A DNA stretch of 64,000 nt, from the NCBI GenBank assembly GCA_903813345.2, contig CAIIXF020000010.1:20285181-20349180 (forward strand), in the 5' to 3' direction. This DNA comes from Owenia fusiformis. Its lineage: Eukaryota > Annelida > Polychaeta > Sabellida > Oweniidae. The first letter of the stretch is position 1; the number at the start of each line of letters is the position of its first letter. The notes below the pieces were generated by a model. The model saw only the letters and a program-made list of their open reading frames with translations, did no database searches and had not been told where the DNA came from. Both the position numbers and the translations under genes were made by a program. Shown here piece by piece: positions 1-64,000 of this stretch.

Positions 1-2011
1 TGTATATTGTACACTATAGTGACTAATGTGTCATTGTCATGACATCAGTCGACAAAAGATATAAAGGAAACATTGGAATACGTTTTGAAAAGATTATTAC
101 TGATTTTCACTCACTAGTTCTTTACATCACAAGACTAAAACATGACAGTTTAAAAATATCTATGTACAAAAATGGGAACCCTGATTATATGATACTACCC
201 CTACACTCTTTCAAAAGGAGACACTTATTGGATTTCATATAAGGTAGAGCAAAATCAAATCAATATTTCCGAGCCTTCATTAGTAGGTAGCCATGTCATT
301 ACATTAACCACATTCAAACCCCATACATCTTGATTCACAAGGATTCAGTTGCCCAGTTGCTCCAACTTGAGAGCCTTGGAAGTCGAAGATGAACTCCACA
401 AAGGCCCTTAGAGCTAGATTTGGGTTCATAAGATCTGAACAAACTATCATAGTCAGAGGCTAGCCATTAATTCTAGGCTCTGAGCTAAAGGGTAATATAA
501 AAGCAACACCTGTTGTATACTCTGTCAACGTCTTTCAATGATATAAGCATCAATTCCACACTCGTTGACATCACTACAATACACATGTGTCATTTTCATA
601 GTAAAACGACACGGCTTCTAGTCTCAATTTCCTGTTTTTTTATTCCTCATCACGGTTATTTTTGAAATATTATCCCTTGTATACAATAAAGAAGCCAAGG
701 CTTGCAGACCAGGCTGAGGATACACTCATTTAAGATGTATAACAGTGTGACACTGTTCTTATATGTGTTAGTATTTTTAGATTGTGTACGGAAATAAAAA
801 TGAATGTCTAGGCCAAGTACACTGTCTTCTCCATCATGTGCAGATGTAAACACTAAACATGAGCAACATTTTCCATGACTTGTGCAGTTCTCTGGGGTAC
901 TAGCTGTATTGGGTCAGACTTCAGTGTCATAAATGCAAATTTTTGAAAATAGGGGAGACCGGGGCAAAAAGGGACACTGGTCAAAAAGAGAAAGTTGAGT
1001 TGATAACGTCATCATAGATCAATAACCAAACGGTTTGCGAATAAAAACTTATATTGTTTAATGTAAAGTGTCACAAGAATCTATGGAGCCATGTTAAGGA
1101 AATAATTTTTTAGTTTGAAAAGTTGTGAGTCTTCGCAAAATAAATACGAAACAATCCGATGTGCTATGTCAAACACAACTAGACCATAACATGGGCTTTC
1201 AACTAATTGAAAGCCCATGACCATAATAATGTGAAAATACAATAATTCGTTTATTTTGTTTACCACCATTTCTGGTAAGCGATGCCAATAGAGAGTTGTA
1301 AAGTCATTCGAGCACATTCTTTGCATAAAGAGAGAAACTACATTAAGATAATGTAAAATACTAATGAGTACAATTGTCAAAGTAGTATGGTAATAGTTGG
1401 AGCTATTTTGATATCATTGATATATGAAACCCGTTGCGTAATAAAATGTGATGAATAATTATAAATGCTGAATTAATAATAAATTTTGTCAAGGGGTCAA
1501 CATACTTAAATCATTGATAAGAAAACAGGTAGTTTGCACATCTATATCAATTAAATGATATACTACTTGTACCTCATAACATTTTACACCTTCAATAGAA
1601 ACTTGAAGAGTAGGTCAAAGAATTTGAAAAACATGAACAATATTTTTTATTTTTTAGCTCAGTGTTTTAGGAAATCTAATGTTCACGTGAATTGGGTATG
1701 TTGGGCTATTTAACTTCTTTCTTTTGGTTCCACCGAAGTCGATCCGCGACTAGATCGAAATGAGGTACCAAAAATTGGGCCTTACTGTATACATGTAAAT
1801 GTAATCGTCGTCATGCAAGAACTATATTTATCCCATACTTGGACGTGTTACAGGTACATAAAGCCGGTTTGTAAAAACTTATATTTTCATCAGCGGGCAG
1901 ATATAGCTTTACGCCCCGCTCCGAGCGGGTAGATATAGTATATCTGCCCGCTACGTCATAATCGTAGCGGGCACAATGTGAACCAAATGACCTAGATTTG
2001 TATGCGATAAA
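1..2011. other. No coding exon recognised
   Basis: No coding exon could be supported on either strand. The minus-strand SLC22-like gene should continue through or beyond this stretch, but no transporter-like exon with splice sites was seen. A short segment at about 330-396 is the reverse complement of a segment near 23026-23090, so it is probably a dispersed repeat. Confidence 0.4.
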
Positions 2012-2160
2012 CAGATCATCCTATAGTCGGTTCAGGATATTTGAATTATCCCTTGGCCAATATAATATACCTACCCTCGGGAGCTACGGCCCTCGGGCAG
2101 ATATATTATATTGGCCTCGGGATAATCCCAATATCCCAAACCTCATATAGGATAATCTCT
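2012..2160. repeat. Long imperfect palindrome (hairpin MITE-like)
   Basis: Arms at about 2012-2069 and 2102-2160 are reverse complements; the best part, 2046-2069 against 2102-2125, matches at about 22 of 24 positions. A second small palindrome of GCGGG(T/C)AGATATA type lies at 1925-1951. The structure ends about 30 bp beyond the donor of the SLC22-like exon at 2189, so transcripts of that intron would begin with a strong hairpin. No terminal target duplication could be confirmed. Confidence 0.6.
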
Positions 2161-2188
2161 ATATACGTAACACATATTTTTTACACAC

Positions 2189-4578
2189 CTCTGTTATTAT
2201 TGTAGGTCCATATTCCATACTGTATTCCCAGCCATTACTGCAACTCGTCGTCTCATTAGTGCCATTGAAGTACATGCTACACTTGGACAGTGAAGATACT
2301 CCGTCATCGTCTGTTTCCATGGGGATTGTTTCATTTATTGTCGAGTTGTCTGGCACTTTGCAATGGTGGGATGGCTCCATCCCTATAAAAAGTTAAATCA
2401 ATGTCATATTTTACATAATGCACTATTTTGGATATGATATACATATGAAGAGGGGGAAGAACCATGTCATAAAAAAAGAAAAAAAACACCCAATATCCCA
2501 AAACCTGATCGTACGTCCCACACTAAAGCTACAATGCCGTAGTTGTACTGACCATACAATAAGGACCTTATTCAAGGTCACGGTATGCATGTCAATGAAG
2601 ATTACAAGGCATTAACATGACAAAATGTCACCACCTAAAACAATTTGGTCAATTTAAAGCAAGTTGGAAAATACCTTTTGACCTTAAGAAGGTTTGATTT
2701 GAACTTCTTAGAACATGTAGATGATTTTGAAAAAAAAATTCGTCAATTTGAAGCAAGTTGAAAAAATACCTCTTTGACTTTTTTTGACATTGAGAAGGTC
2801 ATTGAAGGTCAAATGTAAAGTCAGATTTGAACTTCTGAGAACATGTAGATGATTTTGAAAAAAAAATTAAGTAAATTTGAAGCAAGTTGAAAAAAGACCT
2901 TTTTGACCTTGAAAAGGTCATTGAAGGTCAAATGTCAAATCTAAAGTCAGATTTGAACTTCTGAGAACTTGTAAAGTCAAATTTGAACTTCTGAAAAGAT
3001 GTAGATGATTTTGAAAAAAAAATTTGGTCAATTTGAAGCAATTTGAAAACAGACCTTTTTGACCTTTTTTGACCTTGAGAAGGTCATTAAAGGTCAAATG
3101 TCAAATCTAAAGTCAGATTTGAATTTCTGAGAACATGTAGATGATTTTGAAAAAAAATTTAGTCAATGTGAAGCAAGTTGAAAAAAGACCTTTTTGACCT
3201 TGAGAAGGTCATTGAAGGTCAAATGTCAAATCTAAAGTCAGATTTGAACTTCTGAGAACATGTAGATGATATAGAAAAAAATTGAAGTCAGTCTAAACAG
3301 TATTTGTTAAGTTATAGGAAGTTGTAAGAAATTGTTACAGACGCCGGACGCCAACCTCCAACCGCCGGACGCCAACCGCCGGACGCCAACCGCCGGACGC
3401 CAACCGCCGTCGCAAAAAAACGGAGACCATAACAATATGTCACCACTTTTGGTGGTGACATAAAAAATGCAATGCAACGTTGTCATCTTGGTGTATACCG
3501 ATTTATAATACTACAAAACATTTCAACATGGAAAATCCATATATGATCCTTCATTTTCGAGATTTTTTATATTTTGAAAATGGTGATTAGGCTAATGTTA
3601 CAAAGAATATAAATCATATATAATCGTAGTAATGTGCATAACGAACAACAATAGAAACTGCTTTAAGTGAAACAACTCTGTAAGTTGAACACCTTACAGG
3701 CTGAACGGCTTTTTAAAAGTCATGCGGCCCATTGATTCCATGTTAAAGGAATATTCCTTGCCAGACCCTTTCTCTCTTGATATGGTAGCTATAATCATAT
3801 ATATAGTTTCCATATTTAGCAAAACATGGGAAAATGTTTTAATATGGTCAATATTGATCATGTAAAAATCTAGTGCTTATTTCCAGTGAGCTGCCATCTT
3901 TTAAGATTTCTTGCAGGAAGTGATGTCATCAACTCTCAACTTCTATAACCTTGCCCATAACAGTATAGGAAAGTAGCACAAAATCACTTCTAGACAAGTG
4001 ATCATTACTTTCTGTGCAAAAATATTTTCAGGGCTTGTCAACTTAGAATAAAAGAAGAGATTTTCAGAAGGATTAAATAAGATACAAAGTTGAAAAAGAA
4101 TATTTAGCTGGTTTTGTAATTCTTAATTGCTCCTCACCTAATGCTATATGCAAAGTTGAGAGTCGATGACATCACTTCCTGTGTGAAATTTTAAAAGATG
4201 GCAGCTTACTGGAATTGAGCATCACATTTCTAAGTGATCAAATTTGACCATATCAAAACATTTTTGCGTGTTTTGCTAAACATGGCAAGCATATATATGG
4301 TTATAGCTACCATATGAGGAGAGAGATGGTTTGGCAAGGAATATTCCTTTAAGTGGAACATTTTTTTGTGGCGAGGGTGTCCCACTTTCACAGGTTAATG
4401 AACCAAACAGAAACTTATTAAATGTTTGAATAAAAAAGTAAATACATTTACCTGCAAATATGATGACAACCATTTGCCATGATCCAGATAAGTTAAAACC
4501 AAAACTTAATAAATTATACTTCAAGAGCTGCCATTTACTATAACGTCCAAGCCGGGATATGGCGTCGTCCACGTCCAT
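2189..4578 (-). CDS. SLC22-like organic ion transporter, first two coding exons (partial gene)
   Basis: These are the first two coding exons of a major-facilitator transporter of the SLC22 family, plasma-membrane carriers of organic cations, anions or zwitterions. Exon 1 is 4452-4578 (ATG at 4578-4576) and encodes MDVDDAISRLGRYSK and a first membrane segment ending VVIIFA, with donor gtaaat. Exon 2 is 2189-2382 (acceptor tatag, donor gtgtgt) and encodes the large extracellular loop: HCKVP, several N-glycosylation sites (NST, NGT, NET), and the family signature CSNGWEY followed by PTIITE. Phases match (1 then 2). In SLC22 proteins the next exon starts W-D/N-L-V-C, but it was not found, so the gene continues to the left, outside the window or unrecognised. 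The single intron carries a TTAA-flanked MITE and a minisatellite element. Which SLC22 subclass it is cannot be told. Confidence 0.8.
2625..3461. repeat. Minisatellite-bearing repeat element with ATGTCACCAC ends
   Basis: The element starts ATGTCACCACC and ends GGTGGTGACAT, giving short inverted ends; the right end is itself a hairpin. Inside are about five diverged copies of a roughly 95-155 bp unit built on GAAGCAAGTTGAAAA and AAGGTCATTGAAGGTCAAATG, then a GC-rich array (about 3341-3415) of the 14-bp unit CGCCGGACGCCAAC. Related pieces lie at 14150-14175, 16497-16631 and 32825-32960, so it is a dispersed non-coding family. It sits in the SLC22-like intron. Confidence 0.65.
3743..4352. mobile_element. 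TTAA-flanked MITE (piggyBac-type target site)
   Basis: Inverted arms of about 200 bp start AGGAATATTCCTTGCC and end with its complement, each flanked by TTAA (3743-3746 and 4349-4352). Arms match over roughly 3747-3960 and 4140-4348 with moderate divergence. No transposase frame is present, so the element is non-autonomous. A TTAA duplication is the hallmark of piggyBac elements. It is in the SLC22-like intron, about 100 bp from the exon 1 donor. Confidence 0.7.
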
Positions 4579-7122
4579 GCTTTAACGGTTGCCGTCACTT
4601 CACACGTCTGACATCACGCTTACGTTTCACATAACTCCGTGTTCGGTGTTTTAAACTCTTAAAAGGTCTGTAAGTCCACTTTGATTTTAAAGCACTACTC
4701 GGTATGTTTGTCTATTACATACACACAGGCGTCCTCGTATGGAGTACTCGACTTGAACTATATACCTACCGATTTCATATTTGTCACTGAATCTAAAGCT
4801 GATAAGTGAACATAGCACTGATCATATTGAAATATGCGTTATCTAAATAATACACACTGTCCGAATCATATGCGTTTGCTAGTTAGTACGGGACACTGGT
4901 TAAGCGAACGAAGTGGTCTGGACTACCCAAGTATTCCAACTCTTGCCGAAGTATTCTGATTTAACCCAAGTATTCTGGGTTGAGGTCATTTCATCAAATA
5001 CACTGTGTTGCTTTTCAATTTGCGATTCGAATTCCTGTTTCTTGGAGAGATGACTGTTGAAATTGTGCAACTTAAAATGGCTGCCTCGTGCATAAAAGGC
5101 CTTGCATTGATTTATATAAACTAACATGGTAACCGGTGAGGAATGGTACATGTAGATCCCTTGGTGTGCGACTAATGCAAAATGGAACATTCCTGAACTA
5201 CAGAATATTAAGATAAAATATACAATATCAATTTATATAGGAAATGCTTAATTCTTTTTAAATGGACTATTTTTTAAAATATGGGCCTAGATTTATTTCC
5301 AAAAATCTGAATCTTCAAAATGGGACCAACATTTTAAGGCCAACATTGATTTCCCAGCACCCTATTTCAATTTTCCAATAAAATAATTGAACTCGGAATA
5401 GTTGGGTTGGTTGGTTGGTTGCGCAAGAGTCAGAACACTTGGGCACCCCGGAACAGTTGCTCTTTCACGCATTTTCATTATCTTGGTATTCCAATACTTC
5501 AGTTTCGGTTTTTCTTGGCCTCAGGGTGACATTTGACATAAGTACGTGTGTAAATATATTTGGTCACTTACTTTCAAATATCATGCTGCTTCATTAGCGT
5601 TGGTATGCTTAAACAAAAACAAGAAATAGGCGACTGAGTTCCGTACCTTGTTATAAAGGCAGACTCGGTTGCATCGCCTTAGATAAATACCCCGAATGCA
5701 AACTTTTTTTAAACTAAGACGAAGTCTTTAAGATGCCAAGTCAAACCAGTTCAAAACGCATTTATAAACGAGCCTTTTTCAGTTATTGAGCCTTCAGTAT
5801 AACATTCTGATGGAAACAAGAATTTTACCTGAATCCAAAGTGGGATACGCAACCAAACGCTACCCTACCATACCCTATCGTATCCTACTCTACCCAGAAT
5901 CTAGTAATTTATAAGATAAAACTCTTTAGTACAAGAAGCAAAACCAAGCACTTTTAAAGGATAGAGTGTAACGTATTTGATCCAAAAACTATTTTAGATA
6001 CATTGGACCATCAGCAAGAACAACATTAACCTTGGCAACCAACCTAACTATAATGCTATCAAAACATGGAGTTAAAAGTTGGACGACAATCATAGCCTAA
6101 TAAGTACCTAATCTTGAATCGGAGTGAGGAGATTTTAGGGAGTTTAAACTTGCGTATAAAATCGAAACGCCAACCTTTACGTATGACCAATCACCCATAC
6201 AAATGCATCGCTTAAATATTTTCCGTTCACGTTTAGGTTGTATAAAACATTGCATGCTTAAACTCCCCAATGTTATCAGTTATGAGCTGTTAATGAATAA
6301 TCAAAATCAAATTGGTCGATGTTTTTATTTCAAAATGAGCTGATAAATTGGCATGTTTTTAAAGAAAACAATCTTTGGTTTCTAAAATGTCATCATTGAC
6401 AAATGAAATGCCAATGTTTACAAAGGAAATTACGTTTATCATATTTAATACTTCGAAACATGGAAAACCTATACATCCAACGATGTCTTTCATGTCGTCG
6501 ATACACATACAGACATTTGAAATAAATCAAGAATTCCAACAAAACATGTAGTTTTAAAGATAAAGTCGTTATTTATATTAAAATACAAAACATGATACAA
6601 TTGTTAGGACCAAACATAACATACAAACTACATCTAGATTAAATATACGACGTACTGTAAACCTTGAAAAATCTCGTAAGGCGATCAAATTACACGGCTT
6701 TTGGTGATTTTCAATTTCGCGATTATTGGTTGATACAACGGCAGTCTTACGACAGGTGCAACAACTGTTTTGTTGGAAAGAGTCAATTTAGCAGTCGTTA
6801 TCTTTGTTATAATGACACCAATGCTTTGACATTTCGAGTCAATGTATCCATATAGCACTACGAAATAATTGGAACTGGTCACTTGATCGCGAAAATTAAT
6901 TCTCTAATCTGCTATTTCTGCTGGAGCAACTAGAATTTTGTAAATCAAGATAAAATGTAGCGCAGTTCCTGTTTCGTAAAAAACAGATTCATAGCCAGAA
7001 ATTGCGGCAGTTGTGGCTATGTTCTCGAAATTCGCTAAAACACTATCCCAGGCGAAAATATTTCCCGGTATACAATTGTATATGGCACATGAAAAAGTAG
7101 AAAAAGAAAATTTCACTAATGT
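4579..7122. other. Intergenic, no gene recognised
   Basis: This lies upstream of the SLC22-like gene and downstream of the unknown three-exon gene. Only short, unconvincing frames are present. A GGTT-type simple repeat is near 5403-5422 and a TACCC-rich run near 5865-5895. Confidence 0.5.
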
Positions 7123-9050
7123 TTATAATATGGTTAAGGTATCCAATTCTGGTAAAATTTCGTTTGTAGTTTCAGCAGGACTCCAAATGCCATTTTGCAC
7201 TGTTCCACTCGTGCAAGAGACAAATTTCCTCTCTCTTTCAGGAACATTTGTTCCTGAAGCATTTACTCCAGAATGATGTACTAAACATCTGGTATTAACA
7301 TCAGGAGACGCCATCAGATTTCCAGCAACAGGCGCAGAACGTGTAGTCCGCTGCTCCTTTTTGGATTTGTTAGTATTCTTTGGTGGTTTAGTCTATAAAA
7401 TAAAAATGATGTCTTTTTATATTTTGGAATGAAGGAATTAGATGAAGCGGCGATCGCTATTATCAGAGTCTGGTCCCAGGGGTCTGGTACGCCAACGCCG
7501 CTCCTACCAAGTGCACCTTGTATCATTAGGGTCTGATACGATAGCCGCTCCTACCAAGTGGACCATATATCATTAGGGTCTAATACGCGCCCTGTGTCCT
7601 CAGCAGGTAGGTCAGGGCTAGGTAATCACTTAAAACCCCACCTGGTTTAATAGGGTTAGGGTTGGTTAGGGTTAAGGTTGGGGTTAAATTTATTTTTTTA
7701 TTTTATTTTTTTTTGACACACAAGTTTATTGTGTTTATGGAATTCATCACAAATTCATGGTCTTTTTGGAATGTTTTGACACAGTTTTATTTTTTTGATT
7801 GTTTTGATATTGCCCAAGTTCTGGATATACCTCTACCTTTTTTGGCTTACTCTGTTTTAGGACCTTACTCCCATCAGGCCACATATCTTTGTTGCAACGG
7901 TTAGTTGCGTTAACACGCTTTGAACACTTTTGTAGTCATTTTGTAATACAATCCGTCGTAGTGCCCAGTTAATGAAACCCATCTGTTTAATGGTTTTTGC
8001 TTGGTGGATATTCATGCATGCATTTCAATATGTCAAACAAGAATTCAAATTTAGAGCGAAGATTATATTTCAACTTACTTGCATAGTATAAACTCGACAG
8101 TGGATATATTCGCCATCTATTGCAGTGTGCAGTATCTTCGGTTTTTGTATCTTTCGGCCATTATTTAGAGCTTCGTGGTTACTTTTGAGTCCACTTGAAT
8201 CAGAGTCAATGTCGTTTGAGATCTCTAATTTTGTGGTACGCTTCGTTGGACGGTGTGAAACGTCAATGACATAAACATCCCCATTAACAAGATTAACACT
8301 ATCAATAGCAGTAGTTTCAACAGTAGCGTTCTCAGTAATGGTGTTCAGGTTCTCATTGCGAGTTGGATCTCCATCTATATTATAAAAAATGAATTATTAA
8401 CTTGTGTGTAATCAAAAAGATAACATTATCAATATGTGCTCTTAATCTCATATCATTTTGTCAAATTATTTCAGAGGAAAAACATTTAACGATGACGTCG
8501 TAATTAGGGTCCCAAAAGGCACTAATACCCATTACGCAGTGAGTTTATAAATGTAATAACCAAGATAATAATCTTGATATCTACTCCTACTAATTTTCAA
8601 AGATGGTGGGACTCATTTTAAGTTAAGGACTCTGGAGTCTCTTCAAGTTAAGATGGTTTTCTAACTGAAAGAATTTAACTTTTCGTAAAACGACTGAATA
8701 CCCGGGCCTTGGATAACCACCGCAATCTGAAGCTACACCAGCGAACACTGATCGTTTACTTGTATGTACTCACCCATATCGTGTATAATGGAATACTTCC
8801 TAAATTCATTCGTTAATTCATCCATTGTAAAGCTATCTGCGAGAAGTAACTTCATCGCGAACGGAGTATATTGCACTACAGCGTTAAACATATTCTCTAT
8901 TTCTGCATACCCGGATACATTTGAATGTAGAATATTCATGTTGGTTGGCGGAACATTTGGTCCGTCTTCATTCTTTATAATTGGGTTATCTTTTACTTTT
9001 GCATAATGTGTTTCTTGTTTCACAGAATAAGCAGTGGTTGATTTGGTCAT
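7123..9050 (-). CDS. Unrecognised three-exon protein (280 aa)
   Basis: I do not recognise this gene. Three minus-strand open segments join with matching phases: exon 1 8774-9050 (ATG at 9050-9048, donor gtgagt), exon 2 8079-8374 (acceptor atatag, donor gtaagt), exon 3 7123-7392 (acceptor tatag, stop at 7123). The sum is 843 nt, an open frame of 280 codons plus stop. Residues about 45-92 (containing MFNAVVQYTPFAMKLLLAD) could be a small helical domain; the rest is polar, rich in Ser, Thr, Asn and Lys, with basic patches such as KKEQRTTR, and looks disordered. There is no signal peptide and no clear membrane segment. Good splice sites and phase agreement over two introns argue that it is real. 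It could be a lineage-specific nuclear or regulatory protein; that is only a guess. Confidence 0.6.
7490..7700. repeat. Short direct repeat and telomere-like TTAGGG run
   Basis: A roughly 52-bp unit containing GCCGCTCCTACCAAGTG and ATCATTAGGGTCT occurs twice at about 7496-7590. At about 7648-7687 there is a degenerate run of TTAGGG/GTTAGG units. It lies in the second intron of the unknown gene. It is short and imperfect, so it is an interstitial telomere-like tract, not a telomere. Confidence 0.5.
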
Positions 9051-9402
9051 CGATTCTCCTTTGTGACAAAACAGGTCTTTATGTTCATTTACTGGAAAAC
9101 ATGAATGACAATTTTATGGTGTTGCCCATGGCTATTGGATCCATTCAGAAACGTAAAATTGTGGATGCGCCTTGAGGGACCAGCCCTTGCATTCCCCTGA
9201 AGAATGTAATTTGTACATTTCAATTTTTGATTTATCAAGTATATTTTCTAAGAATCGATGTACCCATGGCCTATAGAACCTAATTTAGGTTTTTACCACT
9301 CCTTGCATCGAAAAGACGTGTACATCGACAGAATGACCTTATATCCAAAGGTATGACTATTATGCAAAAACTCCGTAAATCTATGAAAGCACAATTGATT
9401 AG

Positions 9403-9864
9403 TTAGGGGATCATTTGGAGTAACTGATACAGAGGCAATGCAAATGCACGTTTCAGAAATATTTCATTCTCCAGCTTAGGGCTCTTAGATCCAGAATATG
9501 TATTCTCTTTATCCCTGCAGAGGGAAGAAGGAGGTACGGATTCTGGATACTTGCTTTGGAGAATGGAAACCATATAAGGTGGTATTGCCTTAACTATTAC
9601 AAACGTTGGTTTTGAGTTGCTAATTATCCTCTTACTCATGATATTTTTCCTAGTGGAATGGGAGAAATAACCATTGTTGAGCGTCTGTGTGGTGATGACG
9701 ATCCCGTTGGCCAATAAACACGTGAGCAATGATACCACGGTCCAACTGCACGAACCGTCTCCCGGGCCGCTTCGATGTTTCTTCTTACGATCCATATCTT
9801 TAGCTTTGGGGCGAAAGCTGAAATCAATTAAAAAGTCAAATGGATACGGGCGTGACGAAAACAT
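9403..9864 (-). CDS. Orphan ORF with one hydrophobic segment
   Basis: This is a 153-codon open frame. Residues about 24-60 read KKKHRSGPGDGSCSW and then a hydrophobic stretch (TVVSLLTCLLANGIVI), which faintly recalls the first membrane segment of SLC16 monocarboxylate transporters (DGGWGW followed by a hydrophobic helix). The DGG/WGW residues are not conserved and no further transporter exon was found, so it could equally be a chance frame, a lineage-specific exon or a relic. It lies about 350 bp upstream of the unknown gene's ATG on the same strand and could be an upstream exon of it. Confidence 0.25.
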   Translation of the reverse strand: MFSSRPYPFDFLIDFSFRPKAKDMDRKKKHRSGPGDGSCSWTVVSLLTCLLANGIVITTQTLNNGYFSHSTRKNIMSKRIISNSKPTFVIVKAIPPYMVSILQSKYPESVPPSSLCRDKENTYSGSKSPKLENEIFLKRAFALPLYQLLQMIP

Positions 9865-12069
9865 ACGAATGGAGGATGTGAGAATGAATTCTTGGATGTT
9901 CGAAACAATTTCAGGCGTCTATTAACTATAGGTTCATTTATACATAAACATGTATGCCATGCGTAATGTGTTGTACATCAAATATTGTATCAGAAAAGTG
10001 AACGATTCTGGCTGACAATAGTCACCAGAGTCTTTATTGATAATCAATATCGTATACCCGGAACAGAATCATAGAGTATAGAAATATATAATTATAATAC
10101 ACAGACATTACACAGACAGAGGTGGGACAGAAAGGTCCAGCGAAATCGATGTATTAGAGCTGAAAACTAACAATCCTTTTGGTTTTGAGACTTGGGGATG
10201 GTGTATCAACCTTTTGGCTTTGCACCCAGAAGTTTGAGAGAACCATGGGCTTTCATTGAATGCCCAGGAGAGAACCAATAAGGAACCTTTTGAATTTTGA
10301 ATGCAGACCTACTTTTAAAGGCCCCATATAAAGTTTAAACCACTTTGGCTTATATTGTAGTCTTACCCAATGTTATCAAAGTGTGATATGTGAAACATTT
10401 TTTTTAAATTTCAAAAAGTGGTTTTTGATAGATTTTTTTGTTCCAAAATTTGTGAATTTATTTAAAACCAACTTTTAGAGGTCACTCATATCTTCTAATT
10501 AGCCACAATTCATACCAATGCATAGCATCCATCCTCCCATGTTTTTTGCCGAAAAAATTAAGAAAATCGGTTCATAAATAAGCGAGAAATGAACTTATCA
10601 GTGCATGAAAATGGTTCTGAGAAAAATGCATTTCAAAATTTTAGTTCTCATAGAAACCAATGGTACAATGATATCTAACACATAATTTATTCTTCTATTT
10701 AACCTGGTTAGACAATTAACATTGTTTTTTATGAAAGTCTAACATATTTAGAAAAGATTGACATCGAAAAAAATATTTCAATTTTTTTCAAAAAGTTTTT
10801 GGTACCTTAGTGACATCACTAATGTTTCAAAATATATTTGATATGTTAAAACATTGAAGTGGCCCATTAAATATGGCATTTTATTATTGAAATAGTTTGT
10901 CCTTTGTTCAACCTTTGCATTGGTGTTAAAAAGATAATCTTTTTTGAACTGCATTAAGAAATATTTGATGATTAAGAAATTTCAAAAAAAAATGGCGGGA
11001 AATTTGAATATTTGAGAAATGAAATGCTCACAACTTTTTTTTCAAAATTTTTTTTTGTTCAAAAATCTCTAAAATCACTTTTTAAGTCCTGACAAATAGT
11101 AAATGAATGATAAAAAAATATTTTCAAACTTTAGACGGGGACTTTAAGGTTCTTTTAAATGTCTAGGGTTGAATTCTGATAGGCTTATTCCTTTTTAGTT
11201 CTTTCGAGGACTTTGGGATGTATTAAGGATGATTATGTTTTTTCAATTCTTTTAAATTTGTTAAAAAAATTCCAGCCTTATTCACAGGATTTAAAAATAT
11301 TTGGGCGAAATGTGAATTGAGACAATTAAATTAAGAAATATTAACAACACAATGACGTCTTATTACGTAAAGGTTAAATCAAGAATTTCTCTTCATTTTG
11401 GCCAAGCGAATCAAATTTAGCGAAAATACTGAAAAAATCTGTGTTATATAACTTTATTGAATGATAAAACGAATGGGATAATTGTACCTGAAGTGGCGCA
11501 CTATATGTCTGACTCTAGGCATTGTATAATCGATTGCATTATCGATATATCATCCTCGCCAAGCTGAAATTAAAGGCAGAATCTGATCTATAGGGGGTGA
11601 CAAAATTACAAGCAACATGTATAATTGACTTACCAATCTATTCCTTACAATATCAAATACAATATCTCCCAAAAGATTCACAATATGTTATAAATTGGTG
11701 AAGTTATTAATTATTCAAAGTGCAAAAATGAGTAAAAAATGTTTAAATTCTCCCAAATAATAAGAATGGTAGAAAAATAATACATTATTGTAAAAATCTT
11801 TAGTTTTCCTGGAATAAAGTATGCACTGATTTATAGAAAATAAACATGACAAGGAATGACACGAGCCAAAAATATTCTAAATTGAAACAATTTTTTGTTT
11901 AGCCTGCTCGCTATATCTGATTCTCTCTTTAAGAGATGAACGAAATGAAATCCATAAACTACAATCAGATTGAGGTAACTGTTATGAAGATTATAGTAGC
12001 AGTAGTTTAATCATTTTTTTAAATGCCTGAAAGCTCCTATCTCATCTCTTAATTCATTTAGTATGTGTA
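9865..12069. other. AT-rich intergenic stretch, nothing recognised
   Basis: No exon, RNA gene or complete mobile element is visible. The sequence is AT-rich with many poly-A and poly-T runs. Confidence 0.5.
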
Positions 12070-12536
12070 CAGGGTGTTTCATATGTATGCATCCCTTCTA
12101 AATTCATAGCATTATCACCCCATTGTTATATATTATTTCGTTTCTTAAAAAAGTTTCAAAAAGTCACAATTTTACATTTTCTGTCTCATCATCCTATGTC
12201 ATATTTATTTCTAAAACGTCGACCAGTTCTGACTTTATTCCAGCGCAATACTTCCAATTTTAAAGGTTTTAACATTCTGCATCTTAAGTGTTCAATAGTT
12301 TCTAAAGCTGATCAGATATCTCGATTCTTTTTTTCAGCAAAACAATAGATGGATTGTAATGAGGGAATCATTGACATGGTTTTTAAAAAGATTACTTCCA
12401 ACATTATACACTTTCCTTCTACTTTCAATGAATAGTATTACCAACACAGTATTCGTCAAGCATAACATAAACACATGTGAATAAAACTACGCAATAGTCA
12501 CACTACCTTACCACGTGACCACATTTGATAATGATA

Positions 12537-12745
12537 CAGGGTACAGTTAAGTTGCAAATGGAGCGGGTATTATTTATCTCTGTCCATTGGGCTTTTCTGG
12601 TAATAAATACTAATAATATTGCAAACTACTCGATGAATCTATACAATGTATAGTCGAACACTTGGAATATATTTAAAATCTAGTATACCTTCAGAACCTA
12701 TGGAAATAAACAAACGTCCTCCATTTGCAACTTCGCTGTAGCCTG
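12537..12745. mobile_element. Short TA-flanked MITE
   Basis: A 209-bp element bounded by TA on both sides. The left end starts CAGGGTACAG and continues AAGTTGCAAATGGAG; the right end is the diverged complement of this (arms about 32 bp, roughly 80 percent alike). There is no coding capacity. A TA target site is typical of Tc1/mariner-derived MITEs. Another end of the CAGGGTG type, without a partner, is at 12070. Confidence 0.65.
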
Positions 12746-15700
12746 TATTTCTTTTAAAGAAGTACAGGATACAGTATGGGGGTATAGTAGTGTGATAATG
12801 TTAGATCAGTAACATCCATACCTTGATCTGTTGATGTAGTATTGCTTCAAGACCCTGGACTATCTACTCTCACAACTTTGACGTTCTAAATCCAAGTTAC
12901 ACTTTTCTTCTTACGTAACTCAACATCCTCCAAATTCACTCAATCGAACAAATGTGATCCTATCGTAAAATGCAAATCGTTTTAGATTCAAAGTCGATCT
13001 TTATAAATGTACGCAATTTCGTACCGCCATGTCACGAATTAACTGCCTGGTAAAACAACTGGATCGATGGGGTAGAGATTTTATAAGCACAATATATATA
13101 GTTCCAATATGAGACCCACAGACAAAGCAGTATTATGTTTACCGTAAAACGATCGTAGATGGTTGAGGTATAGCATTGCATTGTACACACATTAATCGAT
13201 TAGAAATGAGTTGCATCAATTGTTTAGTATTCCTGGTAGACCATGGTCGATCAATGCACAAATAACAACAGTAATAGTGTGATAGAATGATTTTAAAGAC
13301 ATTTTTGATCAATAAAGATGGTTAAATTCCGTGGCATTATTTCACTAATTTAGACAGCAACAACGACCCCAATGGTAACTTGACATACACTCCCCTCCAT
13401 AAGTTTAGCAACATCCCCCCCCCATAAGCTTACGTCTTAAAGCCCCTCTATTTTGCAAAATAAAGGCGACAGTGCTTACAGCTGTTCATTCGCTCAGCTC
13501 ATAACTCAGAGGTTCTGGGAATAAATTATTTCCATGTTCTGTGTGCAACATTTTATAAAAAAGAAGTGGAGCATTTCGTATTTAAATTCCGGCAAATGGG
13601 TAGATTGTCATATTGAGAAAACGACTTAGTAACTCTAACGCATGCAGGGGGTATTTAAATGAATATAAAAAAACAGACGCTGGATCAGCAATATGACGTT
13701 ACACCACAGTGGAAACATAGGCCTAATACACTGATACTAAATTACTTTCTTCAATTCTCCTGCATTTCTAGTGCACGCCCACACATCATACTTGACGCAT
13801 AAATAATGTATATTTCCTTTGAGACTGGCAACATCTTGCACCCCTATCATAATAAATAAAAAAAATACAAAAAAATTCAATACATAACATTATCAAACGT
13901 TTTAGTTTCTTTTTATCATATCAATATGAATATGTTTTCTACTGAAGAGCAGTCAAATGAAGAACAACTCACGAGGCAAGTTTCTCAAGTCTGCACATAA
14001 CATTTGATCTTTTGTAGTTTTCTTGGGTCATTTGATATTTCTTGCAAACATATACAATGATCCAAGGAGAAGGACTAAGATCATGAACCAGCTAGGTATC
14101 AAGATGACAAAAATCACAACGAGGTTGCAGTTACAAAATTGTAATAAAAGTTACAGACGCCACGCAAAGACGCTGAGTAACGTCACAAGAGTAGTGGCTG
14201 TACTAATATGACGCCATTAATTGACGGGAATATAAATAATGACATATATGGACAAACAAATTCAGTGATTACTTATTTGGACAATCTGGGGTGTTCATAA
14301 AATGATCATATATGGTAATAATAAACACAAATGTATTTGATATTTTAAAATCAACAATAATTATTTTGATGACATAAATAATTTATTTTGAGCACATATA
14401 CATTTATCGAATGACAAGTACATACTTCATTTTCTGGTTTCATCTGAAATAATTTGTTTTTTAATTCCAATCAGGTTTTGGATTTTTATACTTTGTAGTC
14501 TTAGATTACAGTGTTACCATAGTTAAACAATTCTGTTAACAATTATTGCATGAGGTTTCGTACTGTAGACTGTATTAATGGAAAGGATCAACAAGTAGGT
14601 TTCATTCTTTGAATATTGCACACATTTTGACATATGAAAAGTTATTAGAGTCAATTCATAACCCCGGAGAGCAGTTTGAGAATCGTTATAATTGTTTTGT
14701 TATTTCATTTATTTCAGTGGTATCAGTTATATCAACGTGAACATTTGTTGTTAGAAATCATCTTAGCTCCAAAATGAGCAATACAAATGTAGATACTTTT
14801 TCAGAAAGTATAGCTAGATATATAAAATGATTCTCAAGTAGCTGTCTGGGGTACTATTATGTACATGTATGGAATCATGATTTACATCATATTGTGGCAA
14901 TACATTGGCTTAATACACAACTGGAAAAGGGACTATGTCATTTTTATATGACTAATTTTAAATGGGGGAGGGGGGGGGTGGTATATTAGCCATGTTTCAT
15001 TATAGAGAAACAGTGACTGACTGATAATGTAATTGCAATGTTTTATAAGACCATATTAAATTAATCAAGATAAACATCAGTATATTAATACCCAGAAAAA
15101 AGTGACTTGATCAAATGGGAAAATACATAGAAGTATTTATGTGGGCTGATATTAAAAGCAGTAAACCCAGGGACACCATTCACTCTGCTTGAAGTAAACT
15201 AAATTCAGTTAGCATGGATCTTTAGAGTTGCGGGAATAATCCTCTAAAACACCTCGTGACAATTTCAATATCAGTAATAGACACATGTATGTTACTATCC
15301 TTTCTCTATATCTCCTTGTGTTTCATTAACAGAAGCTTAGAATTAGAATCTAGTGTTCTCTTACATGATTTAATGGTATTTGTGACTACAACAACTGATG
15401 TAAAGGATAATGTTTTTTTTATTATTAACCCCCTTGTATACACAGCTCGGGTCTGATGGTACCATACAGTGCTGTTTTGGCTACGGAACCATCTATGGTA
15501 TCTATGGTACCATAGACTAAAATGGTACCGTACTGTACTGTGAACACTGTACAACACCATACTTGAGCAGTACTGTATATGGGACCATACTCTTAATGTA
15601 CCGTATGGTACCGTAATTTTAGAGTGGGGATGAGCGGTGTATATATACACATGAAAGGCCATACTGACACATAGGCTGGTACATACAAGCATTAAACATA

Positions 15701-16145
15701 ATCTCCCTCAATCACATTCATGAGAGGGATTCAAAGTGCATACTTTAAGAAGTATTATAAAGTAATGATACGTGTTATCAAGCTATGTAAAAAGGAGATT
15801 CACATATATGCTATACAGGCAGTATAGCTTATTTTGAGCTATTGAGAAGCATTACACATCTGTTACCCACATCAGAAAATTTTTATGAGAAATCATTAAA
15901 TAAAATTTTTGTATAATGGTACTTGGCATGTTCGACATTTGTTTAGCATGAACTATTTTAAAGACAGATATGTCTGAGTGTTATATACAAATTCTGTATC
16001 ATACTGCTTGAAAATTTGTTTCACATGAGTCAGTCAGATCACGAAAAAATTTCACCATCATTAAATAAACTATATCGTCTCATCTATTCCAGCTTCCCCA
16101 AATTGTATCTTTCATTTTGTAAATCCAGCATTTAAAATAATCAGT
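12746..16145. other. Intergenic, 3' of STX18
   Basis: No gene is seen. About 14150-14175 holds a fragment (TTACAGACGCC) of the 2625-3461 repeat family. About 15455-15620 is a cluster of GGTACC/GGTACCGTA palindromes. C- and G-runs occur near 13415 and 14966. The STX18 3' UTR must lie near the right edge, but no convincing polyadenylation signal was fixed. Confidence 0.4.
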
Positions 16146-19100
16146 CTAGTTATTATACCAGTCCAGGAACAACAACGAAAATGTTAGCACCACGAGGAAA
16201 AATAGTATCCAAACTCGGAAACCAGCATTATTTTTCATTGCCTGAAAAAATAGAATTTGATATATTTAGCAATTCATTACAGGGTGAGCCAAAAAAAGTA
16301 ACCCAGACAAATGAAACTAACTCTGTCTTCCAACATGGATTTGAAATCATATTTGGCACAATTAAATCTTGTTCAATGTTCCTTATCCACTGCATTGCAT
16401 GGCCACTTAGTGTTTTGTGATATATTGGAGACTACATAAAACATAATAAAAATTGTATAACATTATGACATTGTAAAGAAGGCATACAAACGCAAAATGT
16501 CACCACTTGCCATCTGTTACAGAAGCCGAATATCGACCATCGAACACATACTGCTAAAGGCTAACTATCGAACACCATCCACAAAAAGGCTGGAGACTAT
16601 TACAATATGTCAACGCTTCTTGTGGCGACGTAATAAATCTTGGATGCTAAGTTGGACATACTGTATAAAAACCAAGATATCAACTCAATATTGATTAATT
16701 TCATGAACATATACTCAATATTAATACTGTATATATAAGGGGCTCATACCTCTCTAATTTCTTCATTTGCATCTTTTATATTCTCAGTTGAGCTGACCAC
16801 AGTGTCTGCTATCCTATCAATATCTTTTTCTTGTTCTAGAACCTTTTCAGTGAATATCTCCTGGAGTCTTGATATCTCAACAACTTTCCCTTCTATTTGC
16901 CTGCAAATGAAAATTATTATTAGTTGGTATCCAGCAAACCACACACTGGACTTCATACTACTCAACATTCAATTCTATTAGAGCCTTATTGAGTCATCTA
17001 CATATTATATACACGTTTGAGCCCGACTGAATATGAGTATCATATGTGTCACTTACCTCACTTCATCCACCATACTATTCATTTCTTCAAAGAGTTGCTC
17101 ATTCTCTGCCTGAAACTAAGAGATATAGAAATGCTGAATAATAATATGTATACACAGGGTGGGTCAAAAATTGTCAATCTTTTTTACATTTTGTACATTT
17201 ACATCTGACCAGTTAAGTGGGGAAATTTACCAAGATACACAGAGTGCAATTTAAGGAGGTTTACAAATGCCCAATTAAAGATGCAGTATACAATACGTTA
17301 CTCTCAATTTATAGCACTGAAAGCAGGGAATTTGTGACTTATTCACTGGTACATGTAAGTCTTTTATAGTGAATATGTGTTACTCTAAAGTCCAGGAGGG
17401 TCTTGATTGTGCTATCCTATGGTAACGGGCTTAACAGAGGGATATATAGGAAGATATGGGCCAATAAAAGAAGGCAATTTACCAATTGAACTTCTTCAGG
17501 GCTGAGTTCCTCCTCATTGGCACTGTCATCATCATCAAACACTGGTATACTGGGCACCCTCTTTGGCTCAGTAGTGGCTTCTGAATCTGAAAAGAAAAAC
17601 AATGGATACTTTCTCTGGTTTGGGAGGAAATGAATCAAACTTTTTAAATTTGCTAAATTGGTATTCCTCCAGACAATCAAGTTAACCAGGGGTTTGGTCA
17701 AGGGAAATTTACTGCTTTAAATGCAAATGCTTACACTTTGGAATGCTTGAACCTAGTTATTATAATTTTCATCTTTAAATAATTTCACTTTTATGTTGTT
17801 CAGAGAATTTAATTTAATTTTATTTATATTGTACATGTAAACTGTATATTGAAGATTAATAAAATGAATAAGCATATTTTCTAGTTTTGTCACTCCCATA
17901 CTGCCAGGATCTAAAATTTGGTGGAGGAAATATGATTTAGTGAAATACCACTTTCATATGACCTCATATTTAAAGATTCAATCGAAAAAGACCTGAATCA
18001 TTTATTCTGCAAAACTTGCATCATGGCTACGCCCATGACCATACATAATATTCTCAGTCAGGTTGGTTTACATTATTCAATTTTAACATTAGCCCATTTT
18101 GACATTATAGTCTCAACAAACCTTTAGTTTCTGCATCTTTAATATCTGTTTCTTTGTCTGTTTTAGCCTCATTCAACTCTGACTTCTTAGACCTCTTGTG
18201 CTCAGGTTCCAAACGAGAACTGCAATTCAAAGAAAACCTTTTTCGTAGTCAATAAGTTTCTTCAAAATGATCATAATGGACTCTAATGGACAAAACCAGA
18301 GAAATATGATATATTTGATGAGTGAAAAGGTAACAGATTAATGGAAAGCAAAGAAATTACAGTACACTGCAATAGGTCCATAATGATTCAATATTAAGGT
18401 GGTCCAGCTACAGATTTTTAAGACAACTTGCATGTGAATATGTGGAATTATGATTCATGAGAAAATGCATATAGGGACATACCATTACAAGTTCATGAAA
18501 AAATCTGAAGCTTAACCTCCTCTACGAACGGCTTGCTGCAGAACAGCAGAAATTTTAATTTAAAAAATGATTTTTGAAGGGCCATGTGCAAATATCTATT
18601 AACTAAAATGTTTTCATAAAGAAAAATCCAAAATGACTCATAACATTGCATTTCATTTGAGTTACAATCTCACATAGACACCATAGGGATATACATGTGG
18701 TAGGCTTATGTAATTTGATATTTTAAGGTAGAAACAACTCCCCATATTAATCTCACAGGAACTGGTATCTTTATCCAGGCTAGGACGACAGACAGTTCAA
18801 GCCAGCGCAGGGCTTTTATCGAGTTAGTTGCATTAAATTCATTATTACTTACATACGTTTCCTGTCCACAACTCTCTTGACTCGGATTGCTCTTTGCTCA
18901 CTGTACATCTTACATACAACTGAAGGCAAAAACACATGAACTTATGATATGTACAGTATATTGTTGCAGTATTTTGTAAATCAGGATGGCCCCTCTAAAC
19001 AACCTTCAATGTACATCCTTAACTTGGAATTTTCTTTTAAGCGTAAAATATTTTCCATGACTTAAAAACTTTTTTACTTTTTCACCCGCATGCCAACAAC

Positions 19101-21765
19101 TAATCAATGTTTATTTCAATCATATAATATCCTTGAAAATTTGAGATTACTCTTTACTTTTGACTATTCACAAAATTCAAAATGTTTCGGATGACTGGTA
19201 GGAACTCATAACAGGACTACTTGGTGGTAGGCTTATTACTTAATATGTAAATCAATATATTGGTATAAAGGTGCTGTAAAATCGCCCATATTGGAAATGG
19301 CTTTTATTTATTTGAAATATGCATTGTTTTAATTTTTTGCAATAATGTGGTTGCATAACTTGTTTCACAATTTGCATTTTCCACCATATAATTTTATATT
19401 TTTTGCTGCATAATTTCAATCTCTAACCTGCATAATTCTAGGATATGTGAGAGTCCAAAGAATATGATTAGGAGAGATACATACGTTTAAGGTAATTGTC
19501 CATCAGTTTAAATACAGCTTGCCTATGATCCCTAGTCTGCTCGGAAACATTGTTCTCATTACCTAAATGAAATAAAGGTAATTTCATATACATTATGTTC
19601 ATCAAAATTCCTTATATTTAAGGCCAATAGCCAGGTGGATTTCAGGCTCTAGAGTCAATTTCATGGGTTAAGACTTTCTCTGATGATTCTATTTTCGAAT
19701 TATGCATGAAGGTCCATTCAAAGTCGCCTATTAAAAAATTGGTAGGGTAAACAATATGTCAAAGTTGTTTGATCTCATCCTAGAAGCAATATTTTGTCAC
19801 TTGTATCTTGTCTGAATATTATAACAATTCCTTACTTGATTGTTTTAGTGACTGAATAGCAGCAGAGCATGTTTTCATGAATGATTGGGCATCTTCATCT
19901 ATCTGGTCTCGTTCAGCATCAGTCATACCAGACTTGTCACTCTTTATATAACTGAAACAATCATTGTCACTCTTTATATAACTGAAATAATCATTGTCAC
20001 TCTTTATATAACTGAAATAATCATTGTCACTCTTTATATAACTGAAATAATCATTGTCACTCTTTATATAACTGAAATAATCATTGTCACTCTTTATATA
20101 ACTGAAATAATCATTGACACTCTTTATGTAACTGCAATAGTCAACTATAAGGTTTGAGTAACTGACTTTATTATTAAGAATTATTTTGAGAGATATGGCA
20201 CTTCATTTTATCAATCCTAAAAGGGTAAGTTATGGATTGCATTCATTAAACCATATATTCTTGTCAAGAATGCAAGAAATGTTGGTGATCTCCAAAGTAT
20301 TAGAGCAACCAGGTACTGCACCAACATGCAGAAAATTTGAGAATTACATGCAAAATGCAAACCTTTTGGAAACCTGTTTGCGCACTGTCATAATGCTGAT
20401 AGGTAGATTAGGATTTTGCACTAGCAAAAACTGGTTGAAATTTGGAAACTAAAAATCTGTCACTTCACAGTCACTTGACAGTGCAGTTTACAATAAAATT
20501 GAAAACAAAAGCTGTTTTCTTGTAACTAGGCTGTTTGAAATCATGAGTATGAAATACATGTGTTAAACTGCCCTACCTAGATGGGTTGATATAATCTTTT
20601 CTATGGGTCTGCAGAAAGTCTCTAAGTTGTGTTATGCTATTTATCTGAAAATCAAATTTAAATATGAATATTCTGAAAAATGTAAAAGCTTAACAATTAT
20701 CAGCTGAATAGGTTATCAAGTTTCATGACTTGGATGCCATGAGAGTTACACCAGTATACATGAATGTCACACCAAATTGCAAATGTGAGTTCCCAAGAAC
20801 CAAGATACATGTACATTTAGATGTGTAGCAGCCTTGGATAGCAAGTTGCTACAACAGCATAGCTAGTACAATGTAGCTACACATGAGTATGCCCTTTTAA
20901 ACAGCTCTGTCATAACATTAGGCTTTGGATTTTAAGTCTTGGGTTTGAATCTAGCTACTGATATTGTAGCTAGCTGAATAAGAAATTCAGCTACGAGATC
21001 ACAAATGTAATTTTTACCAAATAACTTATAACAACATTCTACTTTTAAAAAATGTTAATTATGGTGATGAAGTAGAGTACAACATGTACTACAAACCTGA
21101 GTGTGTTTATCTTCAGTTTATCACCATCAAATATCCCAAATATTGTGTTTTAATTTGCTTTGATTTGCATGCAACTTTTTGCATAAGATTTCCCATGATG
21201 CATTATCATCTCATGCAAATGTCACATGATCAATTATGATTGATATATTTTTTACATTGGATCCGTGAATATAATTATATGCATGTGTTTTTGATAAACA
21301 ATGTGGACCTTTTATCTCCGTTGTAAGCAGAGTAAAATCAGACTTCAGAGTGCGGATTTCAAATTTCTCAATTTCACATGTCAACCCCAGATCTCGGTGA
21401 TCATAATACAAAAATAATGCACCATTTTTGGAACTATATGTGAAATACTACTGTCTGAATTATAACGACACTGTAGATCATATACATGTACAAACGTGTA
21501 AGATGGCTAAGATACATGTATGAATGCATTTTTCATATGATACAAATCTATTGTACTCAGTTATTTTTGGTTTTATTAACATACATGAAAGGTTTTATAC
21601 TAAAATTACATGTATACTCACCACTTCCTTTGATTTCTTAGAAAATTCAGTTTTCACTTTTGCATGGGGAAAGATATGATTTTTATCAATTTCAAGACCC
21701 TGTGACTTCTGTCGAGTTTTCACTGCCTTGACAGTTGCTTTGAACAAATTAGTGATATCTGCCAT
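16146..21765 (-). CDS. STX18: Syntaxin 18 (ER Qa-SNARE), complete, ten coding exons
   Basis: Syntaxin 18 is the ER-resident Qa-SNARE for Golgi-to-ER retrograde fusion. Ten exons join in frame: 21622-21765, 20577-20644, 19836-19951, 19485-19562, 18853-18919, 18122-18219, 17483-17586, 17057-17115, 16750-16900, 16146-16241. Together they make 981 nt, 326 residues (human about 335). Seen: N-terminus [32 protein letters not shown] and ERDQID in the N-terminal helical domain, an acidic linker ([16 protein letters not shown]), then the SNARE motif with [15 protein letters not shown] and the zero-layer Gln of LEQEKDID. The tail anchor is [20 protein letters not shown], then WYNN and stop. The very short lumenal tail fits the family. 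The exon 5 donor is the downstream GTAAGT, chosen because it restores DRKRISRLEPE. The exon 3 acceptor lies in a seven-copy 30-bp repeat. Confidence 0.95.
16280..16420. mobile_element. Single CAGGGTG-type element end
   Basis: In the last STX18 intron the sequence TTACAGGGTGAGCCAAAAAA resembles the outer end of the TA-flanked elements seen elsewhere in the window. No matching inverted end was found, so it is a fragment or a chance match. Confidence 0.3.
16497..16631. repeat. Short copy of the ATGTCACCAC repeat family
   Basis: Starts ATGTCACCACTTGCC, contains GTTACAGA-GCC and a degenerate CGAACACCATCC-type tract, and ends with a diverged GTGGCGACGT hairpin after ACAATATGTCAAC. The order of parts matches the 3' portion of the element at 2625-3461, so it is a short member lacking the long internal repeat. 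It lies in the last STX18 intron. Confidence 0.5.
19936..20145 (-). repeat. Seven-copy 30-bp tandem repeat carrying the STX18 exon 3 acceptor
   Basis: Seven 30-bp units, five of them almost identical, start at 19936, 19966, 19996, 20026, 20056, 20086 and 20116. The unit at 20116 is the most diverged. On the gene strand each unit contains TTTCAG (TTGCAG in the diverged one) followed by the first bases of exon 3 (TTATATAAAGAGTGAC). The unit length is a multiple of three and, in the STX18 frame, reads [10 protein letters not shown] without stops. Use of an outer acceptor would therefore insert 10 to 60 residues in frame. Confidence 0.9.
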
Positions 21766-21862
21766 TTCTATATATAGTTGTATCACTTATGATCTAATTA
21801 TAGATAGATTGGTAAAGAAATTATAGAGATAAACGTAAAAATACTCCAACAACTTAGTTTTT

Positions 21863-22437
21863 TCGAGGTCTCCTCTGCCGAAGGCAGCGCAAGTAGGAGC
21901 GTAGCGACTACTTTGCGGGAGACCTCGAACCATTGATCACGTTTGCTCCTGTAATTATTCACTTCTTCACCTCTTTAAAATGTGATTTCAATCAGTTGAT
22001 CAAATTTTCGGACTTTGACCTCAAATTCAAATATTAATATTTTTAAGAAAAAATACTGACTCATTATTATATTTTTAAAAGTCTTTCAAACAAAGTGAAA
22101 TGAAGCCAAAATCAGCTAAAATTATGCAATGTCGTAAAATGGCGTTACTGGAATATGATGCAATCACCTGTGACGTCATACACGTATTGCCACATCAACA
22201 ACTAAACAAACAATTAATATAGACTTCACTGATTGGTTTAAGATTCTTCGCATCATTTGTGACGTCATAAACATGTTACCCAACCAACAACTAAACAAAT
22301 AACAAATAGGCATAGAGGTTCGTTCAGTGCCACGCTCTTGAATCACTTATAAACAGGATAATCAACAGATATATGATAGGGTCAGTAATTTTTTTGACTT
22401 GGAGACCTCGACTCGAGGAGTCTGCTGCATTTTCTTG
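21863..22437 (+). mobile_element. Possible non-autonomous Helitron-like element
   Basis: The stretch begins TCGAGGTCTCC, contains a GC-rich imperfect hairpin (about 21867-21928), and ends with the short hairpin GACTCGAGGAGTC followed after about 11 bases by CTTG and a host T. This layout parallels the better element at 39039-40100. However, CTTG is not the canonical CTRR end and the base before the left TC is T, not A. It lies between divergent STX18 and MPPED, close to the STX18 start. Confidence 0.4.
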
Positions 22438-23889
22438 TTAACTTCCACGTCAGCCATGACAGATGTGACGAACAAAATATTGACAAAGTTTCAAGAGGTT
22501 TATTCTAAAAAAAGCATATTTAATCATAATTTCTTACTAATATTGTAATTAAAACTTGGACGATATTTATCATTTTAAGATTTTAGCTTTTTGATATATG
22601 AAATCTACTTTTTGTAAAGAACATTTATCAATCCATTCGTGTGTCATGATTTACATTTTTCGGAAAATTTTTTTTTTTCAAAATATTCCCAAAAGAAAGT
22701 GAATTTTAACGTATAATGTAAGTATTTTTCCTAATATCACATTTTAACTAAACTCTTGTATATCCAATGATATCATTTTATAACTTTGTTTTGAAATCAT
22801 ATGCCAGATAGAATACATATTAACGATTCAATTTAATTGTACTCTATTATCGCCCATATTTTCCATTTTTCCAAAAATTGACCAGTCACGAAGGAGTTAA
22901 CGAGTGAGAATTTAGAGCACATGAGAGAGCACAAATTGAATTTACAGTACAAGAGTCGAACTCCCGAGGAAACATCGTCATATGCAACACAACCACAATT
23001 TTATTATAGAGATTATACGATTGTGACATCTTCGACTTGCAAGGTTTTATAAGTTGGAGCAACTGAAACCTTGTGAATTAAGATCGAAGATTCGATTGTG
23101 ACCGGGGCCTATGGGGGTTCACGCTAAATAATTTGGGTAGGTATGTGCAGCCAAGCCATTTTGGCTTAGGGCATAAACCATGGAAACTGAGAGGAAAAAA
23201 ACATGGAAAATTTGTCGAAGAGAGAGCCTTTTCAGTCAAAAATCAGTTTTTCTACAAAAAATTGTAATGAATCGGTAAAATCAGTTGGCGGGGTCTGGGA
23301 CAAATCGCTAAAAAAGTGGATTTTGTAGTTAATACATGTATACCAATATTTCAGGAAATCTACTCTATTTTAAAAGTCTGATATACAGTGTGCATGGAAA
23401 CTTTCAATCTTGAGGGGAAATTGACATGGAAAAAATGCTCAAAAAGGGGGTCTTTGGCGCGGCACATAGGTATTCAGAAGTATATTGGAGTGAAACCCCT
23501 TGACCGGGGCCGTGAATTAGTATTGTGAATGTTTGTTTCTGTCATGCGCGTTGAGCACCCTACATATAAAACCCTTAATTTATTTAGGAATACAACACAG
23601 GGGGCGGTTAATAGTTTTAATTTTACTGTGTGTATCTTTGTATTCATTGTTTTTGGATTTATATTATAATTAATAAATCATATTTTAGCCCAGAACAAAG
23701 TTGTTGGTTATTTATAGACAAAAATAAACTTTACTTTATTTTCCCCTACTGTTTCCTATATCATTGAAATTGATTAGTTGTACTATCAATCGAGATACTA
23801 TCAATAGTCTATTGAGCTATCAACATATTTTCTAAAATAATTGCTTTCTAACTTTGTTAAAATACAGATTTCAAATTTAATTATATAGA
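22438..23889. other. Intergenic between divergent STX18 and MPPED
   Basis: No exon is recognised. A segment at 23026-23090 is the reverse complement of a segment at about 330-396, marking a dispersed repeat. The upstream non-coding exon and promoter of the MPPED gene must lie here or just beyond, but I cannot place them. Confidence 0.4.
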
Positions 23890-23897
23890 GTGTATAC

Positions 23898-24270
23898 TAG
23901 AGATGTCACAGAACAAAGAAAAATCGGAACGGTTCGGAACATTTTGCTTCGGAATGGAACAATTTCAAACGGTTCGGAACAGAGTGACTGCGTGTATAAG
24001 ATTAAAATAAGTTGATCATCTAGGTCTATTTGGTAGGGAAAAGCTCTTCAAAACTCTTCAATGAGAATGAGTGAAAAGAATGAGCCTCTTTTGGTTCAAA
24101 ATATTGAAAGAAAAATGCTGTTTTGTGGCGACTTAAGGGCCAAAAGTTGTGAAGGGGTAAAATGTTCTTGTTCCGAAACCGAACCGAAATTCTCAATTTG
24201 TGTTCTGTGTTCCGTTCCGAGGGCATAATTCCACGGATCAGAACAAAATCGGGTATCCGTGACACCTCTT
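23898..24270. mobile_element. hAT-type MITE with exact 8-bp target duplication
   Basis: A 373-bp element flanked by GTGTATAC on both sides (23890-23897 and 24271-24278). Inverted ends are TAGAGATGTCAC and GTGACACCTCTT (complement, with mismatches). The interior is rich in CGGAACGGTTCGGAAC-like and complementary GTTCCG motifs. An 8-bp duplication and short inverted ends are the hAT superfamily pattern. No transposase is present. It ends only 60 bp before the acceptor of the MPPED first coding exon. A related 67-bp copy is at 56716-56782. Confidence 0.8.
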
Positions 24271-24335
24271 GTGTATACTTATTCATTTGGTGGATGTACA
24301 GTACTGAAATGTACTTCACTTTATTTTCAGTGACG

Positions 24336-27300
24336 ATGGGGAAAAAGAAGAATGAAGCACGTTATCTCAGAGTTCAACCAACTGGCCCCAAAGAGCCTGT
24401 GAAAGCTGGATGTTACAATAATCCCAATGCTGCAAAGTTTAGAATTATTCATCTTTCCGACACACATTTATGTCATAATGACTACTTAGACATGATTCCT
24501 GATGGAGATATCCTTGTTCATACTGGAGACTTTTCTCATTTAAACATATTGCGCTATGTACGCAAGGAAAATGACATGAAAAATACAATGAAAGAACTAG
24601 ATGCATTTTTTGCTAAGCTACCTCATAAGTTTAAATTCTTCATAGCTGGCAATCATGAAATAACACTAGATACCTTTAAAAGAGATGAAATACAGCAACA
24701 TCTAACAAATGGCGTCTACCTGTATCGCAATTCAGCAGAAATTGATGGAGTAAAGTTCTATGGTGATCCATGTACTAATATCCGTGGCAACAGTTATGCA
24801 AGAGCATATGCTATACATGGACACCTCCTCTCTGGGCGCTGGAAGGCCATAGATGATGATGTTGATGTGCTGTTGACACATATGCCTCCATATGGACTTC
24901 AAGGTATTAAAGAGGCAATGCTTTATAACTTTCTTAAAATAAATATATTTGTCAATTGTTTGAAAATTCCTTTGGCTAAATTGGGCTAAATGTGACCCCA
25001 AAAACTGCCACCCTCTAATTTTGAAGTAACTTTCTCAAATATGATGGTATCTTTAGGATTATTTTGTGTAGATAGAGAAAACAGAGTCATAGAACTTATA
25101 TTACATCGTCTAAAAATGTTCAAAACTGCCATTTTCTAAAATTGAGAATTCTGCCTATTTGAGTCATTGCTGGATTACTTTCATTAGAACAATAGTAATA
25201 TCTATTTATTTTTCTAAAAGACAGATTTCTTAACACACATTTTTGAGTGGTTTTGTGTCAGAGAATGCCTCCATTGAAGATATGATATATTTCTAAATCT
25301 CTAAGTCGTAGATGCTATGTAAGTACACCTATGTTTCAAGCAAAAATCATGAAGATTCCTTCATAGTTGAGAAAGTTATTGCAAAACTAGTGGTTATTGT
25401 TTTTTGTCACCCTGTATTTGAATATACACCTTGTTAATTAACTTCAAAATTTTTTATTTGGGGACAATATGATATGGGCAAGTTACAATTTTCGTTTAAA
25501 GAGAGTCTTGCTTATAATTAGTAACATTTCTTCATTATATTGGTCCAATTATTTTGTAAACATTAGGCAAGTACTACAAACAATGCCAAGCTCAAACAGA
25601 ATAAACTCTGAAAAAAGAGAAAAAAGACTGAGATCAAAAACACTGTCAACAGAAGAGCCTCTTAAATTACCTGATACTAAAAAGTCTAAAAAGCAGATAA
25701 AAAACACAGATGCTATGTCTAACTTAGAGACACTAGATCCTGAAACAATAGTATCTGATTCAGATCTTGAAAAGTTGTCTGATGCCTCAAACTCAGTGCT
25801 TTTTATTGAACTTTCTAAAATGAAAGTTGATATACAAATCATGAAGGAAGAACATTCAAATGAATTAAAACTACTGAAAGAAACTGTCCTAAATCAAGAC
25901 GCTGACATTAAATCGTTAAAACTCGACAATAAGGACTTAAGAGATAGGCTTCTCTTTGCAGAAGGAAGAGCAGAAAGATCCGAGAAAGAACTTGCAGATA
26001 CACAAGACGAAGTTATGAGCCTGAAGGACCGATCTATGCGAGACAATTTATTATTCTTCAAAATTCCAGAGATCAAAGATGAGTCGTCAACTGATACAAG
26101 AAGAATACTGAATGAATTCTTGAAAAATGATCTAAAAATTGAAGATGAGATTATGATTGATAGGGTACACAGGATCGGACAACAGAAGCAAGACCTTTAT
26201 CCAAGAAGTATCGTTGCCAAATTTAATCCTTATAAGGGTAAGGAATTAGTCCTTGCCAATGCATGGCGGCTAAAAGGAAGTGGCAAATTCATAACAGAAC
26301 AGCATCCTAAGCCTCAGATTGAAAAACAGCGATATATGTATGAAACAAAGAAGCAAATCCTACAAGAGAATCCTGACGTAAGATGCACCATCACTAAGGA
26401 TAAAATGTTGGTGAATGGTAGATTGATATATCCCCTCAAGACCCCTATCTCTAACTCTGATACTGTCCAAGATGCCCTTGACACTAATCTGAAAAATGGT
26501 CCAGTGGTGACAGGCGCTGGAGGGTCTTACCAAGTACATATAGCCAGAGTGCAAAACCTGACTGATGTGAAACCAGCGCTTTTGAAGCATGCGGTGATCC
26601 ATATGTTGCAAAAGCTACAAACAATAGCTATGCATTTGTGATCAAAAATGGTGCCAGGAAATATTATGATTTTCAAGATGATGGAGACAATGGTATGGGA
26701 CGTACAATCAGGAATACAATTGCAGAACTTGACCTCTCAGATACAATGATCATAATATCACGATGGGACAATGGTCGATATGATCCTGAAAAATGGAAAC
26801 TTGTCTCAAAACTTATCAAAGACAAAATAGGTGACAATTAGCCTTTTTGATTTATCAACGTAGTTCTATCAAAACACCTGGTATGCTTTCTGGAATAATC
26901 CATTCCAGCAACAAAACATTGAACATTTACTATTAATTCACCATTTATATTCTAAAAGTTTTTAATTGCAAGGGAAAATTGGAAACTTTCCAGATTTTGT
27001 ATAATGCTCTATTCAGACACGATAAACATAGTTTTTCAAGCACATGTATTACATACGGTTATTTAACCTTTTTCCCCTGCATTTATAACTTGATGAATCT
27101 ACTTGTATTTTTGATTCTGCGCTTTCTTTGAAAGTGGTAAACAGGAACATTTACACATTATAATTTACTCACCATTTACAATTGCCCTTGCATTTGTTTT
27201 TCACTTTTCATGAGGAAATGTTTTGATCAAATTGCCCTTGCAATTGTTTTTTCACTTGATTTCTCATGTAAATGTTTTTGATCAAATTGCCCTTGCAACT

Positions 27301-30300
27301 GTTTACTTTTGTCGAGGAAATGAACTGATCGAATTGCCCTTGCAATTGTTTATTTATTTTTCTAATATCTTACTATTAATCTTTAGACTGGGGTGTATTG
27401 CATAATAAACTCTTACATTGCAATTGCTATTCACTTTTCATGAGAAAATGTGTTGATCAAATTGCTTTTTCTTTTATTTCTCCAGAAAATGTTTCTGATC
27501 AGATTGCCCTTGCAATTGTTCTTCACTTTTCTCCAGGAAATGTGTTGATCAAATTGTCCTCGCAATTATTTTTCACTTACTTCTCGGGAAATGTTTTTGA
27601 TCAAATTACCCTTGCAGTTGTTGTTTACTTTTCTTGAGGAAATGAATTGATCAAATTGTCCTTGCAATTGTTTATTTATTTTTTTTTCATATTTCTCCAT
27701 TAATTTAAAGTGTTATTTAGCTCGCTATTGTATTTTGGTAATCATTTTCAATACTAAACTATGTTCCATTATACAAATTACTATTCACTTTTCTGCCTTT
27801 ATGGCAAATATCTTTTAATTTCCATTTTTGCATCTGTAGCAGTTATCTCGAGCCAAGAGATGCTCAATATGCTGCTATTTCTTGTTCATATTTCTGCAAG
27901 CAAGTCACTTGCTCCCCTTTATTTTTATTCGTTATTTTCTTTCGTTACTTTAGGATCAAAGAATGAATTCGAACTGTTGACATTCAAAGCATTTTATATT
28001 GATAAAGGAAGCATTTACCCATATTTATATAAGGAAAAAATGACTATTCAACTTTCAATGCAATTTGAACTTGACACTGGCTAACTTTTTAAAAGACCTT
28101 CCATTTTATTCATGTTCTAACATTGATTTTTTGGATTTAGCAAATGGACTTGATCATTATGATAATCTTCTATTAAATCCACTTGACTTTGATACACATT
28201 TAGCCACGGAAGATCAGTTTAACAACGTTCAAACTCAAATGCATAGCATTTCTGAACAGTGTAATTTTGATAATATTGACAAATTAAACTCAACAATTAA
28301 ATATGACTCATTTTCTTTACTTCATCTGAACATGAGAAGTTTACCAAAGAATAACTGGAAATTTGAAATGTTTAACTCTCTTAGTAAAAATTCTTTTTCT
28401 GTCATTGCAATGTCAGAAACCTGGTTAACAGAATCATCTGAAAAGCAATTTACATTAGATGGATATAATACTGTATTTGATTCGAGGAAACTTTCAAGAG
28501 GTGGCGGGGTTTGCCTCCATATTGCAAATAATTACAATTTCATTGAAAGATCTGATCTTAAATTAAACTCTGATAAATGTGAATCTGTTTCCATAGAAAT
28601 CAAACAAAATAAAGGGAAAAATATTTTGGTATCAGCTATTTATAAGCCACCTAATTTTAACCTACATGAATTTAATAATCTTTTTAATTCACTCTTAGAG
28701 AAAATGGCATCTGAAAATAAGTTTGCCTATATTTTAGGGGACTTTAATGTTCTGAAATCAAATGAACATGACCTTACAAATGACTTTTTGTGTAACTTGT
28801 ATACTAATAATTTTATGCCTTTAATTTATAGACCTACAAGAATCACTAGTAAATGTGCTACATTAATTGATAACATTTTTACCAATGCAAATAATATCAC
28901 CCAATCTGGTATAATTTTATATGATATATCAGATCATTTTCCAATATATGCTGTAAGTAATAATAATGAAACACCTAAAATTAAAAAGAAAAAGATTCAA
29001 TATCGAATAATAAATGATGAAAATTGTTCCAAACTCCAAAATGAGGTCGCAAATATTAATTGGCAAGAAATACTTGATCCAAATTGTGTGAATAATGCAT
29101 ATAACTCCTTCATTGAGATTTTTACTGATATTTATAATAAATGTCTACCAAACAGATCCAGAATAATTAAAACCTATAATGATCATAAAAAACCTTGGAT
29201 TTCTCTCGGGATCATTATCTCAGCTAAATATAAAAACAAACTTTTTATAAAATATAAAAAGAATCCTACTCTAGAAAACAATGCAATATATACACGATAT
29301 AAAAATAAGCTTAACCATGTCATTAGAAATGCAGAAAAATCATATTACAGAAATAAATTTGAGACAAATAAAGGCAATATAAAGAAATCTTGGAATGTAA
29401 TTAACTCTATCTTAAACAGAAATCCAAATCAATCTAATATCAACGATACATTTGATCTTGAAAATAGACAAATCACAGATGGTCTCGACATAGCTAAGAA
29501 TTTCAATAATTTTTTTAGTTCAATTGGTCATAAACTTGCAAAAAAGATAAACAATGATCTAGATCCAATGGTAAATTTAAAGAAAACTAATTCAAATAAT
29601 AACTCAATATTTTTAACACCTATTACTGAAACTGATGTCATGGCCCAATTAAAATCTTTAAAAGACTCTGCTGCATCTATAGATGATATAGAACCCAGAG
29701 TAGTGAAAACACTGAATGAATCTTTATCAATTCCTCTTACTCAGATATTCAATTTATCAATAACTACTGGTACATTTCCTGATGCATTAAAAATAGCTAG
29801 AGTAATTCCAATTTATAAGAAAGGCCTTAAAGATAAATTCAACAACTATAGACCAATATCAATTCTCAGTGTATTTTCTAAAGTGCTTGAAAAAATTGTT
29901 CATGTAAAAGTGAAAACTTTTTTAGAAAAATATGAAATTTTATATTTACAACAATATGGTTTCAGGAAGAAGCACTCAACTTATATGGCACTTTTAAATT
30001 TCATTGAAAATATTCGTAGGGCACTAGATATCGGGGAAACTAGCATTGGGATATACATTGATTTGACTAAGGCTTTTGATACAGTGGATCACAAAATATT
30101 ATTACAAAAACTTGAATTTTATGGTATTCGTGGAACAGCTCTTTCCTGGTTCAAAAGTTATCTCGAAAATCGAATTATGGTCACAGAAATTGTTAAGAAA
30201 GATGTCTTGATTGATCAATTTACAACTACAGATATGAGATATAGATCCGGTAAAAATAAAGTTGAATATGGTGTCCCTCAAGGTTCAGTCATAGGTCCCC

Positions 30301-32237
30301 TCTTGTTTATAATATTTATAAATGACATACATTTAATATCAAACAAACTAAACTTTGTCTTATATGCTGATGATACTAATATCCTACTTACCAATAAAAA
30401 TTTTGAAACTCTAGTCTCAGATATGAATGCTGAATTAAAAACTGTTTCTAACTGGATGAAATCTAATAAATTAACTCTTAATGTAGAAAAAACAAAATAT
30501 ATGATATTTAATAAAAAGAAAGATCCTAATAAAAACAATATTGTTCTCAAAATTAATGAACAACCTATAGAAGAAGTTAAAGAAATCAATTTTCTAGGTG
30601 TCATTATTGATTCAAAGCTGAATTGGTCATCTCACATAAATGCTATCTGTACAAAAATTTCTAACTTGATAGGCCTTCTCTACAAGACTAGACATAGACT
30701 GACTTTAAATACAATGACCACTATCTATTACTCCATGATATATTCCTACTTAAGCTATTGTAACCTTTTATGGGGAAATGCCATAAAAACTCTTATTCAA
30801 AAATTGTATGTTCTGCAAAAGAAATTCTTGAGAGTGATGACCTATTCTGATCGTCTAGCTCCTTCAGGACCTCTCTTTTCAAAACTGAAAATATTGAATA
30901 TATTTGACATCCATAAACTACAAACCGCTAGTTTTGTTCAGAAAACTGTTTCAGAATCACCAGAATTTCCTTTTCAAAAGTTCAAACATTTATTTGTTCC
31001 AGGAACAGCAATTCATAATCATGACACGAGAATTAATAAGAATTTAACTGTTAAAAAATTCAGAACAGAAATTGGAAGAAAATCAATTGAAACAAGTGGC
31101 CCATTACTTTACAATACTCTTTCACTTGATCTCAAAAAGTCAAAACATATCAAATCATTTGAACGAAAGTTAAAGTTTGATTTGCTAAGCCATTATTAAA
31201 TCTTCTTTGAAAAATGCTTTCTTCTCATTACTTGTATTTTATTGTGATGCATTTTATGCTTTGTCATTTTTTTTGTTTCCATATAACCTGACTGTTAATT
31301 TAATAAATGCTATATTGTATTAGTTAAACATGGAACTTATACACCCCTCGGGGTGTCTTTTCATGTCAATGTAAAATACTGTATTTGAAACATTTGAAAT
31401 AAAGTGAATTGAAAAAAAATTAGCTGCTTTAAGTTAAGTTTAATCACTGTGTTATTAGAAACTACAAGATATACAGACTATTTATTGAAGTTAATTGGAG
31501 ATTGAAAAATATCAAATGTGATTTGTGAAGGATCGGCAAAATTGTGATGCAATTTTTTTCACTCCAAAACCTTGATAAAAAGTAGAATACATGTACAGTA
31601 TGTGTGATTGTTATTGGGTCAACCAGTTCTGTTTTATTATTGAATACTGTAACAAATGGTTGCCAATATAGGATTGCCATCTAGAGGTCAATGAAACTCA
31701 ATTATTTAACATTGTTATCTGGTTTCAGACAGTAAAGGTGGATGTCAAGATCTGAGAAATGAAGTCCTAACAAGAATCAAGTAAGTGTTTTTATGTAACT
31801 ACACCTATTTAAAATTTTGATATGTTCTGTTCAAAAATTCCATATTTGTTATGGACATATGAAATTACTTGAAACTAGCTACGTGGTATCATAGGTTGCA
31901 TTATAAAATTTTCCAAACATCAGTACTTAGAAGACTTAGAAGTACTTAAAAGTTTGCAACGTGAATTAATGATTTGCATTCAAATAATTCCTCTGTTTTC
32001 TCCAGGCCAAAGGTTCACATGTTTGGTCACATGCATAGTGGTAACGGGATAACATTCCACGACGACATTTGTTTCTCCAATGGCGCAATGCACACGATTC
32101 ACTCTCCCAACGTGATAGACCTTTACTATGAAAGACCCAAGGATGCACCTGATGTATCGGAGATTGAGGTTAAAGTTCACCCAAGTGATAAAATAGATAA
32201 CTCAACTGGCCCTGAGGCAAAATGTAGCATTATGTGA
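24336..32237 (+). CDS. MPPED-like metallophosphoesterase, three coding exons
   Basis: A calcineurin-like metallophosphoesterase of the MPPED1/MPPED2 type; family members hydrolyse phosphodiesters using two metals. Coding exons are 24336-24903 (after an acceptor TTTTCAG at 24330, so a 5' non-coding exon exists upstream), 31729-31780 and 32006-32237. They join in phase to 283 residues. Metal-site motifs are all present: SDTH (D42, H44), GDF (D65), GNHE (N106, H107), THMPP (H182) and GHMH (H215, H217). The intact GHMH is notable, because mammalian MPPED2 is known for a substituted residue at this motif. The protein ends AKCSIM, a CaaX-type prenylation box (C280). Intron 1 is 6.8 kb because a MITE and a LINE lie in it. 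The likely polyadenylation signal is AATAAA at 32775-32780. Confidence 0.93.
24989..25414. mobile_element. TA-flanked MITE next to the LINE
   Basis: Inverted arms of about 80-90 bp, diverged (both contain AATAACTTTCTCAA or a close variant), bounded by TA at 24987-24988 and 25415-25416. The right end is the complement of CAGGGTGACAAAAAA; the left end is more decayed. Non-coding. It lies in MPPED intron 1, immediately before the LINE. Confidence 0.6.
25583..26841 (+). CDS. LINE ORF1 protein, with one frameshift
   Basis: The likely start is ATG 25583 (MPSSNRINSEKREKRLRS). There is a basic N-terminus, then a coiled coil (about residues 70-150, heptads through ELKLLKETVLNQDADIKSLK), then an L1-ORF1-like RNA-binding region containing RDNLLFFKIPEIKDE, DRVHRIGQ and PRSIVAKF. 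The frame is open to 26641, but the sequence that continues the protein lies in another frame that ends at 26841 and includes YYDFQDDGDNGMGR, RWDNGRYDPEKW and KLIKDK. One frameshift near 26570 therefore separates the C-terminal roughly 90 codons, by decay or by an unusual read-through. It binds LINE RNA in the ribonucleoprotein particle. Confidence 0.8.
27190..27690 (+). repeat. Minisatellite in the LINE inter-ORF spacer
   Basis: About eight diverged copies of a 50-70 bp unit built around TGATCAAATTGCCCTTGCAA and TTTCACTTTTCATGAGGAAA. It fills much of the 1.2-kb gap between ORF1 and ORF2. The open frames across it are repeat shadows, not genes. Confidence 0.8.
28065..31199 (+). CDS. LINE ORF2: APE endonuclease and reverse transcriptase (1,044 aa)
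   Basis: An uninterrupted frame. The APE-type endonuclease spans about residues 80-295, with LLHLNMRSL, SETWL (about 114), GDFN (about 224), a TLIDNIF motif and SDHFP (about 288). A linker is followed by the reverse transcriptase at about 520-800: NNYRPISILSVFSKVLEK, QYGFRKKHST, the motif A aspartate in YIDLTKAFDTVDH (about 665), GVPQGSVIGPLLF and the catalytic YADD (about 767). The C-terminus is basic. It nicks target DNA and primes reverse transcription at the nick. No stop or frameshift was seen, so the enzyme is potentially functional. The first Met used is the frame's first; a later start is possible. Confidence 0.95.
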   Translation: MNLTLANFLKDLPFYSCSNIDFLDLANGLDHYDNLLLNPLDFDTHLATEDQFNNVQTQMHSISEQCNFDNIDKLNSTIKYDSFSLLHLNMRSLPKNNWKFEMFNSLSKNSFSVIAMSETWLTESSEKQFTLDGYNTVFDSRKLSRGGGVCLHIANNYNFIERSDLKLNSDKCESVSIEIKQNKGKNILVSAIYKPPNFNLHEFNNLFNSLLEKMASENKFAYILGDFNVLKSNEHDLTNDFLCNLYTNNFMPLIYRPTRITSKCATLIDNIFTNANNITQSGIILYDISDHFPIYAVSNNNETPKIKKKKIQYRIINDENCSKLQNEVANINWQEILDPNCVNNAYNSFIEIFTDIYNKCLPNRSRIIKTYNDHKKPWISLGIIISAKYKNKLFIKYKKNPTLENNAIYTRYKNKLNHVIRNAEKSYYRNKFETNKGNIKKSWNVINSILNRNPNQSNINDTFDLENRQITDGLDIAKNFNNFFSSIGHKLAKKINNDLDPMVNLKKTNSNNNSIFLTPITETDVMAQLKSLKDSAASIDDIEPRVVKTLNESLSIPLTQIFNLSITTGTFPDALKIARVIPIYKKGLKDKFNNYRPISILSVFSKVLEKIVHVKVKTFLEKYEILYLQQYGFRKKHSTYMALLNFIENIRRALDIGETSIGIYIDLTKAFDTVDHKILLQKLEFYGIRGTALSWFKSYLENRIMVTEIVKKDVLIDQFTTTDMRYRSGKNKVEYGVPQGSVIGPLLFIIFINDIHLISNKLNFVLYADDTNILLTNKNFETLVSDMNAELKTVSNWMKSNKLTLNVEKTKYMIFNKKKDPNKNNIVLKINEQPIEEVKEINFLGVIIDSKLNWSSHINAICTKISNLIGLLYKTRHRLTLNTMTTIYYSMIYSYLSYCNLLWGNAIKTLIQKLYVLQKKFLRVMTYSDRLAPSGPLFSKLKILNIFDIHKLQTASFVQKTVSESPEFPFQKFKHLFVPGTAIHNHDTRINKNLTVKKFRTEIGRKSIETSGPLLYNTLSLDLKKSKHIKSFERKLKFDLLSHY

Positions 32238-34037
32238 AATAACACAGACTTGAAGAAAGATGATCAGAATATCAGTATTAGATAGGGGATGATGCCTAAT
32301 TGTAAACATTTGTGGAAAAATGAAGTCAATAGACTAGATGCGAGTAGAAATAATCTTCATTTACGCTATTAAATATTCAAATTCAGTCAAAGTGTACATG
32401 TAAAAGTACATCCAGGAATGTGGTTTCAAAAATTGTTTATTAACTTTGAAAATTTAATCTCTTTTGAAAATGTGACTTCTAGTTCGGGGAGATTCCCTAT
32501 AGACCCCATGCTATAAATCACAAAAAGTGAAATATCTTTTCTTGTATGGGACAGATAGTATTTTCTTTTACTGGACATATTATATTTTGCATAACAATTA
32601 GATACATATAGAGGGTGATATGAAAATTGATCCACTGATCCACCTGGTGGTGAAACTGGTAACTGCCTACTCACATCTGGGTTATTTTATTATAGTTTAG
32701 TCCCCTCTCTCCCCATATAATGAAATTTGCCTTTTGAATATCAACATTCTTCACTCATGAAATGTCAGTTGCAAAATAAAATTAACTTCCACGACAGTGT
32801 ATACAATTTGACATAATCCCCAACATGTTCTAAAAGAAATTTGTAGATGATTATGAAAAAATTGGGTAAATTTGAAGTAAGTTGAAAAATACCTTTTTGA
32901 CCTTTTTTGACCTTGAGAATGTCAAATCTAATGTCAGATTTGAACTTCTGAGAACTTGTTTTCTACTAGTTATACTTAACTAAAACACCTTTGTGGTGTT
33001 GGTAAACATAAGTCTGTATTACATGTATTTAATACTGAAATTGCAGTAAAACACTCTCTCATAATATAGCCCAAGTTTCATGGGATTTTTATTTGTGGCA
33101 AGACTCTGTTTTCCATGAGAAACAAGACCATGATCATATCATTGTTGCATAAGTACACATAATAATACGGCAACAATTGAAAGATGGCAGCACAATACAT
33201 GTACATACAATATACTTTTAATGAGAAATAAATGCACAATCAGTTTTATTTCATGAGATGAAATATTTTTGTTTCAACAACTTTTACAATGTAGTTTTAT
33301 TTAGCATCTATACATCTTTTACATTATGACTTGTAATTGTAACTGGTGGTGATATTTTGTCACATTAATACATAATTCGAGTCTGAAAGACACACATGAT
33401 CATTTTTTTGTCGTTTCATTGAGTATGTCACTGTTAAAATAAAAGCATTGTTTGGTGTGTAGTAGCATTATGTGGTGTGATTCTAGTCTGTTTACGTGTA
33501 AATTGGTAAAGTATGTACTAGTCTACTTTTTTCATTTTGTAGTTAGACTGTGTAACTGTGCAGTAAGATGTGTGAAATTTTGAATGTTTATGAATGTATT
33601 ACACATATATGAATGTATCACACATATATGGATGTATCACACATATATGAATGTATCACACATACATGAATGTATCACACATATATGAATGTATCACACA
33701 TGTACCATATACAGCAGAGGATCTCAGTTTATATTGATTTTGAATATTTATATGCCTAATAGATTCTATGAACACATGTATGTTTGTTTTAGTTTTCGAT
33801 TTATGCGTGTTCCTAAGACTCTACATGAAATACATTATATTTACATGCATTGTTATATAAATTAATATATACAAATGTAATATATAAAAATTTAGGTTGT
33901 TCTGTGATTGTTTTTTTTTTGTAATCACTATACGCAAAATGCCAGATTCGGACTCTTGCATTAAAGGTATTTTTCAGTTTTTATGCTAGAAAATATGTTT
34001 ATGCTGTATATAGACAAGGTGCATTTTCATCTAGAGG
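32238..34037. other. MPPED 3' region and intergenic
   Basis: Contains the 3' UTR of the MPPED gene, a partial copy of the 2625-3461 repeat family at about 32825-32960 (TTTGAAGTAAGTTGAAAA, GTCAGATTTGAACTTCTGAG), and a tandem repeat of a 19-bp unit GAATGTATCACACATATAT, about six copies at 33591-33703. No further gene is seen. Confidence 0.6.
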
Positions 34038-34896
34038 AAATGTGGTAGGCGTTTAGTGTTAAAAGTGTTCTGACAAGTGTTTCTTTTGTAACTTTTTATG
34101 TTGAATCCAAAAAACCATGTTGGCAAGCTGAAATATGATTATTTAACCCTTAAAATACCATGTTAGTCCCCCTACCCCCAAAATTCACCCCTATCAGGGG
34201 GAAAAAATTTGTCATCCTAAAATAACTTTGATTTTATGGTTTTTGTAAGTGAAATACATGGACATTGTATAAAATAAACATTTAAAGTATGAATGATACG
34301 GATTACACTTAAGAAATTTGAATAAAAGCAAAAAGTATGTACCCCAGGGGGCAAATTTATGACCCATTTTTTACTTTTCGTGTCATAACTTTTTTATTAG
34401 ACAATGATGGATGCTAAAAAAATCCATGTAAAAGGCTTAATACCTGGTCTACTAATCCTGCAAGAATCAAAGTAATTCCTGTGATAATTGCCTTGAAAAA
34501 AATTAGTGAATTTAAGAAAAAATAACATTTATCCCTCTGTGTTCATATATTTGGCATTTTAGAATAAATCTAAAATATAAAACTTATTTTAGCTAAGTTT
34601 TAGGAAGATTTAGGCTTTCTAGCATGTTCAAATATTAAAAATTCATGAAATATGATGTCTAAAATTGATAAGTTATAGTTATACCCTTGGAAGACGCCTA
34701 TAATTTCTTATTTATGAACATATTTGTACCAATATTAGTTTTCTAGCTTAGACAAATAATGTATGATATATCCTGGCTTGGCTTTCTGGTGGTTTGAACA
34801 ATCTAAGTTGTTATCATTGAAAATTCATTCTTAAATCATAGGTCTGCAATCAATTAAATTCAAGTATACCATTAGCCTAGTATCATTCTACTGGTA

Positions 34897-35424
34897 CAGG
34901 GTGTCCAAAAAACAGGACCGAAGAAAAGTTAGTTAACTTTGTCAATCCTGCATATTCTGCCTCAAAACTTCAGAATTATTCAGTTTATTCAATATGAATT
35001 TTGTTGTGAAAGTTTCATGATAATCTGCCTGTGGAGTCAAAAACTACAGTACTTTACAACATATGCCCAATGTGGCCACTTCTCCTCTACATGCACAATC
35101 AAATCTGGCGAAAGAAGTTGTTCAATTGTCCATGGCGTGACTAAAATCTATCTAGAGAAGTAAAACTAGTGTCAGACAAATTCTCAGATGTTCTTCAATT
35201 TTAAGTGGATAGCTTCAATCCATGTTGGTATGTGTAGGAGAGTCATCAACAGCTTCGTTGGCTGGAGTGGTGGCCACATGGGGCATGTGTTGTAAAATGC
35301 TGTAGTTTTAAATTTACTTTATAAGCAGATTATCATTAAATGTTCACAACAAAATCCACATTAAATGAAGTAAATAATTCTGAAATATTAAAGCAAAATA
35401 TGCAAGATTGCCCAAAATAATCAA
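34897..35424. mobile_element. Element nested in the left arm of the palindrome
   Basis: The insertion is absent from the right arm, where the flanking sequence is nearly continuous. The left end is TA then CAGGGTGTCCAAAAAA. Subterminal inverted repeats (for example CAATCCTGCATATT and TGATAATCTGC against complements near the right side) mark a TIR element; its right terminus has lost about 35 bp. Non-coding. It postdates the host element. Confidence 0.6.
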
Positions 35425-36060
35425 CATGAACAAGATATGATTTCATAGATTAGTTTGATATTATGACATATTCCGAGCTGACTCGCTGTTTATTTAAACC
35501 ATCTAAGAGGCTTAATCATTGAAAATCATTACAAATAAAGGTCTAAACAGACAGTATTAAGGTACACTATTAGAATACCCTAATTATTTCCAGGCTTAGA
35601 GTTTATTGGTACCTACTACTGTTTCATAGCTCGGAGGTTTAATATATGATATACCCTGACTAGTTTTTCTGCAGATTTGAACCAATGACAGGTCTAATCA
35701 TTGATTATACTTCATATACTAGGTCTAAAATTGAAGTATTCAATAGAACCCTCTATGAAAATTCAAAAAAAGATTCAAAATGACATTAACCTCAACATTA
35801 GATCTGAATAAGGATTAAAATCCTTCATAGAGCTGAACAGGGATTCTTGCATTGAACTATGTGGTAAAAGGCTCTACAAATTCAATCAACCCTATATATC
35901 CCAAAACCATAATCTAACGTGAAAAGAAACAATGTCTAACATCCCCCCCCTCCAATCGAGAACCAATATCACAATCCCGGACATTTCATTCATACTGAAG
36001 TCATTACAATACATGTTGAAGAAAAATTGAAAAAATTGATAGCCAATACTCATAACACCA

Positions 36061-36832
36061 AAAATAGTTGTAGATACTAGTATTCAGTCTCTGGAAGAAG
36101 ATAAAATATGTGACATGCTGCTGAAGTTTGGCATGTTTTCAGAAGATCTATTACTTAATCTCCAAAGTATATGTACAAAAGATGTACTCACAGAAACAAT
36201 CAACAGGCTCGACAGTTTGGCCAACAACAATGTCTTTGGATGTCTTTGTGTCTTAGAGGTTGATACCAACAGGGTCAAATGAAAGACACAACATTTCTTG
36301 ATCTACTGAGCAAGCACCAACATTTTTTAAACTATATGCCTAATCCCAATATAAACGAGCAGAAAGTTGTTAAGGCAGACAGGAATGTTTTGCAGAATCT
36401 TATCACTGCATATGAAGCTAACCACAGACCTGTGGGCATCAATGAAATCATGAAACATGAGCTGATGTATTTTCCAATAGCCCTCTCATTGACGAATGAA
36501 ACATTCAAGCCAACTCAAATTTACTCTACTCCTTAACTGTTTAACAAATGGTATTGAAATGCCAACCGTAATATTTCCAATATATGATCCTTCTTACAAA
36601 TTAGCATCAATTGCATCTACATCTGAGGATTTGGCTACAGTCTTCAAGGAAGCAAAACTTCAGCAGTGAAGTGTACTGTGCCCCATCTTGCATACTTTTG
36701 GTGGTCATATCTCATGAAAAGGGGGATCATGCATTGAAATACATTGAGATGAAGCTCCCAATTTCCCTTTCTTTGGGCTATGGTGAAGCGTATCAAGATT
36801 TGGACCATGTCCATGTATTACTACCAGAATGA
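36061..36832 (+). pseudogene. Decayed coding core of the palindromic element
   Basis: Several overlapping short frames look like remains of one protein of about 250 codons. Segments include KIVVDTSIQSLEEDKICDML, NRLDSLANNNVFGCLCVLEV, VVKADRNVLQNLITAYEAN, INEIMKHELMYFPIALSLTN and KLPISLSLGYGEAYQDLDHV. The style (KADRN...LL followed by a HELMYFPIAL-like motif) recalls uncharacterised repeat-associated invertebrate proteins, but I cannot name a family. It is broken and unlikely to be functional. Confidence 0.45.
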
Positions 36833-38615
36833 AAAGTAATCCTTGTCTTCCTTGTTCAGCTCTATGAAGGATTGTAATTCTGATTTACAAGAGTCATCCG
36901 AGATCACATCAATCAGTTGCTTTATTTGATTTCCAGATCCAATGTTATGGTTAATGTCATTCTGAATCTTTTTTGAATTTCCCATATATGGTCCTATTGG
37001 ATTTAAATTTCAAAAATTGCTCTCTGCAAAAACTCTCATTAACTGAAACATCCCACTAATTCAAAATGTTGTCAAACTGAGTATATGCCATTTGTCAAGA
37101 ATTTCTTCCTTAACTCCAAGAGTAACACAGAAAGGTTAATGGGGACAGGGGGGGGGGGGATTTTTAAATATGACTTAACATTGTTCAGGGAAGAAAACTC
37201 CATAAAACGAAGATTTGTATGAATCATTGGTACTTTTGCTCTCACGTCATGCAATTGTCAGGCTGCTTAGAATGAAATTAGCCTTGTCTTCCTAGTTCAG
37301 CTCTCTGAAGAATTGTAATTCTGATTCAGATCCAGTGTTGAGGTTAATGTCATTCTGAATCTTTTTTGAATTTTATCATAGAAGGTTCTATTGAATACTT
37401 CAATTTTAGACCTAGTATATTAAGTATATTCAATGATTAGACCTGTTAGGTGGTTCAAATCTGCAGAAAAACTAGTCAGAATATGTCATATATCAAACCT
37501 CCGAGCTATGAGACAGTAGTAGGTACCAATATACTCTAAGCCTGGAATTAATAAGGGTGTTCTAATAGTCTACCTTAATACTGTCCGTTTAGGCCTTTAT
37601 TTGTAATGGTTTTCAATGATTAAGCCTCTTAGATGGTTAAAATCACCAGAAAGTCAGCTTGGAATATGTCATGCATCAAACAACTAATCTATGAAATCAT
37701 AACTAGTTCAATTATGCTCATACCAGTAGAATGATACTAGTGGTATACATGAATTTAATCGTTTGCAGACCTATGATTTAAGAATGAATTTTCAATGATA
37801 ACACTTAAAAGATTGTTCAAACCACCATAAAGCCAAGCCAGGATATATCATACATGTACATCATTTCTCTAAGCTAGAAAACTAATATTGGTACAAATAT
37901 GTTCATAAATAAGAAATTATAAGGGTCTTCCAAGGGTATACGTATAACTTATCAATTTTAGACATCATATTTCATGAATTTTTAATAGTTGAACATGATA
38001 AAAAGCTTAAATCTTACTAAAACTTTGCTAAAATAAGTTTTATATTTTAGATTTATTCTAAAATGCTAAATATATGAACACAGAGGGATAAATGTTAAAG
38101 CAATAGGGGTCAGTTATAGTCACACATAAAATCAGTCCCAGCTAAAATGTCATTTTTTCTTAAATTCACTAATTTTTTTCAAGGCAATTGTCACAGGAAT
38201 TACTTTGATTCTTGCAGGATTAGTAGACCAGGTATTATGCCTTTTACATGGATTTTTTTAGCATCCATCATTGTAAAAGTAAAAAATGGGTCATAAATTT
38301 GCCCCCTGGGGTACATACTTTGTGCTTTTATTCAAATTTCTTAAGGGTAATCCGTATCATTCATACTTCAAATGTTTATTTTATACAATGTCCATGTATT
38401 TCACTTACAAAAACCATAAAATCAAAGTTATTTTAGGTTGAAGAATTTTTTTCCCCTGATAGGGGTGAATTTTGGGTGTAGGGGGACTAACATGGTATTT
38501 TAAGGGTTAAATAATCATATTTCAGCTTGCCAACATGGTTTTTTGGATTCAGCATAAAAAGTTACATAAGAAACACTTGTCAGAACACTTTTAACACTAA
38601 ACGCCTACCACATTT

Positions 38616-39038
38616 TACATAGAGACCTTTTGCAGAAAAGCACCCGGTCTAATAGTAAAAACGTTTGGATTTTAAATTGAAAATAGACATGACATGGAAT
38701 GACGACAGCAAAAATATTGTAAAATTGTGACAATGTTTTAATTTTAGAAACATTCTCAGACGGCTCTTTCCATTCTACTTACTTTATGGAAGAGCAAGTA
38801 TCTACTAGCATGCAACATCCGGCCTAGTACTTTTGAAAAGGATTACCAACTGATCAGCGGCCAATTCTTATAAACGGGGTTGGTCTTGAATTCATGTATT
38901 AATTAAGGAATAATCCCAAGATGAACAAGATGAAAAATATTAAAACTGCATAGATATTGAGATAAATACTTAACGATTACATTCTTCGTGCGCCTGCTTG
39001 TGATGAGTATAGCCGGATGTGTATACAACCCTTCATTA
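38616..39038. other. No feature seen
   Basis: A short gap between the palindromic element and the Helitron. No exon or repeat is recognised. Confidence 0.5.
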
Positions 39039-40100
39039 TCCCACCGAACGAAGTTCGTTGGGATATAGAGAAGCCGTGCGTTCGTCCAGTCGTCCTATCC
39101 CACCGAACGAAGTTCGTTGGGATATAGAGAACCCGTGCGTTCGTTCGGTCGTCCTATCCCACCGAACGAAATTCGTTGGGATATAGAGAAGCCGTGCGTT
39201 CGTTCGGTCGTCCGTCCGTTTGTGCGGATGATAACTCAAATACCGGTTGACAGATTTGGTTTAAACTTTATAGTCTTAAACCTTGAGTGTAGGACCTCAG
39301 TGCTCGAGAAGGAATTTTCAATATGGCCACTCGATTTAACATGGCCGCCATTTTTCTTAAAAAATTAATCTTTGATAACTCAAATACTATTTAACGTATT
39401 TGGTTCAAATTTTATATGCTGATGACAAAAGACAAAGGAGCTTTGCTGAAGAAGAGATTTTCAAGATTTCGAGCTCTGGTAAAGAAAGAATTTTTAAGAT
39501 GGTGGCTGAATTTCAAAAGGCCACTATTCTTCGTAACAGAACGTAAACTCAAATACCAGCTGATGGATTTGTTCTGTATGCTGATGCCTAGAGACATAGG
39601 AGCTCCACTCAAGATGACAATTTCAAGATGGCTACTAAAGAAAATGGTCGCGATTTTTCATAAAAAAAGTAATAGTAATCTTTGATAACTTAAAGACGAA
39701 TTCGGTTTAAATTTTAAATGCTGATTCTCGAGAAGAGATTTTCAAGATGGCAGCTATTTATCAAAATGACCGCAATTTGTCGTTAGAAATGTAACCTTTG
39801 ATAACCAAAATACCAGTTGATGGATTTGGTTCAAATTTTATATGCTGGTGTCTAGGGACAAAGAAGCTCTGTTCAAAAACAAATTTCTTAGATGGCACCT
39901 GAATATCAAAATGGTTGCCATTTTTCGTAAAAATCGTTGATAACTCAAATAGTAATTGACGGATTTGGTTTAAATTTTATATTCCGATACCCGAGGGACA
40001 AGGGAGCTCTGTTCAAGAAGAAATTTTCAAGATGGTCACTATTTATCAAAATTTTTTTGTTCGGTGGGATTTGATACTCCGTGGAGTTTCTGTTTTCTAG
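39039..40100 (+). mobile_element. Non-autonomous Helitron
   Basis: Begins TCCCACCGAACGAAG directly after a host A and ends CTAG directly before a host T. A terminal hairpin, ACTCCGTGGAGT, lies about 11 bases before CTAG. TC start, CTRR end, subterminal hairpin and A|T insertion are the Helitron hallmarks. The left part is three 59-bp tandem units (starts 39039, 39098, 39157). The rest is about six diverged copies of a roughly 140-160 bp unit containing GATAACTCAAATACC, TTTGGTTCAAATTTTATATG and TTTTCAAGATGG. No Rep or helicase is present. Short frames here are repeat shadows. Confidence 0.8.
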
Positions 40101-41170
40101 TTTTAACTTTGACTACATTAAAATTGTTTTAATCATGTTGAAATTGCTACGGCTTTATTTGATAAGATCTGTCTTAAAAATGTATAGAGAGCTGGTCATG
40201 GCTGCATTTGCATGAAAGTTATTCCATAGACGTAGACTTGCAGGGAAGGTTGAATATTGCTGAGTGACAGTCCACTCATGAGGATGGAACCAGGTAGCAT
40301 TGTGACCTCTAGATCTGGTCTGGTCACAATCCCTGTAGCTTTGAGGTATCAGGGCCTTTTGGTGGAAGATTTTTAACAGAATTTTAACCTTACCATGAGA
40401 TCATTTTCGTTTAAGTGAGTCAGGGTTGGCGTTGTAATATAGTCTTTATTTAGCAATACGAAACAGACTTTCTCCTTCTATACTTGTTCACCCTTTGAAA
40501 TATGGCATATCGTGTGAGGCACCACCTGCTGTGATCTACGTCAGAAGTTTTCGTGTTTGTTGATAAATCGGTTATTAACTTACCCAAGAGAAAGGGGATT
40601 CACTGAAAGGACACAAAAACAATTTTGAGCCCTTACTCTAAAATTATGTTCGCAAATTTTTCAAAGATTTTTTGTATAATTTCACAAAAATCCAGGCCAC
40701 TTTATTTTAATACTCAATTTGTGAATGGGCTTAGGAACTATGTTCGGAGGACATGGGCCAATTCTTATTTATTTTGCCCAGTATCTCGGATGTCTCTCCT
40801 GCATCTGCGCATTTTGTTGTTGTTGTTTTATTTGAGAGTAGGCAGTATAAATAATTGTGTACAATAACATGGTAATCCAATCTACTTAATTCTGTTAAAC
40901 GCAAACAGTATTTACCAGAACTGGTAGAATATGTGAGAATTCTGTCATTATTTCCCGAAATAAGTAATTAGGATGAAGAAGAAATGAAATATGGTCCAAA
41001 AACTTCCTCGTTGTTATCGACCAATATTATTTTTCCGGGTTGTATGAGGGTACGCCTTTGGTCCAAAAGACATAATCATAAGTCAAAGTCATATCCTACT
41101 CTTTTCTCGTGTTCCGATTGGATTGATTCAAAGGTGCTGAATGTCCTTGAGGACGAAGGCACAGTATAAA
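40101..41170. other. Intergenic, nothing recognised
   Basis: No exon, RNA gene or repeat structure is supported here. Confidence 0.45.
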
Positions 41171-42080
41171 GACGTGTCGCAAAAAGCTCGCGCACGCATT
41201 GTTACACATTTTGTGGCGTAATCCAGAGGATCCTCGCTTTTAACATGATAGAATGTGACGTTTTTGAGAAAAATGTACACACATGAAAATCCTTTCGTCC
41301 TCCACATTTACCTCTATATCTCAAAACATTTTAGACGAATAACTCTGATATCATACATATATTGTTAATGGGCTAGGAGCATCATAAAACACGAATCAAT
41401 TGATATTTTAGGTGAAATAAATATACGTGTTGCTGTGCTTGAAAATAGGCGAATGGCGTAAATTAGCCCTATTTTAATGAATTTTGAAAACCTTTCGTCC
41501 TCCACTTTTCCACATACAACAGAAAACACATACTTTTGTGAACAAAATCAACTATTTATTGATAAACTAGAGTTTAGGAGCAAAATAATCATATATGATT
41601 TATTAAAAATTGATCTCGTATTTTTTGTTTAATGTACACCTGAAAAGTTGAAGGTACCAAAAAATGAGCAAAAAAGGTCGCTGTCAACATATTCTATTTT
41701 TCAGACTCTATGACGTCACAATATGGGACGCTTACTAAAATTCATCCTTTGAAATAAAACTTCCATCTTCCTTTATCAAGACGAAAAATAAGTATAATAG
41801 TCATATATTGTTTGAGTTATGAGCGTTTAAAGACGAAAAATAATTCAAAATGTAACGTGTCAACATGGGATATTTGCCAGATGTTTTGGTAAAAAACTCT
41901 TTTTTAAAAACGAACGCGCAAAAAATGTGAACGGAGTGTAGTTGATCTAAAATCTTCATCGAAACAGCTTTAAAATGATATATAACTTTAATTAGAATAT
42001 TATCTTATATTCCGGGGAATCAAAGTTACATTCACGCGATACCCTTAAAAAACAAATGCGCCACCTTTTTGCGACACGTC
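41171..42080. mobile_element. TIR element just upstream of the PGRP gene
   Basis: Perfect 15-bp inverted ends, GACGTGTCGCAAAAA (41171-41185) and its complement (42066-42080), with weaker inverted similarity inside. About 910 bp. Non-coding apart from short chance frames. The flanks share only AAA, so the superfamily is not assigned. The right end lies about 90 bp before the PGRP TATA-like box, so the element may contribute upstream promoter sequence. Confidence 0.65.
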
Positions 42081-42170
42081 AAAGGGATATCTCTAGGTCA
42101 GGGGCTGCACTATAAAATAAAAACTAAGACTGGTTACTTTTGATTGAGGGCAAGTTCGTCAAACCAAGGC

Positions 42171-42177
42171 TATATAA
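42171..42177 (+). promoter_or_regulatory. TATA-like box of the PGRP gene
   Basis: TATATAAGG, 116-122 bp upstream of the PGRP ATG. The position allows a start site near 42200 and a 5' UTR of about 90 bases. Inferred from position and sequence only. Confidence 0.5.
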
Positions 42178-42292
42178 GGAAGTAGATAAAACTTTAAAAA
42201 TACATAACGATAAGATAAAGATACAAGCAGTCGTTTGATATAAAATAGCTGGTTGGACGTTTTCACGAGAGTCGAAACATCATTTTATTAAG

Positions 42293-43990
42293 ATGAAGTG
42301 TGCTCTATTAGTTGTGGCGTTGACTGCAGTAGTAGGCGTGGCGTGCACTTATGATGGGCCAGGTAAGTATCCGAACTTTGTATAAAAAGCAAGGTTAAAA
42401 GACATTTGAACTCTTGAAGAATATACGTTACTAGTTTGATCACTCATTTTTTCATTAAAGTATTAATAAAAAATAAATAAATATAGTTATTTTGACAAAA
42501 GCTTTACTGCAATTATCAATTATGTAGGTTGATAAATTTGCCATGGTTGATCCGATTTTTAGGAACACGACTTTAACTGCCTATGTAGAGGCAGTTAAAA
42601 TTATATCCTAACATTGTAAACCGAGATGGGGTAAATGTTTCCTCTAGGGGCATACATCTATACAATTTCTTTGACAGCAGAGTCAACTAAATGTAGAGGT
42701 CTAATTATTTTTATCCGAAGAAATAAAATGTGAATAAAACGGCGTACTTACATGTACTACAACATTTAAAGGGAATGAAGAAGCGCACAAAAATGTACTT
42801 GAATCGTCAAAACTTTAGAAAAGACACACATTCTGACCCATCAAAATGTTTAGTTTGACGCAGAAACTTATCGAAAATGAACATTGCAAAAAATTAAAGA
42901 AACATTACACAATACAAACATAATATTGTAGAATTGCAGAACTGCGCAAGGATCATTAGCAGGGCTGGGTGGGGCGCTCGTCCCCCCAGGCAGAGGAGCA
43001 ATATGAGGACTCCCGTTTCAATGGTGTTTGTCCATCACACAGCAGGCGCTTTCTGTAGCAGCCGGGCAAGGTGCTCAGCCACAGTGCGAAACACTCAGAG
43101 GTTCCATATGAACTCAAGAGGTATTTGCGATTAAATTTTTTTTATAGTTTATCAGTAAAACATGTAGTGAACACCTGTAGACCACCAAAAGTGTTAACTG
43201 TAAGCAAGAGTTCACTACAGGTTTTTTGAGACAAATATCAATGAAGTTTCCCAAATATTGTGCTCAGTTTACTGGATACAGGTGTTCTTTGGAAGGAAAA
43301 TCAAATGCTCGCTTTTTGTTTCTTAAACTGCGTCACTTGTTTTTTCTGGACCAGCATCACACCCATTTTAAATCTTTGTAACTGGGTTATGTTCAGTCAT
43401 TGCTATAATATATATTCTGTTAACTAGGATGGTCCGATATCGGATACAGCTTCCTGGTCGGTGAAGATGGCAACGCTTACGAGGGACGTGGCTGGACTAC
43501 GGTTGGTGCTCACACTCGAGGTTACAACTCACAAGCAATCGCCGTTTCCGTGATGGGTAACTTTATGTCAAGAGCGCCTAATGCGGCAGCACTGAGAGCG
43601 GTTCAAGATGTTATCGCTTGTGGAATCTCCAGGGTGAGGAAGATTTAGCCTACAGCCTTATTTCATTCACTAAATATTCATATTATAAAAAGGGCAATCA
43701 ATTTTGATCATGCAGTAATATTAGGTCCCACTGCAAATTCTGAGAACAGAACTATATAATCTGTAACGTTTTCAATTCACACATGTCATATAAAGTCAAT
43801 GGGTACATCAATTTCATATCGAACTTTGTGCTCAACGTATTGTTTTTTTATGCAGGGTTACATCCGATCCAATTATGAATTGTTTGGGCACCGAGATGGA
43901 GGTTGTACGGCATGTCCTGGAGACCGACTCTACACAACCATTCGTCGTTGGCCAAGGTTCAGCACGAGACAAATCCGAAAGTACTGTTAA
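42293..43990 (+). CDS. Secreted peptidoglycan recognition protein (Zn amidase), four exons
   Basis: A short secreted PGRP that cleaves the MurNAc-L-alanine bond of peptidoglycan. Exons are 42293-42362, 42932-43120, 43428-43633 and 43856-43990. They join in phase to 199 residues, the usual short-PGRP length. The signal peptide is MKCALLVVALTAVVGVA. The type 2 amidase domain covers about 28-190: ISRAGWGAR, FVHHTAG (zinc His 58), the conserved disulfide pair in CSSRARC (65, 71), Tyr 104 in AYEGRGW, GHRD (His 167) and TACPGD (Cys 175). His-Tyr-His-Cys are all kept, so it should be catalytic, not only a receptor. GW at 87-88 before SDIGY is the pair associated with DAP-type peptidoglycan. The exon 2 acceptor ATTGTAG was chosen over GCAG because it keeps the frame. 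Confidence 0.95.
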
Positions 43991-44048
43991 AGACTCCATC
44001 AGTTGTGACACTGAACTTGAGCTTGATTTTACAACCTAGTCATTCCTC

Positions 44049-44054
44049 AATAAA
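44049..44054 (+). terminator. PGRP polyadenylation signal
   Basis: AATAAA 59 bases after the PGRP stop codon, the only canonical signal close downstream. Confidence 0.7.
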
Positions 44055-45103
44055 TTAATTGGATACATTTTATGAAATATTTTTGTGATTTTAAATATGA
44101 CATACTCGTACATTATATGTGACTATAAAGTAGGAGAAGAACGCAAGGACTTTATGTACATGTAATGCAAGTCAAGTCTTGCTTCAAGACCTCGGACCCC
44201 CTCCCCTTATATAGTGGTCTTGAAGCAAGACTAATGTAATTTTACAAAAATTTAAAATATGTGCAGTTAAATTAAAATTAAACGTGTAGCAAATCAATCA
44301 AATTACAGAAACAAAAATGGATTGTATTGTATGTCGATAAGTCCTTTATCTATTTTTAACACCAATCTGGCTAACAGTATTTAAGTTATCATCAAGACAG
44401 GCACAGAGTCTGAGAATGATAGACAAAACCAAGGGCAATCATCAGGACTAAGATGGGACAGTTTACATATAGTTCTATACTCTTACATTAATACGTAGCA
44501 ATGTACCAGATAGTACAGACATTTTACATTTGGCAATACAGCAATATGGACCAACTTCCTGTCACTTTAAAGATACTTTGAATCATGCTTATCAAACCAA
44601 TTAACAAACAATCATAGTTTATATTCTCTATTATACTTTAATAAACATTTATCATATAATTATGAATTAAACTTTGAAATATTGCACATATTTATTTTAA
44701 CATAATAATAATATTTATAACAAGTACATGTATGTTATTAAACTTCAGAAAAACCTGTATAAGTGTAACACAGTGGAAATAATGTTCCATTTGAACAAAG
44801 TCGGTATAATGTTCCACTTGGGAAGTGTTCCACTTATAGAGGTTAATTTTACAATAATAAAAATAAGAGAAACAGGACTTTGGAAAGTGTTTCACTTATG
44901 TAGGTGTTTCACTCATAGAGTTATTCCACAATACAGGTTTTCAAGTACCCTGATTTTTCTCCAAACACAATCTAACCCACTGTACCATGGAATGCTTTCT
45001 TTAAGTGTTCATTTATCTTTCATTACAAAGAGTATTCACTCAATAGGGGTTCTGTATTCATATTCAATTTAACAAGGACTTTACTTTGGTGAATTAGCAT
45101 CTA
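44055..45103. other. Intergenic, nothing recognised
   Basis: AT-rich sequence. Open frames around 44690-45072 lie on repetitive GTTCCACTT-like text and show no family match. Confidence 0.45.
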
Positions 45104-46199
45104 CAGGGTGGTCCAAAAAAAATTGGAACATTTGTTAATTGAACATAAAACCTTTATTTTTCATCTAAATTGCACAACAATTTTACTGGGCATAGTTCAG
45201 TCACTTATCTCTCTGATGTGAAGTTTATAGGTGCAAACCACAAAGTTAATGCGTTAAACTAGTCAATGTTTGATATGACCCCCTTTTCTTAAATATACAC
45301 TTGTCAATTTCGCAGCTACTTTTTTAAGTATTCTTTATTTCAAAGCTTTAATGAACATGTTGATTGCTATACTCATTTTATAAAATCATATTTAGTTGAC
45401 ATGAGGTATTAACATCTATGGTTTACTGGAAAACTATTGTGTTATTTTAAGAATACCCAAACTCATTATTTTTATTTAAGAGTAGGAAAGAAAGAACATG
45501 TCAGAGGTGAGTGATTGATAACCCATACAGCCACTAAACTGACAAAATCATTGTTTCCACTTTTCAGTAGAGGGAAAACTGACAAGTTATTTACAAGGGT
45601 TTATTAAAGACCACCTCTAAGCACATATAATAAAACATATCATTTGTGTTCTGGGAAACTCCTTTATGATATTGATATATGTATATTGATAAATTCAATG
45701 AATATTATTCATATTAGAACAAGAAGGGGGGGGGGGGGGTCATTTACCAGTCAAAACAGACTGCCCTGGCATCTTTCTTGAGAATATTCAATCAGTAATA
45801 TATCCAACAATAGCCATCAAAATATGCTTGATGCCCATCAATTTGGGTAAAAAAATGTTGAATATGTTCATATATTTGATCTTCCAAGGCAAACATATAA
45901 GTAGTTTGTTCAAGCTGAATTTTTTAATCAAGATGGCGTGGACAAAATCAAACGAACAGCAAAGTGAATGAATCATTTCAAAACTGAGTCCCAGGCTTCA
46001 ACTTGTAATTCAGGAGAAAAGGGGTCATATCAAAGATTCTCTAGTTTAATGCATTAACTTTGTTGTTTGGACCTATAAACTTTACATCAGATAAATAAGT
46101 GATTGAACAATACTCAGTAAAATTTTGGTGCATTTTAGAGAAAAAATAACGATTTTGAGTTTAATTATCAAATGTTCCAATTTTTTTTGGACCACCCTG
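45104..46199. mobile_element. 1.1-kb TA-flanked TIR element (Tc1/mariner-type)
   Basis: Ends CAGGGTGGTCCAAAAAAAA and its complement, bounded by TA at 45102-45103 and 46200-46201. Inverted arms run about 180-190 bp (45104-45295 and about 46015-46199) at high identity. The interior, with a long G-run near 45727, has no transposase frame. The TA duplication points to Tc1/mariner. High arm identity suggests a fairly young insertion. Confidence 0.8.
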
Positions 46200-46201
46200 T
46201 A

Positions 46202-47319
46202 TTAATCAGGGCAGGACAAACAGGTGTGTTGTCATTTCCATGGAAACGCTAAATTAAACAGTGTTATTCATCTGTAAATCTAAGAAAACCGAGTTAAAGA
46301 TGAATACCCGATTTTTGTGGCTATCCATCATAAACCTATTTATATTTGACATCTACTTTACTCTACATAATGGGTTATGAAATCAAATAGTGTTTGAGAT
46401 TAAGAAATTCCAATACATTGGCTTAATAAAATAATACACTACCCTAATAACAAATACAATTTCTGTGTACATGTAATACAATATACTGCAAATCAATATT
46501 TCAGTGGGGATTAAATTATAACCTTTGAAGATCCTCAACAACCATTGTAATCATAGCACCTCATGCATACGATATAACTTAATGAATACACTATTACTAA
46601 GTGCATACAAAAATCTCTTAATACATACAATATTACATAATGCATACTGTAATACTTAATGCATACAATATTACATAATGCATACAATATTGCATAATGC
46701 ATACAATATTGCACAATGCATACAATATTACATAATGCATACAATATTGCATAATGCATACAATATTACTAAATGCATACCATAATCTAAACATACATCA
46801 CAATTTTAAATACATAATTTTTAATCTTTTAGAAGTATTTTTAAACAACAACAATGTTCAAGACGATGTGTATCATAGTTTTGCATTGCAATTAATACAT
46901 CTACAATTACAAGCAGTCTTGCATCAAGCTCTTATAACGTTCCTATACATACATGTACTTCATTTCAATGAGATAAAGTAGATGTGTGGAAAGAGCTTGA
47001 AAGACTTGATGTAAGACTGATCTACAAGTAATGTACATGGTGTCCACCATATAATATAAGGAGTGCTCATATAGTTGACAGCCTGTACATGATGCTCATC
47101 AATTTAAAATCAATGATTTCTTTGAATGCGAATTACATTTCTGTTTTCACACATAACAACTATTTCAACTTTTGTATACAGTTCATCCAGAATGATATTG
47201 GATTAAATGTATCTGGAAGTCCAAGTAAAGACTCCAACACATGTTTACAGCACAGACTACACCACATGTTTACAGTACAGATTGCACCACATGTTTACAG
47301 TACCGATTGCACCACATGT
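46202..47319. repeat. Intergenic stretch with two minisatellites
   Basis: A 19-bp unit AATGCATACAATATTGCAT is repeated about nine times at about 46610-46785. A 25-bp unit CACCACATGTTTACAGTAC... is repeated about four times at 47235-47345 and runs into the last DMXL coding exon. The DMXL 3' UTR lies here. Frames over the arrays are shadows. Confidence 0.7.
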
Positions 47320-47345
47320 TTACAGTACAGATTGCACCACAATGT
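47235..47345 (-). repeat. 25-bp minisatellite covering the DMXL stop codon
   Basis: About four units of CACCACATGTTTACAGTAC plus GATTG-type bases. The 5'-most unit on the gene strand encodes the last DMXL residues, VVQSVL, and the stop at 47320-47322. The following units repeat the same stop in the 3' UTR. Confidence 0.75.
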
Positions 47346-50300
47346 CTCTATCGGGCAACTGACGAACTTTAAGTGAGCCATCTGCCCCACAAGAGTATAG
47401 GTGGCCCCTGGGACCAATCATAAGTTGTATACAGCCTGTATGGGCACCATGCATGTTGCGGAATATTGAAGATTTGGCATGTTCACCAGGAAGAGAGGCC
47501 ATCAACTGATGCACTGTTAGGCCCCATATCTGAAACAGGTATAAACAAAATAAGTTATCTGCTAAAAAGTTTTGAATACATAAAAGATTAAGGTTTCATA
47601 AATGAGAATTGATGATGTAAAAAGTGGGGAAAAAAGCTTTGTTATTTTGGGTTACTTTTTTCTCGCCTCACATATCCTGTCAGAAGATCCAGTGACGGAG
47701 AATACGGAAACAGTTAAGATTTTGTGTAGAGATGGTAATGGGATCTGATGCTAATGTTAATAGTTATGTGAGGAAAAACAATTTCATATTTTGAAGCACT
47801 GTCGTCTCACCTTAATATCTCCATCAGAAGATCCTGTTATAAAGAACTCTTCACTGGGATCCATGGCGAGACAACGAACAGAGGACTCGTGGGCTTGGAA
47901 TGTGTGGCGAATCTGGCGCTGACGAATGTCAAAGATACAGATTTCTCCCCGCTTACCTCCAGATATTATACACTGGTTCTGGGCTGCATAGAGTAAAGAG
48001 GGGGCGCCACTATCGTGACAAGCAAAGCCTGGAAATAGTTTTAGGATAATGTACGCATATTTGTTGAATGAAGAAATCATAAATAGAGTACATGTGTATG
48101 CCTAATCATTATATGAACATTTACTTTTCATTCAAATTACTACGAGCTATATATGCATACATGTAATAAATACATCAAGAAATAGCCAATAGAAAGAGTT
48201 TTGATTGAAGTACTAGTCTTATATGGAAAACATAAGAACTTACTATGAACAAGGGAATTTTTTGGTGACATCAGGGTATCCCATAGACAGACATTCTTAT
48301 TATCTGTAGAGGCCCCTGCAGTGGCTAACAAACTCGAAGACCCCACAAAAGTGAAATCATAAGTTGTCTTTGTGTGACACTTTAGTTTCATGAAAGGTTT
48401 GCTCATGTTAACACCTAGTCCTACTTGCCACAGGCACAAGGAGCCTTCACCTTCAGCAACTCCAAACTGAAAATATAGTTAACCATATAATGAGTGAAAC
48501 AACTGAAGATCCATGCTGACTGACGTGGTTATTCAAACATTCATGTCAGTGCCACTAGATAATTCCAACATTCTACCGAAGTCAGCAATATGAAACGAAT
48601 AGCATCATTGGCGAGACTTGATTCTAGTCTTTTCCCCAAATGGATCAAATTTTCTGTATGTTCAATTTTACACAAATCATCATATCATTATACTACACAA
48701 TGACAACAAAGGCTTGCATACCTTATTTCCCTGTGCATTGAACAGTATCTTGGTGACCTTGGCCTGTGTGCCTGGCTCCCTGGCTGTTGATATGCACTGG
48801 TCATGTCCCCATTCATACAGCTTCACACTGCCATCTGTGCCTCCTGTCAAGTCTATAAGCAAGAAATTAAATTTTTCATTTTGATTGTTTTATTGAAAAG
48901 TGTCTCATACAAGTTTTCATTATATTTTTCTCCCATCATTCAATGTCATTCATATTTTGTCAATATTTCGAAAGTTCAGACTTTATCCCTGGAAAATCCA
49001 GATTTCTATGGTAATTTGGCCAAATAATAAAAATGCACGATTTTGGAAAATATTGCTTCTAATATTTTACACTCTCCATTCTCCATCTATCTTTATTTCA
49101 TTTATTAACCTTTATAATTTGTGGGATAAATGTAATGTATATGTGTTAACTTATTTAAAGCAAATCTATGATACATCATATTTATTCAATTAAACTTGGC
49201 TCACAATATGGCAGGTGTGGATGGGATCCCATTCTGCGGATGTTGGGCAGGTTCCTCTTGGACATCTGGAAGGAAGTGAGAACACAAATATGAATAAAAG
49301 TAAAAATTGCAAATATCAAGAGCACAAAAATGAACATGCATATAAATGAATTTTAGAAACATTGACAAGGTACTTAATAATATAATCTGATTCAAAATGC
49401 AATGAAAATACAACAAAATACACCAAAATTATGACATATACATTATGTAATAATCACACAATAAGATTTGTATGCTTTTACAACTCTCATGCTAGCATGA
49501 TGCATTAAGAGTGTAATCCAGTAGCAGTTTTCAACCAGTGCAAGAAGCATCCCAAAATGGGAACCAAATGGTTCTTGGATTAAATCATGGGCTTAGTCAA
49601 CAGATTTATAAATTTATTTTACCATTCTACAGACAGCTTAAATTCAATATCATATCCAGTCTCCTGATCATTGTGTTACTTATATGATCAGTTTCTTTGG
49701 AAATTAGAAAATAGTTTTAACTTATACATTCACTCATTAATGAATACATGTATGCAACTATGTTACTCTAAAAAATAAACTGACATTGTTTACTTGAGTC
49801 TCTAGCCAATATTGTCTTATAAAGATATTCTGGATCCACAGCTTATACAAACATGGAATGAATACAGATTGATATATTTGAGGCACCAAAGGTGTTCCAC
49901 TTATACAGGTTTTACTATAATAGGTTCTACTGTTTCATACTCAAGTAATAAAAAACAAGCAATAAAATAGTAAATAAATTGAAGTCTTAACTTAAGATTT
50001 AATTGGTGTATTTTGTTTTAATTAGTGTAATGTTATGTAATTCAATGAAAAGTAGACCATGCTTTAAATGTTCAGTGCTGAAAAACATCAAATGGAGATA
50101 CAATGAACAAGCATGACTTTGATAGATGCGAGGTTTTCATTTCACACATTATATAAAGGGGTCCTTTAAATGAAAACGATGTAAATCAACTGAGTCTATA
50201 CAAACAGTCTATACTCTCTGTGGAGAGGACTATAAGAATAAAATAAAGAGCACTGAAAAACATTCACTGTACACAACATGGATAAGAAACAATTGACAAC

Positions 50301-53300
50301 AAAATTTAACTGACACAATAATGATGTAAATCTGAAATAAAAAGCTGCAATATGCAATTGATGTTTGTATACAATACAGAAGTGAATAAATACAGAAGTG
50401 AATACATAAATATACACAAAACAAATATTCAATAACAACAAAGACATGACAAGGGATCTACAATCTGCTATTGTGATGTCACATGCAATTCAGTGTCACA
50501 TGCACGCAAGTGACACTCACCCGACGCATTAACCGACGGCTTCGGTCTACCACATATGATGAGTAGTAAGCATTGGTAATACCAGGAAGGTTAAGTCCCT
50601 TCATCTGTTACCATGGTAACCGTATCCAAGCAGCACAAAGAAATATAGCAGGGTTACACAGATCAGCCATTATACCCGATACAATACATAAATTCAAAGC
50701 ATTTAGAAACACCACCATTCTAAACTATCTGTCATGTTGAGATGTTCTTGGACACAAAGATAGTAAAACAAGGGAGTAAGTACTGTATATGTAAGGGCCT
50801 TTGTTTAATCATGGGGAAATTACTTACAATTTACAAATTCTTAAAATCTTATTTCTATTTTAGCCCTGAATCCTAATTTTTTTGTTCGAACATTTTTTTC
50901 AATTATTGTTGAAAAATATGCCTAGTGAAATTAGTAAAGGCAAAGGTTATGAAGAAAATACATTGGTGGCAGTCTAAGTAAACTGCAATTTGCAAGAAGT
51001 ACAGTATGATGGGTCTTGCATGGAAATTGTATGAAAAAGCAGAACCATTCACATACTGAACACACCCACATGTGCGGATTCAGATACATACCAATCCCAG
51101 CTATAGATGGCAGTAGAATCAAAGCATGTGAGCAAGATACCCATTTTATCAATGAAAATTCCCTTTAACTTCACACACAGGGTAATTATACTAACTACAT
51201 GTATCAAAGACGTGAATCACCATGTCCCACATGAACCCGAATACCATATTATTAAGCATTAATAACTATTATACATGTAAGGTTATATCACTTACCACAC
51301 TTCCTCCTCTACCGGTCATACCACTGGAGTTGTACGTGGGGGCAGGGACTACCCCTGGGGCTGTGGGGGTATGTACAGATGAACCACTGCTGGTCTCCTG
51401 CTGTTCGCTTGGAGTCTGGATTACCAAGAAGTCATCAGGGTGTTGGGAGCTTGGGGCATTGCTGCAAAATATAGTTATAACTTTATTGACCCATCCAAAG
51501 GTGGATGGTTAAAGTTATTGACCTCTCCTTGACCAATAAGAGCTAGAGTTTCAACTGAGGACACTATATGTTTAAATCAGGCTTGTGCAGTTTAGTGTGT
51601 AAAGTAAAACTCTTGACATTATTGAAAGATGAAACACTTGTTTATCCAGTAATTCAATATAAATGCCATTCAATAAATTGTATAACAGACTTACTTCTTG
51701 ATTGTCTCTATGTCATATTCAGTGTCGTCTTCTAGCCAAGATGGTGGATTTAAGATTCCAGAAACTTCCATTTCAATTACTTCTTTGGGTACTGCTAGCG
51801 CAACACAGTTCAAGTTGGCCTATACATCAAATAATTTACATGTACATGTATATGTTATGTTATGTTATGTACATGTAATGTATAAAAATGTTTTCAAATC
51901 AAAAAGAATTTTATGGAGAAAATGTGAAATGGTATGTACCATTTGCACAATGATTTTCCATGATGGGGTAATATCCAGATAACTGATTTCATTTGTGTTA
52001 GTCATTTTTACACATTTCTTATGAAAAATTCTAATGAATGAGCCCTTAAGGAGATGTTAAGGCATTAAAGGATACTGTGCCGACCTTTTAAAAAGTATGT
52101 GTGCAAGCTTTGCCAAAAACACAGCACATCATTTGACTTAAGCCGATGGCAGGCAAGTCAGATAATCAACAAGAATTTTACGCACGATTTCTGCTTCTTG
52201 TAAATATTATTTATAAACAATGGACTGTACGGTGTCTTCATCACGATATTGTCATCTATACTCCATGTATTTTAAGAAGGAAAATAACATAATCGAACAA
52301 CTCAGTGATTCAGCTGCCATCTATTAGTGGAATCAATAGTGTAAAATCTAGCTAGCGTAAAGAGCCAAGGATGATGCAGAAAATGACTACGTAATGCTCT
52401 TATTACATGTTGCAAGCAAAGCACACATGCTTGTTCTGCTTACCCCTGAGTACTGACGAGACTCTTTATCAAACTGTAAAATGGAAGCACAATATCCGGA
52501 ATCAATAAATTCTGTTAGCTTACCTCAAACTTTTAGATCTTTAAACGTTACCTCTTTAAATAAAAAAAAAAGAATTGCAGGTAGGGAAGTGTGTAATGTG
52601 GACACATTTTTAAAAGTACTTGTAGCTGTAAGTGAATTAATTGACTACCTGATTTATAGCAAATGCAGTGATAATGTCTTGGTCTTTGTGTATGATCTTC
52701 ACTGGACTTGGGATACGCTGGACTCCTGTGTCAACAACATCACCTCCTGTGTCACCCTGGAAATGTATAAGACATTGACGTGAAATGAGAAACATAAATG
52801 AAGGTTTTAACATGAGGAAAATTCACTTTCTAGTTGCAATTACAAAAGTGCAACATGAAAAGTAATTTAAAGATGACATAAAAAGTAATTTAAAGGTGAC
52901 ATAAAAGTAATTTAAAGGTGACATAAAAATGAATTTATCTTTATTTGTATTTGAACGCTCACTTGCGGGCTTACTCATAACCCTTACTTTGCTAACTTGA
53001 GCGATGAGTATCATTTTATTAACATGTATATTCTACTAATAAAAACCTACCAATGGTTCAGCAACTTTTCTTTTCTTAAAAATGAACCTAATGAAGACAT
53101 CTTGTAATATTTCTTTCTTGACTAGATAGTGCCAGAGTCTTTTACATGGCAGTGAGGAATGATTATCACACCTGAAACACAACAATGATTTATAATTGTG
53201 CATGTAGCTTGATGAAAGATTTTATTTTTACTTTATCAAATACTTTTAAAACAGTGGTTAACAATTAACATTATTTTTCATGAAAATACCTGGAATTTTT

Positions 53301-56300
53301 ATATGAATTATGAGGAAGGAGATTGTCAGTGCAACATAAAAATGGTACAATTGGCACGACTTAAAAGATGTGCATTTTTGAATCTTACATAGCACAGCCA
53401 TGATACAAAAGGCAAGGCAAAATTAAATTGGTGAGGCATAATTAGATTGGTGAGGCAAAATTAGATTGGTGAGGCAAAATTTAAACAAGATAGGATATTA
53501 CACTTCTAAGGTACATAATTTCCTGTTTGAGTCACTGAAAAACTGAAATTAATTTGTCTGTAAAAATTTGGGAAGACACTTGCCTCGCCTGCCTCATAGA
53601 TATCTACACTCATGATCTTATAAAATACATAAAGATTGTGTACACTCACAGGAATGGAGTATTTATAGGCTCTAACATGGCCTTGTATTTCAGTATGGCA
53701 GGCCCTGTGTTGGTTGAGTCAGTATAGCAACCAGGGATGTAGTCATCAGGAGGGCCAGGGAACTGTTCTAGTTCTTCTAAACAGTTCATCTCCCAATGCC
53801 CAAGGGAGCTCACCACTGCTTGGAGTAATGGGGATGACACTGGGAGCTCTATAACAGAAATATATTTATATATTAAATATAAGCAATTGCTAAAATATAT
53901 TAAAGAATTCAGATATATGTACAAGTATTTGGACTGTAGACTGTGTTCAATTAATAAATACTCAATTGGCCTCAATTAAATATATTGTATCTCACCTGGG
54001 ATTTCAAGTCCAACTTGTGGCAAGAACGTCTTCATGTTGTTCAGGACATACTTCATGATTGCGTACCTCAACAGGCACCAGCTGTAGGATGTAGGGTCAG
54101 AATGTTGTTGCATTCCTTCATCATGCCTATAAAGTAAATGTGCAATATAAACATAATATCCGGACATACTTCATGATGGCGTACCTCAACAGGCACCAGC
54201 TGTAGGATATAGGGTCAGAATGTTGTTGCATTCCTTCATCATGCCTATAAAGTAAATGTGCAATATAAATATAATATTTGGACATACTTCATGATGGCGT
54301 ACCTCAACAAGCAACAGCTGTAGGATGTAGGGTCAGAATGTTGTTGCATTCCTTCATCATGCCTATAAAGTAAAAGTGCAAAATAAATATAATATCTGGA
54401 CATACTTCATGATGGCGTACCTCAACAGGCACCAGCTGTAGGATGTAGGATCAGAATGCTGTTGCATTACTTTGTCATGCCTACAAAAATTCACAAAACA
54501 GTTCATACATATGAGATTTTTTATAGCCACATAAAAACTGAAGGCTCATGGCCACAAGCCAGCTTTTGTAAAGTTGGGGTTTCGTTTTTGGAAATATTCC
54601 AGGGGGTTTAAAATTTGACAAATTTGGCCTGAAATCACTGGACAAGTTCGCTCAAATCATTTGTATCCCTTGGCTACAGGCCTGACTGTAACCACTAACC
54701 ATCATTATTGTTTAACAAGAATTATTTTTCTGCGATTTTACTACAATCACAAATTGCGTGAAATTAAATAACATAGGAAAAATATCAAGAGTACAAAAGA
54801 AGAATATGACTTACAGGTTCAGGCTGTTTTCATCATTGTAGTCATCTTCACTGTCCAAGGACACATCAGAGTCATAGTCTATACAGTCAATACCCTGGGC
54901 ATCTGGGGGAACGTATGGCTACAATGATAGAGGGGATGCATGTGTTTCAGTGTTCTCAAAAGCATGGGAGCAAAGGGTATTGCACACTGCTAGAAATCTA
55001 AAATGTCAATCTGTAGAAAATCTATTTTATTTGCAAATGGGTGATATATCAGGAATTTTCATTAAAAGAAAAAAAGGTAAGTAAATTAGAATTGACATTT
55101 AGCTTCCTGAAAAAATCCTGGGCCAATCACTGAGATCACATAAGTTTCATCGACACCAACGAGATATTAGAGTCAAACTAAATGTTCAAACAGTATAGGG
55201 TGTCAATAAAATTTCTTTACAAAAGTTAGAGACTGCATTGTGATTGTAAATAGACTTTATGGACACCCTGTACCAATGTGTTTCATTTAATTTCGTCATG
55301 AAATATGTGACCATGTTTTGCTTAGGGGGCACAAACTTGTACATAGACTTCTTCGACAATATCTAAGGAGACGTCAGAGTAAATAAGTAATCATTCAAAG
55401 AAATATCACTTTGTGTTTAACTCACCTTGGTCATGAAGTATGTGACCATGTTTTGCTTTGGGGGCACAAACTTGTCTTTGTATTGTTGTTTCCCTTCACT
55501 GCTAGTCTGACTGCTGCCTTGTTGACCCAGAACCTTAAGGTGGAACTTGATACGCTGTTTAGACAGATCATCTTGCCCTGGAGATTAAGCAAAGACTCAA
55601 CAAGATCCGTACAGGCTTGTATGGGGTCCGATGTAATTTGCCTGTGTACCTTATGCAAACCATATACCTTATTTTATTGGGGTTTTCAGCATACCTCGAT
55701 AGATCTGCTTCCATATAAATAGTTAACTCTATAGACTATTCAACATTCTAGCTACTAATCTGATAGACCTGATTAACTATGGATATAAAGACAATCCTAA
55801 GAACATACAATAGGCATGATATGGTATATGTACCATGGTACATCATATAATACTCAAATGCTTAACATACCTTTGACTGTCTGAGCTGATTCTGTAGACT
55901 TGACAAGTTTCTTGAGTCCACCACCAAATAATACATTCCACATTTTCTCAGAGAATACATGAGACACCAGCCTATGACATAATCACAATAGAGCACACAT
56001 TGATGAAATAGGACTACATGTATACTTAACAAGAATCCTAAATGTCTCAAACCAGAACCAGCAGATCCTGAAATAGTAGAAGTAAAGTGTCACGATTCAT
56101 GGCCTAAGCTGAAACAGAATGATTTCAGAATTGAATCATTTGGCATTCAATCTTTATTACCCAAATTAGGCAACAAGTCTTGAAGACTGCAATTAGCATT
56201 TAGGCAGCTGTGATTTTTGAACACTGTAAGGTGCCATCTCATATGATCTTACATATGTACATATTACCTCAGAGCAAGCAATGGAAATATGATGACCTAT

Positions 56301-59300
56301 AGTAAGGTACTAACCTGTATAGAGTATTTGCATCATAGGTGGACAACGCATGGATCAGTAGGGACATGTAGACGCCAATCAATGCCTCACATAACAGAAT
56401 GTTCATTTTAGGAGCATCGTCATCCTTCTCTCTTGCTAACAAACTGCGGAGACTAGCAACACCTGATAGGAAAAAATAGAAAAATAGAAAAGTATGAGGA
56501 TTAACCTTCTGTCTATATCTGTTGCCCCTTCTCCAGGGATCCAGTGGTGATAAATATTACAACTGAATTTGTTGGAAATATCATAACAGTTTTCCATAAT
56601 TGGGGAATGATTTCCATACTTTTTAAAACTAGGACCCCCTTGGTGTAGTAGTAGTGACACATAATAATCATAAAGATTTCAATATTAAGACTATTATTAT
56701 ATTGACTATGTACAGTAATTCCGTTCCGAAGCAAAATGTTCCAAACCAAACCGTTCCGATTTTTTGTTCCGTGACATCTCTATTGTACAGGCAATTCCAC
56801 CCACATACAGTCTATATATACCTGGCCACTTTGAAGGTTGAGAGTTAGGGGTGTCCTCACTGTTGCTTGACTGTCTCCGTCTCCTAACTGCACCTGATAC
56901 AAGGTAGTTATCCTTCACAACATCAACACTGAAATACACATAAACATATGAATAAGCTATAATGAATGACCAGTTTAGAAGTTTCGTTTAATGTGTTTTA
57001 TATTCCCTATTCTGATATATACCAAACTAATTGCTGATTCAAATGAGAGACTGACTATATTGTATACAAGTATTGGGCTTACAGATGTTACATGTATAGT
57101 TGCAAATTGCTAAACATTTATCAATACATTTTGGAAATTATGGAAATTAAAAAACGATGGATGTACATGGAAGTTCTCAGTTTCATACATGTTTCTTACT
57201 GAAAAATCAAATAACAGAGAAGAAAGACATGAAATTCAATGTTATCATCATGTACATATACCTTGAGAAGGCCTCCATTCCAATTTCCGTGCTATCAGAC
57301 ATTGCTACTGTGAAACTGTCACTGTCGCAAAGACACTGGTAGATACAGGCAGATAAGGCTGCACTCAGGTTGCGGAGTACAAACACCTGCAAAAGATATG
57401 TAGTTTATGTGAATGTCTTAATCTGATTTGTCAATGAGCAGTCAATAATATAGTTACTAGCCACACAACACTGACGAAAAATACAGTGGATTGTCCTTTA
57501 TTATTATTTACCATCTGAGTCTAAATACTCCCTTTTGATTGGATAAAAAGAGGTAGCTAATTTACTCAGTCTACCTGTAGAGAATCTACCAAATGTTTTT
57601 TAAAAGTCACAAATAAATTGTCAATGGACCTTTATCCATATACATAAGGTGAAGTGGATAAATTGTACCCCTCCACTGTTAAATTTGAAATCAATATTGA
57701 CCTTGACCTTCATGTATATCAGGATATAGTTGACCTATGCAATGTATTGCCAAGGGGGGTTCAGTTTTCAAAAACTTTCAGGGGGGTTCACATTTGACAA
57801 TATTGGCCCAAATTTGGCCAAAATCACTTGAGAAGTGCTCAAAATGGTGAAAAACTGCATGATTTTGAGAGAATTTTTGGCCAGGGGGGGGAGGGGGGGG
57901 GGGGGTTTGCCTGAATCCTGCGAACCCCCCTGGCTACAGGCCTGTCTTACCTTATTCTTTGTTGAATCTATATCAGGAGGTGAAGTAAACTCCACCACGG
58001 AATGCAGCAGGTCTTTTGTGAGACTGTCTATATGTCGTATAGGGTCAGCAATCACTGTTTTAGCACTAGCCACACATGCGGAAAGCAAGGGGAGGGTGGT
58101 GGGAAAAGGTAAAGGAGACAAGAGTTGCTGTTGAGTCTTCTCCTGCTGTAACTCCTGTAGGAGCAAGATTAGCTCCATTCTGACTGAAGCAAGTCCTCCT
58201 CCGCATGCACCTGTTGTAATGTATAGATTTTGTAATTCATATAATATGTTGTAATGTAAATATATGTTGTAATGTATATCTCGTATGTGCTGTAATATCA
58301 TAAATAGTAGCCGAGACAACACAAGTCCCAAGTCTGTATTTTTACTCTCATTTCTTCACTTTTAAGAGTTAAGTCATCATATTTTGCATGCATATTCCTT
58401 GAAGAAATCCTAACATAGAATTTTATTGGTTTCGATTATAATTTATTTGTTAAAAATAGAGAAACATTTGATTTGTATTGGTCCATAATCAGAATTATCC
58501 ATTTTGTGTAACAAATGCAACATTTTGACGTCATTAATAAAAATTGAAGTTATAAATGATAAATACAATATGGTGTCTCTAATTTTATTGACAATAACTA
58601 TCATCCTAGATATTTTTGCCAGTCACCAAATTAACGCACACATTACAAGCTTTAAGATGATACCAAATATGTCATCAATCATTTGATTAAAATGGTTACT
58701 GGAATAAGCCCAAAGGGTATGCCACTCCTCTACCCCATCCATTTTCAGGAAATTAAAACACGCAAAAAATCTCAAATAATGCAGGCATCTGTAGGGGTCC
58801 TTTTTGGCCCCGTTTTATTTCAAATATCATGTTCCTGCATACCATTTTTCTCGGATATGTCTCAATTACCCCAAAATAGTTACACTTCTGCTGAAAAAGG
58901 AAACATGTGGTCAATTTGGAATTATTACACCAAAAGTAGTGATTTTTTATATAAAGTTAAAATAATGCATTTGTCGCTGAAAATGGCAAATTTTGATTAT
59001 AGACCAATCAGAATCAAATGTTTCTCTATTTTCAACAAATAAGTTATAATCAAAACCAATAAAATCCTATGTTAGGATTTCTGCAAGGAATATGCATGCA
59101 AAATGTGCTGACTTAACTCTTAAAAGTGAAGAAATGAGAGTAAAAATACAGACTTGGGACTTGTGTTGTCTCGGCTACTATGTTATAATATATATATATT
59201 ATATATAATATATATAATATTTTGGACTATTTTATTATATATATATGGATTGTAATATATCATTGTAATGTGGTTATGTATAAATGCTAAAATATATCAA

Positions 59301-61228
59301 AAATGTATGTAAATAATGCATGGAATTCTATTTAAATAATCTGATTTCTTGAGTATCATTGTTCACAATGTTAATCTCTTTATGATAACTACATCAAATG
59401 ACTCACCCTGCAGGCTACAATAACTAAGGCAGTTACGCAGCAACTGCTGGTTATCATGTAGCCATTGTTTGCGTCGTGCCATGCGCTCTAATTTAGCCTC
59501 AAAGTCACTCTGGTCGGCCAGGATGATTTCATGAAGACTTGGTCTTGAGTTACGTTTATCATCATGCTCCGAGGATGTTCCTTTAGCTGGCTGACTCGCA
59601 TCTTCTTCTGTAATGAATTCATGGACCTTTTTGATTTTCAGATTTTGGTTTCAGATAATAGGATAAAATAAATTAAACAATATTGCTCATTAACTGAAAG
59701 GAAACATCAAAACTATCTACAAATAAAATCTCTCATTTCTTGTTGATGGAAACAAAATTGATTTAAAACAATATTATGTTTAATATTTAGAAAGATTCTC
59801 TCCAATGTAGGAACTATTAAAGAAGGAAGGAATGGAGTGGTTGTTGTGTAGGTCCTGAATTTGGGGGATGCCATTCAACAAGTTGTAAATCTATTAACAC
59901 CCAATTTGATATACAGTGTATTGTGGAAAATCTTTTAAAAATGGAATATTTTGACCAGTCTTAGACATCATCATAAGTTGGAAATAGTAACTTGAGAATT
60001 TTTAAGAGACAGTTTCAGACCTGTTAGTGTTCCTCCATAGTGACAAAGTTGCTTCAACATTTCAACTTCTCTCTCAAGCCACATGTAAAGCTGGAACCTG
60101 CAACAGAAGTAAATGGAAAATATACTGTATTTCTTGCTTATATTCTGTTGCTTATTAATTTAGCTCATTTTGATCACATGAATATGTAATCTCTACCAAA
60201 GATAAAATATTTAACATTTGCATATGTACAGGGTGTTTCACAATGATTATTCCCCCAAAGAATCACCAATCCTATTCACCTTTCCATAAAGTCAGCTCAT
60301 GAATATTATAATGAGCCGCTTAAAAATCGATCACGTCAATGAGGGAAACTAACACCCATTGGCTATTAAAAAGGAAAGTTGAGGCTAAATTTTCTATCCA
60401 AGAAGCTAGACTTTATTATTTTCCAATTGAAATATGTTCATAATACGTACACGATAGCGTTACCGTTTGGTATTTATTCGCCATGATCATCGATTTCAAT
60501 AACAATCAGTGATGTCAACATATCAACAATAAACATAATCTATATAATATACGCTATTTCTCTGAAATTTTCCTAGCGATAATTTTTCATGAAATAAATG
60601 GCATTATGGTGATGGTAATGAGGGGGGGGGACTCTACATAATTCAAGATTTTCTCAGGGAGATTCTGAACCCGTCCATATTTTATATATTAAAAATAATT
60701 AGTGCATTAGGCAAATATAATCCTTTTTATTGCTGCGTTAATTCAAAATATTCCTATGCTGGCTGTATTAATTCTTCAAATCTTTCAGTCATTGACGTCA
60801 TTGATTTAACTCATTTGCATATGGCCAATCAGCACGCTGGAAATTATCGATTTTCTTTACTTTATGGAAATGTGAATAGATGGCCTACTTCCATGTGTTA
60901 TATATCTTATGCATGTAATACAATGTCAGTCAAACATCCAAATTCAAAATAAGTACTTTCCAACATAAATCATTTTCAGAACTCATACCTCCAGAGGAAG
61001 AAACGTAATGGATGATGTCTGGAGCACTGCTTTCGAAGGATGACAATCAAGATGTTATATTCGTTCTTTGACATAATTAACATTGTACAAATACTTGACT
61101 CACCTCAGCTGTCCACCATCAACTTCAAACCCTGTGGCGAGGGTGCTTAATTCTTCCATCATAATCTTTAAACATGCAATATATTTCAGCTGTTGTCCCA
61201 TCAAGTCCATCTCACCTTTCTGGACACC
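47320..61228 (-). CDS. DMXL2: DMX-like protein (rabconnectin-3 alpha), C-terminal third, 22 exons
   Basis: A large WD-repeat scaffold of the rabconnectin-3/RAVE complex that promotes V-ATPase assembly; DMXL1 versus DMXL2 is not separable here. Exons from 5': 61104-61228, 60021-60097, 59407-59607, 57951-58210, 57262-57386, 56822-56928, 56315-56462, 55871-55971, 55426-55577, 54815-54918, 53996-54126, 53650-53848, 53051-53171, 52649-52756, 51695-51819, 51296-51461, 50521-50604, 49205-49265, 48722-48852, 48244-48466, 47811-48028, 47320-47529. All phases agree, giving about 1,058 residues (the whole protein is about 3,000). Family text seen: LKIMMEELSTLATGFEVDGG, GGGLASVRMELILLLQE, SYSWCLLRYAIMKYVLNN, KRLWHYLVKKEILQ, then C-terminal WD repeats (TDGSVKLYEWGHDQC, STDNKNVCLWDTLMSP, CHDSGAP, EHAKSSIFRN, LYSCGADGSLKVR). 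The 5' part lies beyond the window. Confidence 0.95.
50521..50604 (-). CDS. Probable optional DMXL cassette exon (28 codons)
   Basis: An 84-nt open segment with acceptor TAACAG and donor GTGAGT, phase 0 at both ends, encoding MKGLNLPGITNAYYSSYVV then a basic end (DRSRRLMRR). The neighbouring exons (51296-51461 and 49205-49265) join in frame with or without it. I do not recall this segment from vertebrate DMXL proteins, where the flanks appear joined directly, so it is probably alternatively spliced. Confidence 0.6.
52855..52930. repeat. Small tandem repeat in a DMXL intron
   Basis: Three copies of a roughly 23-bp unit (AAAGTAATTTAAAGGTGACAT). Intronic and non-coding. A similar three-copy unit, ATTAGATTGGTGAGGCAAA, lies at about 53420-53480. 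Confidence 0.7.
53996..54480 (-). repeat. Four-copy 118-bp duplication of a DMXL splice acceptor and exon
   Basis: Copies have acceptor-adjacent first bases at 54480, 54362, 54244 and 54126, an exact 118-bp period. The 54126 copy is the full exon (53996-54126). The other three consist of acceptor, 75 nt of exon (54406-54480, 54288-54362, 54170-54244) and GTATGT, a good donor. That donor is cryptic inside the full exon (AAGTATGTC). All three are open in the gene frame, and phase 2 on both sides makes each a symmetric 25-codon cassette (variants of HDEGMQQHSDPTSYSWCLL). Confidence 0.9.
54535..54690. repeat. GGCTACAGGCCTG-type dispersed repeat, copy 1
   Basis: Contains a G-run with TTTAAAATTTGACAAATTTG and ends TTGGCTACAGGCCTG. 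A second copy lies at about 57736-57946 and shares CAGGGGG, TTTGACAA, TTTGGCC and GGCTACAGGCCTG in the same order. A short non-coding family of unknown type in DMXL introns. Confidence 0.5.
55196..55270. mobile_element. 75-bp MITE in a DMXL intron
   Basis: Bounded by TA (55194-55195 and 55271-55272). The left end TAGGGTGTCAATAAA matches the complement of the right end TTTATGGACACCCTG over about 27 bp with mismatches. A minimal member of the CAGGGTG-ended group. Confidence 0.65.
55297..55348 (-). pseudogene. Partial duplicate of a DMXL exon
   Basis: About 50 bp nearly identical to the 3' end of the exon at 55426-55577 (both encode KFVPPKQNMVTYFMTK). It lies about 130 bp downstream on the gene strand. 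The GTGAG donor of the true exon is lost and no acceptor is present, so it should be silent. Confidence 0.75.
56716..56782. mobile_element. Miniature hAT relic in a DMXL intron
   Basis: 67 bp flanked by (A/T)TGTACAG, 7 of 8 bases identical, ending GTGACATCTCTATT. Shares AAAATGTTCC, CCGTTCCGA and GTGACATCTCT with the complement of the MITE at 23898-24270, so it belongs to the same family. Confidence 0.6.
57736..57946. repeat. GGCTACAGGCCTG-type repeat, copy 2, with long G-runs
   Basis: Long G-runs at about 57885-57905, and CTGGCTACAGGCCTG placed directly against a DMXL donor (exon end 57951). On the gene strand the intron therefore opens with CAGGCCTGTAGCC and a C-rich tract. Frames across it are shadows. 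Confidence 0.55.
58307..59178. mobile_element. 872-bp TIR element in a DMXL intron
   Basis: Inverted arms of about 235 bp (58307-58545 and about 58940-59178) start GTAGCCGAGACAAC. The outer 130 bp are highly alike, the inner part more diverged. TA flanks both sides (58305-58306, 59179-59180). The centre has a chance frame (58683-59042) without a transposase signature. Non-autonomous. Confidence 0.75.
60229..60900. mobile_element. TIR element with CAGGGTGTTTCA end
   Basis: The left end, CAGGGTGTTTCACAATG, follows TA. About 50 bp in, CTATTCACCTTTCCATAAAG has its diverged complement near 60860-60885. The right terminus is decayed and its limit approximate. A similar left end without a partner is at 12070. 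It lies in the DMXL intron between exons 61104-61228 and 60021-60097. Confidence 0.5.
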
Positions 61229-64000
61229 CTGTATAAAATAATAAAAAGCAATTAAATTATGTCAACAAGCTCTAAAGCAAGTGTAAAGATTTAAGAAATA
61301 TCCCGTTTTTTTAGAAAGATGACCATGAGTTTCTAGTGAATAAACCCCAGGAAAAGTGTTGTCTAAAAGCAGGATATAAAAGTCATATTTCTCTTGCATC
61401 ATCATTCAGTTTCTGATAACAAGAATTTACAACATTTGAAGAGGGTGAATAATATTAGATAGTGAATCACTTAGTACTATTTACCCACTATTTCATATAG
61501 AATGTATATGAAAGTTTATCACATGGTAAGGAGTTTCTAAGCATTTTGATTGGTCAATTGTGATGCTGCATATTCCATATCACATGGCAAGTGTCTCATT
61601 TTCATGTGATACGGTGGACTGTATCAATACGGAGTCAATAGCAATAATACTGCCCACACTCACAACTGACCAAATCAAAATGCTTAAAAACTCCTTGACA
61701 TGTGATAAAATCGTCATCATTGTATCAGTTGTACAAAGGGTATAAATGATTTCAATTAGATTTCGTTAAAGCATGCATTTTGGTAAATGGTAGCTGATTT
61801 ATATTTAGGGGAAATATTATTTAGATTTCAAAATCAGTACAGTAAACCTGTATATCTAGACACCTTGCTTCTCTGAACACCTCTCATTCTAAAAACATAT
61901 TCTTTGTATGTTTTTAAAAAATCTTTCACCTGCTAATCTAATCTGAACACTTTTGGCCAGTCAAAAAAGTGTTCCGATAAGACAGGTTTTACTGAATTAC
62001 GTTCAGGCTCTAGCACACTTAATTTCCTTAATGAAAGATTGCTTGTTTCTTTGTCAACATCAGTTCATAGTATAATCAATAGAAATCTACATAAATGTCT
62101 CGCTAATGGACCTATCAAAAACAACTTAATTGCACTATTAATGCTCTTTGAAAGAAAATAACCCTATTAAGTATTTCATAATCTCTAAGATTCAAACCTG
62201 AATATTTATATGTTTATCAATTCAATATCATGCTTTGAAAAAACATACCCATTTAAAGATTTCTAAATACAAAGAATATGATGAGATTCTTGGAACATCA
62301 CAAAAATGATTCCTTTGTTATTCCGAAGCTTCAATACACAGTGCTCCAATTAAAAATATAAATTGCTGATTTGTATATGAGCTTTACATGCAATTTCCAA
62401 ATAAATTGAAATAACATAGATTTCCGTGCAATCTGTCATGTAGATTTGTGTTATCGCTGATGTTATCCATGTAGGTCACAATGACTTTGATTTCCTCAAT
62501 AAACAGAAATTACTGTAGGACAATAATTATTTTACTACCTTTTGCGATTTTATTTCTTGATGATCATTTGATTTTAAGGTTAGATGGCAAAAACTAAAAA
62601 ATTGATGCCCCCCTTTTCAATCCAACTGAATTTTGACATTTCTGTATCTTTAATATTCAATTAGTTCTTCTATATTGGATCTTAACTTTTTCAAGAGCAT
62701 GAAGGTGTTAAATTGTTTTGAGAAATTGTCATGCTGTTTGAAAAGATTGCAACATTTTACTCTCTCTATCCATTTAACTTCCTTCATTCCATAGAGAAGC
62801 TGGCAGTAAACAAAGTTTGTTAGTAAATAGAATGACCTTGGAAAAGTGTTATTGCAGACTGCCATGAATGAGTAAGTTATTGACATCTTAGGAGAGTTTA
62901 TTAGAAGTCTTGAAGGCTTGCACAGATAATATCCTACTTCACAAGCACAAACAGAAATACCTCTGAAAGGAGACTAAATTTGTGTTTTTTTTAAATAGAA
63001 ACACAGTTCTGAAAAATATTTGGAAATCATATGGGACTAATATTATAAACAATAAGATGAGGGTTCTTTGAACAAGAGCAAGTATCCATATATTAAATCT
63101 GAGTGCTGTAAAAAGCAATGGTTGAAATAGACAATGGAGGACAGTGACATTCATGTTCCTACATGTTGACGAGCAAAGTGAATCAATCTCGATAGGCATA
63201 TGCTCACAGAGGCATCTGAATATACCGTCATCAGCAATAAGAAATTCCGTTAACAATTAATTGAAGGGTAAAAACTAAAAAGAAATTCAGATACATGTAG
63301 GAGACCCAGCTGGACATTCAAGCAAAAGTCAGTACGAGACAGCTGCACTAATTGGCCAGTAATACTACACTCTAAGAAAGATATCAATCATTAGTGTACC
63401 ATTCTGTAGTGCCCGTGTTTAGACAATAAAACGTTTAAAGCCATGGTGCTGACATCTTTAGCCATAAATGTGAACAATGGTGTAAATCTCAGAACCAATG
63501 AAAATGACTATACACCCAAAAAATCTAAACAATAAGAATGTCTGACTTACTCGGCAATATCTGAGAGGTACGTAAGGATATCATCACTTGCACTCAACAC
63601 AAAGATACCCTTTTTCAAGACAGCCATAATCATGATGAGATGTGCAAAAATAAAAACTAAATACTGTGAATCATATTTTGTAGCAGCCATCATTTTGGTA
63701 TTCATGATGAATGAAACATTAATTGGATACATTTATTTTCTTCATAAAGTGGAAGGTCCATTTAGTGCAAAACTGATAATATATTGTACTGGAATGCTTA
63801 TGATGTGGGCTCTTCAACTGCGTTTTAGTTTGTTTGACCCAGCTTCACACCTGCGCCTATTACCGTGGCTAGGAAAGATGGCACTGTTGGATATACCTGC
63901 AAGTTCTATCTGGCTGATGAAATATAATTGTGATAATTTCATCCCCTATATAGTGTTATTTATATCAAATTTGATCGCATTACTGTTTCTTTCATTTATG
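61229..64000. other. DMXL intron (at least 2.7 kb), no exon recognised
   Basis: The preceding DMXL exon was not found. The frame at 63547-63732 (minus) has a possible donor GTAAGT after LTYLSDIA but no convincing acceptor or DMXL similarity that I can recall, so it is not annotated as an exon. Confidence 0.4.

What the first reader, a model, noticed from the sequence alone, without database searches (positions are those of the whole stretch)
53996..54480. A DMXL exon is tandemly multiplied into three extra, splice-competent, in-frame cassettes
Four copies at an exact 118-bp period. The unit carries a 3' splice site, 75 nt of the exon and an internal GTATGT, which in the full exon is silent coding sequence (AAGTATGTC) but in the duplicates can act as a 5' splice site. 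Each extra copy is open, 75 nt long and phase-symmetric (2/2), so any number could be included, each adding 25 residues to a highly conserved scaffold. The copies differ by a few changes, including one Trp-to-Cys and one Thr-to-Ile. This looks like exon birth by unmasking a cryptic donor.
Basis: partly seen in the sequence, partly recalled or inferred. Interest (0 to 1): 0.82.

Follow-up and report, generated by a model that had tools for sequence, protein, structure and literature searches.

The report
Splice-site minisatellite in a DMXL gene
The start of one exon, with its splice site, is repeated in tandem inside an animal gene; it looks like a "mirage" minisatellite of a kind described in amphioxus, similar arrays sit at other exon edges of this genome, and whether any extra copy reaches the protein is unknown.

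Summary
The array is real: four copies at exactly 118 bp (54044-54487, minus strand), each with intron tail, acceptor and 83 nt of one exon of a DMXL/Rav1-type gene; only the last copy continues into the full exon. It matches one place in the 498-Mb assembly. The reading as freely stackable new exons is only partly supported. Joining neighbouring copies needs 58- or 43-nt introns, while the shortest of 128 other filtered predicted introns is 126 nt; so stacking is unlikely, and at most copy 1 or copy 2 could be added singly. Open frames say little in so young an array. Arrays straddling one exon edge recur in this genome (8 of 32 sampled arrays in other genes, as random placement predicts). 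The best reading is a mirage minisatellite, as described in amphioxus genes, where splicing is reported undisturbed. DMXL is the only one of ten inspected arrays whose every copy has a cryptic partner site above the median of real sites, so inclusion of one copy remains open. RNA data are needed.

The parts
54044..54487 (-). tandem array, 118-bp unit x 3.8, straddling the 3' splice site of one exon
   Evidence: one match in the assembly
54398..54480 (-). copy 1: 83 nt of exon sequence; most diverged, five private changes in positions 7-31
54421..54480 (-). copy 1 likelier cassette, 60 nt, donor GAG|gtacgc at 54420 (75-nt alternative ends at 54406)
54280..54362 (-). copy 2: 83 nt of exon sequence; Trp-to-Cys; likelier cassette 54362-54303
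54162..54244 (-). copy 3: 83 nt of exon sequence; Thr-to-Ile; likelier cassette 54244-54185; its only downstream partner in the array is 58 (or 43) nt away
53996..54126 (-). copy 4 continuous with the full 131-nt exon (donor CAG|gtgaga at 53995, 86th percentile)
54363..54397 (-). 35-nt intron-derived linker carrying the acceptor of copy 2; like ones follow copies 2 (54245-54279) and 3 (54127-54161)
54815..54918 (-). upstream exon, weak donor CCT|gtaagt (7th percentile), encodes an acidic stretch
53650..53848 (-). downstream exon
47320..64000 (-). 3' part of a DMXL/Rav1-type gene (own gene model, partly provisional; continues beyond the window, with Rav1p_C hits 7.5-12 kb past the window end)

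Best explanation
A 118-bp minisatellite was seeded by a tandem duplication running from 35 nt before the acceptor to 83 nt into one DMXL exon, and was then expanded and partly homogenised by unequal exchange (inferred; copy 1's 5' edge escaped, as expected for an array edge). It is of the kind called 'mirage' in amphioxus. Only the last copy is continuous with the rest of the exon and its strong donor, so exon definition is expected to favour 54815-to-54126 joining, and the upstream copies are mostly removed as intron (inferred, not shown). Because every copy has a fair cryptic donor, occasional inclusion of copy 1 or copy 2 alone (+60 nt, +20 residues) is possible; stacking is disfavoured by the very short inter-copy introns.
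For: Array and unit anatomy. The same kind of array at other exon edges of this genome: 8 of 32 arrays in 41 CCT and myosin stretches straddle one edge of 156 predicted exons (random placement mean 7.75), while whole-exon coverage is lower than random (2 cases, both predicted exons that are array copies in L019, against 7.86; P 0.0037); with 122 exons (88 supported by Pfam hits, 34 of the DMXL model) 7 straddle against 6.67 expected and 0 are wholly covered against 5.85, P 0.0006. One-edge duplication thus looks neutral, also in chaperonin genes where an added segment should be costly (inference). Amphioxus mirages are reported not to disturb regular splicing (globin and Adh3: PMC3087553 section 16; Adh and TnC: PMC3902484 passage); in an earthworm metallothionein gene, duplicated fourth exons are reported absent from the transcript (PMC12783039 passage). 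Inter-copy introns of 58 or 43 nt against a minimum of 126 in 128. The real exon donor is at the 86th percentile against the 56th and 28th for the cryptic ones.
Against: The copies' sites are good: acceptors at the 24th, 62nd and 41st percentile of 140, donors at the 56th of 138; at the level of copies 2 and 3 only 3 such site pairs, 0 of them phase-symmetric, were found in 137 kb of intron (copy 1's acceptor is below that threshold). My gene finder, which does not penalise short introns, includes all three cassettes. Silent changes are slightly in excess in copies 1-3 (4 of 8 against 18% expected, P 0.04 without correction for transitions). No transcript data were available, and the exons and introns counted are my own predictions.
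Confidence: 0.66

Rival explanations
1. Exonised mirage: copy 1 or copy 2, singly, is a genuine alternative cassette exon (60 nt by gtacgc, or 75 nt by gtatgt) adding 20 or 25 residues between an acidic stretch and the following conserved-looking segment; the short inter-copy introns keep two copies from being used together.
For: Both sites of real-exon strength in all three extra copies, phase 2/2; of ten straddling arrays inspected, only DMXL has a cryptic partner site above the median of real sites in every copy; permitted introns of 176 or 294 nt; slight silent excess.
Against: No transcripts; the same donors are presumably ignored in the full exon (inference); copies 1 and 2 carry non-conservative changes (Glu-to-Lys, Gly-to-Val, Trp-to-Cys); mirages elsewhere are reported to be ignored.
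Confidence: 0.24
2. One reading: several cassettes stacked in one transcript in any number.
For: Each copy is open, phase-symmetric and has both sites.
Against: Needs 58- or 43-nt introns; the shortest of 128 other filtered predicted introns is 126 nt.
Confidence: 0.04
3. Assembly artefact: copy number inflated or collapsed.
For: Tandem arrays are error-prone; no reads were available.
Against: Copies differ by 2-7 of 83 exonic positions and linkers by 3-4 of 35; the host contig is 37.5 Mb long; arrays of the kind occur at several loci.
Confidence: 0.05

Closest known systems
'Mirage' minisatellites of amphioxus (globins BflGb6 and BflGb9, Adh3, TnC; similar repeats in PGBD5)
   Same: Minisatellite-like tandem units spanning one intron/exon boundary, on either side of an exon; units of 10-160 bp; many copies carry splice signals; array edges escape homogenisation (PMC3087553 section 16; PMC3902484 one passage).
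   Different: The host genome does not look like amphioxus (see full report; not proved); every DMXL copy has a fair cryptic donor in a compatible phase; splicing here is untested.
Tandem exon duplication / mutually exclusive exons
   Same: Tandem homologous exon sequence within one intron.
   Different: The copies lack the 3' part of the exon, so they could only be added, not substituted; no whole exon is duplicated.
Intron gain by tandem genomic duplication of an AG/GT proto-splice site
   Same: Tandem duplication inside a gene that exposes cryptic splice sites (PMC2891723 passages).
   Different: Here the unit already contains a genuine acceptor and lies at an existing exon edge; no sign that the reading frame was split by a new intron.
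Internal tandem repeats at exon-intron boundaries of human duplicated genes
   Same: Minisatellites at boundaries can change splicing (PMC2812944 passages).
   Different: Those average about 30-bp units, lie in segmental duplications, and were judged from transcripts.

Membership tests
Mirage minisatellite | Head-to-tail minisatellite-like array | tested here: met
   118 bp x 3.8, 94% matches
Mirage minisatellite | Unit spans one exon/intron boundary | tested here: met
   35 nt intron tail plus 83 nt exon
Mirage minisatellite | Array-edge copy excluded from homogenisation | tested here: inconclusive
   Copy 1 carries five private changes, all in positions 7-31; only four copies
Mirage minisatellite | Regular splicing undisturbed | not testable with these tools
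   No transcript data
Mirage minisatellite | Copy number differs between haplotypes | not testable with these tools
   One match only in the assembly
Mutually exclusive exon cluster | Each copy can replace the other in the message | tested here: not met
   Copies 1-3 lack exon positions 84-131
Alternative cassette exon | Both splice sites at real-exon strength and frame kept | tested here: met
   strength judged against predicted sites
Alternative cassette exon | Inclusion in transcripts | not testable with these tools
   No transcript data
Stackable tandem cassettes | Inter-copy introns within the genome's intron-size range | tested here: not met
   58 or 43 nt against a minimum of 126 in 128 filtered predicted introns
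DMXL/Rav1 gene | Rav1p_C domain and C-terminal WD40 repeats in one gene | tested here: met
   PF12234: 4 matches at E up to 1, all at this locus, 3 over the cut-off; WD40 PF00400 E 7.7e-21 on the last exons. That both belong to one gene rests on my model. The exon at issue has no Pfam hit and no significant match in solved structures; the name DMXL is from recall of the family

The most novel reading that the evidence does not exclude
Mirage formation is a genome-wide process outside cephalochordates, duplicating one edge of several per cent of exons, and the DMXL array is exonisation caught in progress, in which one copy at a time is included because the inter-copy introns are too short for two.
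Probability: 0.22. Interest if true: 0.62.

Novelty: new member of a known kind. Interest (0 to 1): 0.42.

Why it matters
Arrays that duplicate one splice site test how the spliceosome picks one of several near-identical acceptors. A genome in which such arrays sit at several per cent of the sampled exons supplies natural replicates, and DMXL, with a cryptic donor in every copy, is the one of those inspected most likely to show whether mirages can seed new exons, as was proposed for amphioxus globins. If the copies are ignored, that shows how robust exon definition is; if used, that shows exon birth from a minisatellite.

Tried and rejected
Paralogue or dispersed repeat as source of the copies: rejected, one match for the DNA and five matches, all in this locus, for the 109-residue protein; both searches score only the best candidates. 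Homologue in solved structures: none significant (best E 0.45). Mutually exclusive exons through competing RNA structures: an inverted-repeat scan gave 24 pairs; the 13 of 18-24 nt are 70-78% complementary, 9 of them between array copies; one pairs the exon's donor region with the upstream intron. No chance control was run and this was not pursued. Homology between the upstream intron and the linker: score reached by 668 of 1000 shuffles, so none shown. Introns dropped by the filter (a flanking exon under 60 nt or coding score under 3) include an 85-nt one in DMXL (beside a 50-nt exon 7 that looks spurious), the two other 58-nt inter-copy introns, and 81-, 74- and 32-nt ones that lie in or beside arrays. 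My first straddling count (9 events, 37 arrays, 184 exons) removed exons lying inside arrays by construction and could not speak on whole-exon coverage; searches replaced it. One search used all 60 hits and 50 of the 92, chosen by eye as lying in held stretches, and includes the DMXL array that drew attention; one search leaves DMXL out. In one search two arrays lie inside predicted exons (0.94 expected), both doubtful open frames. The L060 array is among the ten inspected but its exon falls outside the counts. Species: one search found no COX1; one search found three Eryth_link_C hits over the cut-off (annelid family by recall); (mollusc haemocyanin by recall) is void because its control rang nowhere.

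Full report
What is there. On the minus strand, four copies of a 118-bp unit fill 54044-54487. Each unit is 35 nt of intron tail ending in the acceptor plus the first 83 nt of an exon (copy 1's upstream sequence is not like the linker); the last copy runs on into the full 131-nt exon 54126-53996. The window lies at C10:20285181-20349180 of a 498-Mb assembly in 525 contigs, and the array matches that one place. The protein of this exon and the next matches only this locus, 5 of 5 matches.

The gene. Four Rav1p_C matches lie 7.5-12 kb beyond the window end on the same strand, 3 of them over the cut-off, and there is no other match at E up to 1. WD40 repeats lie in the last exons. This fits a single DMXL/Rav1-type gene; the name DMXL for the exon at issue rests on recall, since it has no Pfam hit and no significant solved relative. 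My own gene finder gives 38 exons from 79174 to 47320 (coordinates extended past the window). Some of them, such as exons 7, 8 and 16, are doubtful.

Splice sites. Position weights were trained on 138 predicted donors and 140 predicted acceptors outside arrays. The extra copies' acceptors rank at the 24th (copy 1), 62nd (copy 2) and 41st (copy 3) percentile; copy 4's is at the 41st. Both keep phase 2/2. The true exon donor is at the 86th percentile, and the upstream exon's donor is weak (7th). In 137 kb of intronic sequence only 3 site pairs reached the level of copies 2 and 3, none phase-symmetric, although the gene finder may have absorbed some as exons.

Intron size. Joining neighbouring copies needs a 58-nt (60-nt cassette) or 43-nt (75-nt cassette) intron; skipping one copy needs 176 or 161 nt. 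Of 129 introns between predicted exons passing my filter, one is such a 58-nt inter-copy intron; the other 128 have a minimum of 126 nt; the median of the 129 is 359. The finder allowed introns down to 30 nt without penalty, so it was not biased against short ones; the short ones it proposed and the filter dropped are listed under Tried and rejected. Copy 3 therefore has no suitable downstream partner in the array, and the plausible messages are: no copy, copy 1 alone, or copy 2 alone.

Age and selection. Exonic differences between copies number 2-7 of 83, and linker differences 3-4 of 35. Copy 1 holds five private changes, all in positions 7-31, which fits an array edge missed by homogenisation. 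Eight changes in copies 1-3 are four silent and four replacing; 18% silent is expected by codon structure (P 0.04, no correction for transitions), which is weak and could reflect change in the real exon. Only 15 of 243 single changes create a stop, so open frames say little. If copy 1's acceptor were used without an internal donor, translation would end at the TAG of the next acceptor.

Not alone. In 41 stretches around CCT chaperonin and myosin exons, other arrays straddle an exon edge: 83 bp x 9 at an acceptor in L019, 96 bp x 4.2 at an acceptor and 105 bp x 2.4 at a donor in L024, 154 bp x 2 at a donor in L014, 61 bp x 4.5 at an acceptor in L053, 41 bp x 4 at a donor in L060, and others. 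Leaving DMXL out, 8 of 32 arrays straddle one edge of 156 predicted exons, against 7.75 by random placement; whole-exon coverage is 2 (both array copies in L019) against 7.86, P 0.0037; 2 arrays lie inside predicted exons against 0.94. With 122 exons (88 Pfam-supported, 34 DMXL), 7 straddle against 6.67, none is wholly covered against 5.85 (P 0.0006) and none holds an array against 0.87. One-edge arrays are thus neither avoided nor favoured in this sample, while whole-exon arrays are lacking. Exon definition offers a reason: only the copy continuous with the rest of the exon has both true splice sites (inference). Of the ten straddling arrays inspected, DMXL alone has a cryptic partner site above the median of real sites in every copy. 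L042 comes nearest, with acceptors of 3.7 and 2.9 bits before its two visible extra copies (25th percentile of real acceptors 3.74); L024 has a 4.6-bit donor in one of three extra copies; L025 has donors of 2.3 and 1.7 bits within 7 nt of its acceptor; the rest have none above zero or weak ones.

What is known. [quoted passage not shown] PMC3902484 (one passage) adds TnC and similar repeats in PGBD5. An earthworm metallothionein gene has duplicated fourth exons that are reported absent from its transcript (PMC12783039 passages). Five searches for boundary minisatellites, partial exon duplications or mirages listed 0, 3, 4, 2 and 12 papers; of these I opened five for passages and saw no mirage reported in an annelid. 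The rest I saw only as listings, and the library lacks most subscription journals. Tandem exon duplications and mutually exclusive exons (PMC9013439 abstract and sections 5-7; PMC6071210 abstract) differ, because here the copies cannot replace the exon.

Host. Hits of three gene families fall on contigs C1 and C3-C12, with four on C222 and none elsewhere, which suggests about a dozen large contigs (inference). GC is 34%, and three Eryth_link_C hits lie on C6 (an annelid family by recall). This points to an annelid rather than amphioxus, perhaps Owenia fusiformis (505.8 Mb and 12 chromosome-scale scaffolds in PMC9977687 passages). The sizes are not equal and the identity is not shown.

Verdict. 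The array is most likely a mirage minisatellite whose extra copies are mostly spliced out, with a real chance that copy 1 or 2 is occasionally included. The stacked-cassette reading is unlikely.

Noticed in passing
window 19934-20143, minus strand: A second mirage-like array in the window: 30 bp x 7 (97% matches), each of seven units with an acceptor-like CAG and about 18 nt like the start of the exon that follows (donor-like GTAAGG at 19835). As 30 is a multiple of 3 and the stretch is open, choice among the acceptors would add 10 residues a step in frame. The gene looks like a syntaxin-18 type by recall; Pfam gave no hit.
   Followed up: partly
L019 (C11:35576738 region): A CCT-subunit exon whose acceptor and first 41 nt occur nine times, the real exon included, at 83-89 bp spacing.
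   Followed up: partly
L024 (C11:134865 region): Two mirage-like arrays in one CCT gene, one at an acceptor (96 bp x 4.2) and one at a donor (105 bp x 2.4, cut by the locus end).
   Followed up: partly
G000:C9:37986009-37994334: Twelve hits to the same myosin-head segment (about profile 18-84) in one region, looking like a large set of alternative full-length exons of a myosin heavy chain gene.
   Followed up: no
G000:C10:20353621-20354613, minus strand (beyond the window end): A 331-residue open frame with weak 7tm_1 similarity (23.4 bits, below the cut-off of 30.5, tested on a 129-residue piece with one typing slip) inside a large predicted DMXL intron on the same strand: a possible nested receptor gene.
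   Followed up: no
window 39037-39213 and 53415-53481: Further short tandem arrays (59 bp x 3 and 19 bp x 3.5), the second in the intron after the downstream DMXL exon.
   Followed up: no
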